IMG/VR virus record: IMGVR_UViG_3300042561_000324
Span: 1 to 50,870 of that record
Reading direction: 5' to 3' (one strand)
DNA length: 50,870 nucleotides
Source of the DNA: a virus
Made by a program: the position numbers and the translations under genes. Under the pieces are notes generated by a model. It saw only the letters and a list, made by a program, of their open reading frames with translations. It was not told the origin of the DNA and made no database searches. Position 1 is the first letter of the stretch; each line of letters opens with the position of its first letter. This document shows positions 1 through 50,870 of the stretch, in pieces.

Positions 1-115
1 CTTCACTCCAGTAATTGTCTGCGATACAATATCTTTCTTTGTCGAAAGACTCCCAGATCGTCAGGGCAGCGTCCATCAGCCTAGATGCTTTTGCGAATGC
101 TTGGTCAGTTGTCAT
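1..115 (-). CDS. Start of small hypothetical protein (partial, same gene as 50649-50843)
   Basis: This is the first 38 codons of the 64-aa protein encoded complete at 50649-50843, cut by the window edge and repeated because the ends overlap. Its ATG (113-115) overlaps the stop of the DnaB-like helicase gene as TGATG. In this copy a perfect AGGAGG Shine-Dalgarno (123-128 complement) lies 7 nt before the ATG, rare in this genome. It should be counted once. Confidence 0.8.
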   Translation of the reverse strand, partial: MTTDQAFAKASRLMDAALTIWESFDKERYCIADNYWSE

Positions 116-142
116 CAGTATACCTCCTCTAGTTTGGAAATG
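1..142. repeat. Left copy of terminal direct repeat
   Basis: These 142 bases recur at 50729-50870 with one difference, C at 127 against T at 50855. Such a repeat is what a circular or circularly permuted molecule looks like when linearised by an assembler; a short physical terminal repeat is less likely because the copies differ. The unique circle is then about 50,728 bp, and the genes at both ends belong to one operon. Confidence 0.9.
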
Positions 143-1347
143 TCACCACGCATGATGATTTCCGTTGTGTAGTTCCTCGCGCCACGGCGGTTCTTCTTGA
201 TTGTTAACATACTCTTGGTCTTTAGGTGTTCGATATACACAACTTGGTCAGAGTGCATACCGATTGCCCGTGATTCGCGTAGTCTTCCCTCGTCGTTTAA
301 CTGGGAAGCTGTCAGCATAATCGAATTATTCTTGAGTGCAGCTACCTTTAACCGCCTTGCTATCTCGGAAATCTGCCCTTCTCGGCTGTCTGAACCATCA
401 TATGAGATGATTTGCAGGTAATCTACAACAATCACATCTGCCCGTTTTTCGCCTGTATATCGTGCGATATTGGCCTCAATTTCTGTGATATCTGCTATTC
501 CGTCCACGATTTCGATGGGTAACTGGTGTAATTTGAGGAGTGCCGCGCTGATGGCTTTCAGTTCTCCTTGGTTTACATTCTTGTAATCCTCTGGTTCGCG
601 GATTGGATAGCCTGCCAAGTTGCAAGCCATGCGGGTCAGGATGTCTTTAGCCTTCATCTCTAGGGAAAAGAACAGGACTGACTTTCCATCCAGTAGATTT
701 GCGAGTGCAGATTGGACTAGGTAGATGGATTTACCTCCGCCCGTCTCCGAAGCTACAGTCATCATCTCTCCTTTGTGCATACCACCCTTGAGCGCACGAT
801 CCACTTTTGTCAGTCCAGTAGTAAAGCATTCGTTTACCGCTTTACCTTCCATCTCATCAATGATCTCGATGATGATATCTTTGACTGGTTTTACTTTGAC
901 TGTCCGATCTTCGGCGCACTTCATTATCGTTTCCGATAACGAGCGAAGGTCAGCCTTGCCAAGCCGCAGGTCATTCTCGGTTTTCTCAATGATAGAGATG
1001 GCATCGCGGTAGCCCTTCATCTTGTGAAGATTCTTGCGGTAGTCATCGGCCATGTCTTGGCACACCTTACCGGATGCGATCTTCATCGTGCATAAAGTGT
1101 CGTGGACAGATTCTTCACCGCCGACTTCTTCTAGCTGTCCAGTTGCTTCAAGCTCTGCAATCGCGGAGAATTGACAGCAAGAGCCTGTCCGCTGGTGAAC
1201 CCCTTGGAGGGCGTTAAAGATGATTCTGTGGGCAGGTAGCGCGAAATAATCACTATCCCACGTTTGTTGGGAAAGGATATTTCGGTCTGTTGCTATCAGC
1301 GACAATGCCGCCGCTTCGCTCTTGTGTGCTATTGGGACTTTTTTCAT
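115..1347 (-). CDS. DnaB-type replicative DNA helicase
   Basis: A 410-aa replicative helicase that would form a hexameric ring and unwind DNA at the phage fork. Residues 8-110 fit the helical DnaB N-terminal domain. The RecA-like C-terminal domain has Walker A (TGGGKS, residues 202-207), the FFSLEM segment near 235-240 and Walker B ending VVDYLQ (309-312). It follows the winged-helix gene with a one-base overlap (1347) and is followed by a 64-aa gene through a TGATG overlap, so it is mid-operon. No primase domain is visible and no DNA polymerase is recognisable in the window, so host polymerase is probably recruited. The gene contains one TATCG-N4-CGATA palindrome (924-939). Confidence 0.92.
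   Translation of the reverse strand: MKKVPIAHKSEAAALSLIATDRNILSQQTWDSDYFALPAHRIIFNALQGVHQRTGSCCQFSAIAELEATGQLEEVGGEESVHDTLCTMKIASGKVCQDMADDYRKNLHKMKGYRDAISIIEKTENDLRLGKADLRSLSETIMKCAEDRTVKVKPVKDIIIEIIDEMEGKAVNECFTTGLTKVDRALKGGMHKGEMMTVASETGGGKSIYLVQSALANLLDGKSVLFFSLEMKAKDILTRMACNLAGYPIREPEDYKNVNQGELKAISAALLKLHQLPIEIVDGIADITEIEANIARYTGEKRADVIVVDYLQIISYDGSDSREGQISEIARRLKVAALKNNSIMLTASQLNDEGRLRESRAIGMHSDQVVYIEHLKTKSMLTIKKNRRGARNYTTEIIMRGDISKLEEVY
924..939. promoter_or_regulatory. TATCG-N4-CGATA palindrome 1 (TTTC centre)
   Basis: TTATCGTTTCCGATAA, an exact copy of the genome-wide palindrome, lying inside the helicase coding sequence. Its centre is GAAA when read on the minus strand. Confidence 0.6.
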
Positions 1348-2075
1348 TAGAACTTATTGTTGTTAAAAAACTCCGTTTGGTCTTCCTTTTCTTTGTAAGC
1401 GCGAGCTTTGTCTATCTCGCCAGCCCAGTTGTTAAGGAGCGTTTCCATTGAACGGCGAGTGTAAATGTCTTTTTCGTTTCGTCTGGAATAGAAATTTTCA
1501 AGTAACTTCCAGTCTTCTTCACAAGTATCGAGATTAGGTTTAGCTGCCTTTATCTCTTTTGGAGTCCAGCTTGTAGAATCGCGTCTTCCGAGAAGACGAT
1601 TTGCTCTTTGCTGAAAAGTTAAGAGATTAAGAGTTAATTCTCCCCTAGCATCTCCTTTAGAAACTTTACTAGTATCTATGTTCACCTGTGGGTTGAGTCT
1701 GACTTCACCTACAGGTTGAGTCTGATTGCACTTCTGGGTTGAGTCTGACTTCACCTGTGGGTGAACTCTGACTTCACTTGCAGATGAAGTCTGGTTTGGT
1801 AATACTGCAAGAATTTTCCTATTTCTTCCATCGTATGAAATCTGTTTAATCATCTTCAATGACCTTAATTTTGAGATCATGTTTGAGATACTTGATTCTG
1901 TGCTATGAAACATTCTTGCAAGGTAAGCATTACTTGCAAAACATGGTTTCTCTTCAGTTCCAAGAGAACTGATTTCTGCCCACAAGCATTTCTCCATCCA
2001 TGATAATGATTGAGATTCCCATATTTCTACAGGAACCCAAACACCGCGAAAAACTCTTTCGTTCTTCTCGCTCAT
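1347..2075 (-). CDS. Winged-helix replication initiator/loader-like protein
   Basis: A 242-aa protein. Residues 5-95 resemble the helix-turn-helix domain of phage replisome-organiser and DnaD-like proteins: a SLSWMEKCLWAEISSL helix, a recognition helix around ARMFHSTESSISNMISKLRS, and a following wing. The middle (100-150) is low-complexity, with TQ/NPQV-type repeats. The C-terminal part (about 165-235) is rich in Trp and charged residues and could contact the helicase. It sits between another winged-helix gene and dnaB, which fits origin recognition or helicase loading. The function is inferred from domain type and neighbours. Confidence 0.65.
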   Translation of the reverse strand: MSEKNERVFRGVWVPVEIWESQSLSWMEKCLWAEISSLGTEEKPCFASNAYLARMFHSTESSISNMISKLRSLKMIKQISYDGRNRKILAVLPNQTSSASEVRVHPQVKSDSTQKCNQTQPVGEVRLNPQVNIDTSKVSKGDARGELTLNLLTFQQRANRLLGRRDSTSWTPKEIKAAKPNLDTCEEDWKLLENFYSRRNEKDIYTRRSMETLLNNWAGEIDKARAYKEKEDQTEFFNNNKF

Positions 2076-2386
2076 AGTTCGATTCCCTCCCCATAAATAT
2101 CGTTAATCAAATTGATGTTGCAGAATATTTTTACTTCATCACGATTTTTTTGAACGTATATTAAATCCCATGCTGCCAAACAATCCAATGCTGAATTTAT
2201 ACTTCTTTTTGATACATTAAAAATAAATGCTAAATAATCTTTATCATTTACGCACCCTCTATCCCAATTTTCAATGTATGCTAATAATTCTCGTTGCAAT
2301 GGATTCAATCCACCAATGCGAATTATTTTGCGTTTAATCATTATCCCATTTTTTTTCCGTATTGGACAATCATCATATTTTTTCAT
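2072..2386 (-). CDS. Small winged-helix DNA-binding protein, first gene of leftward operon
   Basis: The reading frame is open further upstream, but I choose the ATG at 2386 (104 aa, starting MKKYDDCPIR) because the longer version needs a GTG inside a strongly structured RNA. Residues 28-85 look like a winged helix: LNPLQRELLAYIENW, then a recognition helix within FNVSKRSINSALDCLA, then a beta wing. It overlaps the next gene by 4 nt (ATGA). Probably a replication or transcription regulator made first from the operon; its exact role is unknown. Confidence 0.65.
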   Translation of the reverse strand: MKKYDDCPIRKKNGIMIKRKIIRIGGLNPLQRELLAYIENWDRGCVNDKDYLAFIFNVSKRSINSALDCLAAWDLIYVQKNRDEVKIFCNINLINDIYGEGIEL

Positions 2387-2402
2387 TTTAGAAAAAGGCG
2401 AC

Positions 2403-2463
2403 CCCTTGTGATGGCGACAGGAAGCGGCAACTGACGCATGAGAGTGGTTTACCACCACAAGGG
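2403..2463 (-). ncRNA. Candidate three-way-junction leader RNA
   Basis: Read on the minus strand, CCCUUGUG (2463-2456) pairs perfectly with CACAAGGG (2410-2403). Inside are hairpin GUGG-UAAA-CCAC (2455-2444), directly abutting the closing helix, and hairpin GCGUCAG/CUGUCGC (2437-2431 with 2420-2414), broken only by one U-U pair. This closed three-way junction ends 16 nt before the chosen start of the first operon gene, where a riboswitch, protein-binding leader or autoregulatory site would sit. I do not recognise it as a known class. Confidence 0.45.
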
Positions 2464-2501
2464 ATCATATAGTTTGTTTGTTAATTTAATTCCTGACTTT
2501 A

Positions 2502-2540
2502 CTTCGGCTCTCACCCCGAAGGCGTGATTTCTCACACGCG
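2502..2540 (-). promoter_or_regulatory. Two tandem hairpins in the operon 5' leader
   Basis: CTTCGG/CCGAAG (2502-2507 with 2516-2521) and GCGTG/CACGC (2523-2527 with 2536-2540) form adjacent hairpins. On the minus strand they would lie at the extreme 5' end of the transcript from the promoter at 2545-2573. They may protect the 5' end or take part in attenuation. There is no T-run, so they are not a simple terminator. Confidence 0.45.
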
Positions 2541-2544
2541 AAAG

Positions 2545-2573
2545 AAACTACTAGATGTTGTATTCAGTGTCAA
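2545..2573 (-). promoter_or_regulatory. Promoter of the leftward replication operon
   Basis: On the minus strand a perfect TTGACA -35 box (2573-2568) is followed after 17 nt by TAGTTT (2550-2545), a modest -10. No gene lies between it and the winged-helix gene. The palindrome at 2583-2598 ends 9 bp upstream of the -35 box, so the promoter is probably controlled by whatever binds there. Confidence 0.55.
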
Positions 2574-2582
2574 GCATCTTTT

Positions 2583-2598
2583 TTATCGGAACCGATAA
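2583..2598. promoter_or_regulatory. Palindrome 2 (GAAC centre), upstream of the leftward early promoter
   Basis: TTATCGGAACCGATAA lies 9 bp upstream of the TTGACA of the leftward promoter and immediately after the stop of the 2599-2967 gene. Its centre is about 50 bp upstream of the predicted transcription start. Confidence 0.7.
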
Positions 2599-2967
2599 TT
2601 ACTCCAGTTCAATCGTCTCAATCACTCCAGCAGACCAGTCTTCTAGTTTGTCGGTCAGAACCTCCCAAACCTCATCAGCTTCATCTTTGGTTTTGCATTT
2701 GTAGATCGAGCGACGCTCTCCGACACCCTCGCCAGCGATAATGAAATCACACTTGATGACAGTAGTAGATTCAAGTCCGCAAGCAACGAGGATGCAGGTA
2801 TTGTTTGGCTTGAGAGCCATCATAAGAATGCCTTCATCATTTTCGTAGGTAGCAATGAAAGGTTTTTCTAGCGCGGTGGCTAAAGACATATTTGTGACAA
2901 GGACAGTCTTTCTGACAGTAGCCAGAAGTTCTTCTGCAAATGTATTGTTGTTGTTTGTGTTATCCAT
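2599..2967 (-). CDS. Hypothetical early protein
   Basis: A 122-aa protein starting MDNTNNNNTF at the ATG at 2967; a longer form would need a TTG start. No membrane segment or known motif is visible. The composition is mixed alpha/beta, with an acidic C-terminus ending IETIELE. It is divergent from the XRE gene and shares a compact promoter region with it. Its -10-like element ends only about 9 bp before the ATG, so its mRNA may be leaderless. Its position suggests an early control or host-takeover protein, but the function is unknown. Confidence 0.6.
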   Translation of the reverse strand: MDNTNNNNTFAEELLATVRKTVLVTNMSLATALEKPFIATYENDEGILMMALKPNNTCILVACGLESTTVIKCDFIIAGEGVGERRSIYKCKTKDEADEVWEVLTDKLEDWSAGVIETIELE

Positions 2968-2975
2968 AATAGATA

Positions 2976-3004
2976 AGGCTATCAAAAATGCCTTGACTTG
3001 TCAA
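2976..3004 (-). promoter_or_regulatory. Leftward promoter of divergent pair
   Basis: On the minus strand TTGACA (3004-2999) is followed after 17 nt by TAGCCT (2981-2976), a weak -10. The -35 boxes of this and the rightward promoter overlap back to back in the dyad TTGAC-TT-GTCAA (2993-3004), so one protein bound there could block both. Confidence 0.4.
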
Positions 3005-3021
3005 TAGTTCTGGTTTAATTT
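2993..3021 (+). promoter_or_regulatory. Rightward promoter for the XRE gene
   Basis: TTGACT (2993-2998), 17-nt spacer, TAATTT (3016-3021). The XRE start codon begins 8 bp after the -10 box, about where transcription should start, which predicts a leaderless mRNA. Confidence 0.5.
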
Positions 3022-3028
3022 TATTCAA

Positions 3029-3436
3029 ATGAAACATCCATTAGAAGAAGCCTACGATAGTTGCATGATGGCTTACGAGCAATCACGCACTGTTCGTTCT
3101 ATTGGACGGAGGACTTTCGCCCAGCAACTGCGTGAGACTCGCAGGAAACTGAACATGACTGTCAGGGAGCTGGGCGAAAGGATCGGAGTGACTGGATCGC
3201 TCATCAACCAGATTGAAGTAAACTCCAAGAGCATTCTGAAAAAAGAACAAGTAGAAAAGATTATCGAACTATGCGTGTCTTCCTTGAAATCGAAGAGGGG
3301 AAATACAAGCTCCGAGTCAGTCCATACGCCGCAGAAACCCCAAGTCCCATGCACCAGCGAGGGAAGCCCTTCCCCGATAGCTACAGTCCAGAATACGAAA
3401 GCATGGAGCTGGCCTCCATCGGACTTCAAGAACTAA
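3029..3436 (+). CDS. XRE-family helix-turn-helix regulator
   Basis: A 135-aa Cro/CI-like DNA-binding protein. Residues 28-75 contain the XRE helix-turn-helix (FAQQLRETRRKLNMTVRELG, then ERIGVTGSLINQIE); the tail from about residue 90 is Ser/Pro-rich and probably disordered. It lies in a divergent control region beside the early promoters and is the obvious candidate to bind either the TTGAC dyad at 2993-3004 or the 16-bp palindromes. No integrase is present, so a classical lysogeny switch is not supported. The second half of the gene overlaps another reading frame (3271-3513). Confidence 0.75.
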   Translation: MKHPLEEAYDSCMMAYEQSRTVRSIGRRTFAQQLRETRRKLNMTVRELGERIGVTGSLINQIEVNSKSILKKEQVEKIIELCVSSLKSKRGNTSSESVHTPQKPQVPCTSEGSPSPIATVQNTKAWSWPPSDFKN

Positions 3437-3513
3437 CGGAATACTTTCAATGCTACGAAGAAACACGCCACTTAAAGCCAAAACGGGGTTCAAAAAAAGG
3501 GGCGGCAAGTTAA
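3271..3513 (+). CDS. Small hypothetical protein overlapping the XRE gene
   Basis: An 80-aa frame beginning MRVFLEIEEGKYKLRVSPY. It overlaps the last 166 bp of the XRE gene and the first 64 bp of the HNH gene. The N-terminal half alternates charged and hydrophobic residues like a real beta-sheet protein, whereas the XRE tail read from the same DNA is low-complexity, so I believe this frame is translated. No function is recognisable. Confidence 0.45.
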   Translation: MRVFLEIEEGKYKLRVSPYAAETPSPMHQRGKPFPDSYSPEYESMELASIGLQELTEYFQCYEETRHLKPKRGSKKGAAS

Positions 3514-3764
3514 AGGCATATAGTGACCGAAGGCGCGAAGAGAATGAAAAGTATAAAGTAGCTAGAAACCTTTATTTCAAAATGAAACCAAACTGCGAAG
3601 TATGCGGTTGTCCTGCTACCGATATTCACCACAAAGCAAAACGTGGGAAGAATCTTTACAATATGGAGACATTTATGGCAACATGCCGTTTGTGCCACAA
3701 TAAAATTCACGACAACCCTGCATGGGCTAGAGAGTTAGGCTATTTAATTTATGATCACAAATAA
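3450..3764 (+). CDS. HNH endonuclease-like protein
   Basis: A 104-aa protein with a compact zinc-supported HNH motif: CEVCGC near residue 49, the catalytic-type DIHHKAKR near 58-65, an Asn-containing turn, then CRLCHNKIH near 79-87. The Lys/Arg-rich N-terminus (LKAKTGFKKRGGKLK) should bind DNA. Small HNH proteins of this kind often lie near phage terminases and may assist packaging or act as free nucleases. It overlaps its upstream and downstream neighbours. Confidence 0.8.
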   Translation: MLRRNTPLKAKTGFKKRGGKLKAYSDRRREENEKYKVARNLYFKMKPNCEVCGCPATDIHHKAKRGKNLYNMETFMATCRLCHNKIHDNPAWARELGYLIYDHK

Positions 3765-3978
3765 TACGTTTGAGCCTCGCGTCATCTGCGAGGGAACTGA
3801 AGTAGAAGAGAACCAATACAAGATTCTTTTCCAGCAGAAGTTTAACCAGTGCTGGGTTCCAAAGAAGGACATCCGCCTCAAGGAAACGCTAGGACATATC
3901 GGCGGAGAAAAAGTTATCCGTATCGTAGTTCCAGAAGAGGTAGCGAATATTCTGGAACTTGAAGGGATAATGGATTAA
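3751..3978 (+). CDS. Small hypothetical protein
   Basis: A 75-aa protein, predicted mostly beta with a C-terminal helix (PEEVANILELEG). It starts inside the HNH gene (14-bp overlap), so the two are probably translationally coupled. Its stop at 3976-3978 directly abuts the stop of the convergent terminase gene with no intervening base. I recognise no family. Confidence 0.6.
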   Translation: MITNNTFEPRVICEGTEVEENQYKILFQQKFNQCWVPKKDIRLKETLGHIGGEKVIRIVVPEEVANILELEGIMD

Positions 3979-5832
3979 TTACCAATCTCCATTATCATCT
4001 GATGAGTAGGCATCGTCATCAGAGAATGATTCAACTGGCTTTTCCTCCCTAGACCAGAATCGGTTAGTAGGAACAACTTTATCGTTTCCGATAAATACTA
4101 GTCCATACCTCCGCGCCATCTCTAGGCAGTAAAGATAGCTATCCGCCAAGTCGGGCGAGAACCCAGTTCTTCCCTTAAAGTCATCTTTAGTCTCTACAGA
4201 AATCTTCTTGGACTTAATCGTGTATCGGCGGAGGCAAAGTTCCCGCGCCAGATCGGAGCTAGTATCTACACCATAGAGAACTCGACTCTTGAATCCATGA
4301 TAGGCTGAATACCAATATTCAGATACCAACCTATCATAAACATCCTTACACGGGCGTTTATCAACTTCGGCGGCGATACGCTCGGTAGGTTTACCCATAG
4401 AAGAGATGAGTGCGATTGCGGAGCCTGTAGCGTCAAATCGTAGCCACTCACGAATAATAGCCTGCCCGACTCGTCCACCATCACCGGAAACGTCCATTCC
4501 GAAGTTGGATGGCTTTACTCCAGCCGACCTACAATAGTTAACAACTTCAGTAGCCAATTGGATTTCAAACTCGGCAGCGGCATTGGCTGACAACTGAATG
4601 ACCTTCTGACTTTCCAGATACATGACACGATTGCGAGTCCCGCGAACGTATCCTAGCTTGGCGATGGTAAGAACGCATCGGTCTCCCCCTACAGTAAACG
4701 CGGTATCGAACCCAGCCACCTTGGTGAATCCTTCAGAATCCCATAATGGTTCTTCGTTGGTATTAGCATTACGGATCAGATCGGCGGTGAGAATTGTTTG
4801 AGCGAATCCAGACTTCGGCCACCAGCCAATAGCGTTACGAACATAGTCAACAGCATTCTCGTCGCCATAACACAGCTTGAGCATATCCTTCTGCTTCTCA
4901 CGATCCATTAAGAATGGAAATGGAGATGGTTCATCAGGTGGCGCGGCGAAGTTAGGAGAGCGCATACCATTGTAAAACAAACACACTCCAGTTCCTGTCT
5001 CCCATTTATCCATTTCTGGATTAACAGAATCAAAGTTAGAACAATCTTTAGGCATAGCCCAACGAGTGTGCGGGTTGTCACCAGCGGACGGGTTTCCAAT
5101 TCCAATGAATGTCTTATCATTGTTTGATGCTAGGTTTGTTCTTGCGGTAATCGCGCCCAACTCCATTTCTGGCAATTCATCAAGAGCAAGACGAACCCTG
5201 TCATTCTTACGACCACGGGTTGTATCAATAGCCTTTTGGCCTTCATTACCGGATTGGAATGCGAGAGCTTTTATCGCATTACGATAATCTTTATCCTCAT
5301 CGTTGGATGCGCCACCCCAAACAATCATGTGGCGATAGTCGATTAGTTTACCTATTTGAACGCGAGCGCACTTCCAGAGTTTAGAGATGATACCCCAGAT
5401 ACGATCTTCAGAAGCACCGAGAGTTGTAGTAGCAACCCAAGAAGAAGTGCAGTGCGGGGCGGCACACCAATCAAGATAAATCCAAAGACCAACAGGAAAA
5501 GATTTACCCATCGAAGCCGCACCAGCTAAACAAATATCTGTATTGTTGCAAAGCTCCTCAAGAGTTCTTAACAATTGGGTATTTGTATAGCCACGATTGT
5601 AGATAGAAACTTCAGTCGGCCATTGGAGTTTTACGGCATTGATGAAATGTTCGTGTGGCGATAGTAATTTAAATTCAGAAAGACTTATGTTATGCCTAGT
5701 GCAATAACTTCTGCCATATTGCCCTCTAGTGATAGCGTAGCAAAATAACTCAACGCCAAGATCGTCGAGGTTCTCTGGAAACTGCATCCCGTATCTACGA
5801 ATTCCTTTGTTTGAAGAAAAAGCTCTTGACAT
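3979..5832 (-). CDS. terL: Terminase large subunit
   Basis: A 617-aa DNA-packaging motor. The ATPase domain has Walker A GAASMGKS (residues 104-111) and Walker B LALDELPE near 215-222. The nuclease domain shows the usual acidic residues in GFDTAF, GMDVSGDGG and SPDLADS. The protein would pump DNA through the portal and cut the concatemer. It is on the opposite strand from the portal, unusual for a neighbour, and converges end to end with the 3751-3978 gene. It contains one palindrome (4079-4094). The start has no Shine-Dalgarno but an A/T-rich leader. Confidence 0.93.
   Translation of the reverse strand: MSRAFSSNKGIRRYGMQFPENLDDLGVELFCYAITRGQYGRSYCTRHNISLSEFKLLSPHEHFINAVKLQWPTEVSIYNRGYTNTQLLRTLEELCNNTDICLAGAASMGKSFPVGLWIYLDWCAAPHCTSSWVATTTLGASEDRIWGIISKLWKCARVQIGKLIDYRHMIVWGGASNDEDKDYRNAIKALAFQSGNEGQKAIDTTRGRKNDRVRLALDELPEMELGAITARTNLASNNDKTFIGIGNPSAGDNPHTRWAMPKDCSNFDSVNPEMDKWETGTGVCLFYNGMRSPNFAAPPDEPSPFPFLMDREKQKDMLKLCYGDENAVDYVRNAIGWWPKSGFAQTILTADLIRNANTNEEPLWDSEGFTKVAGFDTAFTVGGDRCVLTIAKLGYVRGTRNRVMYLESQKVIQLSANAAAEFEIQLATEVVNYCRSAGVKPSNFGMDVSGDGGRVGQAIIREWLRFDATGSAIALISSMGKPTERIAAEVDKRPCKDVYDRLVSEYWYSAYHGFKSRVLYGVDTSSDLARELCLRRYTIKSKKISVETKDDFKGRTGFSPDLADSYLYCLEMARRYGLVFIGNDKVVPTNRFWSREEKPVESFSDDDAYSSDDNGDW
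4079..4094. promoter_or_regulatory. Palindrome 3 (TTTC centre), inside terL
   Basis: TTATCGTTTCCGATAA, identical to palindrome 1, near the 3' end of the terminase gene. No promoter-like sequence is evident beside it. Confidence 0.55.
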
Positions 5833-5868
5833 ATCAATAAGAAAATATATTTTGATTTCAAAAGCAAG

Positions 5869-6246
5869 ATGAAACTAAAAAACAAAAACCTAGCGCCAAT
5901 TGGGGGATGGTATTGGAAATACGAAATCAAACGCGATAAACTCACGTTTCCTGCAATTGTTCATGGAAGCACTTGGAATTCTTTAATCAAGAATATCGAA
6001 AAAGACTATCGCGCAAATAACATCGAAATTCCTGATAACATCGAAGAGATGGTAGAAGATCAAATCTGCCAACGCCAACCAAGTGATCGTTGCTGGTATA
6101 GCGATGGTCTTGGAGACAAGATTGCTCAAGCCATCCATACAGTTGCAGCGATAACTGACAAAGTTTTGAAAACTAAACTTGAACAGAAAGCTAAAATATG
6201 TCCTTCATGCAATAAACGTAGGGCCGTATTGAATAAATTATCGTAA
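5869..6246 (+). CDS. Hypothetical protein before the portal gene
   Basis: A 125-aa protein, divergent from terL. Its N-terminal part has KNLAPIGGWYWKYEI, and the C-terminus has an isolated CPSC-type pair (KICPSCNKRR) that may be half a zinc site. Proteins of this sort, with a Trp-rich front and a helical middle, often stand beside terminase or portal genes in environmental phages. Its function is unknown. The last codons lie inside a palindrome (6238-6253). Confidence 0.6.
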   Translation: MKLKNKNLAPIGGWYWKYEIKRDKLTFPAIVHGSTWNSLIKNIEKDYRANNIEIPDNIEEMVEDQICQRQPSDRCWYSDGLGDKIAQAIHTVAAITDKVLKTKLEQKAKICPSCNKRRAVLNKLS

Positions 6247-6253
6247 ACGATAA
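6238..6253. promoter_or_regulatory. Palindrome 4 (TAAA centre), before the portal gene
   Basis: TTATCGTAAACGATAA spans the stop codon of the 5869-6246 gene and ends 5 bp before the portal ATG, so a bound protein would cover the portal ribosome entry region. Confidence 0.65.
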
Positions 6254-6258
6254 AACAT

Positions 6259-8790
6259 ATGCTTTCCATCGGCCAAGACAACTTCTCACTTGCCACTCTA
6301 GACCAAGATGGCAAACCACCAGAAACACGAATCTCCAACGCTAATCATGCTTGGAACATCGCAAATCACTTGAGGTTGGCAAACATCGGGCGCGAGAACA
6401 AACGCTTGCGTATCTATAAGGCTTACAAAATGTTTCCGCCTACAGGATATAGCAAGCTCGCGGAGAAGCGTCTCCCTTGGCAATCTGATGTAAACTACGG
6501 ACAGCTTGGATTCATCGTAGATAACCAGAAGTCCAGTTACTACGATGTAATTACGGAACGTCAGGCTTGTTGCACGATCAAGACAAAGTATGGAAACGAA
6601 AAAGAACGACTCGTTAACTCCGAAAACATTTCCATCGCATTTGACCAAGCAATCCGCGAATGGCCCGGATACCTCTACAATACAGAGCAAGACCTTGAGG
6701 AAATGTTGCTGTATGGAAAGGGAATTGGAATGTGGGATTCACCTATGGGATGGATGCCAGAACACGTCTTCCTATCCGACCTTCTCTTTCCAGACGACAT
6801 TAGGATCGACTTCTGCAACCTTGAGGAGTTTGTTCGCCGTGTCCGTCTGACACCATACGAACTCTACAAGAAGATCGAGAATCGTGCGGCGGCAGAAGCA
6901 ATGGGATGGAATGTAGATGCGGCTATTGATGCGATCCGTTTCCACCGCGCATTCAGCAACCATCGCAAGACCCGCGAAGATTTCTTCCGCACGATCAGCG
7001 AGGCAGGATTCAACTGGTCATTGTCGGTTAACCAGAAGATTGACCTATACGAAGTATACTGGAGGGAGTTCGACGGCAAGATCAGCAAGGCGATTATCCT
7101 CCAAGACTACCAACCAATCTCTGACTACATCAACTCCAACATCAAAGGAGCAGGCAAGATCAGCGAAGATGACATCAGAACCCAGCACGGGTTTATGATG
7201 CTCAAGGTAGGACTCTTCAACTCATGGGATGAGATCATGTATATGCTCACCGATTCGGTTGGCAGCGGACTCTTCCAAGACATCAAGAGCCAAGCGGAGT
7301 CGGCGTTCGTAGCTTGCCGTCAGTATGACTTCACGATGAACTCGCTGGTTGATGCCGTGCGCCTCAACTCCATGTTGATGATCGAAGGCCAAGGGCCAGA
7401 CGCAACGAAGATGTTGAAGCAGATGGAATGGTTGCCAATCAGCGTCATGCCAGACGGAGCGAAGTTCATTCAGAACCGCTTCCAACTCCCAGTAGGAGAA
7501 AGCATGAGCTTCATGCAATTCTTCATGGGAGATATGTATAGGGGAATGGGGCAGTATCGCATCAATGCCCCTACCTCTGGAGGAAAGCAACGCACGAAAG
7601 GCGAGGCAGAGTTAGATGCGGCTGAATCAGCCAAACTCTCTGGAACGCAAATCCGCCGATTCAACGAGTGCCAGACGCTTTACTTTAAGCAACTCTACAA
7701 ACGTTTCGTTAACTCCAAGTCGAGCGATGATGGATACGAATTCGTGAAAAAGTTCTACGAAGTTCTTGAGGAACTTGGAACTCCGAAGGAAGCCGCGCAA
7801 TGGAAGAACATCACCAGCATCCGCTCCAACCTCATCAATGGTGCAGGTAGCCCATCGTTCAAACTGATTACCGCAGAGAAGTTGCTGAACATCACAGCAA
7901 TCACTCCAGCAAACGAAGGCCAAGAGAACGCAGTTAAAGACGCAATCGCGGCACTATCTGGACGAGACAACGTAGCTCGCTACCGGAATACCAAGGTAAG
8001 CAAGATCGACGATACCGCTCGCATCATTGGATTTGAAAATGCTGGAATGACTGATGCGTTCGTAAACCCAGCCAACTTCCCTGTGCTACCGACCGATCCG
8101 CACATTGAACACGCTCAAGGTCACTTCCAAGACATGGTGATGCAGTTGCAGATGAATATGCAGTCCGTGCAGGCTGGTCAGCCAAACATTGATGATCTTG
8201 CATTGGCGATGCGTTCCATCAAGTTCAAGGGTGGTCACATCATGGCGCACGTCGAGTATATCAGCAAAGACCAATCGAAGCAGGACTTCTTAAAGCAATT
8301 CATGCAAGGAATGAACGAGGCGCAGAAAATGGCCGACGATCTTCAGTCTGTATACGTGGAGATGGCTCAAGCCGAAGCTCAAAAGCAAGGTCAATCGAAC
8401 TCCGAGGAAGACATCAAACTGCAATACCTCGCTGCCAAGTCTGGTATCGAAATCGACACCAAGAAGAAACTCGCCGACATTGCGATTGGCAAGGCATCTA
8501 TCAGTCACGCCCAGCGCACCGAGCAACGCAGAGAACAGGGAATCACTCAACTCGCTCTCCAGAAAGCCAAGGCTCGCGCCGAGATTCAGAAGGCAAAAGG
8601 CAAGATGGCGGCAGAGAAGCCAATGCCAGCAGAGAAGCCAATGGAGGAAGAGGTAGAGATGGAAGAAGAAGAGACCGAAGAGCCAGAGGAGATGGAAACC
8701 GAAGAGGTAGAGACCGAAGAGGTCGAGACTCCAGAAGGAACTGAAGAAGTTGAGATGGAAACCACACAGACACCAATGCAACCACAATGA
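6259..8790 (+). CDS. Portal protein
   Basis: An 843-aa protein at the portal position (after the terminase, before scaffold and capsid), with the size and composition of large podoviral portals. The front carries EYLYNTEQDLEEMLLYGKG-like and Trp/Tyr-rich segments, the middle has the PTSGGKQRTKGEAELDAAESAKLS stretch typical of portal stem and crown regions (near 435-455), and a long helical coiled tail follows (about 690-790). The last 50 residues are almost pure Glu/Met/Thr repeats. The portal is the dodecameric gate through which DNA enters and leaves the head. No Shine-Dalgarno is present. Confidence 0.85.
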   Translation: MLSIGQDNFSLATLDQDGKPPETRISNANHAWNIANHLRLANIGRENKRLRIYKAYKMFPPTGYSKLAEKRLPWQSDVNYGQLGFIVDNQKSSYYDVITERQACCTIKTKYGNEKERLVNSENISIAFDQAIREWPGYLYNTEQDLEEMLLYGKGIGMWDSPMGWMPEHVFLSDLLFPDDIRIDFCNLEEFVRRVRLTPYELYKKIENRAAAEAMGWNVDAAIDAIRFHRAFSNHRKTREDFFRTISEAGFNWSLSVNQKIDLYEVYWREFDGKISKAIILQDYQPISDYINSNIKGAGKISEDDIRTQHGFMMLKVGLFNSWDEIMYMLTDSVGSGLFQDIKSQAESAFVACRQYDFTMNSLVDAVRLNSMLMIEGQGPDATKMLKQMEWLPISVMPDGAKFIQNRFQLPVGESMSFMQFFMGDMYRGMGQYRINAPTSGGKQRTKGEAELDAAESAKLSGTQIRRFNECQTLYFKQLYKRFVNSKSSDDGYEFVKKFYEVLEELGTPKEAAQWKNITSIRSNLINGAGSPSFKLITAEKLLNITAITPANEGQENAVKDAIAALSGRDNVARYRNTKVSKIDDTARIIGFENAGMTDAFVNPANFPVLPTDPHIEHAQGHFQDMVMQLQMNMQSVQAGQPNIDDLALAMRSIKFKGGHIMAHVEYISKDQSKQDFLKQFMQGMNEAQKMADDLQSVYVEMAQAEAQKQGQSNSEEDIKLQYLAAKSGIEIDTKKKLADIAIGKASISHAQRTEQRREQGITQLALQKAKARAEIQKAKGKMAAEKPMPAEKPMEEEVEMEEEETEEPEEMETEEVETEEVETPEGTEEVEMETTQTPMQPQ
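8641..8760 (+). repeat. Glu-rich codon repeats in the portal tail
   Basis: Imperfect short repeats of GAAGAGGTAGAGACC type encode a highly acidic C-terminal tail of the portal protein. Repeat slippage should make its length vary between relatives. A negatively charged tail may act as a DNA mimic or scaffold contact. Confidence 0.6.
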
Positions 8791-9032
8791 CAACCGAAAA
8801 AGTAAAATCCTTATGCGCGGCAATAACAGCACACGAAGATTGGAACAAGCTACAGGCATACCTGTTGCTTAACGTAAGCCCACCCGAAGGAGTAACCACG
8901 CTTATCCATGCAATCAAAGCTATTGATGCTATTGGAACAGAGGAACAAGGAGCATTCAAAAAAACCAAGCCTTCTTCAAGAACTAAAGAACTTAAAGAAA
9001 GCACGATTGATCCAGACCTCGACGAAATCTAA
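8787..9032 (+). CDS. Small hypothetical virion-assembly protein
   Basis: An 81-aa protein overlapping the portal stop by 4 nt (ATGA). It is helical, with the hydrophobic stretch VSPPEGVTTLIHAIKAI in the middle and a Ser/Lys/Glu-rich tail. It lies between portal and scaffold, so a head-assembly role is likely but unproven. Confidence 0.55.
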   Translation: MTTEKVKSLCAAITAHEDWNKLQAYLLLNVSPPEGVTTLIHAIKAIDAIGTEEQGAFKKTKPSSRTKELKESTIDPDLDEI

Positions 9033-9035
9033 TTT

Positions 9036-10319
9036 ATGGCAGACACCGACAACACAGCAGAAGTAATCGCAGAACTGAAGTCTAAACCTCAAGTTCCGAT
9101 TAAGGGCAATACATCTGACTTCCTCAAGAAGTTCAGCAAACAACAAGCCGACGATGGCAAGCCAAGCGCGACCAATGTTGGAGACCCGAATCTCGGAATA
9201 CCTAAATACAATGAAGAAGAACCACCCGAAGAACCAACCGGAGTTACTGAAGCTGAAATCACGTCTGAACGGACAGGAAAGAAAAAAGGATTCGTTGAGC
9301 GACAAATCGAAGAAAACCGAAAGCTCAAAGAAGAACTGGAGAAATACAAGAAGGAAGAAGTTCCAAAGTTTGAAACCAAAATCCAAGAACTTGAGCGATT
9401 GGTATCCGAGTCAAAATCGACAGCAGAAACCAACCACTACCAAGAACAACTCAACAAAGCCAACCAAGAGAAGTTGGAAGTTGAGCAACAACTATCCGAG
9501 CAGATTAAAGAATTGCGAAGCAAACTGGATTTCCACGATATCGCAAGCAATCCTGACTTTAAAAAGAATTACCTCGATCCCATCAAAAGCACTTACGACA
9601 CTGCGCGGCAGTTGCTGGCGAATGATCCAACGCTTCTTTCAACATTCTCCCGTGCTGTCAATGCAAACGCCTCCATCTTCAATGCGGCATCCGAAGAAGA
9701 TCGTCGAGCGGCAGAAGTTGACCGCGACCAAGCGTTCGAGGAAATCACGAACTCGCTATCGCAATTCAAGCAATACCAGTTCGCGGAGCAAGTCAACAGT
9801 TTCATCAAAGCAACTCAAAACCACCACTCGGCTCTAGTTAACTTTGAAGAGACTAAGCAGGACATCCTTCAAACTGCAAAACAACGCGAGCAAGAAGGGC
9901 GAAACAGGTATCTGAACCAGTGGCGCGAAGGGTATAAAACTACCCAGCAAGAAATTGATAACGCTACCGCGATTCCTGACTCGCTGGCTGAATACATGAA
10001 GGAAAAGGGAATCAAGTATGACTTGTCCCGTGACGAAGCTATCGCTCTTGCCGCGACCCAACAGAGTAATGAGCAGGCATCGGTAGAAGATATGAACCGC
10101 CTCATCAACCAAGGCCGGGCGTATCAGAAACTACAAGCCCAACTAAAAGCATTGCATGAAATGGTGAAAGAGAAAGACGAGTATATCTCACAACTGAAAG
10201 GATCGTCACGGATCACATCATCGCCAAGTGCATCGGATTCCCAGAAGCCAAGAATGAGTCTTTCGGAGGGACTGGCCGCGAAGATCGCAAGATTCTCGCC
10301 GCAAGCAAGAACTGCATAG
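9036..10319 (+). CDS. Scaffolding protein candidate
   Basis: A 427-aa protein that is charged and strongly coiled-coil: residues about 95-170 (KLKEELEKYKKEE onward) and 360-395 (QLKALHEMVKEKDEY) are heptad-rich, and few residues are hydrophobic overall. Position between portal and major capsid, high Glu/Lys/Gln and a basic Arg-containing C-terminus (KIARFSPQARTA) match phage scaffolds that bind the inner capsid surface. No protease motif is seen. A strong terminator follows. Confidence 0.7.
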   Translation: MADTDNTAEVIAELKSKPQVPIKGNTSDFLKKFSKQQADDGKPSATNVGDPNLGIPKYNEEEPPEEPTGVTEAEITSERTGKKKGFVERQIEENRKLKEELEKYKKEEVPKFETKIQELERLVSESKSTAETNHYQEQLNKANQEKLEVEQQLSEQIKELRSKLDFHDIASNPDFKKNYLDPIKSTYDTARQLLANDPTLLSTFSRAVNANASIFNAASEEDRRAAEVDRDQAFEEITNSLSQFKQYQFAEQVNSFIKATQNHHSALVNFEETKQDILQTAKQREQEGRNRYLNQWREGYKTTQQEIDNATAIPDSLAEYMKEKGIKYDLSRDEAIALAATQQSNEQASVEDMNRLINQGRAYQKLQAQLKALHEMVKEKDEYISQLKGSSRITSSPSASDSQKPRMSLSEGLAAKIARFSPQARTA

Positions 10320-10349
10320 CCCATCATTCCTAATTCTGGTTGTCATGGA

Positions 10350-10391
10350 GGGGGAGGTAGAGTCGATTGCTACCTCCCCCTAACTTTTTTT
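10350..10391 (+). terminator. Intrinsic terminator after the scaffold gene
   Basis: Eleven perfect pairs (10350-10360 with 10370-10380, GGGGGAGGTAG-type arm), a 9-nt loop and a T-run at 10385-10391. It ends or attenuates transcription from the portal region just before the capsid promoter. Confidence 0.85.
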
Positions 10392-10402
10392 AAAAATATC
10401 GC

Positions 10403-10429
10403 TTGACATAATAAATAGGCGATTGCAAT
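10403..10429 (+). promoter_or_regulatory. Candidate capsid promoter
   Basis: A perfect TTGACA (10403-10408) is followed after 15 nt by TGCAAT (10424-10429); the spacing is short and the -10 imperfect. Lying between a terminator and the capsid leader, it is the best candidate for independent capsid transcription. Confidence 0.45.
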
Positions 10430-10453
10430 GTGGCGCACAAGAGATAGCCGAAA

Positions 10454-10469
10454 TTATCGTTTACGATAA
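10454..10469. promoter_or_regulatory. Palindrome 5 (TTTA centre) in the capsid leader
   Basis: TTATCGTTTACGATAA lies about 25 bp downstream of the candidate capsid -10 box. A protein here would act as a roadblock or bind early transcribed DNA. Confidence 0.65.
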
Positions 10470-10480
10470 AATTAGGGATT

Positions 10481-10625
10481 CAGCCGCACTCTGGCTGGCG
10501 AGTTTTCGACCTCGCATGAAAAACGATTTCTGGACAGAATAAACTCTGGGTTGAGTCCAGCAGAGGAAACCAAGCACTCGCTTGCTATTCCTCTGTGGTA
10601 TAGTTTAGCAGTGCAAAACTAAACT
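10481..10625 (+). promoter_or_regulatory. Capsid mRNA leader with five successive hairpins
   Basis: Five stems follow each other: CAGCC/GGCTG (10481-10497), GCGAG/CTCGC (10498-10515), CTGG/CCAG (10546-10560), CAGAGGAA/TTCCTCTG with inner CAAGC/GCTTG (10561-10595), and AGTTTAG/CTAAACT (10602-10625). The last ends 21 nt before the capsid ATG. This leader could stabilise the abundant capsid mRNA or control its translation. Confidence 0.55.
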
Positions 10626-10646
10626 AAACAAAAATCAAATAAATCA

Positions 10647-12056
10647 ATGAGCGATCAACTCTACTTCAATAGTTGTGCTGAAATTGACAGTTTCTTCCGC
10701 GAGGGCCGCGAGTATTTCAACGACCTCTATGTTAAGAAACTCGTCACCAACAGTGCATATTTCACCCGTTTCGAGGAGCAATCTTGGCCCTTGAATCACA
10801 CAACCGAGCAGAAGGCTTTCCGCTTTGGCCGTGGATTCCACGATCCTTGCAGCCCCTTCCGCACGATCACCGACACCTACTGCGAGACTGATTCTTGCGA
10901 TAGCAAACCCGAAGTCATCCAACGTCCCGGCACGGAGAGCTACACTTTCGAGCTTCTCCGCAAAGAGATGACCACTGACTGGATTTGCGTCGAGAGCCTT
11001 CTCTATCGCCTTTTCCCTGCTGAAGAGATTCTTCAGTTCGAGGAGTCCAATGCCCGTATCACCAAGAACGTTCACGAAGAGTTCCTTCGTAGCAACTATA
11101 TCGGTGGTGCTGGACACAAATGGATGGGTATCACCACTGATGACGGAACCTACTGCGGTCTGGTCGATGACCAAGCATGGTTCGTTCCAGAACACACCCT
11201 CAACAACGAAGCTGGTTACGACCTCTGCGCACTTCGCGTTAAGCTCGCTCCCGCCGATCTCAACAAGATCGCTTACCTCTCGCTTGATATGCTCGACGAT
11301 GCTCTCGTTGACCTCCAAGACGAAGATGACGCTTTCCGCCTTGATCTGCAAGATGCGACTGGTCAGCCTCTGCTCGACATCGTTATCCCTGATCCTCAAG
11401 TTGGCCGTGCGCTTTACTTCCAAGCCAAGCGCAACAATGGCTACTGGGATGCTAACACGGACTTCGATGAGCGTCTTACCCGTCTGAAGCTCGGCATCAA
11501 TCGTATCATTGGCGACTACGCTTTTGGTTACGACATCAACGCCGCTCGCTTCAACGCTGACACTGCCTTCAACGCATCGCTCGCTCCGTTCAACGAAGCT
11601 GATCCTGCTACTTGGGCGCGTCTCGTTCGCGTTCCTCGCTACATCAAAGTTGTGATGGAACAAGGTTGCGCCTACGTCCCGAACAAAGCCTACCGCAATG
11701 CCGACTTCGGTATCTCGGTTGCTATGGTCAACAAAGCCATGTGCAAATGGACGATGCCTTCCTCGACTGGTTACGGCCAAGCCCAACAGATGACCCAGAA
11801 CTACGCTGGTGATTGGGAATGGAAGAACCCTGATTGGGAGTGCAACCGCTGGCGTAAATCGGGCTTCTATCAAGCCCAGTTCCGTCTGGCCGCACAGGTC
11901 AAAGACCCAACCATCATGCACACCTTCCTGCATCGTATGCCGAAGAGCAAGAACCTCTATGGTTCCTGCTGCGAAGTTCAGAGCTACATCGTCCCTGAAA
12001 ACAATCAGGACTGCTATAGCTGCGCTGGCGTTGGTGACATCGTTGTGCCTTCCTAA
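10647..12056 (+). CDS. Major capsid protein
   Basis: A 469-aa protein assigned by position (after scaffold, before decoration-like genes), size, its own promoter and terminator-like hairpins, and codon usage unlike its neighbours: C-ending codons such as ctc, ttc and gac dominate, the mark of very high expression. It is unusually rich in Cys (for example ETDSCDS, GSCCEV and QDCYSCAG near the C-terminus), which may allow disulphide or metal cross-links between capsomers. I cannot point to a signature motif for the HK97 fold, so the fold is assumed. The mRNA leader is structured and the ribosome site is an A/C-rich tract instead of a Shine-Dalgarno. Confidence 0.8.
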   Translation: MSDQLYFNSCAEIDSFFREGREYFNDLYVKKLVTNSAYFTRFEEQSWPLNHTTEQKAFRFGRGFHDPCSPFRTITDTYCETDSCDSKPEVIQRPGTESYTFELLRKEMTTDWICVESLLYRLFPAEEILQFEESNARITKNVHEEFLRSNYIGGAGHKWMGITTDDGTYCGLVDDQAWFVPEHTLNNEAGYDLCALRVKLAPADLNKIAYLSLDMLDDALVDLQDEDDAFRLDLQDATGQPLLDIVIPDPQVGRALYFQAKRNNGYWDANTDFDERLTRLKLGINRIIGDYAFGYDINAARFNADTAFNASLAPFNEADPATWARLVRVPRYIKVVMEQGCAYVPNKAYRNADFGISVAMVNKAMCKWTMPSSTGYGQAQQMTQNYAGDWEWKNPDWECNRWRKSGFYQAQFRLAAQVKDPTIMHTFLHRMPKSKNLYGSCCEVQSYIVPENNQDCYSCAGVGDIVVPS

Positions 12057-12066
12057 AGTTAAATAA

Positions 12067-12093
12067 GGGGAGGGGCTATTAAAGCCTCTCCCC
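12067..12093 (+). terminator. GC-rich hairpin after the capsid gene
   Basis: An 11-bp stem with one G-T pair (12067-12077 with 12083-12093) and a 5-nt loop. It is followed by GTAACCTT, not a T-run, so it is more likely a weak terminator or an mRNA 3'-end protector than a strong stop. Confidence 0.6.
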
Positions 12094-12118
12094 GTAACCT
12101 TAAACAAAATCAAAATAT

Positions 12119-12733
12119 ATGTCTAATTCTCGACCACTCGCTTATGATCGTGTCAACCTGTTTGGCCCGACCGCCGTTAACCTCCTCGCTGCTGGAGACG
12201 CTGATCTCTTGGTTCTCAACGACCAAGACACCAAGTTCTTTCCAACTAGCATCGTTCTGGAAACCGCATACGCTCGCGGAACCACTGCCACCGATCCAGT
12301 TGTGATCGTTGACAACGGAACCACGGGTGAAAACATCACTTCCTCGCTGACCATCACGGACGGTCTTGATAACCAAGGACGCTACAATCCTCTTACGATT
12401 GCCGCCAATCCTTACGTCATCACTGGTGCTGGTAAACTCCGCTTGCTGAAAAGCACTGTGGGTGCTGGTCAAGCCACCGCTACTCGCTCCCGCACTTCGG
12501 GCGTTGCTACCATCGTTACTGCCGCTGCTCATGGATTCTCCACGGGCGATGTCATCACGATTGCCAGCATGACCGACACCTCGTTCAACGATGTGCAGGC
12601 GGAAGTTACTGTTGTTGACTCCACCACGTTCACCTATGCGAACGCTGGTGCTAATGTCGCTTCGGGCGCGGATACCGCTGGACGTGTTGGCGCACTCTAC
12701 GTGAATGCCTACGTTGTTGGTATCTACTACTAA
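12119..12733 (+). CDS. Head decoration-like protein with Ig-like domain
   Basis: A 204-aa protein right after the capsid gene and using the same C-rich, highly expressed codons. Residues about 120-190 (TRSRTSGVATIVTAAAHG, then FSTGDVITIASM and TTFTYANAG) match the small Ig-like/beta-sandwich insert found in many phage head and tail proteins. The flanks are beta-rich with no signal peptide. Probably a surface decoration or head-completion protein. Confidence 0.6.
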   Translation: MSNSRPLAYDRVNLFGPTAVNLLAAGDADLLVLNDQDTKFFPTSIVLETAYARGTTATDPVVIVDNGTTGENITSSLTITDGLDNQGRYNPLTIAANPYVITGAGKLRLLKSTVGAGQATATRSRTSGVATIVTAAAHGFSTGDVITIASMTDTSFNDVQAEVTVVDSTTFTYANAGANVASGADTAGRVGALYVNAYVVGIYY

Positions 12734-12743
12734 TCATTAATCT

Positions 12744-12772
12744 GGGTGGGGGAGTTACATTCTCCCTCACCC
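12744..12772 (+). terminator. GC-rich hairpin after the decoration gene
   Basis: An 11-bp stem with one G-T pair (12744-12754 with 12762-12772) and a 7-nt loop, followed by TAACCATTTTC. It is built like the hairpin after the capsid gene and probably acts as a partial terminator or RNA stabiliser. Confidence 0.6.
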
Positions 12773-12787
12773 TAACCATTTTCTATT

Positions 12788-13054
12788 ATGGCTTGCTTTA
12801 CCTCTCTACCCTACCGCGATAAAACCTATCCTTTCGTTCAGACGATTGCTACCGCCGCTGGCATTGAACCAATCTCTTTTGGTTGCTACGACTCGGCAAG
12901 CGATGCCGCCAAACTCTATCAGTTCTATGTTGGATTCGCAACCATTGGTGGCCTCACCCCAGTTACTCAAAATTGCTTTGTGCAAAAAACTGAAGACCAG
13001 CAATTCTTCCTTACTAATGAGGCTCTGTCTGCTGCTCTTAACCCTGTTACATAA
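12788..13054 (+). CDS. Small hypothetical structural protein
   Basis: An 88-aa protein with C-rich, highly expressed codons like the capsid gene and several aromatic residues (YRDKTYPF, YQFYVGF). It may be a second head-decoration or completion protein. No known domain is visible. It ends just before palindrome 6. Confidence 0.6.
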   Translation: MACFTSLPYRDKTYPFVQTIATAAGIEPISFGCYDSASDAAKLYQFYVGFATIGGLTPVTQNCFVQKTEDQQFFLTNEALSAALNPVT

Positions 13055-13070
13055 TTATCGTAACCGATAA
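13055..13070. promoter_or_regulatory. Palindrome 6 (TAAC centre), before the 696-aa fibre gene
   Basis: TTATCGTAACCGATAA begins right after the stop of the 12788-13054 gene and ends 6 bp before the ATG of the next gene. Confidence 0.65.
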
Positions 13071-13076
13071 AATATT

Positions 13077-15167
13077 ATGCCAACTGATTCACAGTTCTTG
13101 GATGGAACAAACGATATTCAACGTCTTGCTATTTTGCGAGCAGCAGAGGCGCAAGGGACATATATTAGTCCATTAACGGATACTTGTTTCAAAGATGCAA
13201 CTGAAGATGTTCAGAGGCTTGAAATCCTTCGCGCAATCGAAGGCATATCTGGCGGCGGTGGATCAGGAACCGTTACAAGCGTAACTGGTGGAACTGGTCT
13301 TACTGGTGGAACAATTACCACTTCTGGAACACTTGCTGTTAGCTATGGAACTTCCGCTGGAACAGCCGCCGAAGGCAATGATTCTCGACTTTCGGACGCT
13401 CGCATTCCGACTGGGTCTGCTGGCGGAGACTTGACTGGCACATACCCAAATCCAACTGTAGATGGATTGCAAGGAACTCCGGTAAGCAATGCAACACCAG
13501 TCAATGGACAAGTCTTGCAATACAATGGAACAAGTTGGGTTCCGGGGACTATTCCTCCCGGTGGTTCTGGTGGTGGTGGTGTAATTTATTATTTGAATTT
13601 CAACACAGCAGCAGACGCTCCTGTAACAAATATTCCGCAAACACCAAACGCATCGAAAGAACTTGGAATTATCGGAGAAACAACCGCAACAAGTTATCTT
13701 TCACCAATTCTTTCTACAGGAAGCTACGACTTTCTCGCATCGTTTGTTACTGATCTCAATATTCCATCTGCCACTGCAATCCCCGCTGGCATTTGGGATT
13801 TCAATATCTTTGTAGAATCAACGACTACAAATTCTTCAAACCAAATTCGTTTCAAAGTTGAAGTTTTGAAATACGATGGAGTAAACGCTCCAACGCTCAT
13901 TGCAACTTCTAACGATGTTTACATCTACGATCCCGCTGAAATTAACCAACAGGTTGCATCGGTGGTAATGCCGCAAACTACGATTCTTGCAACTGATCGA
14001 ATCCTTGTTTATTTGTATGGACGAGCGAATCAAAACAACAATCGTCTTACATTCCATTTTGGCGGTAACTATCCATCACATACTCACACAACAATGCCAT
14101 CCGTCACAGGAACTGGCGTTGTTAAAGTAGTCAATGGCGTATTCCAATCACCAGCATCCACGATTGTAAATGCTGACGTGTCTGCAACCGCAGCTATTGA
14201 AGTAAGCAAACTTTCTCAAGCAACCAATCGAATTCTTGGCAGAACAACTGCTGGAACTGGATCGGTTGAAGAATTGAGTGTTGCAGGCAATCTTACGCTT
14301 GCATCTGGAACACTAACTTCACTTTCTCCTCAAATTGATATTTATACTGCATCAGGAACTTGGACAAAACCAGTAGGCGCAAGGGAAGTTGTAGTTCAAT
14401 GTGTGGCTGGTGGTGGTGGTGGTGGATATGGTGGCAAGCAGACTGCTGGAACTGCAGTTTTTGGCGGTGCTGGTGGTGGTTCTGGTGGTTATTCTCATGC
14501 TTCAATTAACGCATCAGAACTTACAGATGCAAGTTATACAATAACTGTAGGTAGTGGAGGAACTGGAGGAGTTGGAACTACTTTAACAAACGCTACTCTC
14601 GGAACGCTTACATCATTTGCTGGTATCACTCAAGGAACACTCGTCAGAGCTTCTGCGGGTGGGACTGTTGCTGGCAATGGAGGCACAGTCGCACCAACAT
14701 CAGGTGGTGCTGGTGCGCCAGCAGGAAATGGTGGAGGCGCGGCAAACATAACTGGAACTGGAGGTGCTGGTAGTGGAACAAATTTTTCTCCATCAAGTGG
14801 CGGTGCTGGCGGCGGTATAACTGCGGCGGCAGTTGTGGGAAATATAACAGGTGTATTCAATGGAGGAACGGGCGGAACTAACCATTTTGTTGGTTTGATA
14901 AGCAACGGAGGCGTTGCAAGCGCAACAGCAAATGGAGGTTCTGCAACTCCAACTACTCCAAGAACACTATCTACATTGATGATTAATGGCTCTGGTGGTG
15001 GCGGCGGCGGAGCTTGCTCATTTGCAACTGGGTCTGGAGGAAATGGAGCAAATGGTTCAGCATATGGCTCTGGTGGCGGTGGTGGCGGATCAACTATTGG
15101 TTCTGGAGACCGAAGCAACGGAGGCAATGGCGCACCCGGAGCATTAATGATTACAACTTACTTTTAA
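13077..15167 (+). CDS. Tail fibre/appendage with glycine-rich domain
   Basis: A 696-aa protein. The N-terminus holds a duplicated short motif (FLDGTNDIQRLAILRA and CFKDATEDVQRLEILRA, residues 5-50), perhaps the attachment part. Residues about 60-160 include the GDLTGTYPNPTV motif common in phage fibres. The middle is a beta domain, and from about 425 the TASGTWTKPVGAREV segment opens a long Gly-rich domain with many GGGGG runs, like the polyglycine domains of receptor-binding proteins. It is probably a host-contact protein; the Gly-rich part would be the variable tip. Confidence 0.7.
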   Translation: MPTDSQFLDGTNDIQRLAILRAAEAQGTYISPLTDTCFKDATEDVQRLEILRAIEGISGGGGSGTVTSVTGGTGLTGGTITTSGTLAVSYGTSAGTAAEGNDSRLSDARIPTGSAGGDLTGTYPNPTVDGLQGTPVSNATPVNGQVLQYNGTSWVPGTIPPGGSGGGGVIYYLNFNTAADAPVTNIPQTPNASKELGIIGETTATSYLSPILSTGSYDFLASFVTDLNIPSATAIPAGIWDFNIFVESTTTNSSNQIRFKVEVLKYDGVNAPTLIATSNDVYIYDPAEINQQVASVVMPQTTILATDRILVYLYGRANQNNNRLTFHFGGNYPSHTHTTMPSVTGTGVVKVVNGVFQSPASTIVNADVSATAAIEVSKLSQATNRILGRTTAGTGSVEELSVAGNLTLASGTLTSLSPQIDIYTASGTWTKPVGAREVVVQCVAGGGGGGYGGKQTAGTAVFGGAGGGSGGYSHASINASELTDASYTITVGSGGTGGVGTTLTNATLGTLTSFAGITQGTLVRASAGGTVAGNGGTVAPTSGGAGAPAGNGGGAANITGTGGAGSGTNFSPSSGGAGGGITAAAVVGNITGVFNGGTGGTNHFVGLISNGGVASATANGGSATPTTPRTLSTLMINGSGGGGGGACSFATGSGGNGANGSAYGSGGGGGGSTIGSGDRSNGGNGAPGALMITTYF

Positions 15168-15169
15168 TT

Positions 15170-15385
15170 ATGGAAATTGACGATTGGGCAATAATCAATA
15201 CGGCAGGCGGATGGCTTGAAATGGTTGTGCGTTGGGACGGAAATACCGAAACTTGGCCACTTCCCGAAGGAACATACGCAGTTCGCCGTTCAGAAATAAA
15301 TTTAGATTCTCTTCCATTAAATCCAGAAATTTTAAACGATCCAGTCGAGATTTTCGTTGACATCGAAGAAGCTGGATCATATTAA
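15170..15385 (+). CDS. Small fibre-associated hypothetical protein
   Basis: A 71-aa acidic protein starting MEIDDWAIIN, two bases after the fibre stop. It is beta-rich with Trp-containing strands (WLEMVVRWDGNTETW). It resembles the small proteins that follow fibre genes as chaperones or caps, but no family is recognised. Confidence 0.6.
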   Translation: MEIDDWAIINTAGGWLEMVVRWDGNTETWPLPEGTYAVRRSEINLDSLPLNPEILNDPVEIFVDIEEAGSY

Positions 15386-15396
15386 CACTTTTATTG

Positions 15397-15413
15397 TTGA
15401 GGAATCAACATTA
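15397..15413 (+). promoter_or_regulatory. Small hairpin before the 597-aa fibre gene
   Basis: GTTGA-GGAA-TCAAC forms a 5-bp hairpin around here, followed by A-rich sequence without a T-run. It may mark the 3' end of the preceding transcript. Downstream lies the ACTAAACTAAACAAAA leader tract also present before the capsid gene. Confidence 0.35.
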
Positions 15414-15457
15414 AAAAACAAAACACATAAAACTAAACTAAACAAAACAAATTAATT

Positions 15458-17251
15458 ATGCCAAACAACGACATCAATCGCACACGCTTCAGCAATCGTC
15501 ACCGTCTTCTCGGTGATCCAGCGGGAGCAGGCGCACCACAATCCGCTCTCACAGCAGAGTTGGCTCACAACGAAAACGACCAAATCCTCTACATTGGAAC
15601 TGGTAATGACGGAGCAGGTAATGCTACCGCCATTGTGCCAATCGCTGGTGAGGGTCACTTCTCGACCAAGGCTTATGCCGAATCTTTGACTGGTGGAGTT
15701 CAATCCGCCCTCGACGCAGAAGTTACTGCTCGCCAATCTGCAATCAGCGACCTCTCTAGCCGAGTTGACGCGATCGTATCCAACACGGATGCGGCAGCCC
15801 TTGACTCTCTTTCAGAAATTGTTGACGCTTTTCAGACAGCTGACGGTGATCTCTCGGGAATGATTTCCGCTCTCGGCGCATCGGCGACATCCGCCCTTGG
15901 TGCTGAAGTTGCTCGCGCTCAAGCCGCCGAAGCTGCCCTTGCTTCGGATATTGCTGATGAAGAAACCGCTCGTATTGCTGCCGATAGCCTCATGGCTAGC
16001 GACATCAGCAATTTGGTTTCCCGCGCCAACACCAACGACACTCGTAGCACCGCTATTGAGACTGCCGCTGGTCTTCTTGAAGGCCGTGTGAGTGAAGTTG
16101 AAAGCGACATCGTTGCGATTGAAAACGCTGCTACTTCCTTGACTGGTCGTGTTAGCACTTTGGAGAGCGATCTTGCTAGTGAAGTTAGCCGCGCTGAAGC
16201 TGCGGAGGATGAACTTGCGAGCGATCTTGCTGACGAGATTACCCGTGCGCAATCTGCCGAAGCTCAACTGACCAGCGATCTCGCTGCTGAAGTTACTGCT
16301 CGCACCGCCGCTGTTGCCGCAGAGAAAACCCGCGCTGAAGCTACCGAGGCGGCCATTGCTGCTGATCTCGCTAGCGAAGTTTCGGCCCGTGAAGCCGCTG
16401 TTGCTGCTGAAGTAACCGCTCGCACTGCTGCCATTTCTGCCGAAGCGACCGCTCGCGCTGCCGCTATCGCCGCTGAAACGACCGCCCGTGAGTCCGCTAT
16501 CTCGGCTGTTAATACCCGCGTTGATAACGTTCTCTCGAACATCGACCCAGCCGCTCTTGATAGTTTGACGGAAGTTGTTGCCGCCTTTCAATCGGCTGAT
16601 AGCTCCATCACAGACGCAATCACAAACCTGACCGCTGGTTCTGCAGCTGCTGTTGCCGCTGAAGAGACCCGCGCTCTTGCTGCTGAAGCCGCGTTGCAAA
16701 CTGCAATCAACAACGAGGTTTCTGCTCGCCAAACGGCTATCAGTGATCTCGCTTCGGAAATTGCTAGTGATATTGCTGACGAAGTTTCCGCACGTGAAGC
16801 TGCCGTGTCTGCGCTCCAGACCTCGCTTAACAATGAAGTAACCCGCGCTCAAGCGGCTGAAGCCCAACTGACGACTGATCTCGCCAGTGAAGTTACTGCT
16901 CGCCAGAGCGACGTTCAGAGCGTCCGCGACGTTACCGACAACCATGAGACCCGCCTTTCGTCGGCTGAAGGCACGATTGCTGGTCTTGGCACAATGTCAA
17001 CCCAGAACGCCAACAATGTAAACATCACTGGTGGTTCTATCAGCGGTGTTAACCTCCAAGCCTCCAGCATGGAGATCAGCGGTGCAGGTTCTACTGCACT
17101 CTACGTTGGTTCTACTGGTAATGTTGGTATCGGAACCGAGACTCCTTCAACTGCGCTCGACGTTGTTGGATCGGTCACTGTTTCGCAAGACCTCATCGGT
17201 TCTGGAACAAGCGCTCTCCGTGGATTCGTCCTCGCTGGCGGCACGTTCTAA
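15458..17251 (+). CDS. Long coiled-coil tail fibre
   Basis: A 597-aa protein. Residues 1-65 (RFSNRHRLLGDPAGAGAP, then AELAHNENDQILYIGTGN) match the N-terminal attachment domain found in cyanophage-like fibres. Residues about 80-500 are degenerate heptads of the EVTARTAAVAAEKTRAEA kind, a long trimeric coiled coil. Residues about 520-597 carry the STGNVGIGTETPSTALDVVG motif common at fibre C-termini, likely a trimeric tip. Codons are C-rich, as in the capsid gene, suggesting high expression. It has its own leader and a strong terminator. Confidence 0.8.
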   Translation: MPNNDINRTRFSNRHRLLGDPAGAGAPQSALTAELAHNENDQILYIGTGNDGAGNATAIVPIAGEGHFSTKAYAESLTGGVQSALDAEVTARQSAISDLSSRVDAIVSNTDAAALDSLSEIVDAFQTADGDLSGMISALGASATSALGAEVARAQAAEAALASDIADEETARIAADSLMASDISNLVSRANTNDTRSTAIETAAGLLEGRVSEVESDIVAIENAATSLTGRVSTLESDLASEVSRAEAAEDELASDLADEITRAQSAEAQLTSDLAAEVTARTAAVAAEKTRAEATEAAIAADLASEVSAREAAVAAEVTARTAAISAEATARAAAIAAETTARESAISAVNTRVDNVLSNIDPAALDSLTEVVAAFQSADSSITDAITNLTAGSAAAVAAEETRALAAEAALQTAINNEVSARQTAISDLASEIASDIADEVSAREAAVSALQTSLNNEVTRAQAAEAQLTTDLASEVTARQSDVQSVRDVTDNHETRLSSAEGTIAGLGTMSTQNANNVNITGGSISGVNLQASSMEISGAGSTALYVGSTGNVGIGTETPSTALDVVGSVTVSQDLIGSGTSALRGFVLAGGTF

Positions 17252-17272
17252 TCTGAACTAAAAACAAATAAC

Positions 17273-17309
17273 ACCCTGCCGTTACAATGCGTAGCGGCAG
17301 GGTTATTTT
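17273..17309 (+). terminator. Intrinsic terminator after the coiled-coil fibre gene
   Basis: ACCCTGCCG pairs with CGGCAGGGT and the stem continues with a wobble and three more pairs (17273-17285 with 17291-17303), then TTATTTT. A convincing Rho-independent terminator. Confidence 0.85.
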
Positions 17310-17332
17310 GGCAATCTATTTTTAAAAATATT

Positions 17333-18046
17333 ATGGCACTTACAGACAACCTTCTCGCTTTTTATAAACTCTCCGACCTCTCCGACTCCTCCGGTAACAA
17401 CCACACCCTCACCAACAACGGCAACGTCACTTTTGCTTCTGGTAAGCTTGGAAATGCTGCTGTGTTTGATGGAAGTAATTATTTGTCACCAACTCCATTT
17501 TGGCAAAACGGAACATCTTTAACGGTTTCTTTGTGGGTTAAAACTACCGCTGAAAATTATTCTTATTTGATAGGCGGAAATGGGCCTAGTGATGGTTTTT
17601 ATGTTGTTATGAATGGTTCTGGATATGCTTCAGCATATGCTGGCGCAGAGTATTCAGAATTTGAAGGCCCATCTATTTTGGTAAATGATGGATCTTGGCA
17701 TCACATTGTTCTCAAGGCCAACAATGGATCTGCTACAATATATGTTGATGGCGTAGCAGGAACTTCTAATTCTATTCCAGAAACTATTCTTGAATCAGGA
17801 TACATGAGTATTGGTGTAAACGGAGAAGCTAACTTCGCGTTTTTAAACGGTGAAATGGACGCAGTTGGCATCTGGAACAGAGCTTTGAGTGATGCAGAAG
17901 TTGCTGAACTCTATAACAATGGCACGGGGCTGGAGATTGACAACAGCGGTGGTGGTGGCGGTGGTGGCGGCGGTGGTGGAAATCCAACGCTTGTCAAAAT
18001 GCAAGCTCCAGTTAAATTCTTCGGAAAAGTTAAATTTGGAGTCTAA
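17333..18046 (+). CDS. LamG/concanavalin-like lectin fibre protein
   Basis: A 237-aa protein. Residues 5-200 match the laminin-G-3/concanavalin-like jelly roll: LLAFYKLSDLSDSSGNNHT at the front, AVFDGSNYL, LTVSLWVKT, the WHHIVLK strand, IYVDGVAG, and the final MDAVGIWNRALSDAEVAELY. A poly-Gly hinge follows (about 206-217), then a short LVKMQAPVKFFGKVKFGV tail. Such domains bind sugars, so it is likely a host-surface lectin. Base composition is lower in GC than in the preceding fibre gene, suggesting exchange. Confidence 0.78.
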   Translation: MALTDNLLAFYKLSDLSDSSGNNHTLTNNGNVTFASGKLGNAAVFDGSNYLSPTPFWQNGTSLTVSLWVKTTAENYSYLIGGNGPSDGFYVVMNGSGYASAYAGAEYSEFEGPSILVNDGSWHHIVLKANNGSATIYVDGVAGTSNSIPETILESGYMSIGVNGEANFAFLNGEMDAVGIWNRALSDAEVAELYNNGTGLEIDNSGGGGGGGGGGGNPTLVKMQAPVKFFGKVKFGV

Positions 18047-18052
18047 AATCAA

Positions 18053-18298
18053 ATGCCGTCCGAAACCGAAATCCCAACACGCATTCTCCCATTGCAGAGT
18101 TTAATCCCCGGTGCTAAACCAAGCACTGCTCAATGGATAGAACGCGAGATAGCGATCAACGTGACGGACGGCAAGATTTACATTCGGGTTGACGAGGCTC
18201 CAATCCTCGTCGCCGAACGTATGCCAACACCACCAAGCGACACAGGAACATTTGTTCTTAAAGTAGTAAACGGAGTTTACACTTGGGTTGAAGAATGA
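18053..18298 (+). CDS. Small fibre/adhesin-type protein
   Basis: An 81-aa protein. LQSLIPGAKPSTAQWIEREI and AINVTDGKIYIRVDEAP match the short attachment module (AINxxDGKxY) seen at the N-terminus of phage adhesins. Here it stands alone, so it may be a fibre adaptor. The end (FVLKVVNGVYTWVEE) resembles a tail-fibre linker also present in the 696-aa protein (VVKVVNGVFQ). Confidence 0.6.
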   Translation: MPSETEIPTRILPLQSLIPGAKPSTAQWIEREIAINVTDGKIYIRVDEAPILVAERMPTPPSDTGTFVLKVVNGVYTWVEE

Positions 18299-18306
18299 AT
18301 TGTTTG

Positions 18307-18325
18307 TTTTCTAAAATTTAGAAAA
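18307..18325. promoter_or_regulatory. Perfect A/T-rich dyad before the lysis genes
   Basis: TTTTCTAAA and TTTAGAAAA flank a single A: nine perfect pairs, 9 bp before the ATG of the first lysis gene. It could be an operator or a weak hairpin that sets lysis timing. Confidence 0.45.
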
Positions 18326-18333
18326 TTAATTTT

Positions 18334-18555
18334 ATGATTGAGCAGGATGATATTCAAAGAACATTGGGAATTTTATCTGGAAAACTTGATCTTGTTTTAG
18401 AAAATCAAAAAGACTTTTGTAGCAAATTTGCTGATTTTGAAAAACGCTTGCGTTCTTTGGAATCTCATCGAGGATACGCATTTGGTATCATTGCGGCGGC
18501 AGCATTTGTTTGGACGATCTTTTTTGAATTTATTAAAAACAAAATCTCAAATTGA
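18334..18555 (+). CDS. Small membrane-anchored lysis-cassette protein
   Basis: A 73-aa protein with an N-terminal amphipathic coiled coil (residues about 8-45, KLDLVLENQKDFCSKFADF onward) and one C-terminal membrane span (YAFGIIAAAAFVWTIFFEFI, near 48-67). This architecture resembles XhlA-type hemolysin/holin accessory proteins. As the first gene of the lysis set it is a holin or holin-partner candidate. Confidence 0.55.
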   Translation: MIEQDDIQRTLGILSGKLDLVLENQKDFCSKFADFEKRLRSLESHRGYAFGIIAAAAFVWTIFFEFIKNKISN

Positions 18556-18556
18556 A

Positions 18557-18715
18557 ATGAATAATAAAAAAATCGCACTTGGACTTATATTGATTTCGTT
18601 TGCTTTTTTCATAATGGCATTCTTGACCGGATGCGAAACTCTCGGAGTATCCCTAGAAACACAATATGGTCGGTTCACCTATGAGCTACCTCAACCAACA
18701 GGAACAAAGAAATGA
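18557..18715 (+). CDS. Small lipoprotein, outer-spanin candidate
   Basis: A 52-aa protein with a signal peptide of about 27 residues (KKIALGLILISFAFFIMAF) and lipobox LTGC, leaving a mature lipoprotein of about 25 residues. In the lysis cassette this is best read as an outer spanin (o-spanin) that helps disrupt the outer membrane, implying a Gram-negative host. It overlaps the next gene by ATGA. Confidence 0.55.
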   Translation: MNNKKIALGLILISFAFFIMAFLTGCETLGVSLETQYGRFTYELPQPTGTKK

Positions 18716-18885
18716 AAATCGTAAACATACTACTTGAACGGCTATCAGAGAATAGCACATGGCGCGGATTGATCCTAATCGCTACGGCGGTAGGAGTTAA
18801 GCTGGAACCAGAACTTCAAGAGTCCATCATCGTCGCAGGGATAGGACTCGTGGGACTCATCAACGTTATCCGCAAAGGAAAATGA
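18712..18885 (+). CDS. Small holin candidate
   Basis: A 57-aa protein with two short hydrophobic stretches (RGLILIATAVGV and ESIIVAGIGLVGLINVI) joined by a turn and ending RKGK. The basic tail and the size are like small holins. It is joined to its neighbours by ATGA overlaps on both sides (18712-18715 and 18882-18885), so all three are translated together with the endolysin. Confidence 0.6.
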   Translation: MKIVNILLERLSENSTWRGLILIATAVGVKLEPELQESIIVAGIGLVGLINVIRKGK

Positions 18886-19424
18886 TTCCCAACTCCAGAC
18901 CACAGCAAGCCAAGGAAAAGACACTCGCAATGGTAATCAAAGCGGGTATCGAAGACTTGGTTTGTTTGGTCGGGATTCGTGGATACTACCTCGACTCGAT
19001 GGGGGCAAAAGGAAAGAACGACAGAGGTATCTACGACGATGCGATCATTCTTCTATCACCAAGCGTTCATGCTACGTTTAACGCTAATACTGATCCTTCA
19101 GTTTTCAAGAAAGGCATTGCTGTGCTTAAAACAGGCGTGCATCGCTTTCGTAAAGGCAATCATGGTATCTCTAAACCCGGAGGTGGCTACCCAGCGTTAC
19201 GACCTGCTAACGCAAAAGAACAACTCCCTGTTACGCGAGATGGTGAAGGTGATTCGATGGGGATTGCGATAAACATCCATAAAGGAGGATATAACACTAC
19301 GAGTTCGCTCGGCTGTCAGACGATCTACCCACCGCAATGGGACGGGTTCATAAATCTCGTCTACTCGGAGATGAGTAGATACAACCAGAAGACGATACCA
19401 TATTTATTAACGGAATTATCGTAA
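18882..19424 (+). CDS. Endolysin candidate
   Basis: A 180-aa protein directly after the holin-type gene, where phage endolysins lie. The C-terminal half has an INIHKGGYNTTSSLGCQ segment: His, then Ser-x-Gly-Cys, reminiscent of the YkuD L,D-transpeptidase active site (His ... SHGC), although the spacing is short and the middle His is missing. It might instead be a peptidoglycan endopeptidase or amidase. No signal peptide. The role rests mainly on position. Confidence 0.55.
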   Translation: MIPNSRPQQAKEKTLAMVIKAGIEDLVCLVGIRGYYLDSMGAKGKNDRGIYDDAIILLSPSVHATFNANTDPSVFKKGIAVLKTGVHRFRKGNHGISKPGGGYPALRPANAKEQLPVTRDGEGDSMGIAINIHKGGYNTTSSLGCQTIYPPQWDGFINLVYSEMSRYNQKTIPYLLTELS

Positions 19425-19431
19425 ACGATAA
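19416..19431. promoter_or_regulatory. Palindrome 7 (TAAA centre), before the metallophosphoesterase
   Basis: TTATCGTAAACGATAA spans the endolysin stop codon and ends 7 bp before the next ATG, the same geometry as the portal copy with the same centre. Confidence 0.65.
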
Positions 19432-19438
19432 AAAACAA

Positions 19439-20443
19439 ATGAATAAATGGCAACAAATCGAACGGGATGCTACAAAGAAATCCCATGAAGTAGAAATCGC
19501 GGATTACAAAAACCAGATTAAACGCTACCAACAAACAGTAGACGAGTTGGATAAGCAACTTGGAATTGTATCTGCATTGAAGGAAGATAAGTTTAAGAAA
19601 GACACATACAAGATAGAATCTGCGCGAGGTGTATCAAGCGCGGCGGTAGCTGTATTGTCTGATTGGCACGTTGAAGAACAAGTTGATCCAAGAACAGTTT
19701 CACACTTAAACGAATTCAATCTTGAAATTGCAGATCGTCGCATTGAAAAAGCTACCCAAGCTATTTTGCGACTAACAGAAATTGAACGAGTAGGACGCGA
19801 TATTCCTATCTTGGTTCTTGCACTTTTGGGAGATTTAATGACGGGATACATTCACGAAGAACTTCGCGAGGAAAACGAATTGTCACCTACTCAAACAATT
19901 CTTTGGTTGCGTCAAAAGCTATCCAAGCTAATCAACACAATTAAAAAAGAAGGGAACTTTGAACGGATTATTATTCCATGTTCAATCGGCAATCACGGCA
20001 GAACTACAATCAAGCCTCGACATAGCACGGCTTACAAGAACAGCTACGAGTGGCTTCTATACAAATTGCTAGAGCAAGAGATTGAAGGTGTGGAATGGAT
20101 TGTAGGAGAAAGCTACCACACATACCTTGAAGTGTTTGGAAAAACATTCCGACTGCATCATGGTGATGGATTGAAATATCAAGGGGGTATCGGAGGGTTG
20201 ACCATACCCGTAGAGAAAGCAATTTCAAGTTGGAATAAAGGAAGGTCAGCGGACATTGACATTTTCGGTCACTGGCATACTTCCCAACAAAACCCTAAAT
20301 GGGTTAGCAACGGAAGTCTCGTAGGACACAACGCATATAGCATTGCTATCAAAGCAGCGTTCGAGCCACCACAACAAACTTACTTTTTGTTCGACGCAAA
20401 ACGCGGAAGAACTGGAACTTGGCCGATATTCTTGGAGGACTAA
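19439..20443 (+). CDS. Calcineurin-like metallophosphoesterase
   Basis: A 334-aa protein. Residues 1-50 form a coiled coil. The two-metal phosphoesterase signature follows: SDWHVEE (Asp-x-His), LALLGDLMTG (Gly-Asp), SIGNHGR (GNH), LHHGDG (His) and FGHWHTS (GHxH). Members hydrolyse phosphodiesters in DNA, nucleotides or lipids. It lies between endolysin and tailspike, odd for a metabolic enzyme. It might process host polymers, DNA ends or cyclic nucleotide alarm signals; the last is speculation. The 139-aa gene is 3 bp downstream. Confidence 0.82.
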   Translation: MNKWQQIERDATKKSHEVEIADYKNQIKRYQQTVDELDKQLGIVSALKEDKFKKDTYKIESARGVSSAAVAVLSDWHVEEQVDPRTVSHLNEFNLEIADRRIEKATQAILRLTEIERVGRDIPILVLALLGDLMTGYIHEELREENELSPTQTILWLRQKLSKLINTIKKEGNFERIIIPCSIGNHGRTTIKPRHSTAYKNSYEWLLYKLLEQEIEGVEWIVGESYHTYLEVFGKTFRLHHGDGLKYQGGIGGLTIPVEKAISSWNKGRSADIDIFGHWHTSQQNPKWVSNGSLVGHNAYSIAIKAAFEPPQQTYFLFDAKRGRTGTWPIFLED

Positions 20444-20446
20444 CCA

Positions 20447-20866
20447 ATGGCAAACTGGAACAAAATAGTAGAGGCTCACAACAAGGAGCATTACAAATGG
20501 CCGAGCGGTTGGGATTCCCGCGAAACAATTGCTGAACAATTGGAGTGCAGTCCAGAAAGAGTTGCAGAACAATTGTCATCTGCCATTAAAGGTGGACAAG
20601 TAGAAAAGAAAGCTATCACTTATTGGAACGAAGAACTGAAAAGAAAGGTTACTGTCTTCGGTTATCGACCAGTTCAAAAAGACAAGCCGACCAAAGAGAA
20701 AGTATCGTTAACGATAAAATGGCCGCCAGCAGAAGGAATACGAGTATCGCGTAGAGACAATCCTAAGAGCAAAGGAACACATATTGGCAAAGGAAAAATA
20801 GCTTGGGATAATGGTCATGTTACAGAACCCAAGGGAAGCACAATCCAAAAAATAATTCTTGCTTAA
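20447..20866 (+). CDS. Hypothetical HTH-like protein
   Basis: A 139-aa basic protein. WDSRETIAEQLECSPERVAEQL (near 22-43) looks like a helix-turn-helix, followed by a wing-like strand set (VEKKAITYWNEELKRKVTVFG). The C-terminal half is Lys/Gly-rich with the GKIAWDNGHVTEPKGS loop. It follows the metallophosphoesterase at 3 bp and contains palindrome 8. Possibly a regulator acting with the phosphoesterase. Confidence 0.5.
   Translation: MANWNKIVEAHNKEHYKWPSGWDSRETIAEQLECSPERVAEQLSSAIKGGQVEKKAITYWNEELKRKVTVFGYRPVQKDKPTKEKVSLTIKWPPAEGIRVSRRDNPKSKGTHIGKGKIAWDNGHVTEPKGSTIQKIILA
20702..20717. promoter_or_regulatory. Palindrome 8 (TTAA centre)
   Basis: GTATCGTTAACGATAA, a perfect 14-bp palindrome at the core, inside the 139-aa gene. 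Confidence 0.55.
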
Positions 20867-20896
20867 AGAATAAAAAACAATCAATATATTAAAAAT

Positions 20897-23185
20897 ATGA
20901 GTTGCGGAAATTCCAGAAGTTCTAAATGCAATCCGTGCGGCCCAAGTGAGGCGGCAATGAATGAGATTGCCAACAAGGCTGCATACTACGCAAGAATCGC
21001 TCAATATGCTTCAGATGGATTCAGCCAAGTTTATCTTGGTGCAAAAGATATCGCTCCAACTACAGACAATAATGGGAATCCATTAATTGTTGGAGCATTG
21101 TATTTTAATACAGTAAGTGACATATTGTATGTTTGGGATGGGGCGGCATGGGATATTGCAACTAATTTTAACGAAACAACTCCATTTATTGCAAATGGAA
21201 CAACGACTTCCAGAAACCTTGTAACAAGGATGTCTGATATTATCAATGTAAAGGACTTCGGTGCAGTTGGTGATGGAGTTGCGGACGATACTGCCGCGAT
21301 TAATGCAGCATTTCTATATGCGCAGAACAAAGGATATGGATCAATTTATTTTCCTTATGGAACATATTATATTACAGAAGGAGCGTGCATAGAAAGTCCT
21401 GATGCCTACGATGCTTCTCAAAATATTGGGCCATTCAGTATTGAAGGATATGGTGCAACAATTAAAATGACAAACGCTTTTGTAACTAGCGTTTCTCCTA
21501 TTAATGGGATTGTAAAAAGTGCCATTTTAATTGCTGGAGTAACAAATATAACTATTAGTGGATTATCGTTTCAAGGAACAGGAACATCTTTATCTACCGC
21601 AACAACTGCGACAAGATATAATACAGCCGATCCGGGTCATAAAGGAGATGGAATAAGGATTCAAGGATATAAAAAAGCCATTGTGCAAGATTGTGTATTT
21701 AACGGATTAAACCTTGGAATCATCATTAACGATGATGACCCCAGAAGTCCATTGCCTATCCCTCCAACCAAACCAATTGAAAGTGGAATTTATAGCATTT
21801 GCAATAATAGATTCTTTGCAAACTGGCAATCTTTATCATTTACATATGGTGGAAATTCAAATGGAACAATCTATGGTAATTATTTTGAACAAACTGTTAC
21901 AAAATTAATTAGCCATTATGGAGATTCACAAACAACAGATCAATTGTCAGGCCCAAGTCATATTATTACAAATAATAACTGGAAAAATTGTCCATCTGTC
22001 ATTATTGGACTAGATAATTGTATTATTGCAAATAATATTTTTGATACTGTAATAGGTGGAATTTGGACAAATGTTGGAAGTGATTATCCAAATACAAACT
22101 TTAATTATAATATTGTAAATTACGCTATTAATAACAATGTATTTACATACACAAACAAATGGACAACAGCATCTGAAGCAAACATGGTTCCAGTCTGTTC
22201 ATGGCTTGTTGGAATTGATACAATTTATACAGCAGGGCAAACAAGTCTCTATAAAAATATCAATTTTATGGATAATTATATTAGAACAGATGCTTCTAAT
22301 TCTAGTACTGCTGGCATTATTCAATTAACAACAACAAATGCTAAAACAGTTTTTGAAAATTTAAATATTTCAAATAACGAAATTACAATTACTTCAAATC
22401 AAGGAGTATTTATTTATAGTGAAATCGCAGCGTCTGATGTGCAATTTAATTTCTCTACAAAAATCATAGGAAATACATTTAGGCGCGGAGAAGGAGCTAC
22501 ATCGGGGGGAACGGCGAATTTTGAATTTACACTTGTTAATAATACATTTATTGGAGGAAGCACAACATCCACATTGCAAGTGATTAATAATGCATATTAT
22601 GGATCATTGGCTACAAATAGCATTTTCAATATATCAAGATTTGCTCAATGCATTTTAAGTGATAACCAACTTTATCTTGGTGAATCCGCTGCCACTTTTG
22701 CTCCTATATTTAGAACATTGGGATGTCCTCGTATAACTGCAAACTCAAATTATGTTGTTAGAAATGGTTCAGCAAATAATGGAGTATTAATTGGGTTTGG
22801 AGTTGTCGATGTAAACGATCAGCCACTAATGGAAAAAGTTCGCATTAAAACAAGCCAAAATTCTATGTCAAGGGGAGCCGCTGGTATTTATCCAATTACA
22901 CCTTTTACATTTGCATCTGGTTATGGATTGATTGAAAGCGTAAATGATGAAATCACTGTTGATCCAACTATTCAATGGATGCCAGCAATTGCAAATGTGG
23001 ACGCATTTTGTGTTGTTAATCCGACAACAAGGAATCTAGCAACAACAGGAGGGATTACAGCTGCAAATGCATTAACGGTTGTTCCACAAGGATATTCTTG
23101 CAAAACACGATTGGCTACAGCAGGAAGCGCATCTGCATATAGACTCGGAAGTGCATCATGGCTTAACGAGGGAGCATTGTCGTAA
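20897..23185 (+). CDS. Tailspike with pectate-lyase-like beta-helix
   Basis: A 762-aa protein. Residues 1-110 are an attachment region with a Cys motif (SCGNSRSSKCNPCGPSE). INVKDFGAVGDGVADDTAAI (about 115-134) is the hallmark entry to the pectate-lyase-3 superfamily, and FLYAQNKGYGSIYFPYGTYY follows. Residues about 150-640 show beta-helix rungs rich in Asn/Ile (NNNWKNCP, NNIFD, NNVFTYTN). Such spikes bind and often cleave capsule or O-antigen. The helix region is clearly more A/T-rich than the flanking virion genes, a sign of recent exchange. Confidence 0.85.
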   Translation: MSCGNSRSSKCNPCGPSEAAMNEIANKAAYYARIAQYASDGFSQVYLGAKDIAPTTDNNGNPLIVGALYFNTVSDILYVWDGAAWDIATNFNETTPFIANGTTTSRNLVTRMSDIINVKDFGAVGDGVADDTAAINAAFLYAQNKGYGSIYFPYGTYYITEGACIESPDAYDASQNIGPFSIEGYGATIKMTNAFVTSVSPINGIVKSAILIAGVTNITISGLSFQGTGTSLSTATTATRYNTADPGHKGDGIRIQGYKKAIVQDCVFNGLNLGIIINDDDPRSPLPIPPTKPIESGIYSICNNRFFANWQSLSFTYGGNSNGTIYGNYFEQTVTKLISHYGDSQTTDQLSGPSHIITNNNWKNCPSVIIGLDNCIIANNIFDTVIGGIWTNVGSDYPNTNFNYNIVNYAINNNVFTYTNKWTTASEANMVPVCSWLVGIDTIYTAGQTSLYKNINFMDNYIRTDASNSSTAGIIQLTTTNAKTVFENLNISNNEITITSNQGVFIYSEIAASDVQFNFSTKIIGNTFRRGEGATSGGTANFEFTLVNNTFIGGSTTSTLQVINNAYYGSLATNSIFNISRFAQCILSDNQLYLGESAATFAPIFRTLGCPRITANSNYVVRNGSANNGVLIGFGVVDVNDQPLMEKVRIKTSQNSMSRGAAGIYPITPFTFASGYGLIESVNDEITVDPTIQWMPAIANVDAFCVVNPTTRNLATTGGITAANALTVVPQGYSCKTRLATAGSASAYRLGSASWLNEGALS

Positions 23186-23227
23186 ATTACGATTGCATAT
23201 TAAAAATTTAATAATAATCTTACAATT

Positions 23228-23257
23228 ATGAGCGTAAACATTAAAGCATCACTATGA
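23228..23257 (+). CDS. Candidate 9-aa leader peptide
   Basis: ATG at 23228 opens a nine-codon frame (MSVNIKASL). Its stop TGA overlaps the ATG of the 23254 gene as ATGA. This may be a coupling leader that loads ribosomes for the downstream gene, or chance. Confidence 0.3.
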   Translation: MSVNIKASL

Positions 23258-24036
23258 GCCTCTGCACACCTTGCACACCATGCCCACCATGCGACTCGGA
23301 ATATCCGTTGTTGTGTGAGCCGCTAGAAACAACCGCCAATGGGAAACGATTGGTAGTAGAAGACTCCGCTGCTTGTCAGAAGACGATTCAGACTCCAGTT
23401 GCCCAGCAAGTCTTGAAGACTGATGGTGCTGGAAATTTGACTTGGACAAATGGAGCGAGCGGAACTGTATTGAGAAAAGATTCTACAGGTCTTGTAGAGT
23501 TTGATACACTTAATAGTGTTCTGCAAGCAGGCCCAGTTGATCTTGGTAGCCAACCATTGACTACTACCGGAGCATTGACTGTAGGTTCACTTTCTCCAAC
23601 GCTTGCTATTACAGCATCGTCGCTGACTGTTTCTGGTGCGACATCTACTGCCGCAATTACTTCCAGCAGCACTATCCTTGCCAATGGTAACTCATCCAAG
23701 ATTGGATACAATACTGGTGCAGGTGGAACTATTACCCAAGGTGCAGGAGCAAAGACAAACTCTGTTACGCTGAATCGTCCTACTGGAATTATCGTAAGCG
23801 ATAACGCTGCCCTCGCGTCCGCTACTGCTGTTACCTTTAACTTGAGTAATTCGGTGATCGAGGCTACGGACATTGTTGTTGTAAGTCATATCTCTGGAGG
23901 AACGCTTGGTGCATACAACTTTGCGGTAGCTCCAGCGGCAGGCAATGCTAACATCGTGATCCGTAATATCACCGCAGGAAGTTTGTCTGAAGCACTGACA
24001 TTGCGCTTTATCGTAATCAAGAGTGTCAACGCCTAA
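23254..24036 (+). CDS. Tail/head fibre-like structural protein
   Basis: A 260-aa protein. It opens with a Cys/Pro cluster (CTPCTPCPPCDSE) resembling the start of the tailspike. Residues about 150-260 form the beta domain starting GYNTGAGGTITQGAGAKTN and ending AGSLSEALTLRFIVIKS, which I recognise from many phage structural and fibre proteins. The middle is repetitive Thr/Ser-rich beta. It overlaps the next gene as TAATG. It contains palindrome 9. Confidence 0.68.
   Translation: MSLCTPCTPCPPCDSEYPLLCEPLETTANGKRLVVEDSAACQKTIQTPVAQQVLKTDGAGNLTWTNGASGTVLRKDSTGLVEFDTLNSVLQAGPVDLGSQPLTTTGALTVGSLSPTLAITASSLTVSGATSTAAITSSSTILANGNSSKIGYNTGAGGTITQGAGAKTNSVTLNRPTGIIVSDNAALASATAVTFNLSNSVIEATDIVVVSHISGGTLGAYNFAVAPAAGNANIVIRNITAGSLSEALTLRFIVIKSVNA
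23789..23804. promoter_or_regulatory. Palindrome 9 (TAAG centre)
   Basis: TTATCGTAAGCGATAA, inside the 260-aa fibre gene. It is the only copy with a TAAG centre. Confidence 0.5.
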
Positions 24037-26042
24037 TGCCAGCAGAAGGATCAGTCTTTGATGGATTCACAAGTATCATCGCGCAAGACGCAGATACTCA
24101 TCCATCGTATTTACCAGAGTCTGTAGTATCAGAGTCGGTAAATAGGACATTCCGAGGTGGCATTAACCGGACAAGACCGAGCATTCGGAACATCCCGATT
24201 CTCGCTGGAGATGGAGAAGCCGAGACTATCGTTAACGATATTCTTGGTGGTAGCTTCCAAGGTGCGTATCCATATCGTTCGACTAACTTGAGAACCAGCG
24301 ATGGTATCCTGTTATCGGTATCTGGGATTATTTACTTTCTGAAGATCATAAACAACCGAGCATTCGCCTACAAGATTATCGAAGGCAACGATCCGGGCAT
24401 GATGCACACATGGTTCGTGCAAGCTGAAGATCGGGCATATATTCAAAATGGCTACCAGAATGCGATAGCATGGGATGGGGTATTAGGAACGCTGACAGCA
24501 AGTGAAATTCAAAACGGAGACTACTGCGAGATTGTATCAGTTGGGACTACCAACTTCACTTTGATCGGCGCACCATCCAATACGATTGGAGTTAAGTTCA
24601 CGGCAGTTATTACAGACACTCAAAGAGGAACCGGAACAGGAACAGTCAAGCTACCTGCTTACCGACTGAACCCATACTTGGCAAAGATGCCGATTGGAAC
24701 GATCATGGAGTATGCCTTCGGTCGAGTCTTTGTTTCTGATAGGTTCAATCAAATCTACGCTTCTGACATCATCTATGGTGGCGGGTTCACCGATACCAAG
24801 AATACAGAGAACTTCACGGAGATAGGATACTGGGCAGAAGGCGGCGCGTTCTCGACTCCAGCCATGATGGGTAATATCACAGGGATGAAGGCGATGCCAG
24901 AGTTGGGATACAACCTTCGCGGCCAAGGTCAGCTAGTAGTCCTTACAGGAAACGGAGCATTCTCAATGGATGTCTCTCTACCAAGGTCACAATGGAACAC
25001 ATCGAACATCCAGCGTATCTCACTACTTGGGCGCGGATGCACTAGCCCATATCTAGCTTTAGTTAATAGTGAGCTTTGGTTCCGCTCGCACGATGGTTGG
25101 GCATTCTATTCCAATACCCAGTCCGAGTTCAATAGATACTTCTCACTCCGCAAACTATCTAGGGACGTGAACAAGTGGGTATCAAATGATACTCCGTGGA
25201 TGAAGCAATTCGCTTCTACTATCTTTTTCAACAACTACCTCATCAATACTGTCTCTCCACAGACCTACCGAGCAGAAGGAGTGGAAGGACTGAATAGGTA
25301 TCATCGGGGCATGGTTGTTCTAGACCTAGACCAATCCTCAACTCCTGCCCCAGATGCAGAATTATCATTCCGTTGGAATGGAGTATGGACAGGCATCAGA
25401 CCAACCCAACTTCTGACTGCACTAATCCAAGGTGAAAAGCGTGGGTTTGGATTCTCGTTTGATAAAGACAACAAGAACCGCCTATATGAGTTCACCATAG
25501 CCCAAGGCGATGACTACGGCCCGAATGGAAGCAGACAGATTGAATCCTTCTTCACAACTGGAAGGTATGACTTCAACCGAAGTGGGGCTACAAACAAGTT
25601 CCTACGTAAAAAGATTACTGGTGGAGAAATGTGGATGAGTGAGATTAAGGGGCAGGTAGAAAGCGATGTTGATTTTCGCGCTGATTCCAATCCATGTTGG
25701 TCACAACTAAAAGTTCCTACAACATATGGGTGTGATCCATGCTCGCCTAAAGTAACTGAATGCTTTCCACAACAAGGCGGCAATCGCTACAAACGCTACA
25801 AGTTTAACACGCCAGACCCAAGCGAGTGCAATGACTTGGCAGGCATCCCAGCGGTAGAGGGAAGCGAGTTCCAGATCAAAGTGAACCTAACCGGAGCAGC
25901 TACGATTGATAGAGTAAGGTTAATGGCAAACATCAAGAACAATGATGATTCTCCGATTGGCGATTGCCCAGAAGAAAATCAAGAATGCGAACCATTTTTG
26001 TGTTGCCAAGAGAAATATTGGAACTACAATATCGTAAATTAA
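24036..26042 (+). CDS. Tail tube/nozzle-type structural protein
   Basis: A 668-aa protein of the size and place of podoviral tail tubular protein B (nozzle). The N-terminus (MPAEGSVFDGFTSI, then NRTFRGGINRTRPSIRNIP) matches tail-hub openings in such phages. Residues about 165-205 carry the small inserted domain CEIVSVGTTNFTLIG, common in phage virion proteins. A C-terminal stretch is Cys-rich (CDPCSPKVTECFPQQ and a final EPFLCCQEK). Its exact place in the tail is inferred. Confidence 0.65.
   Translation: MPAEGSVFDGFTSIIAQDADTHPSYLPESVVSESVNRTFRGGINRTRPSIRNIPILAGDGEAETIVNDILGGSFQGAYPYRSTNLRTSDGILLSVSGIIYFLKIINNRAFAYKIIEGNDPGMMHTWFVQAEDRAYIQNGYQNAIAWDGVLGTLTASEIQNGDYCEIVSVGTTNFTLIGAPSNTIGVKFTAVITDTQRGTGTGTVKLPAYRLNPYLAKMPIGTIMEYAFGRVFVSDRFNQIYASDIIYGGGFTDTKNTENFTEIGYWAEGGAFSTPAMMGNITGMKAMPELGYNLRGQGQLVVLTGNGAFSMDVSLPRSQWNTSNIQRISLLGRGCTSPYLALVNSELWFRSHDGWAFYSNTQSEFNRYFSLRKLSRDVNKWVSNDTPWMKQFASTIFFNNYLINTVSPQTYRAEGVEGLNRYHRGMVVLDLDQSSTPAPDAELSFRWNGVWTGIRPTQLLTALIQGEKRGFGFSFDKDNKNRLYEFTIAQGDDYGPNGSRQIESFFTTGRYDFNRSGATNKFLRKKITGGEMWMSEIKGQVESDVDFRADSNPCWSQLKVPTTYGCDPCSPKVTECFPQQGGNRYKRYKFNTPDPSECNDLAGIPAVEGSEFQIKVNLTGAATIDRVRLMANIKNNDDSPIGDCPEENQECEPFLCCQEKYWNYNIVN
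24226..24241. promoter_or_regulatory. Palindrome 10 (TTAA centre)
   Basis: CTATCGTTAACGATAT, with a perfect 14-bp palindromic core, inside the nozzle-like gene. Confidence 0.5.
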
Positions 26043-26045
26043 TCT

Positions 26046-26573
26046 ATGGACAATCAGTCTTCATCGCCAGCACTTACATTTCCAAATGTTCCAGATGATT
26101 TCTGTCCAACTGGTAACTGGCAGAATGTCTTCCAAGTATTCATTGATGAGGTTCTTGCCAATGGAACGATCAATGTTCCGGGGCTTGGCGATGTAACTCC
26201 AGCGCAGATTAACCAAATCAACGAAGACCTTGCTGACCAGCAGAATCAGATTGATGCTTTAGTAACAGATGTAAACGCGCTTGATGTTAGGATTGATACG
26301 CTAGAAGCAAGGCCAGTAATTAATGCTCGTTACGGAAATATTGGCAGCGTTCCTACTGGAGATTCTATCCAAACCGCATCGTTTGCTGCACTTCCTTCTG
26401 CAAACTACGGCATTTCAATTACACCAAACTGCAATGCAACGATTGGAGCTTCTGCTACTCCATTGTTCGCGTTGGTAGCTGGCAGTAAAACAACTACAGG
26501 ATTCTCTATCCGCGTAGAAAATAATCTTTCTCAAATAACAAGTGTGGACTGGATGGCGGTTCACACTTCGTAA
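26046..26573 (+). CDS. Small fibre protein with coiled-coil stalk
   Basis: A 175-aa protein. Residues about 15-50 precede a coiled coil (INQINEDLADQQNQIDALV, near 56-95) and a beta-rich head (ARYGNIGSVPTGDS to the end) with Ala/Thr strands. It is three bases after the nozzle-like gene. The shape is like a short trimeric fibre or a plug of the tail tip. Confidence 0.6.
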   Translation: MDNQSSSPALTFPNVPDDFCPTGNWQNVFQVFIDEVLANGTINVPGLGDVTPAQINQINEDLADQQNQIDALVTDVNALDVRIDTLEARPVINARYGNIGSVPTGDSIQTASFAALPSANYGISITPNCNATIGASATPLFALVAGSKTTTGFSIRVENNLSQITSVDWMAVHTS

Positions 26574-26601
26574 TAAACAAGCCATAAGAAAAACTAAACA
26601 T

Positions 26602-26766
26602 ATGACACCACTAAAAGGAACTGATCCTAAACTCGTTAGCGGCGGCGCACCTACTCGCGGCATGATCCGTGAAGGCATGGGCAACATGAACCCACCTAAC
26701 ACTGGCAAGAACCCATACTCCAGCGCACCACTTCCTAAATCTGGAAAGCCCGTTGGCTCGAAATAA
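26602..26766 (+). CDS. Small Gly/Pro-rich hypothetical protein
   Basis: A 54-aa protein starting MTPLKGTDPKLVSGG at an ATG preceded by AAAAACTAAACAT, the A/C-rich leader typical here. It is basic and disordered, ending PKSGKPVGSK. It is too small to assign; disordered tail or head peptides of this sort are common in virions. Confidence 0.5.
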   Translation: MTPLKGTDPKLVSGGAPTRGMIREGMGNMNPPNTGKNPYSSAPLPKSGKPVGSK

Positions 26767-26782
26767 TTATCGGAAACGATAA
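26767..26782. promoter_or_regulatory. Palindrome 11 (GAAA centre), before the adaptor-like gene
   Basis: TTATCGGAAACGATAA begins directly after the preceding stop and ends 5 bp before the next ATG, again covering the ribosome entry region. Confidence 0.65.
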
Positions 26783-26787
26783 TCCCT

Positions 26788-27750
26788 ATGGCTGATACCC
26801 TCGAAGAGATGGTAGAGCTTGTTAAGGGTTTTGTCGGCGACTCTGGCACTTGTTCATACGAGCGCGGAGTCAAAGCCGTAAACCAAGCAAGGCGACTGCT
26901 ATGGAATAAGCGAGCATGGACTTCTCAAGAAGAGTATGTCCAAATCTGCTGCGTGAACGATTGCTTCACGCTGCCAGCCCGATATGAGCAAATCAAACTA
27001 GCTTGGATCGGGAATGAATCTGCATCTCTAGCAGACGAATGGTTCAATGCTACCAACGCTTTTGCTCTCCATGCAGATCAATCATGCCATAGAGGAATCG
27101 TAGAAGTAGGGGGACTCCATGTCCTATTCCGCGATTACACAACGCATCCATACCAAATTGGAGTAATGGCCGAGGAAGCTGAAGACATTGGCGTAGAGTT
27201 GATGTTTGAAGCGCAAGACCAGTATGACACCTACCACAAGGTTAAGGTAACTACTGCAAATCCTCCAACGCTGGCGAAGTCTGATCTTATTGTGAAAGGA
27301 ATTCGCGCAGTAACCAAGCCAATTACAAAAGGTAGGATTCGGGTGTATGCCTACGATACGGCATTGGAAGCAAAGACGCTGATAGCAATCTATCAACCGA
27401 ACGATGCTAACCCAACCTTCCGCCGATTCAAAGCACCAAAGACCTGCGAGTGTATCACGCTTTACGCATCGAAGAAATACTTCGATCTGACCGATCCGAA
27501 AGAGTTGGTTGAGTTCATTCCAGATGCGATGATCTATGCTGTCCTTGCTCTGAACTCCAGAGACAATAGGAAGGCGCAAGAATTCTTGATGAACCTAGAC
27601 CTTGCCATCAAAGAGCAAGAGAAGGAAATGGAAAATACGGAAATTCCAACAGCAGCACCTATCCGCTTTGCAAACTATAGCAGGGCAGATAATCTAATTG
27701 GTTCTGATCTACTTTCTCCATCACCCAACGATTACTTCTTGTATAGATGA
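26788..27750 (+). CDS. Tail adaptor/neck-type protein
   Basis: A 320-aa protein. The helical start (TLEEMVELVKGFVGDSG, then VNQARRLLWNKRAW) is typical of head-tail adaptors (gp4/gp11-like), where such helices pack on the portal. It also has beta strands in the middle and C-terminal helices (AQEFLMNLDLAIKEQEKEME). The position after the nozzle-like gene supports a neck or adaptor role. The assignment is by shape and context. Confidence 0.55.
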   Translation: MADTLEEMVELVKGFVGDSGTCSYERGVKAVNQARRLLWNKRAWTSQEEYVQICCVNDCFTLPARYEQIKLAWIGNESASLADEWFNATNAFALHADQSCHRGIVEVGGLHVLFRDYTTHPYQIGVMAEEAEDIGVELMFEAQDQYDTYHKVKVTTANPPTLAKSDLIVKGIRAVTKPITKGRIRVYAYDTALEAKTLIAIYQPNDANPTFRRFKAPKTCECITLYASKKYFDLTDPKELVEFIPDAMIYAVLALNSRDNRKAQEFLMNLDLAIKEQEKEMENTEIPTAAPIRFANYSRADNLIGSDLLSPSPNDYFLYR

Positions 27751-28256
27751 AACTAGAGATTCAAGAAAGATGCCCAATTGAATTGGTCAAAAATCGTATT
27801 GATCCAATGGATGTTGCTGGATACAAGAATCCTGATGACGTTCTAAATCTTGCTGAATTGGATATTGCAGAATTGCCTCCAGTAGATTGTCCAGTAACGC
27901 ACAAATTTACACCTAATTTATACACAAGGGAAATTTTTATTCCAAAAAATACAATTCTTACATCCTTGTTGCATCTTACAACACATCCATTTTTTATCCT
28001 TCAAGGAGATGTGTCGGTATGGTATCACGATACACCAGTCCAAAGATACAAAGCTCCATATAGTGGAATAACAAAAGCTGGAACACGCAGACTTCTTTAC
28101 ACACATGAAGATACAATTTGGTCAGCTTGCTTTGTAACTACATTGACAGACCCAGAAGCTATTGCAGATGAAATAATGGCAAGAGACTTTAACCCGCATA
28201 TTGACAAAAACAATCCAAGGATGCAAACTTGGCGGTGTAATAGAATAGAATCCTAA
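27747..28256 (+). CDS. Hypothetical virion protein
   Basis: A 169-aa protein overlapping the upstream stop by 4 nt (ATGA). It resembles a cupin-like beta barrel: TREIFIPKNTILTSLLHLTTH, then FILQGDVSVWY and LYTHEDTIWSACFV. The cupin likeness is from pattern only. It could be a small virion component acting at the tail-head junction. Confidence 0.5.
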   Translation: MKLEIQERCPIELVKNRIDPMDVAGYKNPDDVLNLAELDIAELPPVDCPVTHKFTPNLYTREIFIPKNTILTSLLHLTTHPFFILQGDVSVWYHDTPVQRYKAPYSGITKAGTRRLLYTHEDTIWSACFVTTLTDPEAIADEIMARDFNPHIDKNNPRMQTWRCNRIES

Positions 28257-28257
28257 T

Positions 28258-29073
28258 ATGATTGACGAGCCAATAGAACAACGATATTCAAAAAATAAAA
28301 GGTGTTTCCATGTTTGGGCAGCAGTTGCTGGTGGAACAATTGCCGCAGTAGGAGCGGTGGCTGGAGGCGTTATGTCTAGTCAAGCTGCTGGAAAACAAGC
28401 TGGTGCTTCTAAAAAGGCTCAAAAGAATTTCGAGGCAAGGGTAAAAGAAGCAAATATCGAAACTCCTCAACAACTAATTCAGAATATTGAGCAGTATTAT
28501 CCGGGCGCAACCAGCCAAAGGCAACAAGCTGCAAATATCATCCAGCAAAGAATGAGCGGACAACCACTCACTCAAGAGCAAATTGATTTTGTTCAGAGGC
28601 AAACCGCCGAAGCATTTGGTGGTGGATACAGACCAATGCTTGGGAAAACGCCGGGAATGTCAGTAGCTCAATCGCAGTTCGCTCGTAACCTTAGCCTTTT
28701 ATCCACAGATGTTGCAACTCAAGGAGTGAACATGGCATATGATTGGAACAACCTAGCACAAAGTTTTATGCAAAGAGCAGGAGAAATAAACCTCGGAGCC
28801 GCTGGAGGTCAATATCAAGCGGCATCAAACGCAGCAGCGGCAAGATACGCGGCTGACTTGGCTCCAGCCCAAGCGATCATGGGAACCACTCAAGCGATTG
28901 GTGGAGGACTAATGTCTTACGGGACATCAGCAATGATGGCTAACGCAATTGGCGGTGGAGCAGGTGGAGCCAAGGGTGCTATTACTGGAGCTGGAGGTCA
29001 GCAATATGTGCCAGCGACCAGCGCAACTGGTGGACAATTCTATCGTCCACTTACTGGATCAATTTACGGATAG
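28258..29073 (+). CDS. Internal virion/ejection protein A-like
   Basis: A 271-aa protein. A hydrophobic Ala/Gly segment near residues 23-40 (AVAGGTIAAVGAVAGGVM) is followed by a coil rich in Gln and Ala, then a Gly-rich C-terminus with another hydrophobic stretch (about 205-235). T7 gp14-like ejection proteins have this layout: a membrane-seeking N-terminus plus helical body. It sits two bases after the preceding gene and opens the ejection cluster. Role inferred. Confidence 0.55.
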   Translation: MIDEPIEQRYSKNKRCFHVWAAVAGGTIAAVGAVAGGVMSSQAAGKQAGASKKAQKNFEARVKEANIETPQQLIQNIEQYYPGATSQRQQAANIIQQRMSGQPLTQEQIDFVQRQTAEAFGGGYRPMLGKTPGMSVAQSQFARNLSLLSTDVATQGVNMAYDWNNLAQSFMQRAGEINLGAAGGQYQAASNAAAARYAADLAPAQAIMGTTQAIGGGLMSYGTSAMMANAIGGGAGGAKGAITGAGGQQYVPATSATGGQFYRPLTGSIYG

Positions 29074-29098
29074 TGGATTAATTTACGAAAGGTAATAT

Positions 29099-30454
29099 AT
29101 GGCAGTCATCCCACAAATCAGCTATGGAATCCCCGCTATGGATTATGGCGCGTTGACAAAAAGTCTTTCTGATCTTGGTCAACAAGTGGGTCAAGCACTT
29201 GCTGCAAAAGAATACCAGAAGCAAGCGCAAGCTGCTCTTCCAGCATTTCAAGAAGCCATGAAGTCATTTGAATCGGGGGATAGCAGTGGTGGGTATTCAG
29301 CAATCGTATCGCTTGCAGCGCAAAATCAATCTAACCCATACGTTCAAAACCTAGCAAATCTGGCAATGATGGGCGGTAAGGCTATTGATGATAATAGGTA
29401 TAAAACAATGCGGGTAGCAGCATCAGCTCTGCGGGCTGGCGGTGGATTGCCATCTATGAGTTCACAAGAAGATGTATTACTTGGAGGAGAAGATGGCGGC
29501 GGATACCAAGTCCCAGATGAAGCCACGCCAATTAGCGGTGGAGCAGGAACAGAAATGGATGCTATAATAGTTGATGGTGAGCAATTGCCAACCAAACAGC
29601 CTCAAGCAACAGAAGAAGAAGAAATCGGAAATCTAACTGACATCTTGAAGAAAAAGGCTGCTGAAATTTCAAATCCATCATATAGGAAAGCGATTGAAGA
29701 TTCTGCTGAAAATCCCCCTACAGTAACTGAATTTAAAGATTTACGTAGATTGGCTGAACAATATTTGGCTCAAGACGAAAATCAGAAGAAGAACTATCTA
29801 CAAAAAAACACGGTAGATATTGCAAGCAATCAAGATGTTATAGCAAACTCTCCTCGCCTTGCAAAATTCTATGAGTTTCCAAATGCTGAAAGGATTCTAG
29901 GACAAGGCATCCGTGGAATGTATCTAAAGCCACCAGTTGAAGCTGAATCAATTGATAAAAAAACTGGTAAGCCAATAATGAAAGCTAAACGAGATGTTGT
30001 TGAGAACTTAAATAAAGTAACAGGAGCCGCAATCAATGTGCTAAATGAAGGAAAAGTTGGAGACTTCATTGCAAATACAGGCGGAGTGTTTAATGCCGAT
30101 TTAACCACAGTAGATGAGCCTGTGCTTGATGAAGATGGTGATGAAATTGGTGAATCAAGATCAGTAACATATATCTTCGACAAGCGAAACCAAAATCGCA
30201 GAATCAAGATTCCAGCAGGCTCGCAAGGAAATGATATTATCGCGGCATTTAGGCAAGTAGCATTGTCTCCGGTTTCAATTCAAGATATTAATAATCGAAA
30301 CGGCATTGCGCAGCTTGTAAGGGTTCCTGTTAAAACACCAGAAGGCCCGACAAGAGAAGGAGCTAAAATGATTCCGCAAGCAGCGCAAGCATCGCAACCA
30401 GTAGATAGAAAGTCTTTACTTGAACAAGCATCCGCTATATTGAATAGGCGATGA
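29099..30454 (+). CDS. Internal virion/ejection protein B-like
   Basis: A 451-aa protein, mostly helical, with an N-terminal coil (LTKSLSDLGQQVGQALAAKE) and an acidic linker (near 145-180). The centre (YEFPNAERILGQGIRGMYLK) and C-terminus lack catalytic motifs. It sits between the 271-aa and 2,118-aa genes and overlaps the latter by ATGA, as ejection proteins gp14/15/16 of T7-like phages do. A weak Shine-Dalgarno-like AAAGG precedes the ATG. Confidence 0.55.
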   Translation: MAVIPQISYGIPAMDYGALTKSLSDLGQQVGQALAAKEYQKQAQAALPAFQEAMKSFESGDSSGGYSAIVSLAAQNQSNPYVQNLANLAMMGGKAIDDNRYKTMRVAASALRAGGGLPSMSSQEDVLLGGEDGGGYQVPDEATPISGGAGTEMDAIIVDGEQLPTKQPQATEEEEIGNLTDILKKKAAEISNPSYRKAIEDSAENPPTVTEFKDLRRLAEQYLAQDENQKKNYLQKNTVDIASNQDVIANSPRLAKFYEFPNAERILGQGIRGMYLKPPVEAESIDKKTGKPIMKAKRDVVENLNKVTGAAINVLNEGKVGDFIANTGGVFNADLTTVDEPVLDEDGDEIGESRSVTYIFDKRNQNRRIKIPAGSQGNDIIAAFRQVALSPVSIQDINNRNGIAQLVRVPVKTPEGPTREGAKMIPQAAQASQPVDRKSLLEQASAILNRR

Positions 30455-33400
30455 ATCTGTCTCTTGAAAAACTCAAAGAGGCGCGAGATGCTGGAATCCC
30501 AGATGATGTTATTTGGGAGGCAGCGGCTAGTGCTGAACCGAAGTTCAATGAACTGAAAAATAATAACATACCTCTTGATGTAGCATTTGAAGCATTTCAA
30601 GGATTTAAACCAGTAGGCACTTCTTTTACTGACAAGCTACAGACAGCTACAGAAGAACTGGAGATGACTATTGCGGATATTCCGCTTGCTCTGGGCGAAG
30701 CATTTTCTGGATTAACAAAAACTGCTCCAGCATCTTTCTATGCAGCCAAAGAAGGACTCGCAAGACCAGACCAATACTCAAAAGAAGCCCTTGCTGCATT
30801 TGATACTCAACGCGAATACTTCAAGCAATTAGAACAACAAGCTAAAACAAGAGAAGCTGAAGGTAAGTCAACTGCTGTTGGTGAAGCGATTCGCGGAGCG
30901 GGGCAAAGCCTTGGGTTTACTGTTGCTGGCATGGCTCCCGCTATTGCTGGTGGAGCGATAACAGGCGCGGCGGCGAGCGCACTATTTCCCCCTGCTGCAT
31001 CTGCAACTATTCCTATTGGTGCTATTGCTGGAGGTATCGGATCAATGGTTGCGTCTGCACCAGTTTCATATCGAATGGCAGGCGGACAATTCCTGTATGA
31101 TGCTTTTAAATCTTTAGAAGAAAGCAAAGGAAGTCCACTTACTGAAGAAGAGAAAACAAAAGCATACAATGAACTTCTTCCTATCGCGCAGAATACAGCA
31201 TTGTGGGAAGCCGGGCCAGAGGCTATCGGAAATGCAGTTCAACTTGGCGCATTGAAATATGCCTTTGGATTTGGAAAGAAAGCGGCAACAAATGTAGCAG
31301 GCCAAGCAATTCAAAAAGCAAATGATACTTTGTTGAAAAAAGTAGGGGCAGTTGCTGGAGGACAAGTAGTTGAACTTGCTGGTGAAACAATTACTCAAAC
31401 ACAGCAAGGCGCAGACCAAGCAAAGATGGAACAATATGTTAAGACTGGTTCTACCGCTGGTGCGCCTGACGAATACCAAGGTCTGGCTGGAGCGGTAAAA
31501 GCATTCAAGGAAGTTGCTCCTACTACATTGGCATTGGGTGCTATTACCGCAGGTGCGGGTGGGGCAGTAAAGGTTGTTGGCATGGGTGGAAAACAAGTTG
31601 GCAAAGTATTATTTTCCAAACCTAAAACTCCAGAGCAAATCGCTGAAGATCAAATAAACGATGCCGCTAATAGGGTAGCAAACGATCTTTCAATTTCACC
31701 AGACGATACGCAAGCCAACAATCTTAACCAACAGATTAAGGCATTGTCTGAAGTTCAAGAGATACGCAAGCAAACATTGGCCGCGATTGAACCCACAAGC
31801 AGAGAAGCACAAACGCTTAAACTTGATATTGCCGAAGGCGAGTCAATGCTTGGTGAGCTTAACCAAAATCTCACAAAGCTGACCGGATTATCGGAACCGA
31901 TAACAGAAGCCGAGCGTCAGCAAGCCGAGTTAGCCAAGGCGATAGTAGAAGAACCAGCCCCAACTGTTAAGGAATCCTTGACAGTTCAGCCTGCACAAGC
32001 TGCACCCGCGCCAGTAGAACAAGTAGTCACGCCACCAGTAGAAGATGTTAAAAAACCAAACATAGAAATCAAAGAAGTTGAAAATGGATTTCAAGTTCTT
32101 GTTGATGGAACTCCGCAATCTGACACGATTTGGGCTACACGCGAAGCCGCCTCACAAGTAGCAAAATCAGAGTATGAATACGAGATGCGGAAAGCAAAAA
32201 AGAAAGCACCCCGCGCAATATCGGAAATGATAATATCTACCTCGCCTGATGGAGATGTTATTTATGAACCTAAAATAAGTGGAGAAATTGGAGATATTAT
32301 ATCAATTAAAGGTGCAATATCTGCATCCAAAGAAGATGGAGAATTTCCTGCAAGAGAAACTCCAAAAGATTATTACAAGCAGGGTGATGTATATCGTCAT
32401 ATTGACGATCCAAGATTCAAAGTTTCTGATACCAATGAAGAAGGCATTGTAAAACTTGCCGAACAAGCAACTGAAAAACTTACAAATAAAGATAATTCAG
32501 CAGCAATTAACGGAATTGAACAACACATGGGAGCATTCAGCAATCCTCAAGCTGCTACAAAAGCTCTCAATCAATATTCTGAAGTTCTTAAACCAATTCA
32601 AGAAGCGCACCGCTCGCTTTTGAGACAGAAATACGGAGATACTGTTACTGTATATAGAGCAGTTGATCCAAACTTTACTCCAAGTCCAAATAGAAATGTT
32701 TCCAGTTGGACTCTTTCAAAAGAAAATGTTGATAAGTTATATTTTGGATTAAAGGATCGCGTGACTCTTACCAAGACAGTCAAGGTAGATGACATTCAAT
32801 TCATGCATAACTGGAGAGAGGCAGAAGTTCTACTGCGAGATGACGCTAAAGATATCGCAGAACCCGCGCCAGTTGAGCCAATCACTCCCGCGCCAGTCAC
32901 CGAGCAAGCTGCGCCAGCAGAAGCTCCCGCGCCAGAGGTTGCGAAACCAACTGGCGGTGTTGATTATTACAAGCAACTTGGTGAACAAGATGCGTTAGAC
33001 ACTAATCGCAAAAAGAAGCGTTCAGTTCCGCAGAACTTTAAACTGGCTTATGAAAATGGATGGTCAGCGGCAAAAAGAAAAGCCAGAGAAGAAGCTCCCA
33101 CCCCCGCAGTATCGGAAACGATAACGGAGCCAAAACTCGGAGAAAAAGGCGGTGTTCTAATCCCTACCAAAGAAGACGTTCGATACAACCCACTTGGATA
33201 CGACATCGCTGATGTTGTTGAAGATATTAAGCAGGGCAAGACAAGCACTCCGCTTAAAGCAGTAAACCAAGTAATCAAAGAATCTACTGATCTTCGCAAG
33301 CGTGTTGCTGCTGAATCTACTCGTCGCCAACAACCGAGAAAGATGGGCAAGGCCGCGATATTGGAGCGAATCGCAAGGGAACGCAGTGCTGGCAACATCA

Positions 33401-36400
33401 ACGAGAATACAGCAAAGGCACTCACAGACTTCATCAATAGGGTTAATGACGATGCGATATGGGATACAGCTATTTCCATCCGCGCAAAGGGAGTCAGCAA
33501 CTATGACTTCGCTGATAACCTCGTCACATTCTTTTTAAACCAAGACAAGGGTGACTTCGGCGCATCTGTAGGCATCCATGAGTTCTGGCACGGGCTGTCT
33601 CGCTTCCTGCCAGACGCTGAAGTTGAGAAGATCAACAATGATTATACCAAAGAACTGGCAGATTACCTTAAAAAGAATCCGTGGTTCTTGGCTTTTGTGG
33701 GAAGATACTCACTGACTCCAGAGCAGTTTGAGGCATACAAGAAGTTCAACCCTAAAGAGGCTGAAACCAAACTCATCCCAGTCAAGGACGAGCAGGGCAA
33801 CATTGTAAAATACAAGATTAAGTTCGATAAGGACAACTACCGCTACATCATGCTGGATGAGTTCATCGCAGAGAAGATGACTGACCTTGTTCTTGGTAAG
33901 CAACAAGAGCCTAATACATTTTTAGGAAAACTCGCCAAGGTATTACGCGAGTTCATGGCATTGATTAAAGCTCGCCTTGGGGTTGATCCATACGAGAAGT
34001 TCTACCAAGCAGTCACATCCACAAACGGCAAGCTCGTTCTTCAGAGACAATCTGGTGTCGCTCCAGCAATGCAGATTTACGATCCAGTTGAATACGATTA
34101 CTCAACTCGCAAGATGGCGGTAGAACCCGAACAGGGTGATGCCCCAATAAAACCAGAAGCAAAAACAATTACAGAAGGATTGGTTCAAGGAATTGATATT
34201 GGAAAAGAAACCAATATGCCAATCAACAATAAGATTGAGAGTCACATTAAGAACTTTGCTTTTGTCCGTGGTATCTTTGAATCTGCGAGCGATAGATTGC
34301 GTAGGGCAAAGTTCACTAAACTGGCTACAGCTATTGATGACTACTACGATCAAGCTCAACGCCGACTTGGTTTCGCCAACAAGATTCTCCTTCCAGCATT
34401 CGAGGAGTATTCCAAGCAATCAAAAGCAACCAAGGCAAAGATTGATGAAGAGGTCAAAATGTTCTTTGCGGCACAAGAAAACAAGCGAGATACCGCTGAA
34501 TTCTTTGATGACTTGAATCCAATTACGCAGAAGATCGTTACTGCTTGGCAGAAGTTTGGTGAAGAATCTGGAAAAGAAAACCAAAGGATCGGGATTAAAG
34601 TATATGATAAGGGTTTGCAGAGATGGAGACCAATTGGAAGAGTGGATAAGTTTTGGCCTCGCGTTCTAAAGCCAGAGTATAAACGAGCATTGATGGAACC
34701 GGACAAGTATCAGAAAGAATACAACGAGATTGTAGAAGCACTGATGAAGTCTGGGAGAATTGAGAATCCAGAAGAAGCTGAAGTATTTATTTCTGAATAT
34801 GAAGGAACAGGCAGTAAGAACGATTATTTCTCTGGTATAGAAACGGCTCGCGGACAAGCATTCCCAGAAGAACTATACGATTACTCAATGCAAGTGATGA
34901 CGGACTATGCCGCTAGATGGGCGCAGCATAGTAGCCGAATCGAACAATTCGGTCAGAAACTTGGAGAGAATTCAATGACTCTGTGGGATAAGTCAAGAGC
35001 ATCAACAAGAGATCGTAGGACGATTGACTACATTACGGCAGCACAAGAACGAGTCGAAGGATACTATCCGAATGATCCGATTGTAAAAGGCATGGCAACG
35101 CTGAACATTTGGTCAACTGGGCCGCAGCTTGGAAATCCCGCTTCATCCATGTTGAACTTCTTTGGTGGAACAACTCTCAACGCCATGGTTGGACAACCGG
35201 GAGCGTTTTCAAGTTATCTTTCATCTTTTGTGGAACTCCGCAAACTTGGCAAAGAACTCAAAGATGCGAGAGAAAAAGGTATCGTATCCCGTGATTTGAT
35301 GAATATAGTTGGAGATCATCAAGCTGTTCTTGAATACAACCGCATTGCTCAAGCGGGACAAAAAACTACTGACTTCTTGTTGAAGTGGTCTGGGTTTACA
35401 CCAGTAGAACAAATGGTGAGAACTCAAAGTATGATTATCGGAAAATCATTTTTGAGAAAAACACTTTCGAGCTTATCCAAGAATCCCAACAGTTCATTTT
35501 CTAAACGGGCATTAACATGGTTGAACCGAAACAACATTGACGCTGACAAGCTGATCGTTGAAAAAGGTTCTGGGCCAGAGACGGACAAACTGCTCCGTTA
35601 CTTTGCCAATATCTCACAGGGTAGTTACACGATTGCTCAAACTCCAATCTTCATAGATACACCTATCGGAAGATTCCTTTTCAAATATCAGAAGTTTTCT
35701 ACGCAAGTAATGCGTCAAAGCTGGAAGAATACATTTGAGCCAGCATGGAAGGCAGTCACAAACAAGAACGAGACGCTTCAGCTTCCAGACCCAACACGGC
35801 AATTGCTATATCGTTTAAGGTTGGCGGAGGCGAAGGAGCTTGGTGACAATCGTAAGATTACCTTGGACGAGATACCCAAGAAGGTAACGAAAGCGGAAGG
35901 AAAAGCACTCACTATTATTCCGGTGATGATGTGGCTTGGTGCTGCTTACGTTGGCGGCGAAGTTATCCTTCGTATGCGCGATATGCTCTTCGGCGTTCTG
36001 ATGAAAGGGCCAAGCTACGAAGATATCATTCGTGCCTTCGAGGATGACGAAGACGATGACGAGCTTTACCTAGCCCTTGAACGAGCATGGTATAATTTGA
36101 TTGGCATGGGTGCGCTTGGACTCATCGGAAACTACGCACAGTTCTTCATGGATTGGCAGGATCGTGAGCGAGTAAAAAACCCACTTGATCCACCAGCACT
36201 TTCCATATTCAAAGAAACCGCAACATTCATTCAGAATGCAGTAGACCAAGGCACGATTACAGCAGGAGATATTAACAACTACCTTAATCGGACGCTTTCT
36301 GGATACCGAGTTCTCCAGCGAGCATATCAAACAACTGCGAGTTGGCTTGGATATTCAAAAGCTCCAACTGTAGCAGAAGAGATGTTCAGAAGAGAGGCTG

Positions 36401-36807
36401 CTGTAATTAACAAGTATGCTCGTCGATGGGCTGAAAGCGCAGGATTGGAATACAGAACCAAGCGACCAATGGATATTGCGCCAAGCAAAATGACACCAAT
36501 CAATCGTGAGATTGCAAGCTACCTTCAGCGCGGAGAGCCGGGTGCAGCAGTGGCGTATGCAAAAGAGTATTTGAACTCGCTTCCAAAGAAAGAACGAGAA
36601 AACGCAATTCAAAGCATGGAGTCTGGAGCAAGGTTTCGCCAACCATTCCGATTGGGTAACGGGCCAATGGATAAATCAGAGAAGGAAGCATTCACGAAAT
36701 GGCTGAAAGAAAAAGTCAGCAAGGAAGATTTTGATAAATTCCAAAAGCTGGATAAGGACTACAAAAAATCATACAATATGTTTTTGAATGGTCTGCCAAA
36801 CAAATAA
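30451..36807 (+). CDS. Giant polyvalent ejection protein with ADP-ribosyltransferase-like and HExxH domains
   Basis: A 2,118-aa protein at the end of the virion block. Residues 1-50 carry a duplicated helix motif; about 130-340 is Ala/Gly-rich and hydrophobic, perhaps the channel part. Residues about 675-795 look like an ADP-ribosyltransferase: VYRAV (Arg 736), SSWTLS (751-756), REAEVLL (Glu 790 and 792). Residues 1030-1160 contain HEFWH (1043-1047) with a later DEFIAEK, zinc-protease-like. Another membrane-like stretch lies near 1820-1850, followed by an acidic loop. Such polyvalent proteins are injected with the DNA. The domains are read from motifs only and enzyme activity is unproven. Confidence 0.72.
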   Translation: MNLSLEKLKEARDAGIPDDVIWEAAASAEPKFNELKNNNIPLDVAFEAFQGFKPVGTSFTDKLQTATEELEMTIADIPLALGEAFSGLTKTAPASFYAAKEGLARPDQYSKEALAAFDTQREYFKQLEQQAKTREAEGKSTAVGEAIRGAGQSLGFTVAGMAPAIAGGAITGAAASALFPPAASATIPIGAIAGGIGSMVASAPVSYRMAGGQFLYDAFKSLEESKGSPLTEEEKTKAYNELLPIAQNTALWEAGPEAIGNAVQLGALKYAFGFGKKAATNVAGQAIQKANDTLLKKVGAVAGGQVVELAGETITQTQQGADQAKMEQYVKTGSTAGAPDEYQGLAGAVKAFKEVAPTTLALGAITAGAGGAVKVVGMGGKQVGKVLFSKPKTPEQIAEDQINDAANRVANDLSISPDDTQANNLNQQIKALSEVQEIRKQTLAAIEPTSREAQTLKLDIAEGESMLGELNQNLTKLTGLSEPITEAERQQAELAKAIVEEPAPTVKESLTVQPAQAAPAPVEQVVTPPVEDVKKPNIEIKEVENGFQVLVDGTPQSDTIWATREAASQVAKSEYEYEMRKAKKKAPRAISEMIISTSPDGDVIYEPKISGEIGDIISIKGAISASKEDGEFPARETPKDYYKQGDVYRHIDDPRFKVSDTNEEGIVKLAEQATEKLTNKDNSAAINGIEQHMGAFSNPQAATKALNQYSEVLKPIQEAHRSLLRQKYGDTVTVYRAVDPNFTPSPNRNVSSWTLSKENVDKLYFGLKDRVTLTKTVKVDDIQFMHNWREAEVLLRDDAKDIAEPAPVEPITPAPVTEQAAPAEAPAPEVAKPTGGVDYYKQLGEQDALDTNRKKKRSVPQNFKLAYENGWSAAKRKAREEAPTPAVSETITEPKLGEKGGVLIPTKEDVRYNPLGYDIADVVEDIKQGKTSTPLKAVNQVIKESTDLRKRVAAESTRRQQPRKMGKAAILERIARERSAGNINENTAKALTDFINRVNDDAIWDTAISIRAKGVSNYDFADNLVTFFLNQDKGDFGASVGIHEFWHGLSRFLPDAEVEKINNDYTKELADYLKKNPWFLAFVGRYSLTPEQFEAYKKFNPKEAETKLIPVKDEQGNIVKYKIKFDKDNYRYIMLDEFIAEKMTDLVLGKQQEPNTFLGKLAKVLREFMALIKARLGVDPYEKFYQAVTSTNGKLVLQRQSGVAPAMQIYDPVEYDYSTRKMAVEPEQGDAPIKPEAKTITEGLVQGIDIGKETNMPINNKIESHIKNFAFVRGIFESASDRLRRAKFTKLATAIDDYYDQAQRRLGFANKILLPAFEEYSKQSKATKAKIDEEVKMFFAAQENKRDTAEFFDDLNPITQKIVTAWQKFGEESGKENQRIGIKVYDKGLQRWRPIGRVDKFWPRVLKPEYKRALMEPDKYQKEYNEIVEALMKSGRIENPEEAEVFISEYEGTGSKNDYFSGIETARGQAFPEELYDYSMQVMTDYAARWAQHSSRIEQFGQKLGENSMTLWDKSRASTRDRRTIDYITAAQERVEGYYPNDPIVKGMATLNIWSTGPQLGNPASSMLNFFGGTTLNAMVGQPGAFSSYLSSFVELRKLGKELKDAREKGIVSRDLMNIVGDHQAVLEYNRIAQAGQKTTDFLLKWSGFTPVEQMVRTQSMIIGKSFLRKTLSSLSKNPNSSFSKRALTWLNRNNIDADKLIVEKGSGPETDKLLRYFANISQGSYTIAQTPIFIDTPIGRFLFKYQKFSTQVMRQSWKNTFEPAWKAVTNKNETLQLPDPTRQLLYRLRLAEAKELGDNRKITLDEIPKKVTKAEGKALTIIPVMMWLGAAYVGGEVILRMRDMLFGVLMKGPSYEDIIRAFEDDEDDDELYLALERAWYNLIGMGALGLIGNYAQFFMDWQDRERVKNPLDPPALSIFKETATFIQNAVDQGTITAGDINNYLNRTLSGYRVLQRAYQTTASWLGYSKAPTVAEEMFRREAAVINKYARRWAESAGLEYRTKRPMDIAPSKMTPINREIASYLQRGEPGAAVAYAKEYLNSLPKKERENAIQSMESGARFRQPFRLGNGPMDKSEKEAFTKWLKEKVSKEDFDKFQKLDKDYKKSYNMFLNGLPNK
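31888..31903. promoter_or_regulatory. Palindrome 12 (GAAC centre)
   Basis: TTATCGGAACCGATAA, identical to the copies at 2583 and 36917, inside the giant ejection gene. Confidence 0.55.
32218..32233. promoter_or_regulatory. Degenerate palindrome (TGATA half)
   Basis: ATATCGGAAATGATAA, one mismatch in the right half of the core. Probably a weak or decaying copy inside the giant gene. Confidence 0.35.
33109..33124. promoter_or_regulatory. Palindrome 13 (GAAA centre)
   Basis: GTATCGGAAACGATAA, inside the giant ejection gene and encoded in a Thr/Ser/Glu linker, so it may be tolerated without affecting a domain. Confidence 0.5.
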
Positions 36808-36880
36808 CCTTGACGCTCGCCGAGGCTGATGTATCCTAGCTCCGCAGGTTGATTCTGCATTCGTGTTATTCATAAGGTTG

Positions 36881-36915
36881 ACGCACCTCTGGAGAAATCT
36901 GGGGGTGCGTTTCTT
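36881..36915 (+). terminator. Terminator after the virion block
   Basis: ACGCACC/GGTGCGT (36881-36887 with 36904-36910) forms a 7-bp stem with an internal part, then TTCTT. It would end the long virion transcript before the recombination module. Confidence 0.7.
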
Positions 36916-36916
36916 G

Positions 36917-36932
36917 TTATCGGAACCGATAA
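36917..36932. promoter_or_regulatory. Palindrome 14 (GAAC centre), upstream of the rightward early promoter
   Basis: TTATCGGAACCGATAA, 30 bp upstream of the TTGACA box. Its centre is about 72 bp upstream of the expected start, roughly two helical turns further than at the other two promoters. Confidence 0.7.
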
Positions 36933-36962
36933 AAATATTTTCTAAAAAGTATTAAAAATCTA

Positions 36963-36990
36963 TTGACACGATTATCGTGGGATGTAGATT
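36963..36990 (+). promoter_or_regulatory. Promoter of the recombination module
   Basis: TTGACA (36963-36968), 16-nt spacer, TAGATT (36985-36990). The spacer contains a half palindrome (ATTATCG). The leader then holds the perfect 6-bp hairpin CGACAG/CTGTCG at 36998-37017, just before the ATG. Confidence 0.7.
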
Positions 36991-36997
36991 CGACCTC

Positions 36998-37017
36998 CGA
37001 CAGCACAACACCTGTCG
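36998..37017 (+). promoter_or_regulatory. Leader hairpin before the recombination module
   Basis: CGACAG-CACAACAC-CTGTCG, six perfect pairs, beginning near the predicted transcription start and ending 9 nt before the first ATG. It probably stabilises the 5' end or regulates translation. Confidence 0.5.
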
Positions 37018-37026
37018 AAAAACACA

Positions 37027-37242
37027 ATGAAAGAAACACCAAAAGTAAAAGCAGAATCAGCAGAGAAACCCGTAGTTCATAACATTGATCTTCAGCGTGA
37101 GATTTTTCTCCGCTTGATTTCGTCAGCGGCGGCAGACGGACGATTCCTTCTCGGAAATCTTCCAAATGCTAATGCAGTAGTAAAGCAAGGCGACCATCTT
37201 CGCGGAGTCTCGGAACTCCTCGCTAACTGCTTCGAGAAATGA
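37027..37242 (+). CDS. Small hypothetical early protein
   Basis: A 71-aa protein, Lys/Glu-rich at the start and helical afterwards (VHNIDLQREIFLRLISSAAA). It is the first gene of the rightward operon after promoter and hairpin. The end (DHLRGVSELLANCFEK) looks amphipathic. It may be a small partner of the recombination proteins. No known family. Confidence 0.6.
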   Translation: MKETPKVKAESAEKPVVHNIDLQREIFLRLISSAAADGRFLLGNLPNANAVVKQGDHLRGVSELLANCFEK

Positions 37243-37304
37243 GTGACGATATTTATCGAATCATTCGACCCTCTGACGAACCAGACAATGACGATAACGA
37301 ATAA
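37239..37304 (+). CDS. Possible 21-aa peptide
   Basis: MSDDIYRIIRPSDEPDNDDNE starts inside the stop of the upstream gene (ATGA) and overlaps the nuclease start by 17 nt in another frame. It could be a coupling leader. Against it, the nuclease frame could itself start at a GTG at 37243. Confidence 0.25.
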   Translation: MSDDIYRIIRPSDEPDNDDNE

Positions 37305-38160
37305 CTACGATTTGCCAGCCCCCATGTATCGGGCGTTGGCACACGATGGGTATACACCCGGCACGAAGAAGGCAGACATCTCGGTGACTACCTTAATCGG
37401 GCCACCGAAGATCAACCAACTCAAGAAACGCTACTCTGACCAGATCGTAGAAGACGCATCCGACAGGGTGTGGGCATTGCTCGGTCAGTCGGTGCATAAG
37501 GTTCTTGAGTTAGCTGGAGGAGAGGAAGAGCTTACTGAAAAGCGTCTCTACTTGGATATCAATGACTGGACGCTGACCGGACAGACTGACCTCTACGAGA
37601 CTGGCAATCAGACTATCTCCGACTTCAAGGTAACATCGGTCTTTTCCTTCCTGCTCGGCGGCAAGTCTGAATGGGAGGCGCAGATCAATCTGAATGCCAT
37701 GCTCTGGAGAAGCTATGGATACAAAGTTAAGAAAGGTCAGATCGTCGCCATTCTCCGTGACTGGCAGGCAAGCAAGGCAGAGTTTGACAAAGAGTATCCT
37801 CAATGTGCAGTCCACATTGTTGACATTCCTCTTTGGGATAACGAAGAGTGCATCGCCTACGCTACGGAACGGATCAAACTCCACCAAGCGGCGGCTGAAA
37901 TGCCAGACGATACGATCCCGTGCTGTGATCCAAAGGAACGCTGGGCAAAACCAGATACCTTTGCCATCAAGAAGGACGGGAACAAACGAGCAGCCAAAGT
38001 GTGCGAGACCTTGGAGGAAGCAGAGAACCTGCTACCTACCTATGGGCCGAAGCACAGCATAGAGAAACGAAGCGGTGGGGATATGCGATGCGAGCGTTAT
38101 TGCTCCGTAGCCCCCTTCTGCCACTACTACAAATCAACCTATAACAAACCAAATGAGTAA
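37288..38160 (+). CDS. Cas4/RecB-like PD-(D/E)XK nuclease
   Basis: A 290-aa protein from the ATG at 37288; a GTG at 37243, directly after the upstream stop, would add 15 residues. The nuclease core shows His 70 (GQSVHKVLEL), GQTD with Asp 101, DFK (112-114) and the EAQINLNAML helix (Gln 132). C-terminal Cys residues (IPCCDPK, MRCERYCSVAPFCHYY) suggest the iron-sulphur cluster of Cas4/AddB-type exonucleases. With the OB-fold-like gene behind it, it probably resects DNA ends for phage recombination. Confidence 0.78.
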   Translation: MTITNNYDLPAPMYRALAHDGYTPGTKKADISVTTLIGPPKINQLKKRYSDQIVEDASDRVWALLGQSVHKVLELAGGEEELTEKRLYLDINDWTLTGQTDLYETGNQTISDFKVTSVFSFLLGGKSEWEAQINLNAMLWRSYGYKVKKGQIVAILRDWQASKAEFDKEYPQCAVHIVDIPLWDNEECIAYATERIKLHQAAAEMPDDTIPCCDPKERWAKPDTFAIKKDGNKRAAKVCETLEEAENLLPTYGPKHSIEKRSGGDMRCERYCSVAPFCHYYKSTYNKPNE

Positions 38161-38950
38161 CCAACTAGACGGAATCGAACAGAAAGACATCATCAAACGA
38201 GTGACTGGTAAGGTCACTAAATTGTGGGAAGCCAAGACCTTTACTGGCCCGAAGGGTGAGTTTGTCATCCAAGGCGGAGAGATTGAGATCGACGGGCAGA
38301 CATACGGCCTCAAGTTCTTCAACAACACACAGGAGCAATCCATCAAGGGCAATGTAGTCACGCTCTCTTCAGTCCGTGGAAAGCATGGTCTGACCGGAGT
38401 GTCGTTGGAGCATGAGTCCTACGAAGGCAAGAATGGGAAGGTAGATCGTGACATCATCAAGGTCACAGCTACTGGAAAGATTGAGTTCGACCAGCCCAGC
38501 GAAGAGCCTGCCCGTGTAGCAAAATCCGCTACACCTACCGATAATCCAGAGAGGGCGATTGATGAGATCGTAGACTTGCACCGCTTCATAAATAGTTTGG
38601 TGCGCCACACCTACAAAGATGTGGAGGATGAAGAGACCCTTCGATCCTATGTATCGTCGGTCTTCATCGAAGCTAACCGCAAAGGAATCCGATACGCAAA
38701 GTCTTCTCCCAAGGTAGAGGAACCTAAAGAGGAACCGAAGGAAGAACTCGATCCAGCGGACTGGGCATCAGCTATTGTCCCATCTGGATCACAGAAGGGC
38801 AAGAAGCTCGCCGAGATTGGCAAGCCTGCGCTCACTAAACTCTATGAGTATTACTTGGAGAAAGGGTTCACTACTCCATTCGCCAAGTGCGTTGAGCAAG
38901 CCGCCGAAGACCTTCAACTCGATAGTCCAGCAGACGATATCCCATACTAA
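38153..38950 (+). CDS. OB-fold-like DNA-binding protein
   Basis: A 265-aa protein. Residues 10-115 look like a ssDNA-binding OB barrel: VTGKVTKLWEAKTF, GGEIEIDGQTYGLKFFNN, GNVVTLSSVRGKHG. A middle helical zone (about 140-190) is followed by an acidic linker. Residues about 205-240 carry GSQKGKKLAEIGKPALTKLY, the FGKYKG/GKKLxEI-type motif seen in exonuclease accessory domains. It overlaps the nuclease gene by 8 nt. Likely an annealing or single-strand-binding partner. Confidence 0.6.
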   Translation: MSNQLDGIEQKDIIKRVTGKVTKLWEAKTFTGPKGEFVIQGGEIEIDGQTYGLKFFNNTQEQSIKGNVVTLSSVRGKHGLTGVSLEHESYEGKNGKVDRDIIKVTATGKIEFDQPSEEPARVAKSATPTDNPERAIDEIVDLHRFINSLVRHTYKDVEDEETLRSYVSSVFIEANRKGIRYAKSSPKVEEPKEEPKEELDPADWASAIVPSGSQKGKKLAEIGKPALTKLYEYYLEKGFTTPFAKCVEQAAEDLQLDSPADDIPY

Positions 38951-39002
38951 TTCCCCCACCCTGTTCCTCCCAGAACAATCAACCTAATAACATACAACCA
39001 AA

Positions 39003-39977
39003 ATGAAAAAGAAAGAACTAGAATTGTTTAGCCCAACTCAAGAGGGAGTCCTTGTCCCTCTGTCCACCTACCTCCGTCACATGGGGGAGTTCGTAAAAGA
39101 CGAATGGCCGGGGATCACGATCACCGAGACCCACATTAAGAAGGCGTGGAGCAAGCTCCAGAAGAACGAATATCTGGATGACGATGCGCCAGATGAAATG
39201 CTGGAGATGTATGAGCGTATGTCCGCCGACTGGGACATGGCTAAAGAGATGGAAGAAGAGCGTCAGAATGTAGATGAATACAAACCAGAGCCAATCACGG
39301 CCACACTGGAGCCAAAGAACGAATCCCTCGCCCTTGTGGAGAGCGTTAAAAACGGATTGGAATTGTCCTCCTTCACGCAGAAGTTCGACATCGGGCAGGG
39401 CATGACGCAATGCGTTCCCAAAGGTAAGGTAGAGATGAAAGACTGGGTGGCGGCATTCGCCTTCGGTCTGACTCTGGAAAGCGGAGCGCAATGGATCATC
39501 GGAGATTCGGTGGTAGCACTAGAGAATGGTGGGCATGAAGATGTAGTCAACCAACTCTGCTCCAACTTCAAGAAGTCCTACTCGACTGTCTCTGGATACG
39601 CTAGGGCTTGCCGAGCCTTCCCTACTGATAAGCGTGATCCAATGCTTCCGTTCACAGTCTACCGAGAGATTGGCAACGCTAACTTCGGGGATGATAAGAC
39701 CAACAAGAAGAAGCAAGACGAGCTTCTTGAGGCGGCGAAGACAGAGAAGCTATCCTCAACAGAGGTTCGCAACCGAGTTCGCCATGAGCAAGGTAAAGAC
39801 GATAAGCCATCCGGTCATCGTTACCTGCTCCTCAATGTCGGGAACTTCAGTAACTCCGAAGTCCTCCGCAATATGCCAGAGGAAGTCCAAGAACACCAAC
39901 TGCTGATCGACCTTGGAGACAAGTCATGGTTCGATCCAGCCGAAGGTGAGTGGCTGAAATTCTTGAAGGAACAATGA
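39003..39977 (+). CDS. Hypothetical HTH/ParB-like protein
   Basis: A 324-aa protein. The centre (LTLESGAQWIIGDSVVALENG, then SNFKKSYSTVSGYARACRAF, about 158-205) resembles the HTH region of phage and plasmid DNA-binding proteins related to ParB-like inhibitors. The N-terminus is acidic. A later basic stretch (DDKTNKKKQDELLEAAKTEK) could contact DNA. It may be a regulator, and is one of few candidates for binding the genome-wide palindromes. No catalytic motif. Confidence 0.5.
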   Translation: MKKKELELFSPTQEGVLVPLSTYLRHMGEFVKDEWPGITITETHIKKAWSKLQKNEYLDDDAPDEMLEMYERMSADWDMAKEMEEERQNVDEYKPEPITATLEPKNESLALVESVKNGLELSSFTQKFDIGQGMTQCVPKGKVEMKDWVAAFAFGLTLESGAQWIIGDSVVALENGGHEDVVNQLCSNFKKSYSTVSGYARACRAFPTDKRDPMLPFTVYREIGNANFGDDKTNKKKQDELLEAAKTEKLSSTEVRNRVRHEQGKDDKPSGHRYLLLNVGNFSNSEVLRNMPEEVQEHQLLIDLGDKSWFDPAEGEWLKFLKEQ

Positions 39978-40228
39978 TTCAAAAAATCTTAACCAAGCTA
40001 TGCGTGTTCTCATCTGAACAACTCATAGGTATTGCAAACAAAGCGTTGAATGATAGGCAGGAAATCTTGGAGAGATCAGAGAAAGAGAAGGCGAGACTCC
40101 AGATAATCAACTCACGCTTGCTGGTAAGGCTTGCGATGACAGAGAGAGAACGCAACGAAGCTCAAGCAGAAGTGCAAAGATTAACTAATTTAGAAATAGC
40201 AAGACAACAAAACAAAGAAAACAAATAA
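39974..40228 (+). CDS. Small coiled-coil protein
   Basis: An 84-aa protein with an N-terminal hydrophobic helix and a long coiled coil (ERSEKEKARLQIINSRLLVR onward). It overlaps the previous stop by ATGA, so it is coupled to the 324-aa protein and may dimerise with it. Confidence 0.55.
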   Translation: MIQKILTKLCVFSSEQLIGIANKALNDRQEILERSEKEKARLQIINSRLLVRLAMTERERNEAQAEVQRLTNLEIARQQNKENK

Positions 40229-40230
40229 TC

Positions 40231-40509
40231 ATGTCAGAACCAACACAACAAAACGAAACCTCGAAAGCAGTTCTTGAAGCGTTCACGTTCATCAAGTCAG
40301 CCGACGAGACACTAAACGAACGAGTCCATGCAATGGCAAGCCTGTTGCACACGGCGGCAATGATGGTAATCAAATCAGAATCCCGCAAGGGTGAAGGGTT
40401 TGAGGCTATCCGCTACTTGGAAATGGCGTTCCTATACTACACCCAAGCACAATTCCGCAAACGCTTCGACAAGCAGGAGGAAGAGGAAGCTCCACGAATC
40501 ATCAGCTAA
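40231..40509 (+). CDS. Small hypothetical protein
   Basis: A 92-aa helical protein, last gene of the rightward early operon, with an LNERVHAMASLLHTAAMMV helix and a charged tail. Small all-helical proteins with HxxA/FxxA patterns like this often accompany recombination genes, but no family is identifiable. Confidence 0.55.
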   Translation: MSEPTQQNETSKAVLEAFTFIKSADETLNERVHAMASLLHTAAMMVIKSESRKGEGFEAIRYLEMAFLYYTQAQFRKRFDKQEEEEAPRIIS

Positions 40510-40510
40510 A

Positions 40511-40526
40511 GTATCGTAACCGATAA
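40511..40526. promoter_or_regulatory. Palindrome 15 (TAAC centre), upstream of the RNA promoter
   Basis: GTATCGTAACCGATAA, 7 bp upstream of the TTGACA of the RNA promoter. Its centre is about 50 bp upstream of the predicted start, as at the leftward early promoter. Confidence 0.7.
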
Positions 40527-40533
40527 AAAGTAT

Positions 40534-40561
40534 TTGACATTAGCTTTCCATTCGCTAGAGT
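40534..40561 (+). promoter_or_regulatory. Promoter of the candidate structured RNA
   Basis: TTGACA (40534-40539), 16-nt spacer, TAGAGT (40556-40561). This copies the architecture of the 36963 promoter: same box, same spacer, similar -10. There is no open reading frame on the same strand behind it before the terminator. Confidence 0.7.
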
Positions 40562-40567
40562 GCTTGT

Positions 40568-41062
40568 ATCCAATCAAGTTCTAGCCGACTTGGGAGACTA
40601 ATTTTCAAACTGAAAAATGGGTCTGTTGTAGTCGGCTAGCTACGACAGGCCCAATTTCTTTGCCACCATTGGATCGTGTAATCGACGGGGATGCGTGAAG
40701 GACGCACCGAGACATAGGTCTGCAAATTTCGACGAAGGGATGGAGATAGAACGGCAATGACAATCCTGCTATCTTAATAGGCCAGCAATGGCGACTTCCG
40801 ATCAGGCTACGATAACAGCCAAGTGTAGGCAAAGGACAGCCATCGCACGAGGATCGGTTAAGCGAAAGGTGACTACGCTCAGACGAAACGTATGATTCAT
40901 TCGGCAAGTTTTCCCAAATTTTCTTGGGAGACTTGTCGCTCTGGTTCGGTCTCACCGAAACGCAGGAGATTCATTGATCTCCGAGTAGAATATATTCTGA
41001 ATAGTTTCAGATTGGTTTAGATAACAAAAAAACCAGAAAGGAATTTCTTCCAATCTGGTTTT
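40568..41062 (+). ncRNA. Candidate large structured RNA with pseudoknot (about 490 nt)
   Basis: A non-coding transcription unit with its own promoter and terminator. CTAGCCGACT (40581-40590) pairs perfectly with AGTCGGCTAG (40630-40639), which lies in the loop of GGGTCTGT/ACAGGCCC (40619-40626 with 40645-40652): a pseudoknot. Other stems: 40602-40616, 40692-40706, 40744-40774, GCCA-GCAA-TGGC (40781-40792), CCGATC/GATCGG (40798-40857), a two-part stem 40905-40935, TTCGGT/ACCGAA (40945-40959), GGAGAT/ATCTCC (40965-40982) and 40997-41010. CTTGGGAGACT occurs near both ends. It is not recognisable as tmRNA, RNase P, 6S or a tRNA array. The ends are predicted. Confidence 0.65.
41029..41062. terminator. 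Bidirectional terminator between the RNA and the helicase gene
   Basis: AAAACCAGA pairs with TCTGGTTTT (9 bp), with inner GGAA/TTCC, and A-runs or T-runs on both sides. It can end the rightward RNA and the leftward helicase operon, which stops at 41083. Confidence 0.8.
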
Positions 41063-41082
41063 AAGTTTAAGTGAAACTGGTT

Positions 41083-42711
41083 TTAAATCAGATTCTCTTC
41101 TTCATCTTTTGGAGCTAGTGAGATAGTCCCGTCAATTTCTCCATCGTTCAGCGTGTCCATACGCTTTAGCTTCTCGTCTAGCTTTTCGCAGATGGATTCC
41201 TCGATAGGAACACCCGCCGCGTAGATGAGATACTGGATCGACTTGGACTTACCGCCTGCCCTGTGGACTCGACCCAATACTTGTTTGAGATCGAACACGC
41301 TAGGCGAAGGCATGATTAGCGCAACCCGTGAGTGATTGCCATTGAGATCGTGGAGGTTCAAACCTTCCCGCGATGCCTGTATAATCCCAATAATGACTCT
41401 CGACTTATCATTCTGGAACGAATCAATCTTGCCTCTACGCTCAATCTCGTTCTGTCCTCCGTAGATGGCGCAATCGGTCTTGAGTTCTTCCATGAGCCAT
41501 TCACGGGTCTCGGTGTAGTTCACCGCGATGAAGACAGAGTTACCTTCTTCGATTAGATCACGCGCCATTGCCGCCACCGCTGGAGCCTTGAGCATTTCGA
41601 TTCTCTGTCTTGCTCTAGTCTGTTCTGCTAGGACATTTGCCGAGAAATTTTCCTGCATCCGCAACTCTTCGATTCGGTTGCAAAGGTCTTCATACTCATT
41701 GGCAATCTTCTTTGCGTTATCCATGTCGAAGGCTTTCGCCTTGATGAGCGTTTCGGGGAACGCATCGCCAAGGTCAGAGTGCCTCAACCGATTACCCTTT
41801 TCGGGGTAGATTCGGCTATGGAGTTTCTTCAATACTGAATTGCCTCCTGTGAACTGCATTCCGAAGCGGGTCTTCCTGCACCCGTTCTGTGATAGGAATC
41901 GGAAGTAGTCCTTCCCACCTTGGTGAAGGCCGAGGAACTGCCCGATTGCCCACAACTTTGTAGGATCGTCGGCAATGGTAGCAGAGAGAGCAATCGCAGG
42001 GATGTTCTGGATAACCGAATCACGGACTAGGAAAGCGTTCTGGGTAGCTTCACCTTTGCCTCTGTGAACTTCATCGAACACTAGCAGAACATCTTCGGGC
42101 AGCATGAAGCGGAAGGACTTTTTATTATCATCCGTCCAGCGTCCCATCTGACTCTTGCCAGTTTTGGCCCATTCCCATCCGCAGATTTCAAACACCTCGA
42201 CGCCCATCATTTTCGCGGCGCGATGCCAGTCTGTTGTGATAGGTTTGGGGCAGACTACCGCAACCCGCTTGCCAAGCTCACGGGCGATGCCGAGGGCGCA
42301 GAAGGTTTTTCCTACACCTGTGGAATGTCCGAGCAAGACTCGATTGTATTTATTCATCGAAGCAACACCCATCTGGACGGAGGTTTGCTGGTATTCAAAC
42401 AAACCTTCGGGGTGGAGAAGCGGAATCAGATCAAGCTCGGCGACCGCTTCGACTTGGTTATCGGAAACGATTATCTGCTTGAACTTGAGGTCTTCCGTTG
42501 ACCACCAAGACAAACCCCACTCTTCGCGGAACTTGCCTAGGGTGATCCCGGCTTTAGACATCTGCTCTTTGAAAAGTTCTTTGTCCTCGCGGTAGACCTT
42601 CCAAAACTGGTCGGTGATCGGAGCCTTCTTTAGAAGCCGAACTCCGCGTTTAGTGTTTAGCTGAATGGGATGCGACCATTCAACTGTTGCCATCAAATCG
42701 TGGATGTTCAT
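41083..42711 (-). CDS. SNF2/DEAD-like helicase
   Basis: A 542-aa superfamily-2 helicase/translocase. Motif I is GHSTGVGKT (128-136), motif II FDEVH (212-216), motif III around ALSATI, and the C-terminal lobe carries QVLGRVHRAG (motif VI, QxxGRxxR). The N-terminal 85 residues are not conserved in type. The substrate is unknown: DNA remodelling, replication-fork handling or counter-defence. It is the last gene of a leftward operon that ends at the shared terminator. Confidence 0.88.
   Translation of the reverse strand: MNIHDLMATVEWSHPIQLNTKRGVRLLKKAPITDQFWKVYREDKELFKEQMSKAGITLGKFREEWGLSWWSTEDLKFKQIIVSDNQVEAVAELDLIPLLHPEGLFEYQQTSVQMGVASMNKYNRVLLGHSTGVGKTFCALGIARELGKRVAVVCPKPITTDWHRAAKMMGVEVFEICGWEWAKTGKSQMGRWTDDNKKSFRFMLPEDVLLVFDEVHRGKGEATQNAFLVRDSVIQNIPAIALSATIADDPTKLWAIGQFLGLHQGGKDYFRFLSQNGCRKTRFGMQFTGGNSVLKKLHSRIYPEKGNRLRHSDLGDAFPETLIKAKAFDMDNAKKIANEYEDLCNRIEELRMQENFSANVLAEQTRARQRIEMLKAPAVAAMARDLIEEGNSVFIAVNYTETREWLMEELKTDCAIYGGQNEIERRGKIDSFQNDKSRVIIGIIQASREGLNLHDLNGNHSRVALIMPSPSVFDLKQVLGRVHRAGGKSKSIQYLIYAAGVPIEESICEKLDEKLKRMDTLNDGEIDGTISLAPKDEEENLI
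42458..42473. promoter_or_regulatory. Near-match palindrome (CGATT half), inside the helicase gene
   Basis: TTATCGGAAACGATTA, one mismatch in the right half of the core. It lies in helicase coding sequence and is probably weaker than exact sites. Confidence 0.35.
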
Positions 42712-43286
42712 TTTTCGATTTCAGAAATGAGTTGAGCAAGTTGCCCTGCTGTCAATTCACAAGGGCGACGAATGATAACCTTCTTACCTCTCACTTGGTA
42801 GAGAGCAGAAGGCGATTGAAGAACATCTTTTATTTCAGCAATGCTACGCTTGTCTTCAAGGTAAGCTCTTTGCGCTCCAATAGACCTGACTTGATCGCCG
42901 TCGAATGCTTGCTTGCATTGTGCGGTTGTCATGTTTTCTGGCTTAACCATGAGAGTTGAGGATTCCTTTCCTTGAATGACAAGCAACTCAACAGAACCCT
43001 CAATGATTCGTTTTTGCTCGGAGTATGGCAAACGAATTAGATGACGGGCCGCTGGATAGTCTGCCACCAATAGGCGAGGGAATAATTGCTTACGGCCTAA
43101 TTGCTCAAAGCGCGTCACAATATCTTCAGTCAGAAATTCCGAGGCTTCTGCAATTTCTTGAATCGTCATGTTCTGGTTATCCAAAAGGTTGACGATGATT
43201 TCTCCTGCTTTTGACCAGCACTCAATGCCTTGAGCAACGAGGCTGACGAATTCATTTACTTGGTTGTTTTGTATTTCGGTATTCAT
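42708..43286 (-). CDS. Hypothetical HTH-like protein
   Basis: A 192-aa protein. Residues 38-75 (MTIQEIAEASEFLTEDIVTR onward) look like a helix-turn-helix, and the LFPRLLVADYPAARHLIRLP region is typical of phage DNA-binding proteins with ParB/KorB-like HTH. It overlaps the helicase start by 4 nt. Its leader on the minus strand is the A/C-rich AACCAAAACCAAATAAATAA, with no Shine-Dalgarno. Possibly a regulator of this operon. Confidence 0.55.
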   Translation of the reverse strand: MNTEIQNNQVNEFVSLVAQGIECWSKAGEIIVNLLDNQNMTIQEIAEASEFLTEDIVTRFEQLGRKQLFPRLLVADYPAARHLIRLPYSEQKRIIEGSVELLVIQGKESSTLMVKPENMTTAQCKQAFDGDQVRSIGAQRAYLEDKRSIAEIKDVLQSPSALYQVRGKKVIIRRPCELTAGQLAQLISEIEK

Positions 43287-43291
43287 TTTAT

Positions 43292-43963
43292 TTATTTGGT
43301 TTTGGTTTTATTCAGATGCGCTATTGCACCTAAAGTTTTGAAGAAAAGAATCGTTGATTCTTTAATTGGTTTAAGTTTTTTCAGTTTTCTGGCGGCGGAT
43401 TTTACGATTGATAATTTTGATATGAAATTATCTGAATCCATAAACTCGCGGTGATCTTTAATCCTATAAATTTCTGCAATTTGACCAGAAATAAATGCGG
43501 TTTTTAACTTTGCTGTAAATAGCTGATGATTCGGCCCGTCTCCCGCAATAAATATCCCATCTTTATTTTTTGGAATACGGCGAAAAATCCATGGACGAGT
43601 TGAATATGTAGATTCTTTAACCTCCCTCCATTGCCACACTAATCCGGTAGATGGACAGATGTATGGAGGATTGCAAACTTGAACTTCTGTAATCTCGCCA
43701 AGAAGTCTATTGTAATGGTCAACTGGCTCCTCAAAATCAGATGGCTCAACGCTTTTATCAAAAGCATAGTTAGACCTTCGATAAACCTTTTTATCTGGTG
43801 CGTTGATATAAGGCACAACCTCACTTGCTCGGAATGACGGGTATGGTGCGTCACCCCAATCTGATCTTGATCGTTGAGAGGCTACGCGCTCACCATCTTT
43901 GAATATTACCCTATCGTAATGAACATATGTGTTGGCAAACCTTGGGAATAGAATCAACTTCAT
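43292..43963 (-). CDS. Hypothetical protein
   Basis: A 223-aa protein, rich in aromatic and Arg residues, ending in a basic Lys/Arg tail (ARKLKKLKPIKE). It contains NPPY (near residue 104), but no SAM-binding FxGxG motif is visible, so I do not call it a methyltransferase. It is one of three unknowns ahead of the helicase. The function may be in DNA or protein binding. Confidence 0.5.
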   Translation of the reverse strand: MKLILFPRFANTYVHYDRVIFKDGERVASQRSRSDWGDAPYPSFRASEVVPYINAPDKKVYRRSNYAFDKSVEPSDFEEPVDHYNRLLGEITEVQVCNPPYICPSTGLVWQWREVKESTYSTRPWIFRRIPKNKDGIFIAGDGPNHQLFTAKLKTAFISGQIAEIYRIKDHREFMDSDNFISKLSIVKSAARKLKKLKPIKESTILFFKTLGAIAHLNKTKTK

Positions 43964-44142
43964 TTGATCTTCTTCGCCTCCTTAAGAGCATCCCTGCATT
44001 GCGCGGCCAGAAGCGAATCTGTGGAACCATAGGCATCGACTACGGCTTGGAGGGCTTGGACGCATTTAGTAAGAGCAGGGTTAGCCAGATAGGTTTCATG
44101 CACACGGAAGGGTTTTTGTCTATGGATTGCGTAGGTTCTCAT
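43960..44142 (-). CDS. Small hypothetical protein
   Basis: A 60-aa basic helical protein with the QALQAVVDAYGSTDSLLAAQ region. It overlaps its neighbours on both sides by 4 nt, so it is translationally coupled in the helicase operon. No family recognised. Confidence 0.5.
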   Translation of the reverse strand: MRTYAIHRQKPFRVHETYLANPALTKCVQALQAVVDAYGSTDSLLAAQCRDALKEAKKIK

Positions 44143-44279
44143 TTCTTGGATTTCTTGGGTTGCGGTTTAGGATAGACCGAAGAACGGAACTTCGGCACAT
44201 TGTTATCGCAGTTGCGAATGATTCTGATATAAGCCTCCGGTGGGAGGCAGGTTGGTTGGTCTTTTTCTGTTGCGCTCAT
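44139..44279 (-). CDS. Small hypothetical protein, first gene of the helicase operon
   Basis: A 46-aa protein starting MSATEKDQPTCLPPEAY. The start is preceded on the minus strand by AACAACCAAAACCAAACCA, the A/C-rich leader found before other genes here. It overlaps the next gene by 4 nt. The basic tail is PKPQPKKSKK. It is divergent from the 44353 gene. Confidence 0.55.
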   Translation of the reverse strand: MSATEKDQPTCLPPEAYIRIIRNCDNNVPKFRSSVYPKPQPKKSKK

Positions 44280-44317
44280 TGGTTTGGTTTTGGTTGTTGT
44301 GTTGTGGAGGGAAATTG

Positions 44318-44345
44318 TTGACAAAATGGCTTGCGTTTGTAAATA
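44318..44345 (+). promoter_or_regulatory. Promoter giving a leaderless mRNA for the 44353 gene
   Basis: TTGACA (44318-44323), 16-nt spacer, TAAATA (44340-44345). The ATG at 44353 lies 7 bp beyond the -10 box, about where transcription should begin, so the message would have no leader. Confidence 0.55.
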
Positions 44346-44352
44346 GTCAGCT

Positions 44353-44937
44353 ATGAACAAAACACCCGAATTGAATAGCGAAACGCTAGGCCGTGGAAGG
44401 CGCAAGAAATGGGACATGGATAAGATTGAACAGTTATTCATGGGCGGCGCGGAGATGTCGGACATTCTGAAATTGCCAGAGTTTAGTAAGATGAGCAGGT
44501 TCTACCTCAAGAACTGCATGGTTAAAGGAAAGTGGATCGACAAACGAAAGAAGCTCCGCGAATCCGTTGCAAATATCGTCGCCCCGAAGATGGAGGACTT
44601 GATGGCCGTGGAAACATCTGCGCATTATCAGTTTATGCTCAAGCAGATCGCGGAGGAACGTGCGCAAATTGACAGCAGATACAAATCGGGAAACATTAAA
44701 GACCAGTCCGCAAGGTTGGATGTTCTGGCGCAATATGAGAAAATGGCGACCCGTGCGTTGGGGTTGGATGAGAATAATATGCACGATAGAAAAGGTTTAA
44801 GCGTAAACGCAATGATTTCGCTTCATGTGGAAGGGCCGCGAAAAGCCGTGGAAGGAACAGTTGTATCCGCTGAATATGTCAAAGTGGAAAATCATGGCGA
44901 AAAAGTGGAGGAATCGGAAACGGAGAAATCAGAGTAG
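44353..44937 (+). CDS. Terminase small subunit candidate
   Basis: A 194-aa protein. The front (RGRRKKWDMDKIEQLFMGG, then EMSDILKLPEFSKMSRFYL) has the layout of a small-terminase HTH with a KGKWIDKRKKL basic helix, then a central helical oligomerisation core (KMEDLMAVETSAHYQFMLKQ onward) and an acidic tail (EKVEESETEKSE). No small-terminase gene is next to terL, and this is the best candidate. It could also be another DNA-binding regulator. Confidence 0.5.
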   Translation: MNKTPELNSETLGRGRRKKWDMDKIEQLFMGGAEMSDILKLPEFSKMSRFYLKNCMVKGKWIDKRKKLRESVANIVAPKMEDLMAVETSAHYQFMLKQIAEERAQIDSRYKSGNIKDQSARLDVLAQYEKMATRALGLDENNMHDRKGLSVNAMISLHVEGPRKAVEGTVVSAEYVKVENHGEKVEESETEKSE

Positions 44938-45093
44938 TGTGGAGGGAATTATCGGAAACGATGAAAGCCGCAGGAATGCGCGGGAGTGGAAGGGAAGGGA
45001 AAGGGTAGGGACATGGAAAGAAAACGCAAATGCGGGGCGATTAGAGAGAAGCAGGGAGACGGATAGAACGAAACCCCGCTTTGTGTGGATGGA
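44938..45093. other. Intergenic region between 44353 and 45094 genes
   Basis: This 156-bp stretch is purine-rich on the plus strand and contains a degenerate palindrome (44949-44964) and possible pairing of GCGGGG with CCCCGC (about 45030-45080). I see no credible gene and no clean terminator. Confidence 0.4.
44949..44964. promoter_or_regulatory. Near-match palindrome (CGATG half)
   Basis: TTATCGGAAACGATGA, one mismatch in the core. It lies just after the 44353 gene. Confidence 0.35.
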
Positions 45094-45444
45094 TTAGAAA
45101 CTCGAAACAATGATCCCGCCGGAAAACTCGATTAGTTGCCCATGGTCTTGAATATATTCGCGGATTTTGTCGTCGAGCGTATCATCGTCGGCGTCATAGT
45201 CACATTTCACATCGTCACGCCAATTGTCTCCCGAGAAATAATCCTCCGCCCAATCCGTCAGGGAATCATGTTCGGAAAAGTCACAACGAATTGCGACAGG
45301 ATCAAATTCCATTTCTTCCCCTGTGGAATCTTCAAGTTCCTCCAAGTATTCGACAAGGGCATAAGCCCCAAGGCGAGAGAAAGAGGAGTTTTCGTCATTG
45401 GCGAGGATTTCGGCGGCGTGTGAGGTTGTCAATGTGGTTTTCAT
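45094..45444 (-). CDS. Conserved acidic phage protein
   Basis: A 116-aa, very acidic protein. YALVEYLEELEDSTGEEMEF, then DPVAIRCDFSEHDSL resembles a conserved but unnamed family of mobile-element proteins. The high Asp/Glu content would suit a DNA-mimic or nuclease inhibitor, but that is speculation. The minus-strand leader is A/C-rich (AACCAAAAACCAATAG). Confidence 0.6.
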   Translation of the reverse strand: MKTTLTTSHAAEILANDENSSFSRLGAYALVEYLEELEDSTGEEMEFDPVAIRCDFSEHDSLTDWAEDYFSGDNWRDDVKCDYDADDDTLDDKIREYIQDHGQLIEFSGGIIVSSF

Positions 45445-45499
45445 TTTATGTGTATTCTATTGGTTTTTGGTTTGATGTTCTGGAGAGGAACAAAGGTTT

Positions 45500-45658
45500 T
45501 CAGAGTTCGGGGTTTAGGTAAACAGCAAGCGCACCCAAGGCAACAAAGCCAGCGAAGCCAAGCAAAGCCGGAATCGGGCCAAGGACAAGGGTAAACGCGC
45601 AGCCCATACCAAGAGAAGCAAGGGAGGCGAACGCGAGAAGTGATGAAAGGATTTTCAT
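45500..45658 (-). CDS. Small membrane protein
   Basis: A 52-aa protein (start MKILSSLLAF) with two adjoining hydrophobic spans (residues 3-28 and 31-48). Cys 20 follows GMG, not a standard lipobox, so I prefer a two-span membrane protein. It lies near other small leftward genes and may be a superinfection or membrane factor. Confidence 0.5.
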   Translation of the reverse strand: MKILSSLLAFASLASLGMGCAFTLVLGPIPALLGFAGFVALGALAVYLNPEL

Positions 45659-45662
45659 GGGA

Positions 45663-46088
45663 TCAGGAAAGGATGGATTTCGCGGACTCCACAAGGGAAG
45701 AATAGAAAGATTCACAACAAGCATCTTCCCATGCTTGGCACAACTCATCTTGCGCCTCAACGAATTCGGGCGTGTCTTGCCAATCTTCACCGAATAACGA
45801 TTCCATGAGAGAAGCGGGAGTTTCAGAATCGGCCCATTCACCGGAAAGGTTGGGAGGCTCTGGCAACTCTCCGCCCTCATCATAAGCAGAAAGGAAGGAT
45901 TGCGCCGTTTCCTTCTCGCCTCTTGTCACTCGCCCGCCCCAATTATCTTGGGCGAACCATTCGGCGGAGTTTGACCCTGCTATTGCGCCAAGGCGTTCGG
46001 CTTCCTTCTCCGCAAGATGCAGGTCTTTCTCAATTGCGTTTGCCATGGAATTGGCGTTGATGATGTCGATTTGTGTTTGTGCTGTCAT
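45663..46088 (-). CDS. Hypothetical protein
   Basis: A 141-aa protein from the ATG at 46088 (MTAQTQIDIINANSMANAIE); upstream extension is not supported because the translation there is nonsense-like. It is acidic, with Trp-rich segments (AEWFAQDNWGGRV) and a Cys pair (EDACCESF). No known family. It is 5 bp from the small membrane gene. Confidence 0.5.
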   Translation of the reverse strand: MTAQTQIDIINANSMANAIEKDLHLAEKEAERLGAIAGSNSAEWFAQDNWGGRVTRGEKETAQSFLSAYDEGGELPEPPNLSGEWADSETPASLMESLFGEDWQDTPEFVEAQDELCQAWEDACCESFYSSLVESAKSILS

Positions 46089-46149
46089 AGAATTATGTTG
46101 TTTAATTTTAATAGGTTGATGTTGATTCTGGTATTTTCTGCCTAGCTGC

Positions 46150-46317
46150 CTAGCGTGCATTTTCCATCTTGGTGATCTTTGACTTAAGCGCACGAATTTT
46201 CGCCTGTTGTTCGACAATGGTGACTGTGGGAGCTTCACTAAATACCAGAGTGTGCAAATCATCGCGCATTCCGGCCAGCTTGGTTTTTAAGGCATGGATT
46301 TGATTTAGGTTTTTCAT
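46150..46317 (-). CDS. Small hypothetical coiled-coil protein
   Basis: A 55-aa protein from the ATG at 46317 (MKNLNQIHALKTKLAG). It is heptad-like (LKTKLAGMRDDLHTL, then IVEQQAKIRALKSKITKM) with two helices joined by SEAPTVT, probably a helical hairpin dimer. It is the first gene of the short leftward group below the C/A-rich non-coding region. Confidence 0.5.
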   Translation of the reverse strand: MKNLNQIHALKTKLAGMRDDLHTLVFSEAPTVTIVEQQAKIRALKSKITKMENAR

Positions 46318-46344
46318 GTGTGTTTTTCTAGTTGTTCGACACAT

Positions 46345-47252
46345 TCACATATTCAAATATGATGATGGGTCAGGTTTTTTTCGTGTATCCGCACACCGGA
46401 ATTTCTAGCGTGCGAAATTATTTTTTCTTCAAAGAGCGATTGTGAATTTACCCGCAGAGCCTCATTCAGAGCCGTTCCGCGAACATCACGGGACAAACAA
46501 TATCATTTTCCACTCGATTGTCCATATTTATTTTTCATTTATTTTCTAGCCATGCCTAGCAAGAATCGTGCCATGCTGTAAACACGCTATTGTTGACACA
46601 CACGCAAGCAAGACCCATGCCAAGCCATTTTGGGCGATGCAATGCCACTTTGCGCCAGTCTCAACAAGTGTCCGAAAACGCGGGAAAACACCGCAATTCC
46701 GGTTTTTTATTGAGACTAGGAAAAGCGTTCTATATATTCAAATAATCACCCAAAGCAATAGTTGCCAGCAATACCAGTTCCGCCAATCTCATCAGCAAAG
46801 CGAAACACGATTGCCAGCCAGCCAGCGCAATTGCGAATCCATCCAGGCACGATCCTGTCACACGATACCAGCAACGCCACACGATCCGGCACGCTCACCG
46901 ATCCGACATGATACAACGCCACACGCTCACGGATCACAGACATGGCAAGACATAGCACAGCACAGCGCACAGGCATGGCACGCATGGCGCAAAGGAATCT
47001 CTTTTATATAGGGAGGCCCGATGGCATCACCGGGCTGCCCCGCCATGCCCGACTCGCGCAGCTCCAAATGCGGAAAACCCCTCTTCCTAGAAAAACTGGT
47101 TATTTCCCTCTTTCTCCCTCTTTCGCCCTATGCAGCTACGCTGACCCATGCTTGTCTTCTGTTAATAAAATGTTGTAACCATCCTTTAGATTTTCCTGTG
47201 ATGGTTTTCTGTAATCTGGTTTCCTTTAATTATCGGTTACGATAACCATCCT
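46345..47252. other. Long non-coding region, origin candidate
   Basis: About 900 bp without a credible gene. The plus strand turns sharply C/A-rich at 46570-46990, with short repeats (CAACGCCACACG near 46874 and 46919; CACGCTCAC twice; CCAGCCAGC), beside an A/T-rich block (46520-46555). Other elements: inverted repeat AGTCTCAA/TTGAGACT (46657-46664 with 46710-46717), dyad CATATT-CA-AATATG (46348-46361), hairpin 47008-47027, a pyrimidine tract (47103-47129) and palindrome 16. The composition shift plus repeats suggest a replication origin or packaging-related site. Confidence 0.4.
47230..47245. promoter_or_regulatory. Palindrome 16 (GTTA centre), downstream of the 182-aa gene
   Basis: TTATCGGTTACGATAA, 7 bp after the stop of the 47253-47801 gene (minus strand). 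It is identical to palindrome 17 on the other side of that gene. Confidence 0.6.
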
Positions 47253-47801
47253 TTATTTCTCACAGGAGTAGATGGTATCTTGGAGTTTGAGTTTAGGGAT
47301 GATGGGGGTGGTGTAGCTATTATCTTGGAATGCTACTTTGTTTGTTGGTTGGATGGTTAGTCTTCCGTTGTCGAGTTCTATGAAGATGAATTCTTTGTCT
47401 TGGTCTGGGCTATCTGACCAGCCGTCGTTTAAGTGGGCGGTTGAGAATAGGTATTTACCTTTGTAGATGTTTTGGTTGATCTTTGCTGTTACTGGTAGCC
47501 CGGTTAGGATTTGGTTTTGTAGTATGGTAAAGTTGTATGAGTAGCAGTCCCAGAGTTGGGATTCTTCTATTCTCCATCCTTCTAGGGCGTTTTCTTTGAA
47601 TCTAACTGCGTTTGGTGGGATATTTCTGTAGAGTGCGCCGCCGTCTTTTAGGATGACGTTTATTCCCCATGCTCTGCTTGGTATACTAGTTATACCTACC
47701 CACATGGCTTCTACTGGCCCGATTGGCTTTTCGTGGGTATATTCGCTATCTATGTAGATGTAGCGGTGGGTTGGCAGTGCGCCGATTTTTGTGTAGTTCA
47801 T
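47253..47801 (-). CDS. Hypothetical protein flanked by palindromes
   Basis: A 182-aa protein, probably beta-rich with aromatic residues (RYIYIDSEYTHEKPIG, AMWVGITSIPSRAWG, LDNGRLTIQPTNKVAF). No catalytic motif or membrane span is seen. It is the last gene of the long leftward operon. Identical palindromes lie directly before its start and just after its stop. Confidence 0.55.
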   Translation of the reverse strand: MNYTKIGALPTHRYIYIDSEYTHEKPIGPVEAMWVGITSIPSRAWGINVILKDGGALYRNIPPNAVRFKENALEGWRIEESQLWDCYSYNFTILQNQILTGLPVTAKINQNIYKGKYLFSTAHLNDGWSDSPDQDKEFIFIELDNGRLTIQPTNKVAFQDNSYTTPIIPKLKLQDTIYSCEK

Positions 47802-47816
47802 TATCGGTTACGATAA
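47801..47816. promoter_or_regulatory. Palindrome 17 (GTTA centre), before the 182-aa gene
   Basis: TTATCGGTTACGATAA touches the start codon of the 47253-47801 gene on the minus strand. Confidence 0.6.
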
Positions 47817-47817
47817 T

Positions 47818-47901
47818 CTAGTCTCGGTTGATTTGGTTTAGTATGAAGCAGGCTGATACTATTGCCCAAGCTAGGGCTAGAGCTAGGAGTTGGTCATTCA
47901 T
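47818..47901 (-). CDS. Very small membrane peptide
   Basis: A 27-aa frame (MNDQLLALALAWAIVSACFI, then LNQINRD) with one hydrophobic span. It begins inside the upstream gene (8-bp overlap) and ends next to palindrome 17. Single-span peptides of this length are common in phage operons. Coding is plausible, not proven. Confidence 0.4.
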   Translation of the reverse strand: MNDQLLALALAWAIVSACFILNQINRD

Positions 47902-48223
47902 GGCTTTCGTCTATTCCTATATCTTTTGTGAAGTCTCGGTATTCTGGTATTACAGAGAGGGCTTCTTTCATGTATTGAATCGGTGCGCGGGAGGACAGGG
48001 CTATTTTATGGAGTTCTTTTATGAACATGACCGATCTGTTTTGAGGAGTTGCATTCCTCCACTCTCTATATGGTGCGCCAGTGGAGTATAAAAGATCGTG
48101 TTTAGTAAGAAGGTTGTTTTTGTCTGGCCAAGGCAGAACCATGAAATTTCCTACTTTGTTTGTTTCTTGATCGTAAGGGTTCCATGCTAGGATGGCGTCT
48201 TTGAGTTGTATATCTGTATTCAT
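47894..48223 (-). CDS. Hypothetical protein
   Basis: A 109-aa protein. ILAWNPYDQETNKVGNFMVL is followed by a basic/helical second half (MFIKELHKIALSSRAPIQYM). It overlaps the dCMP deaminase gene by 4 nt. No known family. Confidence 0.55.
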   Translation of the reverse strand: MNTDIQLKDAILAWNPYDQETNKVGNFMVLPWPDKNNLLTKHDLLYSTGAPYREWRNATPQNRSVMFIKELHKIALSSRAPIQYMKEALSVIPEYRDFTKDIGIDESHE

Positions 48224-48609
48224 AATTTGGATAGTGTGACTCCCATTTTTTCTGCTATTTCTAGGGCTATGGGGTCGGATTTGTAGATGTCTTTGTAGAG
48301 GACTCTCTTTATCTTATAGGCGGCTATGGTCTTTAGGCAGTCTCTACATGGGAGTAGGGTGGATACCAGTGTCTTTCCTTCTCCGGGTTTAGTATACCTC
48401 AGTGCGTTCTGTTCTGCGTGGATGACGTATTTCCTTCTCTCTTCTCTGTCTGACCAGTCTTCTTCTTGGCCTTGAGGGAATCCGTTGAATCCTACTGATG
48501 CTATGGAGTTGTCTTCTCGGAGGATGACTGCGCCGACTTTTTGCCACGGGTCTTTGCTCTTTTTAGCAACTACCTCGGCTATGCTCATAGCGTATTCGTC
48601 CCAGTTCAT
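48220..48609 (-). CDS. dCMP/cytidine deaminase-family enzyme
   Basis: A 129-aa zinc deaminase. HAEQNAL (His 64, Glu 66) and LPCRDC (Cys 88, Cys 91) form the catalytic zinc site. It would convert dCMP to dUMP, feeding dTMP synthesis for phage DNA. A thymidylate synthase is not seen. The neighbours are a lipoprotein and an NrdR-like protein, so nucleotide metabolism is a reasonable theme. Confidence 0.85.
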   Translation of the reverse strand: MNWDEYAMSIAEVVAKKSKDPWQKVGAVILREDNSIASVGFNGFPQGQEEDWSDREERRKYVIHAEQNALRYTKPGEGKTLVSTLLPCRDCLKTIAAYKIKRVLYKDIYKSDPIALEIAEKMGVTLSKL

Positions 48610-48914
48610 TGATGATTTTTAAGCATTTTGTTTAGCATCATTGCATATAGAAGATTATTTTCATATTGAACTTCCTGTAGGCTTGCTTCTGTATTCATTG
48701 GAACATCTCCAGTGCCTGTAATGTCATGATTGAATTCTTGGTGGATCACAGGTTCAGCCTTCCTGACCTCTGGGCCTTTGTGCATATACATATCCTTCAG
48801 ATGCGGCGTTGCACCTTTAGGGTAGTGAAACTCGCGGGTTTCTGTGTAGGTTTCCTTGGTCATCGACGAGCAGGCGCACAATGACATGGTTAGTAGTATT
48901 AGTGCTATTTTCAT
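48606..48914 (-). CDS. Small lipoprotein
   Basis: A 102-aa protein from the ATG at 48914: MKIALILLTMSLCACSSMTK, with a signal peptide and lipobox LCAC (Cys 15). The mature part is polar, with SLQEVQYENNLLYAMMLNKM near the end. It might be a superinfection-exclusion or envelope protein. It overlaps both neighbours by 4 nt. Confidence 0.65.
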   Translation of the reverse strand: MKIALILLTMSLCACSSMTKETYTETREFHYPKGATPHLKDMYMHKGPEVRKAEPVIHQEFNHDITGTGDVPMNTEASLQEVQYENNLLYAMMLNKMLKNHQ

Positions 48915-49150
48915 AGGTTTTTTAGTATTTTCTTTGCCCATTCTGGGGTGTCTTCTGTGACTGATCTCGTCCAGACAACATTGGGTTCTGTTTCTTTTTT
49001 CTTTAGGTAGTTTCGGTTGGATAAGACAACAAGGACTTCGTTGGTTGTGAATCGGAATCCACACTTACACGCTCTCCTCCGCATTACTGTCTTATTGATC
49101 TTCCTGCTGTTAACTACTGACGTTACTTTACCGCATTCTGGACAGGTCAT
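48911..49150 (-). CDS. NrdR-like zinc-ribbon protein
   Basis: A 79-aa protein. MTCPECGKVTSVVNSRKINK, then RRRACKCGFRFTTNE matches the NrdR N-terminal zinc ribbon (CPxC ... RRRRCxxCxxRFTT), except that the second Cys pair is C-x-C (28 and 30), not C-x-x-C. NrdR's ATP-cone domain is absent. NrdR represses ribonucleotide reductase genes, so a stand-alone ribbon may act on host nrd promoters or on phage promoters. No ribonucleotide reductase is found here. Confidence 0.6.
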   Translation of the reverse strand: MTCPECGKVTSVVNSRKINKTVMRRRACKCGFRFTTNEVLVVLSNRNYLKKKETEPNVVWTRSVTEDTPEWAKKILKNL

Positions 49151-49314
49151 TTCTTATCAAATACAGGCATGAATTTATTCTTCTTCATTCCGCGTTTATC
49201 GAAGAACTTCTCACAGGCTTTGACGATTTCCTTGGAGTTAAGTGGGTATTTCCACCCTACCCGTCCATCGTCATTCGATAGGTTCTCTGTGTTATTCTTT
49301 CCGTTGATTTTCAT
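49147..49314 (-). CDS. Small basic hypothetical protein
   Basis: A 55-aa protein from the ATG at 49314, chosen because it overlaps the upstream stop (ATGA). It is rich in Lys/Asn, with KYPLNSKEIVKACEKFFDKR in the middle. No family recognised. Confidence 0.5.
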   Translation of the reverse strand: MKINGKNNTENLSNDDGRVGWKYPLNSKEIVKACEKFFDKRGMKKNKFMPVFDKK

Positions 49315-49553
49315 TTCATTGACTTGCTTCCCTTGCACTTCCATTTGCGGCGACTTAAGTTATTGGGTGAATTGGGGTCACTCTTCCAATCGCCTTTGAT
49401 CTTTGCTGAACGGGCACAGTATGCGTCCGCTTTTTTTGTGAGTGGCTGAATACGATCCTTACCATCTTTAGCCTTACCGGCCTGCCCATACTTCACAGTC
49501 TTTGTCCTGCCAGTCTTGGGGTTCTTTACTACCTTTGTGAATCGCTTTTCCAT
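49311..49553 (-). CDS. Conserved small basic phage protein (DUF6321-like)
   Basis: An 80-aa protein from the ATG at 49553 (MEKRFTKVVKNPKTGRTKT). ADAYCARSAKIKGDWKSDPN and NNLSRRKWKCKGSKSMK match a conserved family of unknown function I recognise from cyanophages and other environmental phages. Very basic; probably nucleic-acid-binding. Confidence 0.65.
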   Translation of the reverse strand: MEKRFTKVVKNPKTGRTKTVKYGQAGKAKDGKDRIQPLTKKADAYCARSAKIKGDWKSDPNSPNNLSRRKWKCKGSKSMK

Positions 49554-49554
49554 A

Positions 49555-49701
49555 TTATTTCTTCTTTGCTGTTTTCTTGGATTGAATGAACGCTTTAGCG
49601 GTAGGTGCGCCTTTCGAGCCAACCTTCCTCATCTTCTCACCACTACCAGCGGCGATGCGTTTTTTCTTTTGGTTAATGTTGTAGTAAAGTCCTTTATTCA
49701 T
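49555..49701 (-). CDS. Conserved small basic phage protein
   Basis: A 48-aa protein (MNKGLYYNINQKKKRIAAGS, then GEKMRKVGSKGAPTAKAF). The pattern is common in environmental phages next to the other two basic proteins. Its size and Lys/Arg content fit a nucleoid or virion nucleic-acid-binding protein; the function is unknown. Confidence 0.65.
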   Translation of the reverse strand: MNKGLYYNINQKKKRIAAGSGEKMRKVGSKGAPTAKAFIQSKKTAKKK

Positions 49702-49703
49702 AA

Positions 49704-49892
49704 TTACTTTTTCTTTTTGGACATTCCAGCTTGTGAAAGTGCAATCGCCACGGCTTGGGCGCGGCTTTTAGCGAGTGGTGCTTTCTTTGGGCCTTTAGGG
49801 TCAATACCAGCCTTCAGTTTGCCAGCTTTGTATTCACGCATTGTTTTTGCCACTTTCGCGGCTTTACCTGCTTTAGTTGTTGGTTTTTTCAT
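49704..49892 (-). CDS. Conserved small basic phage protein (DUF6496-like)
   Basis: A 62-aa protein: MREYKAGKLKAGIDPKGPKK, then SRAQAVAIALSQAGMSKK. The VMREFKxGxLKSG ... RKQAVAIAL pattern is that of a widespread small phage protein. It stands with two further basic proteins, and all three are probably produced together. Confidence 0.65.
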   Translation of the reverse strand: MKKPTTKAGKAAKVAKTMREYKAGKLKAGIDPKGPKKAPLAKSRAQAVAIALSQAGMSKKKK

Positions 49893-50218
49893 AATCCATC
49901 CATTCCATCTCTTAATAGTTTAAAGAACGTGGAGGCAGAGATTGTGACCTTCCAGTCTTTGTTGTTTTTCTTATGAGCGCAAGCCCACGCAATGCCTTTA
50001 GCATCCCGCTCGGCCTGCTCGCAAGCCTTATCTAAATTCAAGTTCTGAACGTGCTTCACCTCAAAGTGGAGTTTACCTTTCAGTTCTTCGCAGACTACAT
50101 CCGGTGAGTCTTGACCACCCGCGAATTGCTGTCCTCGTTTAGCGTTGAATCCTTGGGCGCGGAGTTCATCTCTCCACTGGCGTTCTGCTCTAGCTCCTTT
50201 AGCTCTTGAGTTGATCAT
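49889..50218 (-). CDS. Hjc-like Holliday-junction resolvase
   Basis: A 109-aa protein from the ATG at 50218 (MINSRAKGARAERQWRDELR). It has KG-A-x-x-E (Glu 12), GQDSPDVV (Asp 37/40) and HFEVK (Glu 53, Lys 55), the PD-(D/E)XK core of archaeal-type Hjc resolvases. It would cut recombination or replication junctions before packaging. It overlaps the basic protein by 4 nt. Confidence 0.72.
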   Translation of the reverse strand: MINSRAKGARAERQWRDELRAQGFNAKRGQQFAGGQDSPDVVCEELKGKLHFEVKHVQNLNLDKACEQAERDAKGIAWACAHKKNNKDWKVTISASTFFKLLRDGMDGL

Positions 50219-50219
50219 A

Positions 50220-50432
50220 TTAGCAATTATAGCGAAGCATCCTAATGTATTCGTGGATGTATTCTGGTTCAGCCCCATACAATCGCAGTGTCTGCCATTG
50301 CTTCAGCTCATTCCTCGCTTCGTCGCGCTCACGTTCTAGTTTTCTAGCGAAATCTGAAGATACAACCTCGTTAAATATTCCTTCAGATGAATCAGACCAA
50401 GCATTCTTGTCGGTTTCTGGTGTGTTACTCAT
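50220..50432 (-). CDS. Conserved small phage protein
   Basis: A 70-aa protein. PETDKNAWSDSSEGIFNEVV followed by SSDFARKLERERDEARNEL matches a common ETD...DFARKLERERDEA pattern in phages. It is helical, with a coiled coil in the second half. Function unknown. Confidence 0.65.
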   Translation of the reverse strand: MSNTPETDKNAWSDSSEGIFNEVVSSDFARKLERERDEARNELKQWQTLRLYGAEPEYIHEYIRMLRYNC

Positions 50433-50433
50433 A

Positions 50434-50637
50434 TTATCTATTGGCTAACAATTCGCGTTTTTTTCTTCGTGCTTCACAAGCAAGTTTGGCTTGCTCTACT
50501 CTTGATGCTTTTCCAGCTTCAATTAATTTCTGATCCAATTCATCTTGTCTTAAGATTTCAATAACTCCGATTGCTTTTATAAATGCTTCTTTTTCTTTTT
50601 TAGAAACATGATTTTCAAAAAACTTTTGTGAATCCAT
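50434..50637 (-). CDS. Small hypothetical protein
   Basis: A 67-aa basic helical protein (FFENHVSKKEKEAFIKAIGV at the front, LACEARRKKRELLANR at the end). It is one of the small genes between the helicase and the resolvase. No family recognised. Confidence 0.55.
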   Translation of the reverse strand: MDSQKFFENHVSKKEKEAFIKAIGVIEILRQDELDQKLIEAGKASRVEQAKLACEARRKKRELLANR

Positions 50638-50648
50638 TTGTTATCAGG

Positions 50649-50843
50649 TTAGGGCAACAAGCTATCTACATCTTGTAGTTCTGTCAATACTTTTGTTTCA
50701 GAGAAGTATTCATGGTAAATCTTCATTCCTTCACTCCAGTAATTGTCTGCGATACAATATCTTTCTTTGTCGAAAGACTCCCAGATCGTCAGGGCAGCGT
50801 CCATCAGCCTAGATGCTTTTGCGAATGCTTGGTCAGTTGTCAT
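50649..50843 (-). CDS. Small hypothetical protein after dnaB (complete copy)
   Basis: A 64-aa protein (MTTDQAFAKASRLMDAALTI). It contains several Trp/Tyr residues (NYWSEGMKIYHEYFSETK). Across the circular junction its ATG overlaps the helicase stop. In this copy its Shine-Dalgarno is weakened to AAGAGG by the mismatch at 50855. Confidence 0.6.
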   Translation of the reverse strand: MTTDQAFAKASRLMDAALTIWESFDKERYCIADNYWSEGMKIYHEYFSETKVLTELQDVDSLLP

Positions 50844-50870
50844 CAGTATACCTCTTCTAGTTTGGAAATG
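50729..50870. repeat. Right copy of terminal direct repeat
   Basis: This repeats bases 1-142 except for T at 50855 (C at 127). Positions 50844-50870 re-read the last codons of the helicase gene, so only one copy should be kept when the circle is closed. Confidence 0.9.

Follow-up and report, generated by a model that had tools for sequence, protein, structure and literature searches.

We have analysed 50.9 kb of DNA from an IMG/VR virus record (hereafter, the window) and have found between two of its genes what is, according to the base changes in its relatives, almost certainly a real structured RNA. The RNA should be ~495 nt long and run on the plus strand from 40568 to 41062, with the start set by the spacing from the promoter and the end by the terminator. 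It is probably the first member of a new family of phage RNAs that is confined to one lineage, a group of uncultivated bacterial viruses. In addition, judged from the related contigs, the RNA is an exchangeable allele, i.e., an optional cassette between two fixed genes.

The gap that holds the RNA (40510–41082, 573 bp) lies between a conserved plus-strand gene of 92 aa upstream (40231–40509) and the convergent gene of a superfamily-2 helicase (41083–42711, minus strand), which form the left and right boundaries of the swap site, respectively. A preliminary description of the window had placed a plus-strand structured RNA in this gap, and this has been borne out by the conservation and the compensatory changes in relatives. 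The window phage itself seems to represent a poorly known phage lineage. Among isolated phages, the relatives of its helicase are all remote, and its terminase has no match among 50,697 phage records.

Transcription signals and conserved fold

A predicted sigma-70-type promoter, TTGACA-16-TAGAGT, is located at 40534–40561 (+) with 10 of 12 matches, exactly where the RNA had been proposed to have its own promoter. In the homologues, the -35 box, the -10 box, and the 16-base spacing are kept and the spacer letters vary; the -10 box is TAGAGT in the window and in the relatives L006 and L045. Given this promoter, the expected transcription start is 40568, the first base of helix P1. At the other end, a predicted and conserved terminator hairpin (41031–41060) has an A-run before it and a T-run after it and should be usable in both directions, in agreement with the bidirectional terminator of the preliminary description. 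Around the start lies a palindrome, CTTG-TATCCAAT-CAAG (40563–40578, +), which shows one covarying pair and is lost in L034. It may be either a DNA operator or a 5' hairpin, the former being possible because the left arm falls downstream of the -10 box but before the likely +1. Further upstream, a TATCGTAACCGATA element (40512–40525, +), one of a genome-wide set, precedes the promoter in the window phage and some relatives; since it is missing in others, we have not counted it as part of the RNA.

For the covariation analysis, we have aligned 16 full-length sequences including the window (identity at least 64%), the relatives being found via the neighbouring helicase gene. RNAalifold gives 113 pairs on this alignment, of which 26 show compensatory changes. 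To the body helices from RNAalifold, we then added P1, the pseudoknot, and hairpin H2, which gives a structure of 109 pairs. In this structure, 98.0% of cells are paired, compared with 92.4% in shuffled alignments and 28–42% in slid versions, where the comparison with the slid versions is biased as the structure is partly derived from the same sequences. The count of pairs changed on both sides is free of this bias: 31 of the 109 pairs are compensatory, against 10.9 in shuffles and 3–7 when slid. On each measure, 0 of 500 shuffles reached the 109-pair structure. That is, the compensatory changes, whose absence would have refuted the RNA by the standard of the preliminary description, exceed both controls. 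Regarding the strand, G-U combinations far exceed A-C combinations among the paired cells (184 vs 9), which indicates that the plus strand is the selected one. Folding energy alone does not give the strand, since the plus strand (-166 kcal/mol, z = -5.1) and the minus strand (z = -5.2) are similar.

The 5' domain is closed by P1, in which AUCCAAU (40568–40574, +) pairs with AUUGGAU (40668–40674, +). All sequences are paired at its 7 positions (100%), with two compensatory pairs, and the helix was absent from the preliminary description. Inside the domain, the strand CUAGCCGACU (40581–40590, +) pairs with AGUCGGCUAG (40630–40639, +) in the loop of hairpin H2, and both strands covary. These are the ten pairs CTAGCCGACT/AGTCGGCTAG of the pseudoknot precisely as first claimed. 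The pseudoknot occurs in 11 distinct sequence versions with the pairing kept throughout, and 0 of 20,000 permutations of strands and loops matched as well as the true combinations. The stem that bears the loop is present too, though longer than the eight pairs first given: H2 (40619–40652, +) has 11–12 pairs (40619–40630 with 40641–40652) and is followed by a U-rich, terminator-like run. When the 5' domain is taken by itself (19 sequences), 97.0% of cells are paired and 11 pairs are compensated.

The body is branched and likewise shows changes that keep the pairing. It begins with a helix of CCAG/CUGG type (40682–40732, +; helices 5–7), whose 4 pairs all covary in relatives and which encloses a conserved hairpin at 40686–40709. 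Helices 8–9 follow with 7 + 4 pairs (40743–40775, +). Helix 10 is the GGCCA-GCAA-UGGC hairpin (40780–40793, +); the GCCA-GCAA-TGGC element noticed earlier is thus real, and in relatives a UUCG-type loop sits on a compensated, covarying stem. Downstream are a branched domain (40795–40862, +; helices 11–13) with compensatory changes at 6 pairs, and a 15-pair stem with one bulge (40902–40938, +; helix 14) with such changes at 4 pairs, which corresponds to the two-part long stem formerly drawn at 40905–40935. A short conserved hairpin (40943–40956, +; helix 15) comes last before the terminator.

Homologues and comparison with known large RNAs

A helicase search of viral contigs yielded 35 loci. 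BLAST of the gap against these loci and five DNA-pattern scans with different segments of the RNA converge on the same small set of carriers. There are 17 carriers of the window-type body including the window, one of them truncated, and whenever a contig extends into the flank, the neighbouring genes are the same. L057 is the most distant carrier, with a helicase of only 60% identity. The homologue evidence thus covers one lineage with a moderate number of sequences, and many of the contigs are incomplete. Scanning with part of the alternative body (see below) recovered already known carriers only. Two further loci, L042 and L050, were rejected as chance matches to the 5' pattern, the rest of the RNA being absent in both, and the degenerate viral pattern TTTTGCCANCATTGNAT was too loose to be informative. 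In a genome collection, the pattern scan gave 66 matches, none of which was backed by the family profile (best E 0.03, 9.5 bits), and among annotated phages and plasmids the sole matches were above E = 1.

Rfam searches with the window RNA, the L057 homologue, the alternative body, and the leader of the HNH-like ORF in L002 returned chance-level matches only, at the gathering threshold as well as at relaxed ones (E up to 5–10). This agrees with the earlier remark that no specific family could be recognised and, together with the compensatory changes, supports a large structured non-coding RNA with a pseudoknot. Candidates already set aside in the preliminary description have fared no better: tmRNA and tRNA are rejected by ARAGORN and Rfam, and RNase P RNA and 6S RNA by the Rfam covariance models. 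The models of group I and II introns and of HEARO do not match either. The alignment is ready for an RNA family that is absent from Rfam.

Few large structured phage RNAs are known. The best known of them, ROOL and GOLLD, have elaborate folds, and their function is still open (PMC12286853). ROOL is a large structured RNA with pseudoknots (659 nt in one example), found in phages and prophages and with no known protein partner; GOLLD, likewise large and found in phages, has a conserved region beside a less conserved one (PMC12286853). Like ROOL, the window RNA is large, structured, phage-encoded, and equipped with a pseudoknot, but the architecture is different, there is no covariance match, and ROOL is often near tRNA genes whereas the window RNA is not (0 tRNA genes in 50.9 kb). 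Like GOLLD, the family combines a conserved part with a variable one, sharing one domain and differing in the rest. Many GOLLD RNAs, on the other hand, exceed 800 nt, have the conserved region at the 3' side, and are often near tRNAs, while the window family shares its 5' domain. OLE has a similar length (577 nt in one example) and is also a stand-alone structured RNA, but again lacks a covariance match. The Rfam models of GOLLD, ROOL, and OLE do not match the window RNA even at E up to 5–10. The comparison with ROOL and GOLLD made at the outset thus stands as an analogy (size, phage origin, no known partner) and fails as membership, neither model matching at E up to 10 and tRNA neighbours being absent. 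We take the RNA for a new family of a known kind, the large phage RNAs, with ROOL and GOLLD as the nearest in kind. Its unusual trait is one 5' domain common to two bodies at a swap site.

Allelic states of the intergenic site

Four states have been observed between the helicase gene and the 92-aa gene. In 14 loci, the site holds the terminator segment only (70–113 bp). Other loci carry the window-type RNA between the same two genes. In a third state, the first 165 bases are shared and then run into another body, also structured, in a gap of ~665 bases overall (L005, L031, L038, and a truncated L055). In the fourth, ORFs with the residue pattern of an HNH nuclease are present (L002, L032, L022, L026, and L030; in L002 at 7693–8313, minus strand). 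The pattern reads HIDHIMPVS...NLRPLWAHEN, and the HNH assignment is read from these residues, since a Pfam search did not recognise the L002 ORF. In L002 and L032, a promoter-like sequence and an apparently structured leader lie in front of the ORF. The alternative cassettes, including those of L002 and L032, end in the same terminator as the RNA cassette. As regards presence and absence, the RNA cassette follows the same pattern as free-standing phage homing endonuclease cassettes, with HNH-like ORFs at the same intergenic site, but differs from them in having no ORF and a conserved RNA fold.

The second structured body (L005 7700–8242, minus strand; also in L031, L038, and L055) is unrelated in sequence to the window body and has the same 5' pseudoknot domain and site. 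It folds well (z = -5.0), and the paired-site changes between its two versions all preserve pairing.

The states alternate among close relatives. L021 and L032 have nearly identical helicases, yet the former carries the RNA and the latter the HNH-like ORF; within each of the close pairs L013/L014 and L006/L007, the RNA faces an empty site. On the helicase tree, 13 state changes are needed for 13 RNA carriers, at least 11 of them forced by well-supported branches, and no copy of the RNA was found elsewhere in the empty-site contigs. Exchange also reaches within the RNA. The window is 96–98% identical to L006 and L045 in the 5' domain but only 75% in the body, and L044 combines a 5' domain of the L018 type with a body of the L006 type. 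This difference in kinship indicates that the domains recombine. By gene co-occurrence in 27 contigs, several of them incomplete, no protein among ~588 clusters tracks the RNA once the number of clusters is allowed for; the top two clusters are short ORFs that, by position, apparently lie inside the RNA itself. At this site, near-identical phages bear the RNA, lack it, or join its 5' domain to another body, a natural series in which function is directly testable.

Possible roles of the RNA

From the comparisons, the molecule is a plus-strand RNA with a P1-closed 5' domain, an H-type pseudoknot, and a branched body. We propose a stand-alone accessory RNA with its own transcription that would act in trans in conflict with hosts or other phages, a mechanism that, taken as a whole, we consider evenly poised between right and wrong. 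Host RNA polymerase would transcribe it from its own sigma-70 promoter, and with the 5' end sequestered in P1 and the 3' end in the terminator hairpin, the RNA would be stable and abundant. Its partners, if any, may be host or core phage proteins, and its accessory role may be anti-defence, host take-over, or superinfection exclusion. If it paid off in certain hosts or against certain rivals only, the frequent gain, loss, and replacement would be explained, though the RNA could also be exchanged as a hitch-hiker at a hotspot of recombination or homing. It is a tentative and rather doubtful idea that the RNAs constitute a modular conflict family with a shared 5' pseudoknot domain and interchangeable bodies, in which phages swap RNA, HNH-like, and empty alleles at one locus since the RNA decides their conflicts with host defences or rival phages.

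Several other explanations deserve weighing. The site may be a homing hotspot with HNH insertions, so that the RNA would be a passenger or relic of mobile endonucleases, i.e., mobile and partly selfish, or ribozyme-like after loss of the HNH gene, and would spread when the region is copied. Intron-less homing is known in phages, and both the five HNH-like ORFs at the same site and the terminator shared with the L002 and L032 cassettes fit this account. We nevertheless regard it as unlikely: no intron, HEARO, or other mobile RNA matches (E up to 5–10, or gathering score), the RNA lacks exons and has a predicted promoter and terminator of its own, a relic would hardly be under such strong selection for its fold, and the HNH assignment comes from a residue pattern without a Pfam match. 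Antisense or decoy action on phage or host RNA, in the manner of phage immunity RNAs, is improbable. Such RNAs are much shorter and less structured, and the variable pseudoknot strands pair with each other and are not free. It would suit specificity types that the alleles are swappable and almost randomly distributed in close relatives, and phages do carry c4 antisense RNAs (PMC2864571).

A role in cis is slightly more improbable. Here the 5' domain would be a conditional terminator or riboswitch-like switch, in which H2 with the U-run competes with P1 and the pseudoknot to decide whether transcription continues. Indeed, H2 and the U-run behind it score as an intrinsic terminator, the conserved hairpin could with such a run cause an early transcription stop, and the same 5' domain is joined to two different bodies. 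But the window itself has an interrupted U-run, and that of L034 and L057 is weaker; downstream there is only the RNA body and its terminator before a convergent gene, and conservation with compensatory changes extends to the body. Finally, it is hardly credible that the region holds no functional RNA, only chance structure in a spacer or in a minus-strand gene. Although a minus-strand ORF of 116 aa spans part of the RNA and both strands fold better than shuffles, this ORF is interrupted by stops or frame shifts in all relatives and no plus-strand ORF is kept across the relatives, so that a coding region is rejected on either strand. Covariation, strand asymmetry, and promoter conservation also refute this explanation.

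Some minor observations concern the neighbourhood and the rest of the genome. In L024, extra genes are inserted before the RNA (between 8207 and 9386), one of which encodes a 115-aa protein (FTFSAAHYLKIPDHPCSVMHGHNYRV...) that, by eye, we take to resemble the 6-pyruvoyl-tetrahydropterin synthase / QueD type. In the window, PHROG matches are weak or absent for the terminase (3979–5832) and, across most structural genes, for many virion proteins. The element TATCGNNNNCGATA has 17 copies there, at 925, 2584, 4080, 6239, 10455, 13056, 19417, 20703, 23790, 24227, 26768, 31889, 33110, 36918, 40512, 47231, and 47802. Allowing up to 2 mismatches, its consensus gives 24 strand matches in the window against 0.17 expected, and each of 26 related contigs contains 11–30 copies. 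Many copies lie 1–9 bases before gene starts (peak at 7) and others within genes. The four central bases are oriented with the gene, as GAAA occurs 86 times and TTTC 3 times inside genes; this strong orientation suggests either a hairpin in the mRNA whose loop is GNRA-like or a set of operators or stoperators with a fixed orientation.
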